A stretch of DNA of 64,000 bases from Oryzias latipes (taxonomy: Eukaryota; Chordata; Actinopteri; Beloniformes; Adrianichthyidae): assembly GCF_002234675.1 (NCBI RefSeq), contig NC_019877.2, positions 3,751,041 to 3,815,040 of the forward strand, in the 5' to 3' direction. A program made the translations under genes and the position numbers. The stretch's first letter is position 1, and each line of letters begins with the position of its first letter. Below the pieces are notes generated by a model that searched no databases, was not told the origin of the DNA, and worked only from the letters and a program-made list of their open reading frames with translations. Shown piece after piece: positions 1-64,000 of this stretch.

Positions 1-257
1 ATTAATTCAAACAACTGAAAAATGTTGAGTTCTGTTACAAAAAATATTCCTCTTTCAGGTTAAAAGGAAGTATTAAAGAAAAAAAGCACTCAAATATTTA
101 GGATTCTTTAGAAAAAGTTTCATCTTAAATCAGAGTAGCTTCATAAAGTCACAGTTTTATGCATCTGTTTCTGCAATTTTCCATTGAAATATTCCAGAAC
201 CATCATTCCGTGTGGAAAAGAAATCTTCACATTGAATTGAATTGGAATGAATTTGCC

Positions 258-3349
<3,092 letters not shown>

Positions 3350-4349
3350 GGCGGCTGCTGGCGGACTGGAGATCACCGACGCGTTCCAGCACAAAGTTCA
3401 GACGGTTTCTGATGAAGCACGGAGGCGCGTGCAAACTTTTTTTCCCTTCAAAAAACTTTATTTGCAAGTTTTTGAAAAGCTAACATATTGAAAATTTTAG
3501 TCAATCCTACATTTATAGCAAAAATGTTTTTTCTCAAGCAGGATTTTATTCAAAATAAAATAAGTAACCACTTTTTGTCTAAGTGTTAACGTTTCTTAAA
3601 TGTATTTAACACAAAAAAGGACGATGTCGCCTTATTATAAACAATCTTTACGAATTTACAAAAATAAAACCACAAATTGCATATGTATTCATTTTAAAAT
3701 TATTTTAATTTTAGTAATTTTATTAATCGCATCTTTAGTTTTACTGTGTTGAAAGATGAAATTCTGTTCACTGAACAAAGTTTATGTAAAAAAATAACCT
3801 TATTTCTGACAATTTCAGAAATGAGATAAAGGTAAAACGTTCTAAATGTTTTTTAAATAAATTGTAAGAAAAAAATTGTTTAGACCCAAAATTCTGTTTT
3901 TAAAATGAAAACAATGTATTGCAAAGCACTACTGGATTACACTTTGAATTAATTCTTTAATACTCATTTATTTGGTAAACATTTAACTTTGTACATTGTA
4001 GAGACGTATCTTCTAGAGTCCTTCAGTTTCAGACACTTGTTTTAAATTACATTTCTAACTGGATGAGATGCTTGGAAAAAAATGTTTAATTTCTATGATG
4101 TTTTTCTGTCTTCCATTTAAAGTCTCCTTGGTCTCCACTACTTCTGCATAAAGTAAACACTTCTTAAAGGGAAAAAAAATAAAACACAGGAATTACATTA
4201 ATAAAAAATGTTTATTAGGAAATGATGTTGGTTTTGGACACTGATAGAAGCAAAGCTGCTATGATCACCAAAAAAATAAAAAATAAACACCTAAAAGTAT
4301 TTTGTTAAAGTAAATAAACTCAAATGAGAACAGAAAATGAGCACAGAGA
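3350..4349. other. crym-snu13 intergenic region
   Basis: This is the 1-kb gap between the crym start and the snu13 stop, both on the minus strand. The first ~100 bp next to crym are GC-rich and CpG-containing and are the likely crym promoter and 5' UTR. The rest is AT-rich with no recognised element. A TTTATT at 4211-4216 reads AATAAA on the minus strand and lies about 135 bp past the snu13 stop, so it is the probable snu13 polyadenylation signal. Confidence 0.6.
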
Positions 4350-5980
4350 TCACACCAGCAGTCTCTCGATTGCCATTTGGACCGACTGGATCTGCGGCTT
4401 GAGCTGGGATCCTTCCTTTATAGTGACGGAGGTGGCGATGACGGGACGCGACACGCCGCAGGCCCGGCCCAGCGCCTGCTTGGAGCGCACAAACACGTAC
4501 GGGACGTTCTTGTCCTCGCAGAGCAGCGGCAGGTGGAGGATGATCTCCAGCGGCTCAGCGTCAGCAGCCATCACAATGAACTCCGCGATGCCTCTGTTCA
4601 GGGTTTTGGTCGCTGTGGAGGAGAGAGCAGAGTCGCCTCGCTGTCAGAACACAGGAAAATGTAAACAATATTAACAATAATAATATTACTCCAAACCCTT
4701 GGAAGGTTTGATGATATAAAGTGTCAGAATATAAGATGACATACAAACATTTTTTTTTATATCAGGATGCTTAACTATGAAGCAAAACGAAGACAAAATG
4801 GCGTTTTTCAAATATCTGGACAGCATCTAGAATCGCTTGGATTCATCTAGATCCTACAAATATTTGGCTTGTTCATTTTTTTTATTACCTCAGCTTTAAA
4901 TTGACTGTTTATGAATAAAATGCATTTATTTGAAGCTTTTTTTAAACCAGAAAGTCCTGTTTAACACAGTTATGCAACCTTAATATCTCCTACTGATCGA
5001 TTTTGTAGAAAGAATTAAAGAAATACGAATGAAATTCTGTTTCAATTGGAAAAAAGTGACAACAATTCATCTATGGATTAATTTCCACTTAAACATTTGA
5101 CTTATTGAAAAATATTTGTGCAAAAACAGTTTTTTTATTGAATAGTTTATTAAATATTTTATACTTGTTTTCAGCTGTGAACAGCAGTTATGAATAAAAG
5201 GAGTTTAAAGCTAAACAGAAATGGAAATTTGCTATAAAAAATGTCATTTAACTCATTTTACTTTAGAATCAGTGTTTTAGCAGAGATGCAGCCCTGCATT
5301 CTCCAGCTTAGAGGGCTGTTTTGAATTTACAGCAGACTTTATGGGTTTTTTTTAGAAACACATTGGAGGTTAGAGTGAAGAGGGTCAACCTGCCAAAATA
5401 AAAGTTGCTTTCACAGGTAAGAAGCCTCCTCAGGATTTTTGCTCTGGTGAAAAATGTCTGCTGAAACACCAGATTCTTCTTCAACTCTTTCACGCTATCT
5501 ACTCTTTCTGGTTTAGGTACATTAATCATAGGCTTTAAATATTGGGTGATTTTTACCGGAAGTGAGAGAATCAAGCCTACTAAGCGCTTTATTTTATTTC
5601 GTTTCATCATGATGTTTCACGAATTTTGTCGTTAATACAGATAAAGACTGCGATAAATCCCAAGAATATTACACCGATCAGCTAAATATTTCTCCTTTAA
5701 TTCCCTTACCTTCGTTGGCCCCCTTCCTCAGCTGCTTGTAGTTGGAGGCTTGCTGCACCAAATCCAAAATAGTTTTGGTCAACGTGGCGTCGGCCAGCGG
5801 GTAAGCCTTTGGGTTAACCTCAGGTTCTGACTGTTGACAAAAAATAATAATAATAATGAAACACAATAATTACTTTAAATTTAGAATAGCCAGATTACAG
5901 CACCCCGCGTGCTGTTATCAGATGCTAATAGCTAGCGGCTTTCGTTAGCTTGCTAGCTCAAGACAAACTACACTCACCAT
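4350..5980 (-). CDS. snu13: SNU13/NHP2L1 (15.5K) RNA-binding protein, 3 exons
   Basis: Exons in coding order: 5978-5980 (only the ATG), 5710-5830 and 4350-4612. The total is 387 nt, giving 128 aa, the same length as human SNU13. The protein is an L7Ae-family K-turn binder. It nucleates the U4 snRNP (5' stem-loop of U4) and is a core protein of box C/D snoRNPs, acting in the nucleus and nucleolus. Seen: [32 protein letters not shown], then [43 protein letters not shown] and a C-terminal ERLLV. Identity to the vertebrate protein is nearly complete. The first exon ends exactly after the ATG (ATG then GTGAG), so the whole 5' UTR sits in exon 1. Intron 2 (4613-5709) shows no recognised small RNA. 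The promoter faces the L1 insertion and uqcrc2. Confidence 0.98.
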
Positions 5981-6180
5981 TTTGATTTTCTTTGATATTC
6001 CGGCCCTCTCGGCGAAATGCTTCACGGAGGACTAATTCCTTTAACGGGATCGAAATAAGTATAGCGAACGCCAAAAGTGGTAAATTGCGTCTCAAAACCT
6101 TCCAAAGGCTGCAGCTCGTGCAAACGTTTACCCCACGTGTGTAGGTCTGCACATGCGCAATATGCACATCAGTAAAAGAA
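5981..6180 (-). promoter_or_regulatory. snu13 promoter and 5' UTR region
   Basis: This is the sequence directly upstream of the snu13 ATG. At 6148-6159 the string TGCACATGCGCA is one mismatch from the NRF1 consensus YGCGCAYGCGCR, a common feature of housekeeping promoters. A CACGTG E-box core lies just beside it (within CCCACGTGTG). The transcription start is inferred only from position. Confidence 0.45.
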
Positions 6181-7039
6181 AAATGGTTCGCCCTCTTGAG
6201 GTCATACTTTTAACCATTGAACTGTTATTTAACCAGTTTTAGCTTTTAAATATTTACAATAATTAAAATATGATGATGAGTTAAATGAAAGTGATAGTTT
6301 TCTAGTTTACAAGAATTTCAACTTATTTTACTTGTGACAGCAGCTGCAGTTCCTTTCAAAATAAAATACCCCCTACACAGATCGGTTGTAGCAGATAAAC
6401 AGATTCCGAGTTTACAAATAGAGTTAAAACTGCTAGACAGATGCACCCATAATTCGTTTTCTCATTTTACTATTGAATATAAACATGACAACATTGGGGC
6501 AAAATCCACTTTTTTTTAACCTGAACATCTGTTTGCAATTCTATACTTTAATTTTGCTTCTGAATAGCATCTAGTCATTGTTGATCAACAGAAATAAGGA
6601 CTGTTGCTTTATGTGCATCATTTTGCTCAGTTTTCTAAATTTAAAAAATTATAAAACACAACTGTCAACTAAAAGAAATGAACCAAAACCACAAATCCAT
6701 TATTTATGTTAGTATTATCATTAGCATTTTTTCTTCAAAACCAAAGAGCCACAATGAAAGATTATAAGAGCCACCTCGGCTTGCAGATGATATCCCTATG
6801 TTAAATAAATTAAAAATTGAGAGCACAATTTATGTAGAATCCAGATAATGTTGTGTTTGCTCTGAAAAAAATAAGTTACTTCTTTTTATTTTATTTTTCA
6901 AATAACAGAGTAAAACTTTAATACTAAAGCACTTTTCATATACCAGCATCATTATTATTATAACGCTCTTCTTTCTGGTGCTAAGAAAAAATACAATTGA
7001 TTTTAAACGGCACACATCTTAACCACAAGCAGACAGTGG

Positions 7040-7225
7040 AGTTTTTTTTTTTTAGGAAAAAACCCTCAAAACTCATCTTTTCCACTTTGCTCTTAAGTAG
7101 TTTTTACATGTTTGAATATGTGTGTGGGCTATTATTCTTGTTTACAATTTATTTATTTAATGTAAATCACTCTGAAGTGTTTGTAACAAGAAAAATGCTC
7201 CATAAATAAAGTTGAATTTGAATTT
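7040..7225 (+). repeat. LINE 3' tail fragment, L2-like
   Basis: The end reads CATAAATAAAGTTGAATTTG, close to the tail of the L2 copy that ends near 30280 (ATATAAATAAAATTAATTTG). It is only the 3' end, with no coding sequence. Confidence 0.5.
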
Positions 7226-7496
7226 TAAATACTTCTTCTCCTGAATGGAAACATCCTTTCATTGTTGTGTGATGTGTTTCGTGATGAAATTGTGAAATTG
7301 TTCAATTATCGCAAAATTAGATATTTTTGTTAAGAAAATAAACCTATTTACACGAGCAAAATGTCCCGTAAATTAGTAAATTTGAATGTCATTCTCTGTT
7401 CTTAGTTTTTAAATTAGTATCTCCAGCATGACCGCTTTTACTATCGTCTCTAACCTAAAAACTTAAATCCTGCAGCTGTTAAATTAGGAGACCCAA

Positions 7497-7508
7497 CTCC
7501 AAATTGCT
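7497..7508. repeat. L1 target-site duplication, left copy
   Basis: CTCCAAATTGCT is repeated exactly at 12859-12870, directly after the poly(A) tail. Two more A residues could belong to the duplication but cannot be separated from the tail. The exact match marks the element borders and indicates a recent insertion. Confidence 0.92.
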
Positions 7509-7710
7509 AGAGGAGCTAAGATGGCGGTCCGTGCGGTCAACTTTTTGTGAGCTGCTACGGTCCGGTCCCAAAATATCCCTTTTGACCTCATTTTCAAACT
7601 GCTGAACTAGTTTTGCTTTTTTTTGTATTACTCTCAAGTCTTACCACTGTAAAGAGACAAGAACGAAGTGAGAAAAACAACAACAGCAATAATAATTAAG
7701 AGCTCCTAGA

Positions 7711-8538
7711 ATGCCACGGGAAAAGCCTGTATCGGAGAAGCCGACTCCCGCATCCAAAAACCCAGAGATGACGACACATGACCACGAATACGCCATGGAA
7801 GTTTCCTCGCTGTCTACTAAAAGGAAAACCCCGGTTACACCCACCAAACCCTCCGTTCCACCTAACAAGGTAGTCGTCTCTAACAAAAGTGATGCCGAGT
7901 TGTCAGCATTAACTGCCGCCATCGAAAAACTGACTGCGAGATTTGACGACTTTGACGGTAGACTTCGGGAAAACTCTGTGATTCTGGCTAATCTGACGAA
8001 GATCACTGAGGTAAACGCTGCTGATATAAAGGACTGTAAATCCAAAGTGCACAATCTGGGAAAAGAAGTTTCTGTGCTGAGGAAAGACAATGATGACTTA
8101 AGAGAGAGGGTGGTGGAGATGGAGCGATATAAACGGCGCTGGAACCTGAAGTTACAAGGTTTGAAAGAAAAAACCGAGGAAAACACCCGCAAAGAAGTCC
8201 TGGAGATCCTGGCAAAGATCGCGCCACAGCACACATCGGTGTTGGAAATGGTTGTGGATACAGTACATCGGCTGGGGAGGAAAGAAACCGGGAGGCACCG
8301 GCAAATCATCATCCAGTTCTCCATGAGGCACTACCGCGACATCTTCTGGAAGGTTTCTAAGGATGCAAGGGTTTGTCAAGAGTTGGGAATCTTCTTCAAG
8401 CAGGATTTCTGCAAAGCGGACCGAGAAGCAAGAGCTGCTGTCTGGCCCAAAATGGAGAAAGCGAGAGCTGCGGGACAGAACGTGTACTACCGGGGCCACA
8501 TCGGGTACGCTAATGGAGTCCGTTTGTCTCCAGACTAG
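7711..8538 (+). CDS. L1 ORF1 protein (RNA-binding chaperone), 275 aa
   Basis: The ATG lies in a clean context 202 bp into the element. In order: a basic, proline-rich N-terminus (residues 1-65), a heptad-rich coiled coil (about 68-145, with LRKDNDDLRERVVEME), an RRM-like domain beginning at RRWNLKLQGLKE (about 144-155) with the second RNP-like strand at RQIIIQF, and a C-terminal domain ending WPKMEKARAAGQNVYYRGH. This is the L1 ORF1p (Transposase_22) plan: a trimer that coats L1 RNA in cytoplasmic particles. The frame is complete with no internal stop. A 227-aa open frame on the opposite strand here is a shadow. Confidence 0.93.
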   Translation: MPREKPVSEKPTPASKNPEMTTHDHEYAMEVSSLSTKRKTPVTPTKPSVPPNKVVVSNKSDAELSALTAAIEKLTARFDDFDGRLRENSVILANLTKITEVNAADIKDCKSKVHNLGKEVSVLRKDNDDLRERVVEMERYKRRWNLKLQGLKEKTEENTRKEVLEILAKIAPQHTSVLEMVVDTVHRLGRKETGRHRQIIIQFSMRHYRDIFWKVSKDARVCQELGIFFKQDFCKADREARAAVWPKMEKARAAGQNVYYRGHIGYANGVRLSPD

Positions 8539-8852
8539 CTGTTTTTTTGTTTTTTTTTTTTATTCTTCTTTACTAGTTTGGAGTTAACTACCATAAATGC
8601 TTTGTTCTTAAAGCATAAACCTCATTTGCTCCGTTTTTTCCACACCTTAAGTTCACAGAGGAAAGTGAAACGTTGTTGTTGTTAACTTGAAAGTTATAAG
8701 TTCTAAAGTATTTTTTCTAAAAGTTTGAGGTCTAGTTCTGCATTACAATGTTGTTTGGGATCTGAATTCCAACCGCTAACTTTCACCTTCAGTAACTAGC
8801 TAAGTAAGTAACTTTTTGTTCATTTTTGTGTTATTGTTTTTTTTTGTATTTC

Positions 8853-11800
8853 ATGTCTAATTTTAACTTTGTTTCTTTAAATGTTAGGGGTTTACGAGAC
8901 AATGTAAAAAGAAAATCTATGTTCCTATTCTGTAAAAATGTGAAAGCCAGCTGCATTCTACTGCAGGAAACTCATTCTGTTAAAGCAGACGAACAGTTTT
9001 GGTCTAATCAATGGGGAGACAAAATCCTATTCTGTCACGGTACAAACAAATCTTCTGGAGTTGCTTTGCTCTTTAAAAACTGTTCGTTCAAAGTGATTAC
9101 CCATATCTCTGATGATGACGGCCACTGGCTCATCTGTGTTCTTAAAACTGATGATGGTTTTCTGATCCTATGCAATGTGTATGGCTATAATATTCCTAGT
9201 CACAACAAGTTATTATTAACAGAAATTGCAAAACATGTCAAACTTCTCAATCATAAGTACTGTACAAATACTGTAGTAATTGGTGGTGATTATAACATGG
9301 TTCTAGATGAATGGCTGGATAGAGTACCCTCAAAGTTCAATACCCATCATATTAATCCAACTTTACGGGACTTTTGTCTTGATGTTAATGTTTCTGACCC
9401 CTGGAGGATCAAAAATCCTCTCAGACAAACATTCTCTTGGTTCAAGCCTAATGGATCTTCAAAATCTCGGATTGACTTCTGGCTAGTCTCAAATAACCTT
9501 CTACAAAACAAAATAGACGTTAACATCTCAGCAGCTCCCCTTACTGATCACTGTTTGATTGAACTTAATGTCAGCTCTCAAATCCAAAAATCCTTTGGAA
9601 GAGGCTACTGGAAATTTAATTCTTCACTTCTCACTAATGAAACTTTCTGTAATGCTGTTATTGAATTATTAGAAACACTAAATAGTGATTCAACCCTAAA
9701 ATCTTACACTGATAAGTGGGAATTCTTTAAATTCAAAGTACGTCAAACTGCCATTAAACATAGCAAATTAATTGCAAAACATTATAAGCAAAAAGAAACT
9801 GAAATTTTGACTGAGTTAAATCAGATTTGTTCCAAGCCTGTTTTCAACGAGGATGATAAACAACGCAGAAGCATTTTACAGTGTTCTCTTGACGATATTT
9901 ATATTAAAAAAGCGAAAGGAGCCTTCATCAGATCCCGAGCAAAATGGGTGGAGCTTGGTGAAAAGAGTACTTCTTATTTCTGTAATCTAGAAAAGAAGAG
10001 GCAAGAGAAGAATACTATAAAGAAACTTCATATTAATAATCAATTATGCTCTGATCCTCAAATGATCTCTAAAGAAATAAGTTCATTTTATAGTAATTTG
10101 TACTCGTCATCTTATTCCGAATCCCACAATAATACTTTTTTCCAGACAATTAAAGATTTCATTCCTAAGATTGATGACAATTTTAGAAATTCTTGTGATT
10201 CAGAAATAACTTTGCAGGAATTAGAGAAGGCTTTAAGCTGTCTCTCCAATGATAAAGCTCCAGGATGTGATGGACTGACCAGTAACTTTTATAAATTCTT
10301 TTGGCAGCATATCAAAGATTTAATTTTTGAAATGTTTAAAGAAATTATTCAAAATGGGTCTCTAACACATACAATGAAACAGGGTGTAATCACCCTTATT
10401 CCCAAGCCGGGTAAAGACCCAACCTTTCTAGATAATTTAAGGCCTATAACTCTTTTGAATACTGACTATAAGCTTCTAACACATATATTTTCAAACAGAT
10501 TCAAGTCAGACATAACCCAAATAATCTCTGAAACGCAGTCCGGTTTTATTAAAGGTCGCTCAATTCATAATAACTTACGCCTTGTTCTGGATATGATTGA
10601 CTATGAACATCTCATAGATACAGACGGTTTTATTTTATTTTTAGATTTTTACAAGGCCTTTGATATGATTGAGCATAATTTCATGTTTCAAACTCTGCAA
10701 TTCTTTGGTTTTGGTAACAAATTTATTAATACAGTTAAAACTTTTTATTATGAAACCAGTAGTTGTGTTTGTTTACCTCAGGGGACGTCTCACAGATTTA
10801 ACATCAACAAAGGTATAAAACAAGGTTGCCCAATTTCACCCCTTCTTTTTATTGCAGCAGCAGAAATGCTGTCTTTGCTCATCAAACATACTGACTTTGG
10901 TAAGCTGACAGTTGCAAATGCTGAATTTTCAATAAGCCAACTAGCCGATGATACAACAATTTTCCTTAATAATCTTCATGACATCCCCAAGATTCTTAAA
11001 ACTATTGACATCTTTTCAAAAGCTTCAGGCCTCAAATTGAACCTAAACAAATGTGAGATCTTACCCATTAAACCATGTACATTATTGAATGCTTATAATA
11101 TCCCTATTAAATCCACAGTTAAATACCTCGGAATGCATATAACTAAAAACAAAACAGACTTGGAAAAACTGAATGTTTGGGACAAACTAGAGAAATGTTC
11201 GACTCTGCTGAATAACTGGGCACAGAGAGATCTTTCTATTTTTGGTAGAATTCTCCTCACCAAAATTGAAAGCATATCAAGATTCATATATCCCACCTAT
11301 TCTATAGGTGTCCCTAAACAAGCCATCAAATCTATTAATCAAGTCAATTTTAACTTCATATGGAAAAGGAAAACACACTATGTTAAACAAGGTACGCTGA
11401 CTAAAAAATATGAAGATGGAGGTCTTCAAGCCATAGACTTTAACAGCCTTAATGGCACCTTAAAAATAAACTGGTTAAAATCATTTATTAGGAATCAAAA
11501 TAGTATTTGGTTCATTGTTCCTAATAAAATATTTTCCAGCCTAGGAGGGATCCAATTTTTACTCAGTTGTGATTTTGACAATAAGAAACTTCCCATTCAA
11601 CTTTCGTCTTTTCATCAGCAAGTTCTCATGTATTGGAAGCTCATTTATAAACACAATTACAGTCCACACAACACTCCTCTATGGAACTGCAGATACATCA
11701 CTATCAGAAACAAATCCGTCTTTGTTCCAACATGGTTTGAAAATGGAATTTGGTCTTTAATGCATCTTCTTAATGACAATGCCACTCTCATGTCTTTTGA

Positions 11801-12584
11801 TGATTTCACAGCTAAATATGGTTCACTAACGAATAGAAAAGATTTTGAAAAAATTATTAAGGCCATTCCTCAAAATGTTGTGAGCTCAGTTTCTGATTTG
11901 TTTCATAATGACATCTACAGACATCCTACTGTCCCCAAGCTTCTGATTAATGGACACAACATAGCAACTGCCAAACTCCCAAACCTTCAAATCAGAGAAT
12001 ATTTTAATGTAACGTCCTTTCCCTACGTCTCAAATCCAAATTATATAACCCAATATTTTAATAATTCAAAAAAGAAACAAATACGAACTAAATATTTAAA
12101 ACTCCCCATTCCTCCTAAAGCCAAGGAAGTTCACTTTAAGACCTTTTCAGGTATTTACCCTTCCAAGGAATTATTAAGAAAACGGTTTGGAATTCCTGAA
12201 AATTGTTGTTCTTTTTGTCATGTGGAGATTGAAACAACTGAGCATCTTTTCTTTGAATGTTTTTATTCTGATGTCTTTTGGAATAGCTTACACTATTGGC
12301 TTTTCCCCAAGATTCCACTTTTGGCAGACTTTTCTATTAAGGATATCATTTTTGGGTTTATTTTAGAAAACAAGAACACAGAACTTATTCTGAATGTTGT
12401 AATTATTTTGGGTAAATTCTATATACATAAATGCCGTTTCCTTAAAATCAAACCATTTTTTTCTACATTTCATAAAGAACTCTGCTCTTTTTTTTCATCT
12501 GTAAACTTCATGGAAAACAAACTTGCTATGGAACTTCAAAGTATCATATGTAAATTACAGCTTCTTGATAGCCCCCTAAGTTAA
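8853..12584 (+). CDS. L1 ORF2 protein: endonuclease-reverse transcriptase, 1243 aa
   Basis: The frame opens a few codons earlier, but the first ATG is at 8853. An APE-type endonuclease occupies residues ~1-235, with SLNVRG, LLQETH, GGDYNMV, SRIDFWLV and the final TDH (SDH in most relatives). The reverse transcriptase follows, with KAPGCDGL, LIPKPGKDP, LRPITLLN, SGFIKGRSI, the motif A strand FLDFYKAFD, GIKQGCPISPLLF and the catalytic LADD (FADD or YADD is more usual). Near the C-terminus a CCHC-type knuckle reads CSFCHVEIETTEHLFFEC. All expected catalytic residues are present and no stop interrupts the frame. It performs target-primed reverse transcription of the L1 RNA. Confidence 0.95.
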   Translation: MSNFNFVSLNVRGLRDNVKRKSMFLFCKNVKASCILLQETHSVKADEQFWSNQWGDKILFCHGTNKSSGVALLFKNCSFKVITHISDDDGHWLICVLKTDDGFLILCNVYGYNIPSHNKLLLTEIAKHVKLLNHKYCTNTVVIGGDYNMVLDEWLDRVPSKFNTHHINPTLRDFCLDVNVSDPWRIKNPLRQTFSWFKPNGSSKSRIDFWLVSNNLLQNKIDVNISAAPLTDHCLIELNVSSQIQKSFGRGYWKFNSSLLTNETFCNAVIELLETLNSDSTLKSYTDKWEFFKFKVRQTAIKHSKLIAKHYKQKETEILTELNQICSKPVFNEDDKQRRSILQCSLDDIYIKKAKGAFIRSRAKWVELGEKSTSYFCNLEKKRQEKNTIKKLHINNQLCSDPQMISKEISSFYSNLYSSSYSESHNNTFFQTIKDFIPKIDDNFRNSCDSEITLQELEKALSCLSNDKAPGCDGLTSNFYKFFWQHIKDLIFEMFKEIIQNGSLTHTMKQGVITLIPKPGKDPTFLDNLRPITLLNTDYKLLTHIFSNRFKSDITQIISETQSGFIKGRSIHNNLRLVLDMIDYEHLIDTDGFILFLDFYKAFDMIEHNFMFQTLQFFGFGNKFINTVKTFYYETSSCVCLPQGTSHRFNINKGIKQGCPISPLLFIAAAEMLSLLIKHTDFGKLTVANAEFSISQLADDTTIFLNNLHDIPKILKTIDIFSKASGLKLNLNKCEILPIKPCTLLNAYNIPIKSTVKYLGMHITKNKTDLEKLNVWDKLEKCSTLLNNWAQRDLSIFGRILLTKIESISRFIYPTYSIGVPKQAIKSINQVNFNFIWKRKTHYVKQGTLTKKYEDGGLQAIDFNSLNGTLKINWLKSFIRNQNSIWFIVPNKIFSSLGGIQFLLSCDFDNKKLPIQLSSFHQQVLMYWKLIYKHNYSPHNTPLWNCRYITIRNKSVFVPTWFENGIWSLMHLLNDNATLMSFDDFTAKYGSLTNRKDFEKIIKAIPQNVVSSVSDLFHNDIYRHPTVPKLLINGHNIATAKLPNLQIREYFNVTSFPYVSNPNYITQYFNNSKKKQIRTKYLKLPIPPKAKEVHFKTFSGIYPSKELLRKRFGIPENCCSFCHVEIETTEHLFFECFYSDVFWNSLHYWLFPKIPLLADFSIKDIIFGFILENKNTELILNVVIILGKFYIHKCRFLKIKPFFSTFHKELCSFFSSVNFMENKLAMELQSIICKLQLLDSPLS

Positions 12585-12817
12585 GATTAATTGCAATGTC
12601 TATGTAAACCCCCCCTTTTTTTATTTATTTTTTATTTTATTTTAATGTCTTGTATTTATTTTATTTTATTTTTCTGTATTATTGGTAAAAAAAAAATTAT
12701 ATTGTCTTTATTCTGCATTGGCTGTTTGTACATGTCCAGTACCTTTTTTCGATGTTTTTGCACTTTGCATAATTGTATACAATTGTCTCAAACTGTTAAC
12801 CTCAACTGTCTTTTTCA

Positions 12818-12858
<41 letters not shown>

Positions 12859-12861
<3 letters not shown>

Positions 12862-12870
12862 CAAATTGCT
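12859..12870. repeat. L1 target-site duplication, right copy
   Basis: Exact copy of 7497-7508, immediately after the L1 A tail. Confidence 0.92.
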
Positions 12871-13029
12871 CATTGCTGTTGTTTCCATTATACATCACAA
12901 GAGGGCGCACGCTCATTTTCAAGCCTTGTTCATGTTTTATTTAGTACAGACGAGTCACGCGCGGTGCATTCTGGGTAGGGCACTTTCAAGCAGCCATCTT
13001 GGCTTTTCGTCCTGTCTTAAGGGAGGGTG
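12871..13029 (+). promoter_or_regulatory. uqcrc2 promoter and 5' UTR
   Basis: This 159-bp stretch lies between the L1 target-site copy and the uqcrc2 ATG. It contains GCATTCTGGGTA near 12966-12977, resembling the ZNF143-associated ACTACAATTCC/TTCTGGGA class, and CAGCCATCTTGG near 12991-13002, a YY1 site in the orientation common at start sites of nuclear genes for mitochondrial proteins. Transcription probably starts within this segment (inference). The L1 insertion now separates it from everything upstream. Confidence 0.55.
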
Positions 13030-16000
13030 ATGAAGGGGATCCGAGGAATTACCCAGCTGTCGGTGAGAATTGTAACATTTTTGTCGCTCCATTTGTAGCC
13101 CTAATATTGGCAACGGTTGCCCTGTCTGTGTTTTTATCCTCAAAATAAAGAAAAAAAGAAGCAGGGGTCGTTCGTGAACCTTCTAGTGCTAGCACTCTCA
13201 GCAGACGAGGAAGCTAGTTGGACTTTAAGCTACAACGACCTACTGGAGAATGTTTATGCCATAGAACATCACATACTCTGCCTTTACACATTAATTTAAT
13301 ATACGTTTACATTAAAGTCACTCTTGTTCAATGGGATTGCTTCTTTATTCCGCTGAAATGTCTCTAACCCCGGCAGCTAACTGCTAGTGATTCTAGTGTC
13401 AAAACTTGCAGAGCTCACACATTACTCACCCTATTTTCCAAGATAAGGTCATTTAAAATGAAAATAATCAGGTTTTCATATAGTTTAAGATTTACACACA
13501 TTTGCTTTTTTGACCTATGTTTGTCTATATTAAACATCCATTTGCTTTCACCGTGTTTACTTACTGTTCAATCTCTTATGATTAAACGAATAGAAGTAAT
13601 CGGACAGATTTGCATAATCTTATGTGTTTGTTAAAATGATACTTTTATTTTTAGCCCCTTAAGTACTTCTTCATTAGTTAGTGAATAACATGTTATTAAT
13701 AACCGCCACAAATAGGAATAAAAAGGTTGAAACTTGTTTAAAATCATCCGAAAATTGATAATTTTCTCAAACGTGTAACATAGATAGATAGATATAAACT
13801 TTATTAATCTCCCAAAGGAGAAATTCAGGTGTCCTGTAGCAAAACACACAACCACACACAACAAACAACAGTAAAAAGACAGTTCACAAAATAATATCAG
13901 TTCATATCAGGCAGGTTCATTAAACAGCCTGATAGCTGTAGGGACAAATGAGTTCTTAAAGCGCTCTGTCCTGCAGCGCAGTGAAAGGAGTCTATTACTC
14001 CGTGTGCTCCTCTGACCTGACATCGTGTTGTGCAAGGGATGTCTGGGATTGTCCAGTATGCTCTGTGTCAAGGCCCTCATCCTCTTCTGCAGCACAGATC
14101 CCAGAGAGTCCACCCTCCTCCCGATCACAGATGCACATCTCTTGATCAGTTTGTCCAATCGAGTGCAATCCCTCATGGCCATACTGCCATCCCAACATAC
14201 AACCCAATAGAAGACAGCACTCGCCACAACCGACTGATAAAAGAGGAACAACATGTCAGTACATAAGTCAAAGGACCTCAGCTTTCTCAGGAAGAACAGC
14301 CTACTCTGCCCTTTCTTATACAGAGCATGAGCCTGCTCCGACCAGTCCAGTTTGTGGTCAAGGTGCAAACCCAAACCACCTCGATTCCCCCACCATCGAT
14401 GATCACTGGCTGGTGGGAGGACTTCCTACTAAAGTCAATGATCATCTCCTTGGTTTTTGATGTTTTCAGCACATAGTCTAATACAGAATAATTATAGCAT
14501 CCTTTAGCCTATACCATAACCCTGTTTGTTCACGTTCTCCTGAGTTTAAAGTTTTAGAGCAGTTTTCAGGGGTGATTGCATTGTTCTTTTCTGGAAGAGC
14601 GTCTTCAGTCAGGCTGGATTCTTCCACAGAACATCTCACACCTCAACTCCCACGGCAATACGACAACTACGACAACATTTAGCAAATCACGGCTTTTAAA
14701 CACTACACCTCTGTATTTATTTTCATTATTTTTTCTGTTATGCCACCTATTTTATCTTATCTATATATTTTTTGTTCTTTGTCTACTTTTTCTTAATTGT
14801 TGCTTTTATGTTTTGTGAATTTAATGTTGTGTTGACAACCCCATCTATGTTGTTTCTGTATCTGCTGTTGGCTGCCTTCTGTTATCCTTTCTGTGTTGAT
14901 TTAAGTTGCAAGTCTTTTTACTTAACCTGTCTACAGAGACTGAAGATGGAATTAGCCTAAAAGGCTATAATGTTATACATTTTAAATGGTATTTTAATAT
15001 GTGCGGACCCTGCCTTAAAACCAACCAACAAACCATAATAGTCACTCCAGTGCTTACATTCTGTATTATACCCATGGAAATGGCTGGTTCCTGGAGAAAA
15101 CCAGCTGGGAAAGCCGCTGACTCAACCCGTGAGCCCACAGCACCTTAGTTATGATGTCCACCCTTCCCATGTTCTTTGTGTTTCCAGAGGAGGCTTTATG
15201 CAGCCCAGGCTGCCCGTAAGGTGGAGGTGACTGGGTTTCAGCCGCAGGATGTGCAGGTCAGTGGTTGCTGACTTCTTTTTCTTTTCCACAGAGGCGCTTC
15301 TATGCAGCTGCCGGGAGAGGCCAGTCCCTTGTGCAGCCCTTGACTGGCCTCCAGCTCACTCCTGGAGCTTTTCATCACTACCAGGATGTCCATGTAGGTT
15401 GGTGTGTGATAGGAAAGGATGCAGAAGAGATGAGCTTGAACAGTAACGCATCTAAGATTTAGTTTTGCCTAAGACGGCTGTCTTGTTACTCCGTAATTGT
15501 TGAGCTATATCCACATGCAGTGAGTGGCACCTTCTATTACAAGCTTTAATGGCTTTTTTTTCTTCAGTAGAAATGTTTCTGTGTCTGTTCTTCCAGGTAA
15601 CCAGGTTGCCCAGCGGACTGGTGATTGCCTCGCTGGAGAACTATTCCCCAGCCTCTAAGATCGGCGTGTTCGTCAAGGCAGGCTGTCGCTATGAAACCCC
15701 GGAAAACGTGGGGGTAACCCACCTGCTCCGACTGGCTTCTAATCTTGTAAGAGTTTCATCTCTTTTTATGCAGTGATTATTACTATTTTATTTTTTTTAC
15801 ATTTAAAGCAGCAAATAAATGGTCAACGGATAAGATTGAAAATCATTTTTTGATTTGAAATGGTTTATTTCAAGCAATCAAATAAGAATAATACACAAAA
15901 AACATTGCAACCATCAGTTGTACATTCATACAGTGATGTATCAAACCCAAATTAAATATTGCTTGAAAGGGAGTGAACTTCTATAATCCCACCCCTGTTC

Positions 16001-19000
16001 TACCGTACCTGATTTATCATTATCCAGTTCATAACATTTATCAGACAGAGTTAAGAATCCTTAGGTATGAAAAAACACGCATAACAAAGATGAATTACTT
16101 ATTATGTAAAAAATAGACATAACTATCTTAGAAATCAAAATGGAAAATGCAAAACAACTTTTTGTTGTCTGGTTTCAGACGACTAAAGGGGCTTCAGCGT
16201 TTAAGATATGCCGTGGGGTTGAGGCAGTGGGGGGCAACTTAAGGTTAGTGATTTCCCAAAAGGTTTTTTTTAAGGCAAAAAACTGTTATGAAATATTTCA
16301 AATGATTCATAAAAATGTGCTTTTTCCTGCGCAGTGTGACTTCGTCCCGAGAGAACATGGTCTACACCGTTGACTGCCTGAGAGATGATTTGTGAGTCTT
16401 CTTCATGAGAAGGAGACTTTGGGGAGGAAAAAATGATCACTTCTTATTAATGAAAGTATATAGTCATTTAAGATTACATTTGCATTTCTGTTTGAATGCA
16501 GCGACACAGTGATGGAGTTTCTGATCAATGTGACCACCGCTCCGGAGTTTCGTCCATGGGAGGTGTTGGATCTCACACCGAGAGTGATCCTGGACAAAGC
16601 TCAAGCTGCCCAGAGCCCCCAGATCGGTGAGATATTTATACTGCCGTGTTGATCTTTCTCTCTCACATGATTTGATACGCATCTCGATATAATGGTTCAC
16701 GAATCCATACAGAAAAGATTCAACTGTAGTCCAGTTCTTTCACCTAAATCTAGATATTTACTATTCATTTGGCATTTAAAACTATAAATGGTGATACCTT
16801 TTATCAGGGAGACTCTTTTTTTCTATTCTGGCACTTTTTATTTTAACCTTTAAAAGACAAAATGTCTTTGGCATAACAGCTTCAAAAACTAAAAAAACAG
16901 TGTCATCATAATTTCTTCAGGTATTCTTCTTTGTGTGCTGTGAAAGACGTGTTGTTATGCGTTTAGTGAACACAACACGCATCCCTCGCCGTGGTAGAAG
17001 CAAGCTTGTGATTGGTCATCTTTTTGTTTGTGTCACATGTACGATAAAAGACAAAAACAGTAGAAACACAACAACTTTATCCAACTGCAGTAAACATTTA
17101 AAACATGTCTGGGAAACATTAAACCTGGACCTAGACTGCTTAAATTGTGCAATGATGGATGTTTTTTTCATTTTTATTTGAAATTTTTTCTGTTTTTTTT
17201 TTTTTTAAACAATTTTTGTCACATTTTAATTGGGCATCCTGTTTTTTTGTAGATCACAAATGCACTTTCATTAAGCAACAACTTAGTGTTTAGTTACTGG
17301 ATAATGCACTTTTTATTCAGTATTTATTACTTTTATTAACAAGGTTTTTTAAGGTACAAGTGTTGCACAGTCAAGGAAGCACTTTTTAATTTCTGACAAA
17401 TAAAGATCTGTTCTATTCTATTGTTTTTTATTCTATGAAGAAAAACTGACAAAGTTCTCTAGACACTGATTATTTACTTCCCTTATGAATTTTTTGTTTT
17501 TTTACCTTTTTATAAATATAATCTCTTCATATCTGTGGTTTTCAACCGTTCCTCAGTAATAGATCAGTTTTACTACGCATCTGCTTCTTTTACATCCCTA
17601 ATTAATACACACAGTGTCCCTGAAAACACACACCCCTTTATAAACAAATTACTGTTAATTAAAAGGCTTTTTCCTTCTTGTGTTATTTCATGATCAAAGC
17701 ATTTATAGAACTAACTTATGAAATTTAGGTGAAGACATGTTTTCTTTTGATTTTTTTCTGTGATTTATAAATAATTCAGATATTTTCATGCTGTTATTTG
17801 CCTAAAATATATAAAAAAAACTTACTTGTTTCATATTTGTTCTTTTCAAAATAAAAAAATATAAATATTTAATTGGTTTTGGAGTAAAGTTTGATCCCGT
17901 CTTCTCATTTGAATGTAGAGGATTTCAAATCTTGTGTATTTTAATACATTAAAAGCCCTTTTTACCATTTCCAGGCGTCATTGAGAGTCTGCATCAAGCA
18001 GCTTATAAGAACGCGCTGTGCAACTCCCTCTACTGCCCAGACCACATGGTTGGCAACATCCAGTCTGAACATGTAAGTCTTTGTTCCGATTTCCATCAAA
18101 GAAAGATATAATCTTTTTAAATCTTTCTAAAAACTCTTTTCCCCCCCACAGCTGCATCAGTTTGTCCAAAATAACTTCACAAGTGCCAGGATGGCTCTTG
18201 TTGGGCTCGGTAAGAATCCTTTTTTATTTAAATGTCGCCCAACCTTATTGAACTATTTCTGGAAGTCGTTTTGATGGACACCTGTCCTCCAGGTGTGGAC
18301 CATGATGTTCTGAAGCAGGTGGGGGAGCAGTTCCTCAACATCCGCAGTGGAGCCGGGTCTGCCGGAGCCAAGGCTCAGTACCGCGGAGGTGAGTTGGCTC
18401 AAAACGCTCCGCTTTTGACAAATCCAGCGCCGTGACGTAACGTGTTTGTGGGTGTGGTCTGCAGGCGAGGTCCGGCTGCCCGGTACCAGCAGCCTGGTCC
18501 ACGCTGCCGTGGTGAGCCAGTCAGCAGCAGCAGGAACCGGCGAGGCCCTGGCCTTCAGCGTGCTGCAGCATCTGCTGGGAGCCGCTCCAAACGTCAAGAG
18601 GGGAGCCGCCGTTTCCAACAAACTGGTCCAGGGTGTTGCCAAGGCAACCACTGACCCCTTTGATGTGGGTGGCCGTTGGTGACATATCGACTAACTTGCC
18701 GTTGTCTCAGTGAATCCAGAAAGTTTTAGATTTCTTCTTTTGTGAACAGGTCAGCGCTTTTAACGCGAGCTACTCGGACTCCGGTCTGTTCGGGGTGTAC
18801 ACCATTTGCCAGGCTGCTGCAGCTGCTGAGGTCGGGATGCTGTACTTTTTAAACAAACCTACTGCAAATGTTAAACCCGTTTCCATGGTAACAACTCTCA
18901 TGTTTCGTCTCTTAAGGTGATCAGGGCAGCTGTTGCCCAGGTGAAAGCCGTTGCCGATGGTGGAGTCACGGCTGCTGACCTCACTCGAGCCAAGTAAGAC

Positions 19001-19412
19001 GTTACTAAGGGGAGAAAAATAAAATCTGTTTTCCATTGAAGGTCTTTTGGCTGAAACAAGGTTTCTTTTTTTGTTTTGTTTTTCCCTCCTGTTAGGGCCC
19101 AGCTAAAGGCTCACTTCATGATGTCTCTGGAAACGTCAGAAGGTTTGCTGGAGGCAGTGGGAGCTCAGGCTTTGGCCAGCGGATCGCACCAATCCACCGA
19201 AGAAATCTCCAAAAACATCGACAACGTCTCCCTGAACGATGTTGCTAACGTAAGATTTCTGCAAATTTGATCTTTTTTTTTGTTTTAAATCGTTTCTATT
19301 TAATTATTTTGATTTTAAAACTCCGTAGGCTGCAAAGAAATTTGTCACCGGCAAGAAGTCCATGGCGTCCAGCGGGAACCTCATAAACGTACCCTTCGTG
19401 GATGAGATCTGA
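13030..19412 (+). CDS. uqcrc2: Cytochrome bc1 complex core protein 2 (UQCRC2)
   Basis: Exons: 13030-13062, then 15188-15256 (2a) or 15292-15393 (2b), 15597-15746, 16179-16243, 16335-16391, 16502-16626, 17975-18072, 18152-18209, 18293-18388, 18465-18664, 18750-18830, 18917-18993, 19096-19249 and 19329-19412. With 2a the product is 448 aa (human 453); with 2b it is 459 aa. It is a peptidase-M16 fold core subunit on the matrix side of complex III, without the HxxEH zinc motif ([10 protein letters not shown] at that place). Homology blocks include [36 protein letters not shown]-like sequence, [20 protein letters not shown] and a C-terminal FVDEI. The presequence [15 protein letters not shown] has the basic, amphipathic look of a matrix import signal with an R-x-Y cleavage motif. 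The polyadenylation signal AATAAA is at 19614. Intron 6 (16627-17974) is AT-rich with a LINE-like tail. Confidence 0.98.
13780..14478 (-). mobile_element. LINE fragment, Rex1/CR1-like, 5'-truncated
   Basis: This lies in uqcrc2 intron 1. The minus-strand frame 13907-14374 encodes a reverse-transcriptase C-terminal region ([12 protein letters not shown]-type start, [40 protein letters not shown]). A second frame at 14287-14472 carries the preceding [11 protein letters not shown] and [12 protein letters not shown], so at least one frameshift separates them. The 3' end (at low coordinates) reads TTTATTAATCTCC beside a short TAGA repeat, a common tail in these fish LINEs. The Rex1 assignment is from memory; the LINE call is firm. 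Confidence 0.8.
15188..15393 (+). other. uqcrc2: Duplicated, probably mutually exclusive exons 2a/2b of uqcrc2
   Basis: Exon 2a (15188-15256, 69 nt) encodes [12 protein letters not shown]...QPQDVQ. Exon 2b (15292-15393, 102 nt) encodes [13 protein letters not shown]...HYQDVH. Both have good acceptors (TTTCCAG, TTCCACAG) and donors (GTCAGT, GTAGGT), both are phase 0 on each side, and both share the start AGG-x-G-x-CTT/TTC-TAT-GCA-GC and the end CAGGATGT. The 35-bp gap 15257-15291 is below the size that vertebrate spliceosomes normally remove, and retaining it gives an in-frame TGA. Exon 2a matches other vertebrate UQCRC2 proteins; 2b is not one I recognise. Its expression is not shown by sequence alone. 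Confidence 0.8.
17160..17430 (+). repeat. Possible LINE 3' tail in uqcrc2 intron 6
   Basis: An AT-rich segment ending ACAAATAAAGATCTGTTCTATTCTATTG. This AATAAAG plus TTCTA-repeat ending recurs, inverted, near 27828 and is typical of short LINE tails in fish. No coding part is visible. Confidence 0.35.
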
Positions 19413-19613
19413 TGTCCTCTTTCATCTCTGCACCCTAATTATCTGACATTTTCCCTCCATTTAAAGCCAAGCGGAGCTTATTGTTTTTCAAATACTGTTG
19501 TCCTAAAAAATATACCATCTGGGTACCTCTGAGTGTCAAAACTGTTTTAAGTTTCAGAGTACTGTGTATTACCCACCTCTAAACATCATCTGTATAGTTC
19601 ATGTAAAATACAG

Positions 19614-19619
19614 AATAAA
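19614..19619 (+). terminator. uqcrc2 polyadenylation signal
   Basis: AATAAA lies 202 bp after the uqcrc2 stop, within a short AT-rich 3' UTR, and no better signal lies between. Confidence 0.7.
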
Positions 19620-19639
19620 GTTGATCTACCTGAAGGTTT

Positions 19640-20745
19640 TAACTTTGTTTGATTTAAAATACAGAGAAAAAAGGGATGTAGACGATTTGGTGCCCACAGA
19701 CAAAATAAAAGGAGTTACAATGCCTTTTTTTGTACAATAACTTTATTTAAAAAAACAAAATTAAACAACATAGCAATACACCATTAATAAAAAATAAATG
19801 TTATAGGAAATATAGCATGAGAGACCTTCATAGAGGCTAAGAGTTGCACAGTTCAGTAATTTTATCAGTTACTTTTCTAAAGGTCCAAAGAAAATGTTCA
19901 TTTTAAAATATACAGACATCTGTTTCACAAGTGAAATCTCTATTAGAACCAAATGTGGTCTTTAATTCATTTTTTTTACCCTGAAAGTTTCTATTAAAAC
20001 ACATTTTAAAGTTGCCAAAATAGAAAAGCAACTGCTGTCTTTAATTATTAGTCATTTGGTTGGTTTCAGAGCATTCAGAAATCCAGAATTTTCTCAATTT
20101 TCACCTAATTTTTCAACATAAGCCAAGTAGCAACTAAAATACAGACGTTTTTAAAATTAAACTGGGTTTTAAAATGCAACAAGATATTATTGGTACAATA
20201 TTTTTAAAGAACTTTCTCTTATACGTTCATTGAAAAATACCTATACAATATGAAATATTAATATTTAAAGGTGTTTAACTGTATATTTTGCCCAGAATGA
20301 GATTATTCCAAGTTTTTGAGGAAGCCTACAGGATTTATTTAAATAAAGGCTGTGGTGACACTTTAAAAAAAAATCTGATTTAAATTTGGATTTAAAAGAC
20401 AACTTTCAGAAACATCAGAAGAATTCAGCGAATTAACAGGTGGGGCAAAAAAAGTACAATAGATGAGAAGTAAAAATAATGAGCACAGAGCACATTTCCT
20501 AACATCGCGAGAATGTAGGTTTATAAGTTTTTATAACTTTTTTTTTTTTTCCCATAAGTTTTTATAACTTTCACAGTCTTTAAACTTTTGAGAGGTTCAT
20601 TATATTTCAAAATGAAAATCGGTAATAAAAAAGTTTCATTTGGGGATATTTACATTTTTTGTATATGTAATTTAGCTAAGAGAAAAAGTAAATTGAGTGA
20701 TTTTCAAAGACACCTTTTATTTATGTAAAAAAAGGATCTCGTGTT
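19640..20745. other. uqcrc2-mosmo intergenic region
   Basis: Very AT-rich sequence with no open frame that resembles a protein. It has a short local repeat (TTTTTATAACTTT) near 20527-20570 but no recognised transposon. Confidence 0.5.
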
Positions 20746-20756
20746 CTCGTTTCTTT

Positions 20757-20766
20757 TCTCGCGAGA
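20757..20766 (+). promoter_or_regulatory. TCTCGCGAGA motif in the mosmo promoter
   Basis: The palindrome TCTCGCGAGA, the known BANP (and Kaiso-associated) CpG-island promoter element, stands about 540 bp upstream of the mosmo ATG, where CpG and GC content rise sharply. The transcription start of mosmo is probably nearby, leaving a 5' UTR of several hundred bases (inference). Confidence 0.6.
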
Positions 20767-21307
20767 CTTCGAGACCCGACTGGCATGGGGACGAGGGGAC
20801 TATTTGGGATGAGTTTCCCACGCGGACACCATCATTTATGAGGGCATACGTTTGTGTTTACTGGAAAAACAGTGCTACGACTATAAGTTGGAACAATTTA
20901 GGACCTTGAAGGCTGGATTTTACTCATAAAGGAGAAGGCGTTTCCCGCCTGCGACCATCATCATCCGGAGGAAAACGAGCTTCCTTTGGGAGGATTCCTT
21001 CAAAACAAGTCAGCTGGAAGCATCAGCTGACTTTTGCAAGATCAAAGTTTAATCGGATTTTTGGAAGGCATATATTATTATTATTATTACCATTAATATT
21101 CGTAATGTGAAGAAACACCGGGGCTAGATACTCCCCGATCCCGCGGAGAGAGTGTCCATTCTTTCCTGGCTGGAGAAAGGCCAGAAGTCTGGATCTCCAT
21201 CCATCATCGGTAAATCCCGGACCAGCCCGGTTCCGTCATCATGGTTGACGCGCAGGGACAACGGGAGGCGTTTTAAACGCGTTCGAAGGGAGAGTCGGAA
21301 CGCCGAC

Positions 21308-24300
21308 ATGGACAAACCCACCGTGATATCCGGTTGTCTGTTCCTGGCTGCAGACATTTTCGCCATCGCCAGCGTCGCCAATCCGGACTGGATCAACACC
21401 GGAGATTCTTCCGGTAAACTTCGAAGCTCCTTCCAGATCAAAATACAGCTTTAAAGTATTTGAAAATATGTCGGGACAACAATAATTAAGTGTTAACCCA
21501 CAAAAGAACATTTAACCCACATTATGATACCACCACCACCGTGCTTCACACTACAGATCTTGAGATATTCGTTCCAGGTGTTTTTAGACGTTTTTACAAT
21601 ACTCAGTATAATGAACTTTTACACTTCTTATGAGCAACATAATTTTATATATTTTTTAAAATGTATTCACATTTAAATGGAGAAATCCTTTTATTTTAGC
21701 TCCCAGATTTTAATTTTGAGTTCATGTGTTCACAGAAATGGTTTAATCTCCTCGTTGGCGGTGTAAAATTATTTGAAACATCATTTTTGCATTCTTTGAC
21801 TTTTGGTTTTTGGGCCTGTACGTCTTCAGTTTTCTGGTCTTTTTAGCCCGGATTGAGCCAGCCCCACTATGGGGCGTAGGTAGAATATCAGGGAGGGGCA
21901 GGTCTGGGTGTGCTGAGAGTTTGGGGAGTCTCATCCCTCCGAGGCCCTAAAATGCATAGATAACCATGCTATCATCACATCTTCTCATTTGATCCATGTA
22001 GTATGTCTTATAAGTTTTATGTTGAATATTCTTCCTTAAACTCTGCGGTTACCAGGCTTCTTTTCTTCTTCTTCTTTTGATGTCTGTCTGTCCTTATGTT
22101 TATTTTTTGCATTTTTCCATTTTTGTGTTTTTATATATATATTTTAAATTTTTTAAATTTTAATTAATTGCAGACCATCACAATTAAGGGGGTATTGGTC
22201 TCCCTTTGGCCCATCTGGTCCTGCTCGGTGGTCTGTTTCCTGAAACATTTAGGTGTCCAACATACATTCTCACATTTAACCTAAACATCTTCAGTGACTG
22301 GAAAAGAACGGGAACAATCCATTTTTTTAGGGTTATCAGTGGTGTTTTTCCCTCCTTTCAGCACCTCCAGGACCAGCAAAACTAAATGTTTGGTTGATTT
22401 TTATTGTTGTTTAGAAGAAAATATAGGCTCCTCCTGCAGGTTAAAGGCTCATAAACATGCTGTCTTCCTGGATGTTGAATGCATCCAAGCTTTTAAAAAC
22501 ATTGTTAAGGTTAAAGCAGTTTCTAATTTGTGACGTTTGCGTCCGCTAAAAGCTTCGGTCTCAACCTCCTAAAGACATCTATTCTATTGTATTCGATTCT
22601 ATGATGATCTATCTCCAAATTGAAGTCGAGATTTCCCACAAAACCGGTTTGATCGTTCTTTCTGGCTTTTAAAAGATTTTAACGAAATAAAATTTACTCT
22701 CTGAAATTTTTTCAGAAATACAAAGTCAGTAAAAAAGGGCATTTTAAAAACTGAAAACTAAATTAATATTTTGTGATATCACAAACTCATTGAAGAAGCT
22801 CCTTTAAATTACACAAATAAAGAGATATAATGAACTCAAAAAAACACAAATATAAAAAAATCCCAAACTATAAAAAGTTACTTTCAACATAAGATGATTT
22901 TTAGACTTAATACATATTTTATATTCTAAGAAAAGATCGGTTTAATAATCTGATCTTTATAAAACAAATGGAGACATTTAAGAAGAACAATCAGGTTTGT
23001 GTCGTCTACTTTTGCCTTACAGAGATTACAAATTATGTGTATTTAAAAAAAAGATTTGTACGGCTTTTTTTTATCTAACATATATTAAAATACTTTTACA
23101 ATTTGCCAAATCTTTTTAATTCTGGTTAGTACTAGAAAAAAATAGGATTATAATTTGCATTTTGCTGATAACGAATGTAAAAATCCCATTATATTTGACA
23201 GCAAAACACATTTCCCCTCGCTAAGATTTCCTCTGGCAGTACAATAGTTTAAACAAACAAGTGCTAATTAACTTGTTAATTATTTTTTTCATTTTTAGTT
23301 ACTAGTGCAGTTTAAAAACTGTTGTTCGAGCAGCTCTAATGAAGAGTCATTGCTATTTCCACTTTATAGCATGAAATCAAATGTTAGTTTTGGCCTAAAA
23401 CTTCCAGGAAACGGAAGATGTTCGCTTATCTGGTGTGATGCATTCAGGGGAAGTGGGATTATCCTGTGTTAGAGGCTGAACGGGTCATCCTGCAGGAGGA
23501 AGTGGTTTCCTCAGGAATCTGAAGGGTAAAATGGGTCTGAATCAAACTCCAGCAAAAACAGAAACTAGGTGGCCGGGGTCTCTGCTTAAAATATGGTTTA
23601 GAGAAGAAATACAGGCTTTTAACCAAATTTAGGAATAAAATGATAACATTTCAATAGCTCTAATGTATTTTAGGGTCAATTGTTCGACTGATTTTTTTAA
23701 AATTTTGATTTAAATTTGCTATTTCTACAGATTTCTCTTAGTAACTGCAGAGTGGAGCGGACTCTTTTCATGGACAGATCCATTCTTTTTGACATCACCT
23801 ATTCATTCATTTCCAAATGTAAAATGCAGAATAAGGTTTTAGTTACTCAGGGAGCCTCCATCGGCTCATTCCTCATCCCTAAAGGTTGCAGAGAAAACTC
23901 TTGGGGCTTCACAGCCAGTCGACAAGTGAAGTCTGACACAAACCTGGAGCTGAAACTCTGACTCCCGTCTCTGCAGGATCCCTGAACGTTGGTTTAGTCC
24001 AGCAGTGCCAGACCATCCACGGGCGAGATCGGACCTGCTTCCCCCCTCAGCTGCCCGGAGAATGGGTCACCACGCTCCTTTTCATCGTCCTGGGCATCAT
24101 CTCTCTCACCGTCACCTGCGGCTTGCTGGTGATGTCGCACTGGCACCCCGAGGCCACCCGCTACGCCCGATGGATCGCCTTTACAGGAAGTGGGTGTTTC
24201 TCTCTGCCGGAGTTGGTGTTTTTGAGTCGGCTCAGGTGTTCTGCAGCCGCCGCAGGAATCACGACTTTGTCGGTGGGGTTAATTTAACTAAAATAACGAG

Positions 24301-26671
24301 AGAGAGAAAAAGGAGGGAGAAATGAGGCTGCTGGTTAAAAGACGCTGACCATTAAAAGACCACGCCCCCTTGTTTTCTTTGTCCGGCCAAATAAAGGTTG
24401 TAAAAATGTACCGCCACATGACTCATCACTGATAAAGGTCTTATCCCCATTCCATAGGGATAAGACCTTTAGAAAAATAATGTTTTTCATATCAACTATA
24501 AACATGTTCATCATTTCACATTGAATTTAGACTGGCTTACGTGAAGCGGGCCCCCTAGTGGTTACTTGGTAAACTGACCTTGCTTCGGCTATTTATGTTC
24601 ATCCCAGAAGTCCGTGTTTTTCACACCTGTACTACTTCATGTCCAGCTGTTTTCCTTTTCTAAGGGTGGAGAGTTGAGTGACAGCGGCTGTTTTACTTAA
24701 ATGCATTTACAGGCGTTGATTAAGTTAGAACAGGGGTCGGGAACCTATGGCTCGCGAGCCATATATGGCTCTTTTGATGGTCACATGTGGCTCGCAGACA
24801 AATCTTTAATTATAGTTTTTTTTTTTTCATTAGACCAGTCCTTCTCGGGCGCGATGCGATGCCAGAGGCGCGCAGTAGTAACAGTGCTTAGAGAGAGAAA
24901 TCTGCGCCAGCGCTATCAGTTACTATTATCTATTATTTCACAGAGTTTGTACCAGCTGGAAACCTGTGAATTGACGTGCCTAAAACTACGCGCTCCCGTC
25001 TCTGAGAAAGAGCGCGCAGATGTGGAGACGGGATGTTCGAGGAAGAAAGCAGAGGGTGGGGCTGAGGTGTTGTGGGGACAGGCAGCAGGTGAATCGCGCA
25101 GGGATTGTAAAAACGTAAAACCCGCTTCCCGTCACTCACTGCAGCGTGTGAGTGTGTGTTTGGCTCCCCGTCTGCATGTGAGCAGTCTGTCTCACATCTA
25201 CAGAACATTCAGACCTACGATGACGTTTAAAGCCTCAACGCCTGAACGAAGCAGAAACTGACCACGTATCAACCAGACTAGACCCTCAGCAAAACTACCA
25301 CGAGAAATACTCATCATTTATTAGCAACAGAATAACAATGTTATTAAAAAAGAATCCACAGACTTATTGTACTTTAAAAATGTTGAAATTATATCAAATG
25401 CACACATTCATTTGTATATTTAGTTTTAAACAAATTGTCGCGGACTGAGTTGGATGGCTGTTGGGCCGCGTTAAAAGTTCTGGAGTTCATTGAACGCGTC
25501 AAGCAGAGATCTGATTGGCCCTCAGTTCTGTCGCTCAGCCTGTTGTTAGGTAGTTTGGACCAATGGGGTTCAGCTATGGGCCGAATAAGGGAAATGGGAG
25601 GGCTGCAGCGGGAGCAGGGGAATATAAAGTTGGTAGAAGCGCTCTCGTGTCGGCGGGAGAGATTCAGGAGTTGCTGAATTAATTGTACGGCGTTTGTTGC
25701 GGTCTGCAGTAATCGGAATAAAGAACTTTAAAAGAGGTTAAGTCTCCGTGCCTCAGTGTGGGGAAGGGACACTACATTATTGTATGGCTCTTTCGAAATT
25801 ACATTTCAAAATATGTGGCATTTATGGCTCTCTTGGCCAAAAAGGTTCCCGACCCCTGAGTTAGAAGAACAACTTCCCGGCAAAAACTCTTATCTTAAAA
25901 GATCCACTCCGATCAAAATCTTGTTCTTCTGGCACTTTCCTGATGATGGAGCACAATTATAAAGAAAATTTAGCTTGAAAATTATATTTCTGAGTATTTC
26001 TATATTTAAATTGTTGTGAAATGAGGATCAGACAAAAAAACTCGTATTTGTGATGCCAACAATATGCTTGGCGAGCCACAAGGCCCCTGCTCTGAGCTCT
26101 CAGCAACTGCAAAGGGGAATGGGGGCGGAGTTGCCTCTCGTCAACAGTCCCTCCCACAACTTGGAAGTGAATTTCTAATGAACTTTGCAGAAACTATGTC
26201 CTGGAAAACTAGTTTTTTTTTAAATGGCTAAAAACAGCAGAATCATAATTAAAAGATCACAGGGAACACTTTGAAAATAGATCAAAATATGATTGGAGTG
26301 GGTCTTTAGGCATATTTTTAGTTTTTAGTGGTTGGTATTTGACCTCTGACCCGGGTGATAAATCTTTCAGACATGTATTTTTTCGTCATTTAAGAACTTT
26401 TAAAGCCATTCTTTGTATACGAAAACTATATATCTTGCTTAAAGACGTACAGCATTGAGCTCCTCTTGTGGTCTTTCCTCCCGCAGTGGTTCTGTTCTGC
26501 ATGGCGGCGCTCATCTTTCCCATCGGCTTCTACGTCAGCGAGGTGGGAGGGCAGCCGTACAAGCTGCCCAACAACACCATGGTGGGCTCCTCCTACGTGC
26601 TCTTCATCATGTCCATATTCTTCACCACAGTGGGACTCCTGTTCGCCGGGAAGGTTTGCTTTCCCGGCTGA
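21308..26671 (+). CDS. mosmo: MOSMO, modulator of Smoothened (claudin-like tetraspan protein)
   Basis: Exons: 21308-21413, 23977-24189 and 26487-26671. The total is 504 nt, giving 167 aa, the same length as human MOSMO (C16orf52/ATTHOG). The family works with MEGF8 and MGRN1 to remove Smoothened from the cell surface and cilium, dampening Hedgehog signalling. Four membrane segments can be read: GCLFLAADIFAIASVA, WVTTLLFIVLGIISLTV, MVLFCMAALIFPIGFY and VLFIMSIFFTTVGLLFAG. The first loop holds QCQTIHGRDRTC. The second junction splits the Met codon after FTG (A|TG). The start is the only ATG in frame with MDKPTVISGC. Intron 1 (21414-23976) has no recognised element. Intron 2 (24190-26486) holds a hairpin, a hAT element and a Rep-B copy. 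An AATAAA occurs at 26748, though the 3' UTR may run further. Confidence 0.98.
24434..24470. repeat. Perfect 14-bp stem-loop in mosmo intron 2
   Basis: AAAGGTCTTATCCC and its exact reverse complement GGGATAAGACCTTT flank a 9-nt loop. It is too short for a microRNA precursor and has no associated gene. Confidence 0.85.
24731..25858. mobile_element. Non-autonomous hAT transposon
   Basis: Terminal inverted repeats begin CAGGGGTCGGGAACC and end GGTTCCCGACCCCTG. They are flanked by exact 8-bp target duplications AGTTAGAA (24723-24730 and 25859-25866). Subterminal ATGGCTC repeats also fit hAT/Charlie-type elements. The 1128-bp interior is GC-rich with no transposase domain; the 186-aa open frame overlapping its left part is not recognisable. 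Exact duplications suggest a fairly recent insertion. Confidence 0.93.
25436..25776 (+). repeat. Possible solo-LTR-like fossil inside the hAT element
   Basis: This segment starts TGTCGCGGAC, ends GGGACACTACA, carries a TATA-like AATATAAAG and, further on, an AATAAAG ahead of a short tail, in the order of a solo LTR. No matching flanking duplication was found, so an independent insertion is not proven. The family was not assigned. Confidence 0.35.
25896..26308 (-). mobile_element. Rep-B copy 1, miniature inverted-repeat element
   Basis: Its ends, TAAAAGATCCACTCCGATCA and the reverse complement of TGATTGGAGTGGGTCTTTA, form an imperfect ~20-bp inverted repeat. It shares its interior with six other segments in this window (GATGATGGA...GAGTATTTC; GCAGAAACTATGTCCT). 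The superfamily is unsettled; a TTAA-like border is suggested in several copies. It starts about 30 bp after the hAT element. Confidence 0.8.
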
Positions 26672-26759
26672 CGCGCCACAGAGTTTGAATTCACCTCTTC
26701 AGGGGGTCAGATGTTCAAAAGGCTCCGAGATGTGAGTGGACCTTCAAAATAAAAGCTTT

Positions 26760-29058
26760 CAAAAGGGGCCTTAAGAAGAGCACAGCCATAACTAAAAAAA
26801 TTTAGGTACAAGATGTACATAATTGATTCAACTCATGGGTTGTCTTCCCTGCTAACATATTTGACACTATTTATTTAAAAGCACTATTTTGTTAATTTGT
26901 AAATTTATTTTTCACAGCTTCTCCCAGTGTTTTCGGTCGACCACGTTGCCTTAAAAATGTTTTTTTGGACCAATATTGTTGTTTTAGGAAGGATCCCAGG
27001 AAAGAGAGACGGTAAACGATGATTAAATAAACTGATGTTTTGCTGAATTAAACTTTTTTTTAGTGAGGTAGGGTATGTACTCACTTTTTAAAGTCATTTT
27101 TCTCCTTTTTATGCATTAAACAAAAAGTTTTGCACATTTGAAGTCTTCTTTGGACGTGGTTACTGTCTTTAATAGAGTAATTATGCAGCATTAAAGGTAA
27201 TTGTTCAAGCATTTATAGTAAAAAAATAATTGATGAGCTTTTTTTTTTTTAAATGAGTTTTGAAACTGACCAAATGTTTTCTTTAGAAAAACTTCTTTAT
27301 TCAAGACAGCTGCACACCTCCATAGTTGTCTGTATTTTTTATGAAAGAAGAGACAAGAAGTCTTGTCACATTGTTATGTAATGTTTGAGAACAAAATTAG
27401 AATAATCTCATTAAAAGTGACTCAAATGTCTTTGGCTTTCTTCTTTTTATCACCTAACAGGATAAATTCAAAGCCTTGAGGGCCAAAAACATTTAAATAT
27501 CTTAAATAAACGGCACATAACATGTATGTTTATGATGTATTTCATTTTGGATGGTATAGAAATACCAACTTTTGCAGCAGAAAATAACCTTTTTCATAAT
27601 TTTCCTGCATGACAGTTTCAGATTTTTTTTTTAATCGGAAAAACCAATTTGAGGAAATCAAGTACAAGTAAAAATGACAAAAGCAGGTTTCTAGTTTTCA
27701 TAAAATAAACAGTTTTTCCTACAGAAAAAGATTCTCTTCTGTTTCTGTTTTATTTTACATGAATGGTATTTCCTTTATAAAAGACAAAGTATTCACTGCT
27801 AATGTAACACTTAGTGATTATGGATGACACAATTAGAATAGAATAGAATATCTTTATTTAAATTTATAGCACTTTTCCCAAAACGAATCACAAGTGCTTT
27901 ACAAAAGTAGTATAAAATCATATCAAAACACAAAGAAGTAATAAAATACAATCATAATAATAAAACATAACACTGTAAAACGTAAAGCAAGGAATAAAAT
28001 CAACTAAAATAATTAATAGTAATTGATAATATATAATTGATTATAACATTTCAATTATAATTGATAATTGAAATATTATTTAATTGGAATATTTAATACT
28101 TTTTCTGGCTGTAGTCGCTTTTGGGAAACCCATAAAACACAATTTAAGGAAACTAAATTTAAAATAAATCCGTTTTTTTAGAGGACAAATAAATGAAGTA
28201 GACACTGAAATGTAGGTTTAGCTTGAAAAAACAACAAAATAATTGCTTGTAGACACCACAAAGGTGAGCCTTTCTGTACAGAGTACTAGCTTTTACTTGT
28301 TACATCATTGTATTTTACATTTTTTGTTTTGTCAGGTTTAATGTCTGAATACATTGATTCAATTTTTTATGACTTAAATTAAACATACATTTAGTTAATT
28401 TTTCTTAATTTTAGTGCACTTTTATCATTCAAAAAAAGAGGCAACTGTTTTTTTATACTTAAAATTTTGCACAATTTTCACTTATTACAAGAATGTATGT
28501 ATGCTTATAGAGTTTTATTTTTTATTAACAGATCCAGAAACAAATGTGTGAAAACAAGAACAAGCCTTAAATGCAGTTTGGTCATCAGATAAACATGGTA
28601 ACATTCTTTTAACCTGATGTTTTTTTAAAGCGTCTTGTTGAAAGCTGTTAAAACCAGCTGTAAATGTTTCATTTGATGGTTTTTTTATTAGGACTGATGA
28701 ACAAGAAACAGCATTTTAAACTCTAACTGAGATTAAAAGCACAAATAAATGAAGCAAATATGCCACAAATAACAAATTTGATCAAAACTTATAGCACAGC
28801 AAATACTGATAATAAATGAGTTCTCTCTTTTTATGTTTAGCTTAACTGTCTCATGTAATCAACAGGAAGGTTTATACTAAAGTCTATTTTCATCTATTTT
28901 CTTTCAAAATTATCTTCATGTTGCACCAAAAGGAGGAATAATGATTCCAACCATAAATCCGAAGGATAAATGTTTAGAAAATGTTATAGACTTACATGCA
29001 AATACCTTAAAAAGTCAATATATACAGCTAGTTTGTTATTTTAACGTGTGGTATTTAG
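26760..29058. other. mosmo-tmem235 intergenic region, left part
   Basis: AT-rich, with no gene-like frame. Near 27828-27930 a tract AGAATAGAATAGAATATC runs into TTTATAGCACTTTTCCC...AAGTGCTTTACAAAA, a common fish LINE tail read in reverse. An AT-only palindromic stretch lies near 28015-28080. Nothing else was recognised. Confidence 0.5.
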
Positions 29059-30456
29059 TAGGGCTGCACAATATGTATTTTAGATATTTAAATATGGATG
29101 GGAGAGAACTTTTTGCAGCTCAAGCAAGAAAAAACTGAAGTCTGGGTAATCAGTTCTGAAGCTGAGAGGGATAGGGACCAATTTTATCTGTCAACCAATT
29201 CTATGACTACATGTAAGGAAGCTCGGTGTGATTCTAGATGCAGATCTGAGCTTTGACCAACATGTGAATCAACTAACTAAATCTGCATTTTACCATCTGG
29301 AATATCGCCCGAGTGAGATCCTTTCTCTCTAGAGCCAGTGCTGAAATCTTAATCCATGCTTTTATTACACTTTGAGGATAGATTGTTGTAATGCCCTCCT
29401 TTCTGGTGTAAAGAAAACCACACTCAATCGCGTGCAGCTAGTCCAGAACTCTGCTGCACGCCTTTTAATAAGAACTAGGAAGAGGGAGCACATTACAGCA
29501 ATCTTAAAATCCCTGCACTGGCTCCCTGTCCAGCTTCAGGGTTGATTTTAAAGTTCTTTTAATAGTTTTTGAGAGTGTCCATGGTCTTAGTCCTTCTTTC
29601 ATATCCGACTTGCTTTTAACCTATGAACCTCCTGCTGAAGGTCCCCGGGGTCAGGACAAAAAAACCACGGCGAGGCCTCGTCTAGAAACTACGGGCCTCG
29701 TCTGCGGAACAGTCTACCTGAGGATGTGAAGGCCTCATCTACAGTCGAGGTTTTTAAAAAGAAATTACAGACACACCTTTTAAAATCAGCTTTTAATTCG
29801 ATTTTATGTCATATCTTTGTTTTTTTTTTAAGTCTTCATTCTTTATGTTTTATCACATCATTTAATCTGTTCTATCTAGAATTTTTACTCTTCTATTTTA
29901 TCACATACATATTTGTTTAATCGAGATTTTTTTGCGCTTATATTTTAACACATATTTGTTTCATGTCTTTTAGCCAAATTAGACTGTTTACGAGTGTTTT
30001 CTCACTCTGGGGTGCTCATCTATACTGACACCCCGGCCAATAGGAGGACAGGGCAGACGGCACCTTCTGTGTTCTCTCTTCTTTAGCATTTTTTTTTCTT
30101 TAGTCATTTCTCTTTTACTTATGTTTGTTTTTGTGCATTTTATTGTGCGGGGCTTATTTAATTATTTATTGCATGCATTGGGATTGGTGTTTTCTGCATT
30201 CTGGTTTTGTTTTTATGTTCAGCACCTTGAGCTGTTTTGTACACGAAAGGTGCTATATAAATAAAATTAATTTGAATTTGATATGAGGAAAACTTGCGAT
30301 ATTGGTGATTAATATTGCGATAGCGATATAATTTGCGGTATATAAACAAAGAGCAAAACAACCAAAAACATAATTCCCATTTCATTGCAACAGTTTAAAA
30401 ATGACATTCCAAATGACCCTCGTTGACATAAATTTGAGGTATATTGCGCAGGCCTA
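29059..30456. mobile_element. hAT-like miniature element split by an L2 insertion
   Basis: The left end TAGGGCTGCACAATAT and the right end ATATTGCGCAGGCCTA are imperfect inverted repeats. Flanking octamers GTATTTAG and GAATTTGG match at 6 of 8 bases, fitting a decayed 8-bp hAT duplication. The right part (ATGAGGAAAACTTGCGATAT...) matches a second copy at 57927. The L2 LINE at ~29085-30280 interrupts it. Confidence 0.7.
29085..30280 (+). mobile_element. L2-clade LINE, 5'-truncated and decayed
   Basis: Translating by eye in shifting plus-strand frames gives reverse-transcriptase C-terminal motifs: LSFDQHVNQLTKSAFYHL, a DYCNALLSG-like block, RVQLVQNSAARLL, ILKSLHWLPVQL and AEDVKASSTVEVFKKKLQTHLL (29726 onward). 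Several stops and frameshifts interrupt it. The tail, GTGCTATATAAATAAAATTAATTTG, is L2-type. It is an old copy. Confidence 0.8.
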
Positions 30457-30806
30457 GAATTTGGTAGTTTTGGGATTTTATTGATTAAAAAAAAAAAACT
30501 AAAAATCTTTCTTTTGTACCTCTATTGTGCTATAAAGTGTGATGTGATTACACCAAAGCAGGGAAGAATAACTCAAAAACCAGCCTTTGTTCTCATTTAC
30601 ACTAAACAGATTTTCAAAAAGTCAAATTTAAAGCTGTGAAAGAAGATTTTATTATCTATTGATTATCTATTAAGGTGTAGCTGTTAAAGTGGAGCCACAC
30701 CAGGAGCAGTAAATGTATTAAAGACCTAAAGAAAAGAGATCCACGTCCGTCAAACCCTGCCTGCTGCCTCCCTCTGAGTCCTGTTCCGTCACTTGGAGGA
30801 AAACGG

Positions 30807-33800
30807 TTAGTAAGTTAAAACGGCGCCGCTCTGCTGCAGTTTGGCCGTCTGAGCAGCAGCCAGCAGCAGAACGCCGGCGAGGAGCTCCAGGGCGTAAGAC
30901 AGCCAGGCCAGACCCAGAGACCATCCGAAGGAGGTGTGGATGTAGCTCAGACCCTCCTGCCCCACCAGCCGCTCCGTCTCTGCCAGGGCCTGGTGCGAGT
31001 AGATGATGTAGAGGGTGGCACCGCACAGCGTCAACAGACCTGGAGATTGAAAAAGGAAAGAAAAGAAAAGAAAGTTCTCCAGGGAGGTGGCCCTTTCCTC
31101 AGATTACACGTTTTTCACAATAAAAGCGGTTTGTCTGCAGAGACGACAGCACCAGCTGTTTTTTTTTTTATTGTGACAAATACAAGGAGAGTTTTGATCA
31201 ACAAAGTATCATTAAAGATCCCCTATGATCATCTTTTGATCTAATATCAAGTGGTCTTTGAATTAAGATCATGCTGTATGCCCAGCGTATTTTCTACACC
31301 ACAAATATGATCTTTTTCGAATGTTTCTTTTAAATCTGCTCCTGATTTTCTATTTGAATAAATAAATACTCAGAAAAGTAATTTTAATTGTCCTCCATCA
31401 TCAGAAAAATGCCACAAGAACATGTTACAAACATCCTTTTCACCAGAGTGGGTCTTTATGAGCGCACATTTGTCACGCAGGATCTGTTCGGTATCGGAGA
31501 AGGACGAGTTTCACTGTGTTGCTATTGGAAACCCTTTTAATTTTGACGGCTGGCTCATGGGATTTTGGTCGTTTCAGCAAAGCTGCTCAGGATGGGACTA
31601 ATAAAGATGCTACTGCAATTGCACCCTGAGGTGCAGCAAACTGGGAATACGGTGCATCTGATGTCTCATTTTTATGCACGGAGAACGGAGACTCTGTGAG
31701 AGACGGAGAGACTGCTGGGAAACGAGGCGCAGGAAGGACCACCCTGACCGTCACCAACCCAGCTTTTTTTTTTAAGAACCAGACTTTCAGTTCCGTCTAA
31801 TTGTTTTTCTTTTCGCCTCTTGCCTCAACTCCAATCTGACTTTTTGATTTTCCTGCTGTAAAGCGACGACAGAAAAGTCCTTCCAGACTAATGTCATTTA
31901 CACTAAGAACCAGGTCGCTTTCACTCATTTCTCATTTCGGTGAAAACTCTCTTCAGAGGGCCAGTAAAACTGTAGGACAGCCCAGCGAGGCACACACGAA
32001 AACACACATTAGCCTGTTTAATGACTGGAGAGGAGCCGCTGCAATATTCCATTTGAGGCACAACAAAGCAATCAGTGAGGAATTAACCTCACACATATAC
32101 AATTAAGTCCAGAATTATTGAGTACTACAACTCCTGACCCTGGACTCTGAAAAAAAAAAAAAAAAAAAAAAATCACACTAAACTTGAGATTTCCTGTCCG
32201 GTCTTTCTAAAGAATGTTTAAGTTTGAAACTTATGTTTTGATAATCCCATCATTTTCAACAGCTGTTTTTCCTGGTTTCCAATTTTTAAGCCAACTTCAA
32301 AATGAAACAGTCAAGTTGAATCTGTGGTCAGCAAAAAAGTATTTTTAAAAAAATTAAAAGGAATACCAGTACTTCCTGTATGAAGTTGAATGGAAAACAA
32401 AAGTAGCTGGAGCAGGATGAGTTCACAAGTTAACCACTAGGTGGCTCCTTGCAAGTCAGTTTCCCTTTATCCACATCTAAAATGGCAATACTTTAAGTCA
32501 GATGGCAATCTATAAAACTAAACTTTGGGACAAATTTGAGATATAAAAGGAGACAAACCAACAACCTGGGTATACTACTCCTTTAGCTCTAGTGTCAACT
32601 TTCTTTCGACTACCGTAACTCTACAACTGTTTACGCAATTGACGAAATTCAGCAGCTTTTCTCCGCGACAGAATCGGCGCAAACTGTCAATAAGTTACGG
32701 TATTTTATAGAGAGTTATTTAGGTGTTGCCGGTGACCGTCCATCGACCTGCCGTACGGGTGCATGTGACGGCTCAAATTCTGTCGAGTTTATGCATCACT
32801 TTTTGCACCACTAATTCAACGTGGATCCACGTGGAAATGCATACCTTCTGTACTTTCTAACAGGCTGCTCAGCCAAACAACTGTAACAACAAGAATCCTA
32901 AAGAAAGCAGAGTCTCTGTTCATGTCAGGGCTCAGAAAAGAGCAGTCAACAAGCTGACTGGCTTTAATTCGGGCCGTGATATCATTTAGCTCATTGGCAT
33001 GCGTTGCTCATACCCAGAGAACACATAAGAGTCTTTGTTGAGGAAGTGTTTGACCATCACAAGCTCCTTTTTATGCAGGTCATAAGGCGTTGGTTGAGTG
33101 AGGCAGATTCCCAGGCCCTAGATTAGGAGAAACTTCATTACAGTAATAAAAAAAACTAAATTGACATAACAGAGACAAGAACTCTGTCAATAGCTACAAT
33201 TTATGCAGTTAAAGACATTTGTTAGACTGTTGTATGGAATCAGTGGGATGAAAATGCTGTAGTTTTTTTCCCCTCCACTTATGAGATGATTTCATCTAAT
33301 TAGTTTTGTGGCAAACATTACACAAGCTTCATTTGAGACGCTGCTCTAAATGAGCTTTACTCTGATTATTATAATTTTTTTTGCTTCAATCTGTGATGAA
33401 TTTTCAGTCAGCGGGGTGTTTTTTTTTTCAAAGTTAAATGATTCTTCAAGAAGAACAGCGAGTACAGAGACATATTAGCAGAGATGGGAATCCTGGGAAC
33501 TCCTCAATGAACGATGGAGAAAGATCCAGGTAAAGAAAGACGTCTCGAGCATCGATCACATCCAGCATGGAAGATGACCTCTTTAGTCCATCATTTTACA
33601 GCTAAACCGATCTCCCTGTGCACACAGTTACTGATCAACCACCGTGTGCAATGAAACAATAAATTAGAAGCTGCGAGTGGCGTTGTATAGCCTTCAGGTG
33701 CTGGCTGCCCTCAATACCTCCCAATTACCCTTTTTTTACCTACCCTCACAGACAAACCACTGCCTCCCTTTATCTTTGCCACCCTTGTCAGAGCTGCCAG

Positions 33801-36800
33801 TCATGAACCCCCCCCCCCCCTTTTTGTATTTTTTTGTTTTATCTCCATAGCAACCATTTAATTTTTTGGTCACATGTGGGCGGTGAACAGATCCATCCAA
33901 TTTTTAGAAGAATCTGCAAAAGTAAACTTTTGGATTTCCTTGGCAACTGAGGTTTGTTTTTGTTAACCACACCGACATTTTCAATATGGTCCTGTGTATT
34001 GTTTCGTTCAGCTTGAGCCAACGATTCATTTTCACAACCTTAAGGCCCGTACACACCGGGACGAATATTCGCCAGGCGTTATTCGCCAGCGTTTTTCGCC
34101 ACGTTTTTTGTGTTCACACCCAGGCGATTTTCGCTGACGATGAGTGGAGTGAACATGCAATTTCATTCCCTGACATTAGATGGCGCTTAGTGTAAAACAG
34201 AAATACTCCTGTACACAAGGTGGCGCTGCGCAACTTTACGCTTCTTAAAGTCGCTTTTCACTCAGAAGAAGAGAGCAAGTATTTACACGCTTGTCAGAAT
34301 CAAACAAAGAAAACATGAATATTTCAAGCACCAGTAGCTCCAACTGGTGCTTGGTTCGGGGATGTTTTAGAATGTCCGTCATTATTGCTTCGCGGCTGTG
34401 TAGACGCTACTTGGCGTCTATCTTCTTCGCTGGTATGTGTGCTCAGCAAGGCAGTTTTGTGTTTGAGCGCCCCCAAGTTGTGTTTTACTGTAACTTCAGA
34501 AGCTCCAGACACGTGAGCAAAAGCGCCGTTCTCATTGGTCGAGTAGATTTCGACGCGACGCGTCGAAAAAAAAAAACGAACCCGAGGCGTTTTTTTTTTT
34601 TGACGCTTTAACGCCTGGCGTTTTTTCGCGTCGGTGTGCACACTCTCATTGGGGCCCTTTGTTTAGTCACGAGGCGTTAAACGTCGGCGAAAATCGCCGG
34701 CGAAATTCGTCCCGGTGTGAACAGGCCTTTATGGAAAAAATGTCCGAGCAACAGGGAAACACCCCTTTTGAGAGCTTGACACACTAACAGCATTAAAAAT
34801 CTTTAAACACTGTTTTTTCCCCCCAAAGGGCTAATGATGGTCAAGGATTTAGGAGGCGATAGATCAAAGTCCCGAGCTGGGCCTAAATTGGATTGTGGGG
34901 GGGGGGTCAAGATTAAGACCTCTTTCCAAGGTCAAAGGTCAACAAAACTGTGGTTACAGACTTGCACGTGTGTGAATTTTCCCATATCGTTAGCAAATAC
35001 GATTCGAATTTCAAAGTTAACCTCAAAGTTGCTGCCAAGCCGAATGTCCTGTAGCCATCCCATAATGATTTTAAAACGTCCTTTGGATTTGTTTTGTTGT
35101 GGATTACGAAATATTTTTTTGAGCCCCATTCAATTTCAGGGTTTCTACCGCTGTGATGTCATCTATTTTTGTCCCCAAAATTCATTTTCATGGGGTGTGT
35201 CTCTGTTGAGTTTTTGAGTATGGGTGAAATGTTTGCTCAAAGACGCAATAAGAATGGTGAAAACGATCTGGTCCGTGAGTCCAGGACTAATGTGGGACAG
35301 AATAAAAACGGTCCTGAACTACAAATGATTTAGTGGTGGATCCCTGACTGCTAATACAAACAGTCAGCCGTTGTTTAATCCGCTTACATTCTCTTTGGAG
35401 GTATTCCTGCATAGCATGCACATGAATTTAAGCACTGACAACACATTCGTTGCAAGATTTGTGGGCATTTCTATAGTTTTCAAACCTAAACCTGGAATAG
35501 TTCGGTCAAAAATCCATTCCAGATTGGTTCGCATTTATTTATAATGATATAATCATGATCAAAATGTACTGATTTCCACTCCTCCTGTGTCAGAAGTTTG
35601 ACCCGGCTGCACTAATTCAACGTTATAATTTCTTGTGTTAAGCTTAATCTTGACCGTTTTAAATGTTGTGCCATTGATCGCGTTAGCAGGTTAGATGTAA
35701 TCAGCTGGTCAACGTTGTCATAAAACAGTTGAGATATTTTAGCCTCACTGGATCTGGATGGAGTTGTAATAGTCCCGTAGAAGGAATTAGATTACGACAA
35801 TCCCAAACGACTTTAGTTCTGATTTTTGCGTTTTTCTTGCATTCTTTGAGTGGCGTCTTGAAACGACCCCCACAGTAAATCTGTACTTTATGGATAAACT
35901 AAGTCAGGTTCTGTAGCTCACTGCATTAATGTTTTTTTTTATTAACCAGAGTTGAAAGAGTTAAAGGAAAACACCTAAAATAAATGAAAAGATCTATAAA
36001 AATTGTAGATTGTTAAAGTTAAGTATTCAGCGGTTCAGCTCATTGTTGCGTCCTTTTTAAGTAAAGTATTAAACAACTAGTGGGGGACAGGAACGCCCCA
36101 GGAATTTAGGGAAAGTCTGTCCCACAAAGCAGCCCGTAACTTTCAAAAAGATAATTTATTTTTAGCTTAGTCATTTCAATTCATAACACAATCAATGCTT
36201 CTTCTATAAACAGAAGACTTTTATTTTCTAAAATGTCATGATCTTTTATATTGGGCTAGAAATAAGATTAAGAAAGCTTTGTCCCCCCCCCCCCCCCCCC
36301 CCCCAAAATTCTGGCTTTTACTTTAATATTTTTATCTGAATTTGTCTCTTAATCAATAGAATGATAAATCAGATCCCAAATTGCTCATTTCTTTGAGATT
36401 TTTTGTGCAAACTTATCTAGAAAGATGCAAATAAAATGAACAAAGTTTTGCACGTTTGTCAACTCGTTTTAGGAAATCCATAGGATGACAACCAGACGAA
36501 TTCTGCAAAGAAAAAAATTTCTAATTTAGGTATATTTGTAATAAAACATGTTCCATTTTTAGAAATATGCGAGTCTGACAGTCACACGCCCTCTTTGGTT
36601 GTGGGGCTGATGTTTGGATCCTCAGAGCTGCAAATTCCCTGAAATTATGGTAATTGGTCCCAGAATCTCCTCTTACAAGAGCTCAGCTGCTCTGGGCTGA
36701 GTCGGCTCGTTCTGCACTAATGTCACCAAATGCTTCACGAAAAAAACAAAACAGGAATAAATTTGTTTGTTTTTATTGTCAACAGTTCTCATTATAATAT

Positions 36801-39800
36801 GTTTTAATGTGCCAGTGTTCAGGTTTGTGCTCCTTTCAAATGATTCAAACACTTATTCTGAGGTTTGAAAGTGATTTTTTTGGGTGGAATTTGACATGTG
36901 AGGGGTTCTCATAAAGTTCAAAATAAAACTAAGCTAAGTTTTAGTTACACCCCTCATGGCAAATATCTCAGACTTCTTTCTCTTTCGGCTTTTCCCATCA
37001 GGGGTCGCCACAGCGAATCATCGTCCTCCACCTCACTCTATCATGAACATCTTCTACCCTAACATTAGCCAACTTCATGTCCTCTGTTAAGACATCCATA
37101 TATCTCCTCTTTGGCCGTCCTCTTGCCCTCCTGCCAGGCAGCTCCATCTCCAACATCCTTCTACCAATATATCCACTATCCCTCCTCTGAACATGTCCAA
37201 ACCATCTCAGTCTGGCTTCTCTGACTTTGTCCCTAACACAGGCAACATGAGCCGTCCCTCTGATGTACTCGTTCCTTATCCTGTCTAACCTGGTCACTCC
37301 TAAGGAGAACCTCAACATCTTCATCTCCGCTACCTCCATCTCAGCCTCTTGTCTCTGTCTCACTGCTACCGTCTCTAACCCATAGAGCAGAGCTGGTCTC
37401 ACCACTGTCTTGTACACCTTTCCTTTGAGTCTTGCTGACACTCTTCTGTCACACAACACTCCTGACACTTTCCTCCACCCGCTCCAACCTGCCTGCACTC
37501 GCCTCTTCACCTCTTTTCCACACTCCCCATCACACTGAACTGTTGACCCCAAGTACTTAAACTCCTGCACCTTCTTCACCTCAGCCCCCTGTAACCTAAC
37601 GCTTCTACCTTGATCCCTCTCGTTCAGACACATGTATTCTGTCTTACTACGACTGACCTTCATGCCTCTTCTTTCCAGAGCAAACCTCCACCTCTCTAGC
37701 TGTTCCTCCACCTGCTCTCTACTCTCAGACTACAAAGCATTTTTGAAGCAGGAAGTCTTTTTTTTGCACTTCTGTCTTTCATGCCATTATTGTTTCTTGT
37801 GATACAAAAGGTCAACAAAGGTTTTAACCTTTTTTTTATTAAATTCTAAATTCAGTTAAGGATCAAATTAAGTGTTTCTATATGTTCCAGAGATGCACTA
37901 CAGGCATGGACTAATGAACAAAGATGATTCAAACCAAATTCAAATGATTTTTTCCCCCCTCGATCGGTAAACAACTTTTTTTTCCAGTAAGGTGTTGATA
38001 AATGCCAATTCTTTTTGGAGCAACAGTACTTTTAAGGTCTAACAAACCCTCATTTCGCAGTTAAAAAAGCTCAGTTTCTATTAGCAGCGGCAGCAGATGT
38101 TCTCTTTTATCTCCTCAGTGCGACCATTAGTGTTAACTGTAATTTCTTTTAACACATTAAGAGCTGAAGGGAAAAAACCCTGAAAATAGATCAGAGCCCA
38201 AAGAAAACCCTTCATTTCCTCCCAAACATCCAGAAATTCAATTTGCACACATCGATGCAGCTGCCTGAAGCTGCCGGGACTTTTTTTTTTTTTTTTAAGT
38301 TTAATATCTCTGTTTTCATAAAAGAGAAAACAAATTTCCAAAAAAATGTTTTTCATAGCTGGATGTCTCAGATTCATGTCAGGGTGTGGTATATACAGAC
38401 TCTTTGATGTTTTTCTGCATCTTTCTAGAATTCTTCACATCGTTTTTGCAACTTCAGGTCATTCCTTACATTCTTAGCAAAAAGTTTAGATCAATTCAAG
38501 TCTCACAGGTTAAAAAACAGAAAAATTAGATAAGATCTGTGAGAGAAATAAAGTTGAATAAAAGTCCAAAAACTCACACTTTCATATTGGCCTATATGTA
38601 CTTCAAGCCTATCCATTAGAAAAATACTACGATATAATATATAACTACTGCCTGTACACGGCTGCTGCAACAGTTGAATTTCCCAGTTTACTGACTTCTT
38701 AGGTTCCTCTGTTATCAGACACGGTTGTGTTTTTCTCATACCTGACGTGAATAAAAAAAAAAAAAACACACAATCGTGTCTTAAAGAAGTACTTAAGAAG
38801 TCAGTAAATAATACAGTTCCCAGTTTAGGATTAATAAAGTATCTTTATCTTAACCCTGGATAGCCCAAAAGCAATTTATTTCTGCTCTTTGAACGTTATT
38901 GTGACCCCCCCGAATTGGAAAATAGTAATTGCCCAGAACCTGAAATAAATAAATATTTAAATATTTAAATAACAAAAAAAAAAAAATCAAAATAAATTGA
39001 AATTTTTAAATAAAATGTTTGAATTTAAATATTAAAAAGATCAAAATAGAAAATAATAAATTTAGTTAAAAATATATAAAAGTAAAATGTAAAATATTAA
39101 AAAGATTAAAAAAGAACAAATTGAAACAAAAACAAATTGTCTTTTTGACCCAGTTTTTTTTTTCTTTTTCCTGAGGTAAAACAATCCTGCATAAAGTAAA
39201 CCCTTTGATAATCTTAAGTATAAGTGTGTAACTGAAGTGTGTAACTGAACTAAATCAATCAATGCTTTTTTTTTTATTGTGGCTATTTATGGACAAATAA
39301 AATGAATTCACGTTGTTCGTTTCAGAAATCTGCTTTCTTCGCTGTGCTTTTGTATTGTCATTACAGCTTCAAACCCCTTTTTGAAGCTTTTAGCCGTTTC
39401 ATTTTGTATTTGCTGTGTTTTTCTCCAGAACTTGGTGCATTGTGCTTTCTGTTGTGACTCTTTTCTGACCCCACTGATGTCCAAAGACACCTCAGATGAT
39501 CACAGCATCTTCATTTTTGCACCCGACTCTGACCTTTGACATCCAGACCTTCAGGGGATTGAAGGCAGGAACTGAAACTCACTGCAGATGAAGAAGTAGG
39601 AGGCTGTGCCGGTGAGGAGGACCGGGCTCCGGGCCAAGGAGCTGATCAATCCACAGATGCCTCCAAACAGCAACAGAACCAGGCTGAGGGGAAGCACTAC
39701 CACTATGGCACTGTGCATATCTGCAGGAGGAGCAGACGGTTTGTGGAGCATCAGTGGAGTTGGGGTTGCACCAAAACTGCAGATTAATGCAGAAGACTCA

Positions 39801-40132
39801 CTCAGCAAGCGCATCTCCGTCTCAGATAATCTGGAGAAATCGGTCATAAACGAGTCAACTGAATCGGTCTGCGTCCGTCCACCTGAAAGAAGAAACTGTG
39901 TTCCTGCACCAAAACAGCTCGTGCTCAAACCGCGAGGCAGAAGTTGCAGCTTACCTTCGTTGATGCGCCACAGTCCAGAGTGCGAGGTCAAATCTTCAAA
40001 GTCCGTGGCGTTCTGGGGGTTCGTTTCTATGATGTACCAATAATCGGTTCCGAGAGACGACGCCAGAAAGGCGAAGCTTAGAATCCCGCAGATGCCGGCT
40101 GAGATCACCAGCGCGCCGAAGCTCACCTTCAT
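30807..40132 (-). CDS. tmem235: TMEM235/TMEM114-family claudin-like tetraspan protein
   Basis: Exons in coding order: 39955-40132, 39802-39882, 39583-39720 and 30807-31039. The total is 630 nt, or 209 aa plus stop. These are PMP22/claudin-superfamily membrane proteins; the molecular role is poorly known. Four membrane segments: ALVISAGICGILSFAFLA, AIVVVLPLSLVLLLFGGICG, LLTGTASYFFICSLLTL and WLSYALELLAGVLLLA. The first loop holds GTDYWYIIE and SHSGLWRI, the family hallmark. SHSGLWRI-x-EG, IVVLPLSLVLL and the YSHxAxAET stretch favour TMEM235 over TMEM114. The frame is open 23 codons further upstream, but the Met at 40132 aligns with family starts. Intron 3 is 8.5 kb and holds Rep-A and Rep-B copies, a Harbinger-like element and an RTE LINE. 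birc5 lies just upstream on the same strand, as in human 17q25.3. Confidence 0.92.
31213..31458 (+). mobile_element. Rep-B copy 2, internally deleted
   Basis: Begins TAAAGATCCCCTATGATCAT and ends GAGTGGGTCTTTA, with the shared GTCCTCCATCATCAGAAAAATGCC before the right end. The middle of the element is missing. It lies in tmem235 intron 3. Confidence 0.7.
33840..35300 (-). repeat. Rep-A copy 2, split by a Harbinger-like element
   Basis: Inverted relative to the other copies. Parts are 33840-34042 and 34732-35300, about 770 bp together, making this one of the two longest copies. It contains an exact DR1, AGGTCAAAGGTCA, at 34929-34941. The start of the unit (read on the minus strand) is TTTTTATTCTGTCCCACATT, and the end is AATGGTTGCTATGGAGATA. 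The middle is the insertion at 34043-34728. Confidence 0.75.
34043..34728. mobile_element. PIF/Harbinger-type miniature transposon
   Basis: Long imperfect inverted repeats begin AGGCCCGTACACACCGGGAC and end GTCCCGGTGTGAACAGGCCT. A TTA target duplication flanks it (34040-34042 and 34729-34731), as expected for this superfamily. Internally it has further inverted GGCGTT/AACGCC and TTCGCC/GGCGAA blocks. It has no transposase and is 686 bp long. Confidence 0.88.
36975..37722 (-). mobile_element. RTE-clade LINE, 5'-truncated, recent
   Basis: Flanked by exact 9-bp duplications TCTCAGACT (36966-36974 and 37723-37731). The 3' end (low coordinates) carries the RTE-type GGCTTTTCCCATCAGGGGTCG sequence and a TCTTT tail. 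The single open frame inside covers nearly all of it. The exact duplications and open frame point to a young insertion in tmem235 intron 3. Confidence 0.92.
36998..37711 (-). pseudogene. RTE reverse transcriptase, C-terminal 237 aa only
   Basis: An open frame reads MEEQLERWRFALERRGMKVS, FKYLGSTVQCDGE, RPALLYGLETVAV, EMKMLRFSLGVTRLDRIRNEYI and RWFGHVQRRD to the end GDP. This is the thumb and C-terminal part of RTE/BovB-type ORF2. The endonuclease and the catalytic palm are absent, so it is not functional by itself. No stop or frameshift occurs in what remains. Confidence 0.9.
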
Positions 40133-40580
40133 CCTGCGCGCGCGGAGGTCCGTGCGTAAAGATCGGTCCGTATCCAAAATTTGAACCGCCGAGACGCTCA
40201 AAACAAAACGCTAGAGAGAAAAAACGAGCACGCGCTTCTTATGATTTAAATTCTGAGAGAAAGATGTGGAAACATCCTCAGGCTTCACTCAAATGACAGG
40301 AGCAGCTGCAGAGAAGTCAGTTTGGGAGGGACGCACGCGAGCCGCGCATGGATGGAGCACGTGTCAATGTTTTTGGAACATCTTTATTTATACCGTAATA
40401 ATAACAATAAAAACGAACAGTTTTAAAAAAGAAACAAATATCAGTAAAATGCGATGAATAAAAATCATTCAGGATATTTATATACAACACAACAAAGAGG
40501 ACAAAAAAAATCATAAACGGGAATCACTGCACTGACAGCCGTTTTCTTTTGAACCCCCTTCTCCTTCCTCCACTCCAGTG

Positions 40581-42234
40581 TCACTCTTCTCCTCTGGCTG
40601 TCTTGATGATCTTCTCTCGCCTCACTTTGGCTGCCTCCTCAAACTTGGTGATGGCTTCAATGCACCTTTTTTTCTATGGGAAAAATGATTGTTACTATAA
40701 TAGCAGAAGACTGCTCGTCTCATTAGGAGACATTACATTTTCTTAAGGAATTATTCTGCTAGTCATCAGTTTTGGATTATTAAAAAACAAAAATCTATAG
40801 AATATTTAGAAATGTGCCCTAAGAAGTCATGGAACCCCATTCAAACATACGGTGATAATTTTGTCTTTCTCCTTTTGGAGTTTGAAGAATTCTTCCATAG
40901 TCAGGTCCTCAACGTTTTTGGTTAAAGAGATGAAGCTGCAGGAAGGTGCGTGAGATTTGTGCTCCTTCCTGTCAAAAAAAAAAAAAAAAACAACACAAAA
41001 AAATAAATAAATAAACAGATGCTTGATGTATGAACCCACAAACGACAAAAGGTTATCATTAAAGGACGACTGACTTGCAAAAGTTACCTGTAAATGTCTA
41101 GAACTGTTTCCGGAGAGAAGAAGAACTTCTAACATTAAATAATAAACAAAAGTCCACACATGTCTGCTTTTCTCTATGTACATTTTTAACTTTCAGGCAG
41201 CTGATGGCGTTTTCTCTACATAGATACATAAACAGATGCAGCTGCATAAAACTCACTGTGGGTCGTCGTCTGGCTCCCAGCCCTCCAGCTCTTTGAGGCA
41301 GAAGAAACACATGGCGATGTCTGGGCTGTTGTCTGAGGGCGTGTGGACAAAGCCAGCTCTGGCCATCTACAAGAGAAAACACGCCGGGAGTTTCACTTCT
41401 AAACATGCAGTCTTTCAATTAAATATGTCAGTTTTTACACTTATAGGAATCAGGAATCTTTATTGTCATTTTATCACATGATAAAACAACATTAGGTTCT
41501 CTGGTCCCGGGCCAGCCGTTTAGTGAGACACGAATAAATCATATAAATATGATACGGTGTGGTTCCTGTTGAGTATTGCACAGAGAATATGTTATAGTAA
41601 AGCAATAGCATTATAGAAATTTTGTTTTGAGGCAACAATTGACTAAAACGGCAATTTGTCCCAAGTAATTCCCTGTAGTTATCAATATTTTGAGCATAAC
41701 ATCCTCTGCTGCTTTGAGTAAAATGCCTTTTTCCAGGATACAGGAAATGAACAAGAAAACATTTCAAAATAAAAGGTGATAACCAGGAACCCAAAGATTA
41801 ACTTTATAGTTGACTATAAAATAGCTTAATAAAGTGAGTTAAGCATCACAGTTTTGAAAGGCTTTACTTTATTATTATTTTTAAATTAAAATAAAGTAAA
41901 TTACAATGGATGGGTTTCAACAATGCCTCCCGCTGTATGACTGTAGAGATTAAGCTTTAAATTTCTGTGACATTTTACCAAATGATGAACTTATTCTAAC
42001 GTATAGTTGAAGGTTTGTGAACGACAAAATTTAAACTTTACAGTAAATTGCGTTGTTTTGAAACCTGTCAGCTAGCATGGCCTGTTTCGTTGCTTACGGA
42101 CTAAACACGAAAGGCTTCTATTCACTCACGTTCTCCGGGGTGCAGGTGCAGTCTTTGTCGAAAGGCCAATTTTCAAAGGTTTTCAATCTGTTTTCAAAAA
42201 GATACATTTTATCTTCCTCGTTAAACGGGTCCAT
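40581..42234 (-). CDS. birc5: Survivin (BIRC5), chromosomal passenger/IAP protein
   Basis: Exons in coding order: 42130-42234, 41257-41366, 40851-40968 and 40581-40673. The total is 426 nt, giving 141 aa (human 142). Survivin joins INCENP, borealin and Aurora B in the chromosomal passenger complex and limits apoptosis. The BIR domain is complete: [21 protein letters not shown] (with the Thr that corresponds to human Thr34), and the zinc ligands CFFC...EHKSHAPSC. The long C-terminal helix [18 protein letters not shown] follows. The fourth exon begins with seven A residues directly after TAG, in phase 0. An AATAAA on this strand lies at 40383-40388. Its promoter is shared with faap100. Which teleost paralogue (a or b) this is cannot be settled here. 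Confidence 0.97.
41445..41770 (-). repeat. Possible LINE tail in birc5 intron 1
   Basis: The motif AGGAATCTTTATTGTCATTTTATCACATG resembles, in reverse, the AATAAAG-ended tails of fish LINEs. No coding part was recognised in this 763-bp intron. Confidence 0.3.
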
Positions 42235-42717
42235 CGTCTTTTATGCCAGACTCTAACTCTTGAACTAACAACAAGATCTCCCAAAAATGTTGCTAAGCTA
42301 GAGGGCGTTTTTAAATTTCAGCGGTTGGGAACGTCGGCTGTTTTGATTGGCGGATGAACGTCACATGTCTTCTGGTTTCCGCTTTCATTTTTTTTTTAAT
42401 TTTGTTGCTGTTGAAAAGTCTAAATAAGAAAAACATGGAACTTTACCATTGATTTTTCTGTGGTATATTTTAGGATACATTGAAAATTTTAATATATTTG
42501 ATGAATCTGTTTGAAAAAGTACAGTATAAAAAAAGTGCTTCCGGTGTTGATGGGTAATGTAGTTAGCGTGCTTTTTGTTAAAAATGTGACGCGCGTAACT
42601 TTCTCCGCCTTCCTGCACCGCTTCTTAAAACTCGTTTTTGCTGTTTTTGTGTCGCTCTTAACCTAATTTAGAAAAACATGGACTTAAAGCGTCACTTTAG
42701 TCTTGCATTTTGTTAAA
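42235..42717. promoter_or_regulatory. birc5/faap100 bidirectional promoter region
   Basis: The two ATGs are 483 bp apart and point away from each other. Facing birc5, TTTAAA at 42310-42315 is one of the accepted CHR elements of cell-cycle genes, about 76 bp before the birc5 ATG. GATTGGCGG at 42345-42353 holds an inverted CCAAT box. Both fit the G2/M control known for survivin (NF-Y and DREAM/MuvB). Repeat-free sequence across the gap supports a shared promoter (inference). Confidence 0.55.
42678..42716 (+). CDS. Short upstream ORF of faap100, 12 codons
   Basis: ATG GAC TTA ... TGT TAA encodes MDLKRHFSLAFC and stops one base before the faap100 ATG (TAA-A-ATG). Such close spacing would allow limited reinitiation. 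It matters only if transcription starts upstream of 42678, which the sequence does not show. Confidence 0.4.
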   Translation: MDLKRHFSLAFC

Positions 42718-45700
42718 ATGGAAGGACGCTGCGCTGTTGACACCTGGACCGAGTTTGGGTTTTTGAGAGCATCAAACACCCCGAAGGTAAAGCTCGTGGT
42801 CGGGACACACGTAGTCGTCTGCACTGGAGATGAGGAGGTGTATGTTTTTAATGTTCAGGACAAGAGATTCGCGGTGGGTCCTATGGTTAAAAGTTTTAGT
42901 GTTTGTCTGTTTTATTTTTGTAAACATGTCTTTTGTTTTGCAGGCAGTTCTCCAGTTTCCGGAAGGAGTGGTTGATCTGATTGAGAGCCATGACAAACAT
43001 CTTCTGGTTGCATGTTGCAGTGGAGTCTATTGTGTTGATTTGCAGCCTCTGTTAGTCAGGTGGGGGCTTTTATTCTGTCCCCCATTAGTTCTGGACTGCA
43101 AGGACCGGATTGATTTAGCAATTCTTATTTCTTACTTCGCATTTGAGCAAAAAACTTCACCCAACCGCATAATCAACATGGGTGAAAATTAATTTTGGGC
43201 ATAAGTGAACGACCTCCCCAAAAAACAATAACATCAAAGAGGGTAAAACCCTAAAAGAAAAAAATAAATAAACGTATTGTATGATATACAATATGAACAT
43301 GTTAGGAATGTGGGCATGGTTAACAAAAAAACCTCCGTTGCCAAGGAAATCCAAAAATTTACTTTAGCCGATTCTTCTAAAAATTACATAGACATATTGG
43401 TTACCCCTGGCCGACCAAAAAATAACATGGTTGCTATGTGGATAAAGCCAACAGAAAAGCCGCCATTTTTAAATTAAAAGTGGGGTGGCCAGGTTGCACC
43501 TTAATTAGATGTGCATTGTCATATCCTCATGTAGATTGATTCCACTTGATTCATATTTCTCCTTTTACCTTCGCAGGCCTCACGGCTCCTCCGCATCCTC
43601 AGATCCAGCCGAGCTGAAAATCTCCTCTGAGTTCTGTGTGCTGGGCGGACGTGGTCTGTCGTCGCTGCTCCTGGTCGGCCCTTTGCTCCTCACTCTCGGC
43701 CAGAGAAATACGTCCTGGTTGTTGACTTTGTATAAAACCGCTCAACAAAAGCAGCCCGGCAGCTATGAGATGCTCCGCTCCTTCAGTCTGCCGCGGCTCT
43801 CGCCGGTTTCACAGGGCAGCGCTAAGACAGAACACACAAGGAGGTCTCTGCTGATCTGTGTCCATTCTGGGCGTCCTACACTTCCTGTACCCAGTGGTTC
43901 ACACTTAACACATAGACAGTTCGGCATCGAACCTGTCCTCTTTAAACTTTTATTTGGAGTTGACGCTGCTCTGGCCAAATCACCGGTTGTAATTTGGGGC
44001 CTGCCCGATGGACGTCTATGTTTCCTCCCTCTACACCTTTCCGGGTCTCAGATACGGGTCCTCCACAGCCTGGAGCAGCCAGTCGCCTTCGTTGGAGCAT
44101 CGGTTGTTAGTGAGACGGACCCGGGGCAGGCACAGTGTTTGGTGGCGGTGGGTGAAAGAGGCAGGGTGGTTCTGATCAGGACGGACAGGAGCGGGCCGGA
44201 GACGGGCGGCAGTACTGCTGGATTTGCTGAGCGGTGTGTGCCAGGGCCTGTGAAGTGTTGCTGCGTGGATAACAACCGTCTGTACTACAGCACCGGGTCA
44301 GACCTGCTCACATTAAATCTGCTGGGATCCTCTGGAAGACAGGATGCTGCGGTCCAAATCCCCACCAGTCTAAACGTGTGCAGAGTCATCGCCTTGGCTG
44401 TACATACATGCAATGAAGCAGGTAAGAGAAACTGTATAGAATTCACTTTCAATCAGATTTACAGTTTTTTTGTGACCCCACGTGTTGTCGTGTCCCACAG
44501 CAATCCTGGACTAAAGGACCAGATCTTTTCACAGTTTTTCATTTTTAACTTTTAGCAAAAAGTTTACCCAGCAGGAGAGACTTTCCCAAAAAAAAGTTTA
44601 AAACTCTCTAATAAAGCCAAAACACGCATATCAGAGTTATTAAAATTACTATGGGATGGCCAAAGGACTCAGGTTTAGGTAGCAAATTGAAAAATTTGGC
44701 GATTTTGATATTTTTTCAGAATAGAATTTCACACACGTCACCACGTAAAGTCCACAGCCAAAGTTACATTAACCTTTGACCTCAGGGAGGAAGCTGGCAT
44801 CTTGAATTAAAAAAAACAATTACCTTTGTGGATTTTTTCTAGGGATTTTGAGCATCATTGGAAAGCTACCTGGGGAAGAAATGTTGGTTTTGAAGTTTTT
44901 AGATTTTGAATGGCGTTAGCATGAAAAACGCCGTTCCTCTGTTGGTAGCACTTTTTTTTTTTTACCAGAATGTTGTGAAAATGTAGGACATGAATCCTTG
45001 GCTCAAGCTGAACAAAGCGATACGAAATATGCTATGACCATATTAGAAATGGAGGCATGGTTAACAAAAAACCTCAGTTGCCAAGGAAATCCAAAATATT
45101 ACTTTTGCAGATTCTTCTAAAAATGACATCGATCTGTTCGTCTCCCCCAGGCGACTAAAAACTAAAATGGTTGCTATGGAGATAAAAACAGAAAAGTTGC
45201 CATTAAAGAAAATGTTTTTTAAATGAACTTGCCACATTCCGTTTTGCTGGGGCAGAAAGTGAGTGAGGGGTGTGTAGTAGCCGCTCAGCCAGTGAGAGTG
45301 GGTGTGTGTGTGGGTGGCGTCTGTGGGTCACACAACGCCACTCATGACTTTACGACTTCTTCTAACCTTGATAACTATTGTTGAATCTTTACATTAAAGT
45401 TCCTCGCTTCTCCAGGTGAAGTTCAGCTGATAGGACTGTCTGACAGAGGGACGCTTTCGGGGATTAAATTACCCAACGGTGAACAGGAAGTGGGGATGTC
45501 CAAACTTCATGCCTCGCAGGTCGGCCGCAGTGTAAGGGACCTTTTGTCCGCCATAGGAGATATTTGTGAAAGGTATACCAACAAGCTTGGTTTTACTTGT
45601 ACTTTTCTGTTTTAGTCAAAATGTCACCGAGATGAAGCAAAACAAACTTTCAATTAGCTTTAAAGCCAGAAGATGTTATTAAACGTTTTATTTTTTATTT

Positions 45701-48576
45701 TTTATCACAGCTAATGTTAATTTTTTGTTCCAAAGCTCTGATTGTTGTCTTGCACAAAAAAAACTGATTTATATCTTGACGTTTTTATTCTTTTCTTTTT
45801 ACCCTAATGCAAATATTGAACATCTAAAGACGCTTTTTGGGGAAAACAAACTGAAACATTCACACGTGTTGATTTCTTTTCAACTCTTATATTAAACAAC
45901 AATATTTTTGCTTCTTTTTCAGAGCATCTGCACTGAAAACGGTCATCAAATCCCAAAAATTAACGCTCAAGCGGCTAAATCAGGTCGTCAACACTTGTTT
46001 CTTGCTGAAATCCCCCGAGGAGCATCTTCCAACCGAAGAGAAGCCGATCAGATGTTGTGCCACAGTCGACTGGAGCAGACTGCTTCTAAAGGACTCTTTG
46101 AATCTCACGTGCGTCTTGGAAAACTCAAGTTCTTGCACTCTGGAGCGAGGATGGACTCTGTGCATCAGCGTCTGTCCTCTTTCTTGTTCACCCGTAGAAG
46201 CAGAGTCCTCAAATTTCACTTTCCCGATCCTCAATCTGTCTCCAGGAGGAGCGTTGGAAGTGTCCGTGCCGGTTGCAGCTGCAGGTGGCGCCGCCTTCCC
46301 CTTGACGGTGAACTGTTCGCTTGCCTTCTCCCTCTTGGGTGTCCTGGAAGAGCAGGAACTGGAGAGCTTTGCTGGCTTGCAGAGCAGTTTTTTCACCTTC
46401 TCCTTGAATTCCCTGACAGTGGACTGGTTGCACGCTTTGCAAGTGATCGGGCCCACGGCTGCGCAGAGATCACGCGCAACAACCGATGCCGTCCAGGCGT
46501 TTCTTAGCTCACGCCAAATGAAGCGGCGCCAAGGACCAGACGGAGGCGGAGAGAGCTCCGCCGTGTACTCTGCATGCGTTTGGGTGTCACTAGAGTTACT
46601 GAGGGACACGCTGAGGACAAGGATGTTGGGCTTGGGCACCAGTGAAGAAGAGTCTGCCTCCATCTCTCTGTCTCTTCTCAACTGGCTGTTATTTGAGAGT
46701 CATGGAGGAGTGAAGATGGGGCGCAGAGGAGATCAGGATGGCACGAGCAGCTCAGAGGTTCACGCACGTTCTCCTAACGAAGCCACAGTCAAGCTGAGCG
46801 TCAAAGAGGTGAGCCTGCCCTCACGGTGTCTCCTGCATGATCGATCCGCTCCTTCTCAAACGCTGCTCATCTGTTCTCCAGGTGAACGAGGAGAACTCTG
46901 TTAAGGAAGCCCACGTAGAAGTTCAGATTGAGAGCTCGTCTGTAGCGGCGGTGTGTGGCCTGCGTCACGCTGTGCTGCGGCGTTTGCAGGTACATTATTC
47001 AGACGACGCACAAATCCACAGAGAGGAGTGTTTGTAAAACTGCAAATCCCAACGCCACCAAACACGCTGGACGGAGGCCGCCGGGACTAAAGGAGTGCAA
47101 GTTTTCCTGCTAATCCATAGTTTTCAAAGCGATATTACCACCTTTAGTCTTGACGTTGGTGCAGAAGGGCTTCTTTTAAAAAATAGCTGTTATGCTATTT
47201 GTTTATTTTTTTATCTTCTGAATTTTTTTGGGAATCAGGCGGTCAAGTCTGCCCTATTAAATCTGTCCACAGAAGCTGGTCATCGTCGAAGAAAATGTGA
47301 GGCTTCAGTTTGGTTCCTCCCACAGTTTAGTAGTTCTTATTAAATATTCTAATCCCTCCAGATTATCATCAAGTTGCCCTCATCATGCTGAAATGTCCTA
47401 CTCGTATTCTTGGCAATAGTTTTTCCAATTCAATTTTATCTATATAGCCCAATATTACAACACAGTTGTCCCAACGGGCTTCTTGTATCTGAAAGCACGG
47501 TCTTACTCTTTTCTGTAGAGTTTGTTGGCGATGGTTCCCGTGGAAACGGCTGCAGCCAAAATGGTCCAGATTTCGGATTTAAAATCAGCGCTTCAAAGGG
47601 CTGAGGTAAGACTTCACACTGCCAGGTCAAGTCTGCAACCACAACCAAAGTTTTTTTGACCTTTGACCTAGGGGAACAGGCAGTCATCTTGAATTTTCTT
47701 TAAAAAAAAACTACCTTTAGAGCCTGCTAAAAATTTAAACTCCTCCTTGGGATTTCGATCGAATGCCTTCTAACTCCACGCTCACAACATGCGTGTTTCC
47801 CTGTTGTAGGCATTGAACATTGAGACAATTCCACACATGAATCCTCGGCTCAAGTTGAAGGAAATAATATGACATAAGATATGAACATATTAGGAATGTG
47901 GGCGTGAAAATCCTACGCTGCCAAGGAAGAGCAAAACTTTACTTTTGCCAATTTTTCTAAAAATTGCATTGACGTGTTCGTCACCCCCAGGCAACCAAAA
48001 AGTAAAATGGTTGCTATGGCGATAAAACCAACTGTAAGCTGCAATCTTGAAAAAAAGATTAATTTGGTGCAGCTCTGACCTGGGGGGCAGAGGCAAAAGA
48101 TGGGGGTCGAAAGGGGCCGGGCAGCGTTTGTTAAACACCATTTGCAGCTTAAATATTAACGGCTGTTTTTCTTTTCTTTTTTATATACTTATCTTTTGTT
48201 TTTTTGTTCTAGTGTTTGTGATTTTATGCCGTTATTAGTTTGGACATGAAATCTGTGAAACTGAAGTGTGAAAGTTTGATTTTTAAACCATATTGCCATT
48301 TTAAACTCTCCTTTGATCAAGTTTTTCTTCACTCATTTCTCTTAAATATTCCTTAAATGTGTCGCTGCACCAGAAGGAGACCAATGTCTGCCTTTTTTTT
48401 TTGTTTTACTCCAGAACTGTCACAAACCTGAGAAATGTTATTTCTCCTCCTATAATCAGATTCAGCAGAGCGGAATCTCAGAAGCTCTCAGCTCAGACGT
48501 GTCCTCCGCTCAGATGAACCCGTTTCTTCTGGACGTTTACCAGAAGCTCAGAGAGAACCGCCTCCTCATGATTTAA
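42718..48576 (+). CDS. faap100: FAAP100, Fanconi anemia core complex protein
   Basis: Exons: 42718-42873, 42944-43059, 43577-44421, 45416-45572, 45923-46808, 46882-46989, 47519-47605 and 48460-48576. The total is 2472 nt, giving 823 aa (human 881). FAAP100 forms a subcomplex with FANCB and FANCL that drives FANCD2/FANCI monoubiquitination in crosslink repair, in the nucleus. Blocks shared with human: KLLFGVDAALAKSPVVIWGL (LLFGADATLLQSPVVLCGL), the LVAVGERGRVVLI strand, CVPGPVKCC, VLENSSSCTLERGWTLCI, VEVQIESSS and the C-terminal VYQKLRENRLLMI. The N-terminal half is a beta-propeller-like domain; the helical part near ERASALKTVIKSQKLTLKRLN follows. Rep-A copies sit in introns 2, 3 and 7. The 233-aa minus-strand frame over exon 5 is a shadow. 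AATAAA lies at 48677. Confidence 0.95.
43065..43470 (+). repeat. Rep-A copy 3 (faap100 intron 2)
   Basis: Similarity to copy 2 begins at CTTTTATTCTGTCCC, within about five bases of the exon 2 donor at 43060, and runs to AACATGGTTGCTATG. The central part containing the DR1 is missing. Confidence 0.7.
44440..45205 (+). repeat. Rep-A copy 4 (faap100 intron 3)
   Basis: A long copy from GTGTCCCACAGCAATCCTGG to AAAATGGTTGCTATGGAGAT. Its DR1 (TAACCTTTGACCT, 44770-44782) has one mismatch. The left limit is approximate. Beyond it a GT-rich stretch (45240-45330) precedes exon 4. Confidence 0.7.
47610..48060 (+). repeat. Rep-A copy 5 (faap100 intron 7)
   Basis: Starts within about ten bases of the exon 7 donor (47606), with CAGGTCAAGTCTGCAACCAC, and ends AAAATGGTTGCTATGGCGAT. 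An exact DR1 (TGACCTTTGACCT) lies at 47657-47669. As in copy 1, the first part of the unit is absent. Confidence 0.72.
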
Positions 48577-48676
48577 CACCGCTGACCTCGGCTCTGCCTG
48601 CAATGGACATTTGCAGCTCAGATCAATCCATGTTGAATACATGACTGTTAATTCTCTTTGAATTTACAGCTGATAC

Positions 48677-48682
48677 AATAAA
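48677..48682 (+). terminator. faap100 polyadenylation signal
   Basis: AATAAA lies about 100 bp after the faap100 stop. Confidence 0.65.
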
Positions 48683-48893
48683 AAAAATGTTTAAGAAGTC
48701 TGTTCTAATCATTTATATAAAGATAAATAAATGAGGACGAAAAGATTTTCATGTTTCTTCTCATTATTTTGCAAAGGTAATTGTTCAACATGTACATAAA
48801 GGTAAAACCATCTACCTTTAAAGTCTGTGAAGGTTAAAAGTTTCCACTTTATTTTCATTCAATTCTGTTTTCTCCCTATTCTAGGATTTTTAA

Positions 48894-49098
48894 CCCTTAT
48901 GCTATCCTAGGCACTTTAACATTGGGAGTTGGGTCATCTAGACCCACTAGACAGTGCTCTGAACCTTTTTTCTTCAATGATTGGTGATCTTCACTGGTGT
49001 CCATGGATTACATGAAATCTTTCCACCTTTATCCACCTTTGTCATGGTAGGGAGAACACGTCAATGTAAGGGTGGGGTCATCTAAGAGAGCACAAGGG
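48894..49098. mobile_element. piggyBac-like miniature element, 205 bp
   Basis: The ends CCCTTATGCTATCCTAGG and, inverted, CCCTTGTGCTCTCTTAGA form the terminal repeats. The left border is TTAA; the right is TTAC, one base off. Subterminal blocks GGGTCATCTAGACCC and GACGTG/CACGTC are also inverted. It has no coding sequence. The TTAA border fits piggyBac but also Kolobok. Confidence 0.75.
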
Positions 49099-49101
49099 TT
49101 A

Positions 49102-50348
49102 CAGAGACTAATTCTTGCAGAAAGCTTAAAGATTTGAGTTTTCTGGTCAGAAGTTGAGTTTCAGAGGGTCAGCAGTTGTACACATCCTGTCATCGTCGTC
49201 ATGGCAGCAGATTCAGAAAACAGCATCACTGGGGCTTTCTGTCATCTATTTTTCTGATTACAAACCAAATAAAAGTTATGGATCTTTTTTTTGGCTTGAA
49301 ACCAAAAAATTGATTAATCTTGACAAGTAGTCTCTATATATACTTACTCCTTGGGAGTAGTATCTATCTATTTAGATTCAACATACACATCGCAACTAGT
49401 GGAAAACAGCCATAAATCATGTTTGCATGAAGGATAAAATCATCCTAAAACATCTAAATTACCCTCATTATGATGCTAAATTTAACCCACTGTGGGATTA
49501 ATCCAGAGTTGTCTGGCTGCAGTCCAAAGAAGTGGTGAAATATAACAAAAAAAGAGGAGAGTTTTTACGGTAAACATCGGATTTTACTCTCCATAGTTTC
49601 AACTTCAGAAAGTAAAATGACTTCACCTGCATGAGTGAGTGGGAATGCAACTTTCTTTCATAGAGCAAAAATCTAAACATGCACATCATAATATTTTTTG
49701 GCTTAACATCTTTGAAAATGGAAAAGTTATTACTGACCACTATGAAACTTTTTCCTTCCTGCAATTTGCTAATTTTGTCTGAAATTAGCATGTTCTTGTT
49801 TTGCAGGAAGTTTCTTCAAAATTCTGCATAAAACACAGCAACTCTAAATATTACATATGCAGACATCCATCCATCCCTCCCTCCCTCTTCTTAGCCCAGG
49901 GTCCCGGGAAACCGAAGCCTGTTAATAGGCAGAAATAAACTTATCTACTTATCTCTTCAATAAAATGAACACAATTTACATTGACATAAACATATTTAAA
50001 CCAACTCCTGTTTGACTTTTCCGCTCTTATATACTTTGCATTGTTAGTCTGAAGTGTTTGATTCCTGCAAAAAGTGCTGAAAAAAACGTAAAGACACCAA
50101 AAGGTTTGAAGTTTTTTTATGCCATACCAGAGATTACATGAAGGTAAAGGTAGGAGTTTACACACTTTTGTTGCTTTCCCTCATGAATGCGCCTAATACA
50201 TCTTAGGGGGGGGGGGGAGAAAGATCAAAGATAAACGCCAAACTCTATTTTTTATTACAATTAAAAGTAGCATTAAAGCATTTATGAGTTCTAAAGGGTC
50301 AATTTGTGGCAGATTAAGGCAGGTTAAGGTGGAAATGATGGGTTTGTT
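49102..50348. other. faap100-fscn2 intergenic region
   Basis: The two genes converge here. AT-rich with no recognised gene. A CATC/CCCTC microsatellite lies near 49866-49888 and a G tract near 50206-50217. AATAAA on the minus strand at 50251-50256 is the likely fscn2 polyadenylation signal. Confidence 0.5.
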
Positions 50349-53300
50349 TTAATATTCCCACAGGGCAGAGCTGCTCACACCAAGTCCATCTCCTTTGAGG
50401 GTCCCTCCCTGGTCTCCACGCAGGTATCTACCATTTCTGCCCCGAATAGCAAGGCGGCCATGTTCCAGGAGCTCCAAGGTGAAATCCTCTGGGACCTCAC
50501 CGTCTGAACACACCAACCCGGCGCTGTTCACATACCAGAACCGGCCGTCGACGCCTGTAGGACAACCCAGCAAATGAAGAGGAGAGAGTAGGGAGGGGGG
50601 CAAATCAGTCTTCATATAGGAGTGAACCCTCCTGACCTTTGATATGGTAGGACCCGTTGCTGAACTGAAGTGTAAAAATGTCGTAGACGGATCTGCTGGC
50701 ATCTAACGTGTTGGAGCTCTTGTGGTGGCAGATGAATCCATTCTCTCCTCTGAGTATCAGCATCGGTCTGTTGATGAGCTTCAAGGTGAGCTGCTCATCT
50801 TCACCTGGGAAGGACAACAACAGCAACAACAACAACACTGTAAACAACCATAGAGCAGGCAGGGGAGTCTGGAAAGAAGAGGCCAAGCAGAAAAGTTTAC
50901 CAATGGAGTCACTGACTGCAAGCAACTGGCCATTCTTCTTGGTGCAGATGTATTTTCCATTGCTGGCTTTTAGTGCCACCTTGTGGCCAAACCACTCCAG
51001 TGAAAACATTGTGTTTGCTGATCTGCAGCAGAAAAAAAAAATCAACAACAAGATTTTAGTCTGAAATCCTATTATTTCCTTTTATGATGCTCAGAGGATG
51101 AATTTAAAAGGTTAAAATGATGCTACCAAATGACTAAATCAGGGGTCTGCAACCTCCAGAGCCACTCGGTTATCCCTCCATTGTGGCTCTGTGGCTTTGA
51201 AGAAAAATGCAAAAAAATCTAAATAAACAACTGGTCTGTTAGTTAAATTTTGTAATCTATTTTTAGATTTTTAAACTGAGCTGATCTTGCTTTTTTTTCT
51301 TTACAAATTCTGACATTGCACAAAATGAAGAGAGAGAGAGAGCATTGAAAGTTTTGTCATTCCTCCAAAATGCACACGTCAGACAACTAAGTAAAATGAA
51401 GGTTTGATTTAGAATTCAAGTAAATCAGGCGGATCTTTATCTCTTTATTTGACACAGGATTTATTTTTTTAAAAGGAACTTGTGTGCTGCTAAAAAAACA
51501 AACTTTCAAAAGGTTAATATAGAAACATAAAATACTGTTATAATCTAGTAATTTTAAATATTTATAGCATACATTTTATTAAAAAGTGACTTAATGGCCT
51601 TAAACAATATAATTAATTTATTTTTCCAAACAGTGAGATTTTTCCTGGGATTTGATTCTGGACCAAATGGCTCTGAAAGCACTGAAGGTTGCAGAGCCCA
51701 AGTCTAAACAATCTTTCTGAACCCTTTTCACCCACACTTCTGTAGCGTTACTCTGGATGTCGCCGTGAGCCACCAGAGCCCAGTAATTCCCCAGGCTGGA
51801 GCGAAATGTGCACTTCTTGGTGTCTTTGTCGATCTCCATCTGAAATGTCTCCATGTCGGTCTCATCTTCCTGATTGGCGGCAAGACTCACGCCTGGGATG
51901 GGCACAGAAAAATAACATGCAACACAGCAAACACAAAACAATGAGCCCAAAACTGTTCCACTGATGAGCAGGTCATTGATTTCCAAATCAACATGGTTGC
52001 AAAAAGAACACTAACTGGAGCGAACAGGAGATTTTCAGCTCATTAGCTTTACATTTATATGCATGCATATGCTTTTACCTAAAAAAAAATCATATTTTAA
52101 GCTAAAATTACACATTTAAAAATAAAGTTGTCAAAATTATATGTAAACTATGAGTAAAAAAACTACTTTCTTAATATATCTGATCTATAAGATGTTTGCA
52201 AGATCAAATAAATGAACCAGATATTCAAAAGATTAATTGTCTTCAATGTAAATTGTGTTTTTAACATGTTTTTGTGGCGTTTTTCCTGATGATGGACAAC
52301 ATATGTAAAGAAAATTAAGCTCAAAATCGCATTTCTGAGTATTTCTTTATTCAAATTATTGTGACTTAGGAGCAGTCGAGAAAAAACATTTGGAAAAAGA
52401 TTGTATTTGTGACGTAGAAAATGAGCTGGACGAGCCATTCTGAATCATCCATTTGTAGTACGTCTTAATTTTCCTCGTCTGAGCTGGAATCTGGATCATA
52501 ACTGTACAGCTGGATGGCTCCAATATTGCTCGCCATTTTTGTTGCACCGGTAATGTTAAGTTGGAGGTGTCAGGGGCCGTAAGCTAGCAGGAGAAAGAGT
52601 GCACAGATGGATGACGGGAAGGGAAGGCGGACTGGCTCTGTACCACAACTCAGGGGCCAATTTCTAATGAACCCCTGCCCTCTGCAGGAACTATGTCATA
52701 CAGTTTTTTTGGCTAAAAATTGCATAATTATAATTAAAAAATCACTTACAAAATAGATCAAAAGATGATCAAAGTGGGCCTTTAAAACAAGTCGATACTT
52801 CATACTGAAAAGTTACTTGTTGTCTCATATAATGTGCAAAAATATATTTCAACTAGAATCAAGACAAAAATACTTGGTGAGATTTTAGGTTTTTGCCGTG
52901 CAGGAGGAGAAAGAAGGAATGGGGGGAGGGGGGGGGGGGTTGGTGCCCACTTTGATGACCATAATGTCTTTTGTTTACCAAACTGTGAAGCTTTGTCAAA
53001 AGGAGGCATTACAACACAACAAGAAAGAGCAGCAAATTTGAAGCAGAAATAATAAATGATAAAATAATTTGTGGCGTTATTAACTCTAAAAAGGTCTTTT
53101 TAAGACTCTTTTGATCTATTTTCAAAGCATTCCCAGTGGTCTATTAATCATGATTATGCTGTATTGACCCAAAATTAAAAATTCTGTGTCGTTTTCTAAA
53201 ACATAGGTTCTGCAGAGCTGTAGGAGTTCATAGGAGAAATACTCAATTTCCGCTTAATTGCCTTTTATATTGGTCCTCCATTATCAGAAAAATGCCACAA

Positions 53301-56300
53301 GAACACGTTCAAAACACACAAAACCTGGGCCTTTAAGGACCTTTATACCCTGCGTTTGAGCAGAAAGTGCATTTAGTTTTGATGTCATTTAAATTTATGA
53401 TATTAGATTAAATAAAAGTTTAAAACAAAATACATTTTTCCCAATAAAATTCATTTTTAGATTGGAGAAGCCTTAATTCTAATTCAGGAATAAGAGCCCC
53501 AGATTGCTCACATCACCATTAAGCTGATTGATAAAAGTTACCCGTAACTGTTACTTCATTCTGTCCAAACCCTGTAAGCTGCTTATGAGGGAGCGATAAC
53601 TAAACCCCTCCAACCTGAGGGGGATGACCAATTTTTTAACAAGCAATGCAGTATTTTTAAGTTGACCAACTGGTGAAACCAATCCACCGTCTCCTCGTTT
53701 TATCTCCAGGTACGTCTTGAAAAATCCCCTTTTGGAACTTTATCTTGAAACATCAAAGTTAAATCAAACCTTTTTGTTTTTTTCTTGTATCATCCAGAAA
53801 ATCGTGCAACAAGGAAGTCCGTTAGATGAACGCAGAGGGTAAACAAATGTTTGCTTCCCTGCCAGCAGATTGTTGGAGACTAAATCCCTAATTAGATAAA
53901 TCTCAACATATCCCCACTACATTTAGTTAATCTTTTAACAACACTAATCTCTTTGTCTCTTTCTGTCCTTTTTTTTTCTTCTGGTCATCCTTTATATCTC
54001 CCCCTTACCCCCACGCCTTAACCCCCCCGACTCCCTGAAGCCCCACCCCATGCAGTTACCCCACCCAGAGCTCTGCCTGTTTGCCCTTTTCACAGTGGGG
54101 CTCTGATGTAATCAGCTTTCGAGTGCTGCCTCTCCAGTCCTTCAATCCCCCCGAATAAAAGATATGGGGAGAAACAGGAAATAGGAAGGAATTTTTTTGG
54201 GCTGGACTAAGCAGGATGAAGATAATGACCAACCCCAGAGTTGAAGACAAAAGAACCTCGGGGGATTAAAGAGGATAAAACATCTTTATTTCATGTCGGA
54301 CTCAAAAAAATGTCTGTAAAGTCATATAAATTGTGTGTTTTCTCTGTCAAACCAATCAACATTATTGAAGGCAATGCTTCATGGGTAAACATTGTCTTAA
54401 AGACTCACACCAGTCAAAATGGTGTTTTTAACATGTTCATTTTTCCCATGATGGAGGACATATATAAACAATAAAACAGCATTTCTGAGTATTTCTTTAT
54501 TCAAAGGGTTGTGAATCAGGAGCAGATGAAAAGATGCCGTTGGAAAAGTTTGTAGTTGTTGCGTAAAAACTACAACCGGCAGGCCACAAGATTCCTGCTC
54601 CGCCCCATTCTGATGCATCCGCTTGTGGACAAATAACACCACAAATGTCTCTGTTGTCCTCGTTAGAGTTGGCATCTGGCTCAAAACTGTACGGCTGGAT
54701 GGCTCCAATATTTAGCGCCTTTTATGTTGGGATGATGGGAAATGAGGTCAGGTTTATTCTGTCCCAACAGATGTTAAAAAAACAAAAATCCGCTTTTCTA
54801 AGTGGCTAGATTGCAAGGAAGTTTGTGGTTCTTGTTCATTTTTAACGCGGTGAGCATTGAGGTGTGGGAGGGGCCAACGGCAGTCCCAGCTATACTATTG
54901 AATGACTGAATGGTCAAATGTGGTCACATGGCATTTTGGGTCCAATTGGACTCGGTTTTATAGCTTTATGTCTTCTGCTTGGCAAGATAAGAGGCCATTG
55001 AACCTCAGCTTTTCCCAATTATGGGATACAGGCGGCACAAACAAAGCTGGCAGCTGTTAAAAAGAACATCCAGGCTGTTTTAGAGCTTTTAGCATTTGAC
55101 GATCATTTGTCAGTCTGTCTAAACTGTCTATTTCTGTCTTAATTTGGAAACATTTCTTATTGGAAATAGTGGAATTAACTTTGTTTTAAAATAATTACGA
55201 GGGAAACTGGACTTTACTTCACCCAAATCAGCAACTTGGAGAAGGGAAATTGGGTAAAACAAGGTAAAAGAATAGAGCACCTTGTTGAGTTGTTGGCAAA
55301 CAAAATGTTTATCTATCCTCCAATCACAAAACATGCTCCCAATATTGAACAAGTTTGAGTGGAGACAAAATCCAAACACAAATAATAATGTTTTATCCCT
55401 TTACATATGTAATGAATAGAAAACAAAGCAAAAGGTTCTGTGCCAGACTGTACATTAGCTTAATAAAGGGTATATTCTACCTTTTAAATACTAATTTCAA
55501 ATGACTCTTGATTCTTGTGGCATTTTGTTTTTTATGACAGAGGACATACATAAAGTAAATTAAGAATGCATATATCTGACTGAGCCATGATGTAGGTCTT
55601 TGTTTTATCACGTATTGCTCACAATTTCTGTTGCAACTGTAATGCTATGTTGGGGTTGTGAAGGGCTGTAAGCTAGGAGGACAGAGTGATGGGAAATGAG
55701 GGCAGGCTTCCTCTGTCCCAAAAGTCCTGCCCACAACTCAGAGGCAAATTCTGATGAAATCCTGCCGCCCTGCAGAAATTATGTCTTAGAAAAAAACATC
55801 TTCTTTGGTTTTGGCGGCATAATCGTAATTTAAAAAAACCTGGGAACGCTTTGAAAATAGACGACAAGACTGTTCTGTAAATTGGAAATGTCTTACTTCT
55901 GAAAACAGCCTCCAGTGGTCATTTGAGGAACTGCAGCATTTGGTACTTACAGGTTGAAATCGAGTTTGCAAATAAAGCTTTAATTCTCAATTGCAAAACA
56001 AAACATTGAAGAAATTTAACAAAATCTATAGCCTGCAGGTTATAGAATACATTTTTGCATTTCAGTTTAGTTTTTATCAAGATTTCCAGCCAATTTGCTT
56101 CTAAAATATGTGGGTGATTTTGTCTTTATTTTAAATCTGACAGTAGAGATTAAAGAAAAGAAAATTTACGACAAAAATAGCATGTTTACCCCACTGATAC
56201 TTTAATCACATCTTGTTCACACCTAATAAACTAGATATTGCAGGTTTGATACCTGGTACAATTATCATTGATCTTAAGAACATCTGAAGCTTGAATTTAA

Positions 56301-59300
56301 GTATTTCTACCGCACAGGATGTGCCTGAGGGCCTATCACTCCCATTCTCTCTCATCCTGACTCAATGTCATGCTTTGTCTATCTGCTCCATGTGTCCATT
56401 TCACACTAATTCAACCCAGAAATGATCCTCAGACAGGACTCACCTGGGACCTCACAGTAGCTATCGGATAGATGAGATAAGAGGAGGCGGAGGAAGGAGA
56501 GAAGGATGGAGGAAGAGAAAGACTCAGAAAAGAGAGGGGAGAGGGGATTGGATATGCTGAAATCCAAGCTGGCAGTCTGAAGATATCAATAGCAATGTTG
56601 ATGAGTGTTTTCGTCACACGCGTTGGCCAAGCAAAAGAGTTAAGATGGCGCCCATGATCACTGATTTAAAGAAAGACAAAAAAGAAAAACCGGCACAGAC
56701 GGATCTACTTCTATGGAAAAGTGGATAGGATAGAGCTTCATTTTGGATCAAAGCCTAGATTGAGCTCCATTTCCTCCCTTTGTCCAACCAACAAGTCTGC
56801 AAGTGGGGCAGGCATAATTAATCCATCAACGGTGGACGGCTCTGACATCTATTATTGATAGTAAGCTGATGCCACCGTCCCGTGTCCCTCATTTTCATCT
56901 ATCTCACAGGCTCAAACCCCTGAAACTCCATTTTTAGTTGGATTGTTGGCTATTAACAGATGCCGCACGTGGTTTTAAGGCTTAAAAAGGTTTACTTCTT
57001 TGCATTTCATCTCCATGTTGAGATCCAAACGACATGAGATGATGGGGAACCATGTAAGCCAACATGTACAGTACGTTGTTTTGTTTGAATCCAAATGTGT
57101 TCATCAAAATACTTAATTTTTTATTTTGTATAAAGAGCCAAATTGTTCAACTTTGCTTCCAGAAATGACTCTCAGAGTCACACAGATGCTGACTGTGGCT
57201 GGGTGGGTTAGGGCTGGACTCAGAGCTGGACTCTGGGGGGCAGAAGTTTGAGTGCAGGTTGAGTTTCTGAAAGCAGACTCTCTATTGCCTTCCAGGAACA
57301 GAGGTCCTGGACTCATTAATTATTCAGCCTGCTTCACTCGCTGCAGCAGGACGGCTCTGTTTTTGAGCAGGAGAGGAGGAGAAACTCTTGATTTATCAGA
57401 GAAAGTGCAGATGGACCCAAAAAAAAAGCTTTAAAAATGTGCAAAGATGCATGCTTCAGCTCGGTATATGGAAACTAAAACAGTGTGTTTGCACTAGTTT
57501 CTGAACTTTTCCATTCACCCGTTGTTTAGAGTGGCTGAAGTGACCAAAATTTAAGTCTTAAGGAGCTAATACTGTTAACAAACATTGATGATTCACATTG
57601 ATTAACCCAAAAATTGAGTTTCAAATCAAACCATTCCTTAGGCAAAAGTGGTTTGTTTAAGGTACAAGTAGTCGATAGTAGCATAAAACTCGGAAAAGAA
57701 TCTTGAGAGGAAAATCACAAAAGTTTTAAAATGATCTGTCCATGCTTAACTAGAAATCTTATAATAAGATCTCAAAATCTAGAAACAATGAGTTCCAGAC
57801 AAGCATTCAAAAAGGGAAAAATAGGCTTAAAAAGCAAATGTTAGATAGAATTACTTCTAATTAAATGTTTTACAAGTATATTTTTTCTAGTTCTAAGCAA
57901 ATAGTTTTAGTTTTTATGTTCCTAATTAGGGCTGCACGATATGAGGAAAACTCACAATTTGTGATATCAGTGATCAATATTAGAATGACGATATAACTTG
58001 CGGTACACAAACGAATAGCAAAACATCCAAAAACATCATTTCCATTTCCCTGCAACAGTTTAATTTAATTAAGAGTCAACATAACTTAAATGAGACTCCA
58101 AATGACCCTCGTCTACATGGGAGGCGAGCATCTAACATAAAAGGAGTCCATCCGATTGGTCAAATGCATAAAGGGATTTATTTGATTCGTTAAATAATTC
58201 AAGCTGTCATAAGATTGTTTTAGCATATTTAAGGTAACCTTTTATTGCAATTTTGCCAACCTTTGTGATATAACAAAATGAGAAAACATTCTTAGGACGA
58301 GTTGGTCCATCTTAATATAACCTCATAAAATCTAAAACTAGCACACATAAATCTACATTTTTTCCCCCAAAATGAATGCCAGCCGAACTTGTCAACATTT
58401 ATTAACTTTAAAATAAAAGCCTTAACATTGAACCGCTGCAATTGGAGTTTTAAATCAAGTTTTTCTGTTGTTAAGAGTAGGAAGCAAAAGGATTTTGACT
58501 CGTTTTAACAATAATCTTCTTATTTCTAGATGCTAGCTGTTAATGTGACAAAAAATCCTGCACTGATTTTGAGAAAAGCTTGGAAAAGTGTCTTTGCTAG
58601 TATCAAATAGTTTGTGTACTAAAAAGGAGGCAGTATACTTGAAGTTTCCTTTTCATATACCAAAGAAAAATGTTCCAATTTAGTCTCAAGAAGTACTCAG
58701 TTACTTCCTACATTACACATAAATGGTGTTTTAACGGAACGGGCACACATCACCGAGAGCCATCGAGAAATGTTCTGACCCGCCATATGGAATAAATGAT
58801 ATTGATGATCCTTAATAACGTTTTATTCGCCCTGCAATTCTGGTGTCTCTCCATAGATCACGTTCTACAAATACAGTAAACTGAGCTTAGTTCAGCTGCA
58901 GAAAGTTGTTCTGCATTCATGTGGTGTTGAAAAATGTGTGTTTTCCAAGTTGGACAAGCATTTTGCAGATCATTCCAACAGCACATGAACGCAGCATTTA
59001 TGTAAATTTGCTTTTTTACCTGAGGAACATCAACCCATTGCTTCAATGGGCACAAAAAGGAAAATAAAAGCCACAGTTTTGAAATAAAAACTTCAAAATG
59101 TTCTGTTTTAAAATATATATGTCAATTTTCTATCAAAGTTAAAGCATTTTTTTGTCCAAATACCATGTTCTGTCTTTCTCTTCTGACGTGGAATACCAAA
59201 ACACTCCTGGTGCAGCCCTTCTGACAATTTTTAAAACCCTTTGTGGCTCACGAAAAAAATAGTTTGAACTCCTCTGGTCTATAGTATACTTGCCGTTGCT

Positions 59301-60991
59301 GTACATATACTCAAGTATACTTAATAATGTAAACTTGAAGTGTACTACTGTTTGTGAAGGAATCAGAAGACCTTCTGCAAACAAAACACTGTCAAACCTT
59401 CTCTGCATTCACCCAGACTCTCCCACCAACAGCTGCATTAACTTTAATTGTATTGAATACACCAATTTTAGAGAAAGTTTAACAAACTTCACGCCCTCTC
59501 CTAACATCCCTGCATCCATAAATCCCCATAAAACAGCATCAGCGGTGGGTTCCTGCTCAGCATCCTGATCACACACAGGTGTTCCAGCAAACCCAACAGG
59601 ACAACTGCACGCTGCCACTGGGAGGAGATGAAAAATCTTCCAATGAAATGTCATCCTAAAACAGAATGAGTCTTTTATTTAACTAGGTTCCCGCGGATTG
59701 GAGAGCTCCTTCATGAATACTGTCAACGTTTGCCACATTAAAGTAACTCTCCTTTTCATGTTGAACTGTGGGTTTTGTCTGGAAATCAGCAATAATTAAT
59801 GATGATCTGCATGCAAACTGTTGGTGAGACTCCCATATTTACATGCATCCATTATCAGATGTCACTTGCTGTTCCATAATGGATGTGAGCAGGTCAGCCT
59901 GTGTCAGCACAAGCTCACGTGCCCCCCCCCCCCCCCCCCCCCCCAGCTCTTAAGGTCAAACTTTGTCCATTTAATTAGCAGTTTGGAATTCTGCTAAGGT
60001 TTCCAGGAGAAAGATCAACTGTCTATGCATGCATGGGTTTAGGACCCCAGATTTATGTGCACAATGTCAGTGTTTTCTTACCTTGTCGTATGGAGACATA
60101 GCGGCCGTTGGCTGCAATCAGAACCACTTGAGGGTGGCTCTCCACCAAGTCAAACAGCTCATCCTTGCCTGGTTTGGAGCACCTCCCAGATCTCAGGGTT
60201 CCTGTTGGTCCCATGGGAGACAGGTACTTCCCCTCGCAATCTTTGAAGGCTAGTTTTCCACACTTCAACTCCAACGTGTATTGCGTGGTCCTCTCCGTCT
60301 GTGTCAGCAGCTTTCCGTCGTTGCTGAGGAAGCGGCTGTCGCTGGTCTTTAGGCAGTACCTCCCATCCACGTAGACGATGGTCAGAAGGGCTCCCACTCC
60401 CCAGGGAATGTTCAGATCCACAGCAATTTCTCCATCTTCCATGGAGAGGCGGGCGTAGCGCTTGCGGGCCACGGACAGCAGGTTGGCCTGCGGATGCAGA
60501 GCCAGGTGCATTGCCCACAGTTCAGCATCAGTGATTGCCTGAGCAAAGCAGGACAGGTAATCCCGAGATCCGCCGAAGAAGCGGAGGTACTGCTCAGACT
60601 GCAAGGCCCAGCGACCATCTGACTGAGGCACGATGAGGAATCGGCAGTCTGAATTTTGGCCGTCAGCCTCGCAGGAGACTTTGCCATCCTTGTCTGAGGC
60701 CAGGTAACGTCCCAAGTGACTGCGTAGGTACACCACCTGGGTATCTTGGAGGTCCTGCTCTAGCGTCCATATCTGCTTCTTCTTTAGGCTGGGCGCTGAT
60801 GCGTTTAACTGAGAATCAAGAAAACACACAGGTGTTATTTACAACTTACAATAAAACCCAACCAGCAGTCAAACAAGAACCGGCTTGTACTTTTATACCT
60901 TGAAACCAAAGGCCTCTGCGGTGAGGTATCGACCCTCATGGTTGATCAGACCAAACTGCAACTTGAGTGGGTGATTTCCATTGACGGGCAT
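50349..60991 (-). CDS. fscn2: Fascin-2, retinal actin-bundling protein, 6 coding exons
   Basis: Exons in coding order: 60899-60991, 60082-60808, 51736-51892, 50901-51022, 50637-50804 and 50349-50554. The total is 1473 nt, giving 490 aa (human FSCN2 492). Fascin bundles F-actin through four beta-trefoil domains; fascin-2 serves photoreceptor and hair-cell actin. Seen: [19 protein letters not shown], the actin-binding and PKC-site region [86 protein letters not shown] and the C-terminal SSALWEY. The SHPQVV, ASNGKY and ALWEY blocks match FSCN2 well. An extra 90-bp intron splits the usual first coding exon after residue 31; read through, it would give GTA TAA. A CTACAG acceptor 6 bp before the ATG suggests a further non-coding 5' exon. 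Intron 2 is 8.2 kb, full of Rep-B copies. Confidence 0.96.
51140..51701. mobile_element. hAT-like miniature element in fscn2 intron 3
   Basis: The left end CAGGGGTCTGCAACCTCC and the right end AAGGTTGCAGAGCCCAA are imperfect inverted repeats. Flanking octamers GACTAAAT and GTCTAAAC match at 6 of 8 bases. The interior GTGGCTCTGTGGCTTTGAAG and its inverted partner also pair. The right end lies about 35 bp from the exon 3 splice donor. Confidence 0.75.
52247..52787 (-). mobile_element. Rep-B copy 3, nearly complete
   Basis: The clearest copy in the window. Its right end, AAAGTGGGCCTTTA, pairs loosely with the left. On the minus strand an ATG at 52536 opens [23 protein letters not shown] then stop. 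The remainder matches the 63.5-63.9 kb copy closely. Confidence 0.8.
53089..53335 (+). mobile_element. Rep-B copy 4, internally deleted
   Basis: From GACTCTTTTGATCTATTTTC to CCTGGGCCTTTA, with shared TTCTGCAGAGCTG and CCATTATCAGAAAAATGCCAC. The middle is missing. Confidence 0.7.
54395..54775 (-). mobile_element. Rep-B copy 5, partial
   Basis: Begins TTAAAGACTCACACCAGTCA and retains the GAGTATTTCTTTATTCAAA and CTGGATGGCTCCAATATT blocks. It breaks off before the other end. Confidence 0.68.
55490..55880 (-). mobile_element. Rep-B copy 6, diverged
   Basis: Shares GATGGGAAATGAGG and CTGTCCCA with copy 5 and GCAGAAATTATGTCTTAGA with the others. The ends are eroded, suggesting greater age. Confidence 0.62.
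57927..58280. mobile_element. Second copy of the TAGGGCTGCACGATAT hAT-like element
   Basis: TAGGGCTGCACGATATGAGG matches the split element at 29059, and similarity continues through AACTTGCGGTACACAAAC and CAAATGACCCTCGTCTACAT. The right inverted end was not found, so the right limit is approximate. The rest of fscn2 intron 2 from 56000 to 60081 holds a poly-C tract (about 59923-59944) but no recognised gene. Confidence 0.6.
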
Positions 60992-61280
60992 CTTCACCTG
61001 TAGAGGTATTAGGGTGGACAAAAAGGAACACAGCTTAAAAACCCACTCCAATCATCTTTTCATCTATTTTCAAAGCATTCCCAGTGGTCTTTTTTAATTA
61101 TGATTGTGTCATTTTTTTGGCCAAAATTAAAAAGGAAGTGACTTTGTGTGTAAATTCTAAAATACGTGCGGCCAGTATGAAAGTCATTTTCTTGGCTGCA
61201 CTTATTTTGAATGCTGAAAATACATGGATTAATATATCCGCACTTAAAATATTTGCTGTGCCCCTTGGTAACCATTCCTG

Positions 61281-62668
61281 GGGGGTATTCCAAAAAGCAG
61301 GTTATGCTAGTTGCCACAGTAAGTTTGAGGCTAAGGAGGTGGATAACCTCAGCTTTCGGTTCCAAAAACAGAGGTATGTTTCAGGGTATGCTTAGTTCCC
61401 ATAGCAACTCATGCTCTGAACATATAACCTGGTCTGGAGCAGGTTTAGTTGAAGGTTAGTTTGTTTTCAGAGAGGTGAAGCGGCATGGCGTGTCCATTTG
61501 AAGATGATTTAGTGGATGAAGAAGCTCAAATAATAATTTTTCCACCATGAGAGGGTGATAAGACCACGGATGGATGTTGGAAAGAAAAACTTTTTTACAT
61601 TGATCTAACTTAATTATTTGCTTCAGTAAAGATAAATAATTTTTTTAGTTAAGTCAGCTTGAAAATAACACGTAAAGTTACAGTTATTTTACTTTCATTC
61701 AAATTAATTCAATTAAGTAGGTGGAACTTTGGTGCTGCGGTTAGATCAGCACCGCAAGGAATTGTGGGATACCATTTCCTTTCCCTGTCTGGACGGATTT
61801 GGGTTTAAGTGTGGGTTTCTGACCAAATGTGTTTAGTTGTTTAGCTGTTTTACTGTGTTTTGCCCAGTTATTTGTCCTGTTATGTTTAATTCTTTCTGCA
61901 CCATGAGTGAGAGGGAGGGAGAGGACGATGAGTTTTTTTAACACCCCTACTGTGCAGCTGTGTAATGTCAAAGTCAGTGAAATATTATACTATATTACGT
62001 TTCATATTGCAAATCTGCTTTGTTTTATTCATTTTATTGTTATAAAAATTAGTATATCTGCAGGTTCAAATTTAGACATATGAGAGTTCAAGAAGTACAA
62101 TAAATTAAGATGGAAAAACATTTAATTGAATTGGAGTAATATTACATTTAGTTAGATAAATATGTAAATTTGAGTTGTAAAAAAATATTATTTTAAATTA
62201 CGTGTTACCAATTAAAGTAATTCATTTAAGTTGGATAAGTTTTATATATATATGTGCGCGTCACAATGAAAATGGAAAAGAGATAGAAACTCATGTGTTT
62301 ACTTTGTCCGTTCTTTTCTCCAAGCAGAAGCATTTTCTTTTGCTGATGATGCAGCTGTATTACTTTCTTGATGGGCGTATCTTCATACGCCGTCATTAAA
62401 ATCTCTGACTCCGTCTCACTGTTTCTCACTCTTTCATTCGTCTCACTCTTTTATTCTCCACGCGTTTCCATGGAGACTCTGGAAATCGGTGATCCATTGA
62501 GAATGTCTTTATGTACTTGCCGTGCACGTGCAAGTCCAGCGTAATTACGCTAACTCATATCCAGTCTTTTGGAACCGACATACCCAGAGTAAGCAAGTTC
62601 AGGCGGATTTCAGCCAGAGTTCAGGGTTAAAATCAGGGTAGTTAAAACATGATTTCTGGAATACCCCC
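61281..62668. mobile_element. Inverted-repeat transposon GGGGGTATTCC, non-autonomous
   Basis: Ends GGGGGTATTCCAAAAAGCAGG and, inverted, GGGGGTATTCCAGAAATCATG form the terminal repeats of a 1.4-kb element with no transposase. A Harbinger or ISL2EU origin is possible, but the target duplication is too short to decide. It sits inside Rep-B copy 7. Confidence 0.7.
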
Positions 62669-63019
62669 TGCTTTTTCAAATTACCCCTTACAATATGTAC
62701 AACTAATAATAACATTTTGCCTCGGACGCACTAAAAATATGCAGCAATGTGCATCTGAGCCGCAGGTAATTTAGGTGTGTGGCCAAGATGAATTTCCATC
62801 AGTCTTTTTACTTGGCGGCACTCAAAATAACATTAGCTAATTAAAAAACCTGTGTTTTTTTCTAGGACATAGTTTCTGCAGAGCGGCAGGAGTTCATTAG
62901 AAATGCGCCTCTGAGTTGTGGGCAATACTGTTGGTGTGAAGCAATCCCGCCCCCTAACTGAGAGCTCTCAGTTTACACTCCTTTCTGCTAGCCTACACCC
63001 CCTCACACCAACAGACCTA

Positions 63020-63548
63020 ATGCCACGCTCAGACGGGGCTCGGCAACGCTCGTTCAAGATACGACTTCCAATGAAACGTCTATGTAATTGCACGTGAATT
63101 CTCGTTTTGGGCTTTCACATTAAAAACTCTCGCGCTCAATCACAACACATGATTTTAAGTCAGTTTTCGTACTCTATGTTCAAAATGCAACCACTAACTA
63201 TAACTATAACTTTAACTTTAACTATATGTTAAAGTTAAACCGGTTGAGCTTTGACCAATCAGGGACTTGGATTAGGTACTGACTTATGGGTAGTGTCCTT
63301 CTGTATTTACGGAAGTGTCAACCGTTTAAAAAATGATCACGAAGGAGATATTACTGAATGCGTTTTGTATTAAATGACTCTAAGTCTTTCATATATCGGA
63401 AAGAAGCTGTAAAAGAAAAAACCCGGAGCCAGTTTTGCACCACTTTGACAATTCGCACAAAGACTCTTCCAACTGGCAGGGCAGTCCAGTTCAACAACCC
63501 GCATTTAGCGCATTCTTGAATACACAACACATGCTCGATGTGAAATCA
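63020..63548. repeat. Unclassified insertion within Rep-B copy 7
   Basis: Sequence between two stretches that are contiguous in Rep-B copy 3. It begins TGCCACGCTCAGACGGGGCT and ends CGATGTGAAATCAGC. No inverted ends or target duplication were found, and it includes a small TAACTATAACTTTAAC tandem tract near 63196-63226. Confidence 0.5.
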
Positions 63549-64000
63549 GCACAACATTACTGGTGCAACAAAAATGGCGAGCAATGTTGGAACTCTCCAG
63601 TCATACAGTTTAGAGCCAGATTCCAGCTCAGATGAGGAAGACGTAGTTGTATTCAAGTGGATGCATCAGAATGGTGCGGAGCAGGGAGCTTAGTACCAGC
63701 CCAGCGTATTTTCCACTGAACGAATATGTTCTTTTTTCCAACTGAATTTTTTCATCTTCTCCTGATTCACAACAATTTGCATAAAGAAATACTCAGAGAT
63801 GCAAATTTGAGCTTAATTTTTTTATATGTCCTCCATCATCAGAAAAATGCAACAAGAATATGCTAAAACACACAAAAATACAATTATTATCAGACATAGT
63901 CCTTAAGAAAATGAGAAAAAAGGAAATAAAAGACCCCAAAACCTTAAAAAAGATAATCAAAGAAGTTTGATTTCAGGTATAAAAGTTCCCCCCATAATTC

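Follow-up and report, generated by a model that had tools for sequence, protein, structure and literature searches.

Isoforms of respiratory-chain subunits are usually regarded as the products of separate genes. Steric exclusion between neighboring exons is exemplified by exons 2 and 3 of alpha-tropomyosin, where the branch site lies near the upstream donor and far from the acceptor, and in mitf the fish duplicates have each kept one alternative form of the first part of the protein by means of alternative first exons. The uqcrc2 gene of medaka (Oryzias latipes) described here resembles alpha-tropomyosin in the nearness of its candidate branch site to the upstream donor, but unlike alpha-tropomyosin that site is not far from the acceptor, and it differs from mitf, each copy of which has one form, in that one uqcrc2 copy has apparently kept both by splicing.

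As is proposed here for uqcrc2, OGDH, a mitochondrial enzyme of vertebrates, has duplicated mutually exclusive exons (4a and 4b) whose branch points lie too near the upstream donor (PMC7969005). The distance from the OGDH branch point to the upstream donor is 25-41 nt in human and 46 nt in sunfish, mapping of the branch point having been unsuccessful in cod and zebrafish, and a distance of about 50 nt is given as the limit for simultaneous assembly of both spliceosome parts, although some double-inclusion or double-skip products were obtained with fish and frog reporters (PMC7969005). Two differences set the systems apart. The OGDH gap measures 118-131 nt in birds and mammals, with branch points far from the acceptor (PMC7969005), whereas the uqcrc2 gap measures 35 nt and its candidate branch site lies at an ordinary distance of 21 nt from the acceptor; and the choice between 4a and 4b changes the response to Ca2+ (PMC7969005), whereas that between the uqcrc2 exons 2a and 2b would change an N-terminal tail. 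A survey of human clusters of mutually exclusive exons lists 57 potential cases (given as 9%) with a donor-branch distance below 50 among 629, and uqcrc2 is absent from its main text (PMC5740500). As to very short introns, 22 human introns of 37-65 nt have been screened, with splicing evidence for 15 and those of 43, 49 and 56 nt named (PMC4463651).

In the available portions of the literature searched on uqcrc2 splicing and on exclusive exons, no report of exclusive exons in UQCRC2 was found. The uqcrc2b gene of Betta splendens, which may correspond to either of the two medaka uqcrc2 genes, is among the genes differentially spliced between groups W0 and L0, taken here as winners and losers, the event itself being unstated in the text available (PMC9150285). 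In rainbowfish, uqcrc2b is upregulated at higher temperature (PMC4831457), and retained-intron events touching UQCRC1 and UQCRC2 are described in leukaemia (PMC7140081); no uqcrc gene appears in the main text of PMC9534849. Other passages mentioning uqcrc2 concern gene lists, expression or a probe sequence. Sterically enforced mutually exclusive exons are an already known type of system; as far as the literature searched extends, the novelty lies in the gene in which they are found, in how tight the gap is and in the sharing of exon kinds with a duplicate gene.

The window, that is, the whole 64-kb stretch of DNA analyzed, contains a complete uqcrc2 gene at 13030-19412 (+), the exon borders of which were set by GT-AG sites and by the reading frame (Table 1). 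Exon 1 joined to exon 2a and exons 3-14 yields a coding sequence of 1347 nt (448 aa) that is open to the stop codon, and the equivalent joining with exon 2b yields one of 1380 nt (459 aa), likewise open to the stop. When both second exons are skipped and exon 1 is joined directly to exon 3, the frame is also kept, giving 425 aa, and the R-x-Y cleavage motif is lost. The protein of the 2a form matched solved core 2 chains over its full length (residues 16-448) at a best E of 2.3e-183, with far lower scores for core 1 and processing-peptidase chains, and both M16 peptidase domains (PF00675 and PF05193) were found above their cut-offs. The predicted product of this gene is therefore UQCRC2, the core 2 subunit of complex III.

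Table 1. Coordinates of the uqcrc2 exons and of the elements between exons 2a and 2b, as positions in the window.
Feature	Position	Strand	Remarks
Exon 1, coding part	13030..13062	+	11 residues; ends in phase 0
Exon 2a (kind A)	15188..15256	+	69 nt, 23 residues; middle like the mammalian exon 2 segment
Gap of 35 nt	15257..15291	+	2a donor gtcagt, branch-site consensus, pyrimidine tract, cacag
Candidate branch site CTGAC	15268..15272	+	A at 15271; motif match only
Exon 2b (kind B)	15292..15393	+	102 nt, 34 residues; middle like the sole exon 2 of the C8 paralogue
Exon 3	15597..15746	+	acceptor common to 2a and 2b
Exons 4-14, up to the stop codon	16179..19412	+	bulk of the M16 domains

Exons 2a and 2b are each preceded by AG and followed by GT, and the length of each is divisible by three. 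The first-pass annotation had described them as two adjacent second exons in phase 0 on both sides, and their coordinates, lengths and phases were re-derived as it gave them; re-reading likewise confirmed that both begin with RR(L/F)YAA and end with QDV, and that retention of the 35-nt gap would add in-frame stops. Its further claim that the two exons are homologous is supported for their ends only. When all open phase-0 segments of 20-50 codons flanked by AG and GT were collected from both strands of the 64 kb (3129 candidates), exon 2b was the best aligner to 2a once 2a and a shortened form of it were set aside, with a score of 29 that was attained by none of 20000 residue shuffles. The best segment overlapping neither exon scored 14, and those having the start or the end of 2b scored 18, 16 and 12. 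Once the first six and last four residues were held fixed and the middles shuffled 2000 times under four gap settings, the middles of 2a and 2b showed no likeness beyond chance, the observed score being attained by 174-1125 of the 2000 shuffles; a VTGFQ/LTGLQ block that had been taken as homology running through the middles was dropped, as these shuffles gave it no support. The likeness between the predicted 2a and 2b peptides is, then, beyond chance and rests on the exon ends only. The sequence has several of the features by which mutually exclusive exons are recognized, namely adjacency, coding for the same segment, likeness (here of the ends), equal phase and a frame kept by each exon alone; similar length is a further such feature, without a fixed limit here, and 2a and 2b differ by half in this respect. 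The region occurs once, at 100%, in the assembly.

The gap itself reads gtcagtggttgCTGACttctttttcttttccacag; the smallest other intron of this gene measures 76 nt. Of the 14 uqcrc2 acceptors, that of 2b is the only one with a CTRAY match within 45 nt, and six have the looser YTNAY; by our own estimate the chance of finding YTNAY in 35 nt is about 0.4 and that of CTRAY about 0.12, so YTNAY is not rare. The 2b acceptor also has the tract with the highest pyrimidine content of the 14. The 2b donor is mediocre, scoring 2.5 on a donor matrix on which five of 12 other donors score no higher, and the 2a donor scores better. Measured from the A of the candidate branch site, the 2a donor is 15 nt upstream and exon 2b 21 nt downstream, and any branch site inside the gap would be at most 35 nt from that donor, below the donor-branch distance of about 50 nt that serves as the steric criterion. 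Since both the gap and this spacing fall under that limit, an exclusive choice between 2a and 2b is expected, and the annotation's argument from spacing is upheld. Exclusivity by steric hindrance is accordingly well grounded in the sequence, although by analogy with the OGDH reporters it may leak. The sequences of the 2a donor and of the 2b branch-site match complement each other and could form an 8-pair hairpin at 15255-15274, the energy of which lies within that of shuffled sequences (z -0.85, with equal or greater stability in 36 of 200 shuffles); RNA structure as the selector was rejected on this ground, and the fold of the whole region did not go beyond chance either (z 0.42, 128 of 200 shuffles). 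Across the 14 acceptors, that of 2b does not stand out by its count of PTB-type motifs.

Searched against the medaka genome, the exon 3 peptide matched two loci, the gene in the window and C8:11696782-11696931 (-), which is 74% identical. The C8 gene (locus L083) begins with an exon 1 encoding MRGIRSLNNFS, its exons 3-8 (150, 65, 57, 125, 98 and 58 nt) keep an open frame and have the same lengths as those of the window gene, and its matches continue to PFVDEI, exons 9-14 being known from tblastn matches alone. It is apparently a second, intact uqcrc2. Between exons 1 and 3 this gene has a single exon 2 of 96 nt, KRCYAAARRRETLTEPLESLKPSKPLPPQDVQ (L083 5561-5656, -). Its score is 50 when aligned to 2b and 33 when aligned to 2a, a 17-point gap that comes mostly from length. 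The end of the C8 exon, PQDVQ, is closer to 2a, and the 2b end HHYQDVH departs from both. When the gene strand of the C8 locus was scanned for segments of 15-60 codons, those of the 313 candidates that did not overlap this exon scored no higher than 3 against 2a and 7 against 2b, and none resembling 2a appeared. A processed copy was sought with exons 1, 2b and 3 to 7 joined, which gave nine matches (seven on C19, these being the single exons of the window gene, and two on C8) and no joined exons, with only four candidates scored. Scans with the exon 3 peptide gave 54 pattern-matching stretches in viral contigs, none of them confirmed, and at least 596 stretches in genome contigs, where the 79 confirmed loci were all titled as bacteria or metagenome bins.

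The middles of the exons, which do not link 2a to 2b, do link each of them to a different partner. Under the same middle-only procedure, 2b and the C8 exon were alike with z values of 4.9-6.5 (none of 2000 shuffles in each of the four gap settings), and 2a and the mammalian segment with z values of 4.3-4.9 (0-1 of 2000 shuffles in the four settings), whereas the middles of 2a and C8, of 2b and mammals, and of C8 and mammals were not alike beyond chance (at least 174 of 2000 shuffles in every setting). These likenesses define two kinds of exon, A (2a and mammals) and B (2b and C8). The UQCRC2 of mammals and chicken is the same protein as fish uqcrc2, and the mammalian chains share with it the R-x-Y site and the kind A tail; to our knowledge, no kind B exon is known in mammalian or chicken UQCRC2. 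It seems quite probable that the two second exons of uqcrc2 are an ancient, mutually exclusive pair, the A member of which is shared with mammals and the B member with the fish paralogue.

Exon 2b is likely to be in use. A comparison of 2b with the C8 exon in 25 ungapped codons gave 32 base differences, 17 of them at third positions, with 13 residues kept, and under equal random change at least 13 residues would be kept with a P of 0.002-0.003, a test that sums both branches, of which the C8 side may carry part or all of the constraint, and that uses codons chosen for gapless alignment. In the ten terminal codons of 2a and 2b, seven bases differ, five of them at third positions (P 0.045), and eight of ten residues are kept (P 0.016-0.019). 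The GC content of 2b (0.588) was reached by none of 744 overlapping intron windows of uqcrc2, and its codon log-odds by none of 1238 intron windows, with a table trained on the exons and introns of the same gene. Frame +1 of 2b scores slightly above the coding frame (0.47 vs 0.32), yet it contains a stop; an open frame of the length of 2b arose by chance in 0.15-0.37 of trials. The existence of a C8 paralogue with a sole exon 2 of the 2b type argues against 2b being a dead duplicate.

A related alternative, which we consider unlikely, is that 2b has become a relic after kind B was handed to the C8 paralogue, being now little used or mere noise while nearly all of the mRNA contains 2a. An apparently intact B-only paralogue would indeed free 2b of its task, and such a loss would fit the weaker 2b donor and the deviant 2b end, but the frame of 2b, both of its splice sites, its branch-site match and its strong tract are all intact. 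In a model without indels, a neutral 2b would have kept its splice dinucleotides, frame and ends with a probability of 0.0018 at K 0.41, 0.07 at K 0.2 and 0.34 at K 0.1, where a K of about 0.41 changes per site per copy is the Jukes-Cantor estimate from differences at five of the ten third positions. A relic would accordingly fit only if 2b had gone out of use recently.

At the protein level, the first-pass annotation had placed the cleavage of mammalian UQCRC2 after R-F-Y, which fits an offset of 14 between the 453-aa and 439-aa chains, with RFY at 12-14, and the R-x-Y-A site that it read in both 2a and 2b is present at an equivalent position in each; the C8 exon has R-C-Y-A at the corresponding spot. 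The cleavage tyrosine is separated from QD by 15 residues in 2a, 26 in 2b and 21 in mammalian chains, so that 2a is not of mammalian length. The 2a and 2b forms would differ in the predicted mature tail alone. Some deposited core 2 chains start late (5xte_K at PQD and 6haw_B at QD), which suggests that the N-terminal tail is poorly ordered.

These properties of the tail bear on a second alternative, according to which 2b is used but its role lies at the level of RNA or import, through the amount of core 2 or the processing of the presequence, the mature tails being functionally equal. The altered segment does comprise the presequence junction and a tail that is absent from the late-starting chains, and the double skip that removes R-x-Y stays in frame. 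Nevertheless, kind B is the sole form of a paralogue and its residues have been kept beyond random change, and the former point argues that kind B works as a core 2 tail; we regard this alternative as rather improbable.

Over 185 residues of exons 3-8 the two fish genes share 135 identities, the window gene and chicken 133, and chicken and human 147. In a four-row tree, the fish genes grouped apart from chicken and human with a support of 100/99, and 13 site patterns favored this joining against 3 and 0 for the alternatives. With this grouping, and if no transfer took place between the genes, A and B would both have been present before the duplication, and C8 would have lost A. It is conceivable that there was no ancestral pair and that this gene acquired 2b at a later time from the C8 paralogue, through conversion or copying, and the middle of 2b, which resembles the C8 exon and is unlike 2a, would fit such an event. 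However, at the DNA level 2b and the C8 exon agree in only 73% of 83 aligned columns and their third positions have changed widely, which would make any transfer old, and an in-frame landing between 2a and exon 3 together with splice signals would need luck, all of which makes this origin very unlikely. A chance reading or an assembly artefact is all but excluded, for although each single sign is common by chance, 2b is top among the 3129 segments, its middle is alike to that of C8, the region is present once at 100% in the assembly, and the C8 paralogue exon nearly excludes such an explanation. Both exon kinds, therefore, probably predate the fish gene duplication, which may be the teleost genome duplication, and one copy kept both.

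The old exclusive pair that we favor could operate as follows. The A/B pair would have been present in the fish gene before its duplication, after which the C8 copy would have lost A, to make B only, while the copy in the window kept both. With only 15 nt between the 2a donor and the 2b branch site, there would be no room for U1 on the former and U2 on the latter at once, and each mRNA would then contain either 2a or 2b, or neither, in frame. As 2b offers the richer pyrimidine tract and a branch-site consensus and 2a the better donor, the choice might, like that between OGDH 4a and 4b, turn on tract-binding factors. Either product would undergo import and cleavage after R-x-Y, yielding core 2 proteins that are identical except for the matrix-side tail, which would have 15 or 26 residues ahead of QD. 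By extension, it is possible, though we put it forward only tentatively, that fish have two kinds of complex III with core 2 tails A and B, an old pair of forms arising in part from the all-or-none splice choice and in part from the duplicate fixed for B, and that tissue, stage or stress governs the switch between them.

The same two tails would apparently be supplied by splicing in one gene and also by a duplicate gene, and laboratory fish could reveal the role of the poorly ordered core 2 tail and why both forms persist. With its gap of 35 nt, the pair would also be a naturally occurring example of exons that exclude each other sterically at very close range.

Several other elements were observed in the window. 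Upstream of uqcrc2, an uninterrupted 1258-aa frame of a LINE-type retrotransposon, with endonuclease, reverse transcriptase and zf-RVT matches, occupies 8808-12584 (+); a 280-aa open frame precedes it at 7696-8538 (+), and a run of A follows it at 12820-12858, about 170 bases before the uqcrc2 start codon. Intron 1 of uqcrc2 contains, at 13907-14425 (-), a 172-aa frame matching Pfam ALKBH8_N, which is probably a transposon piece, given that such matches are frequent among the frames of fish retrotransposons. Farther away, an exon of the Ribosomal_L7Ae family at 4350-4643 (-) presumably belongs to snu13, a frame matching FANCAA at 45873-46904 (+) is probably faap100, and exons at 40580-42240 (-) resemble, as judged by eye, the survivin (birc5) gene.
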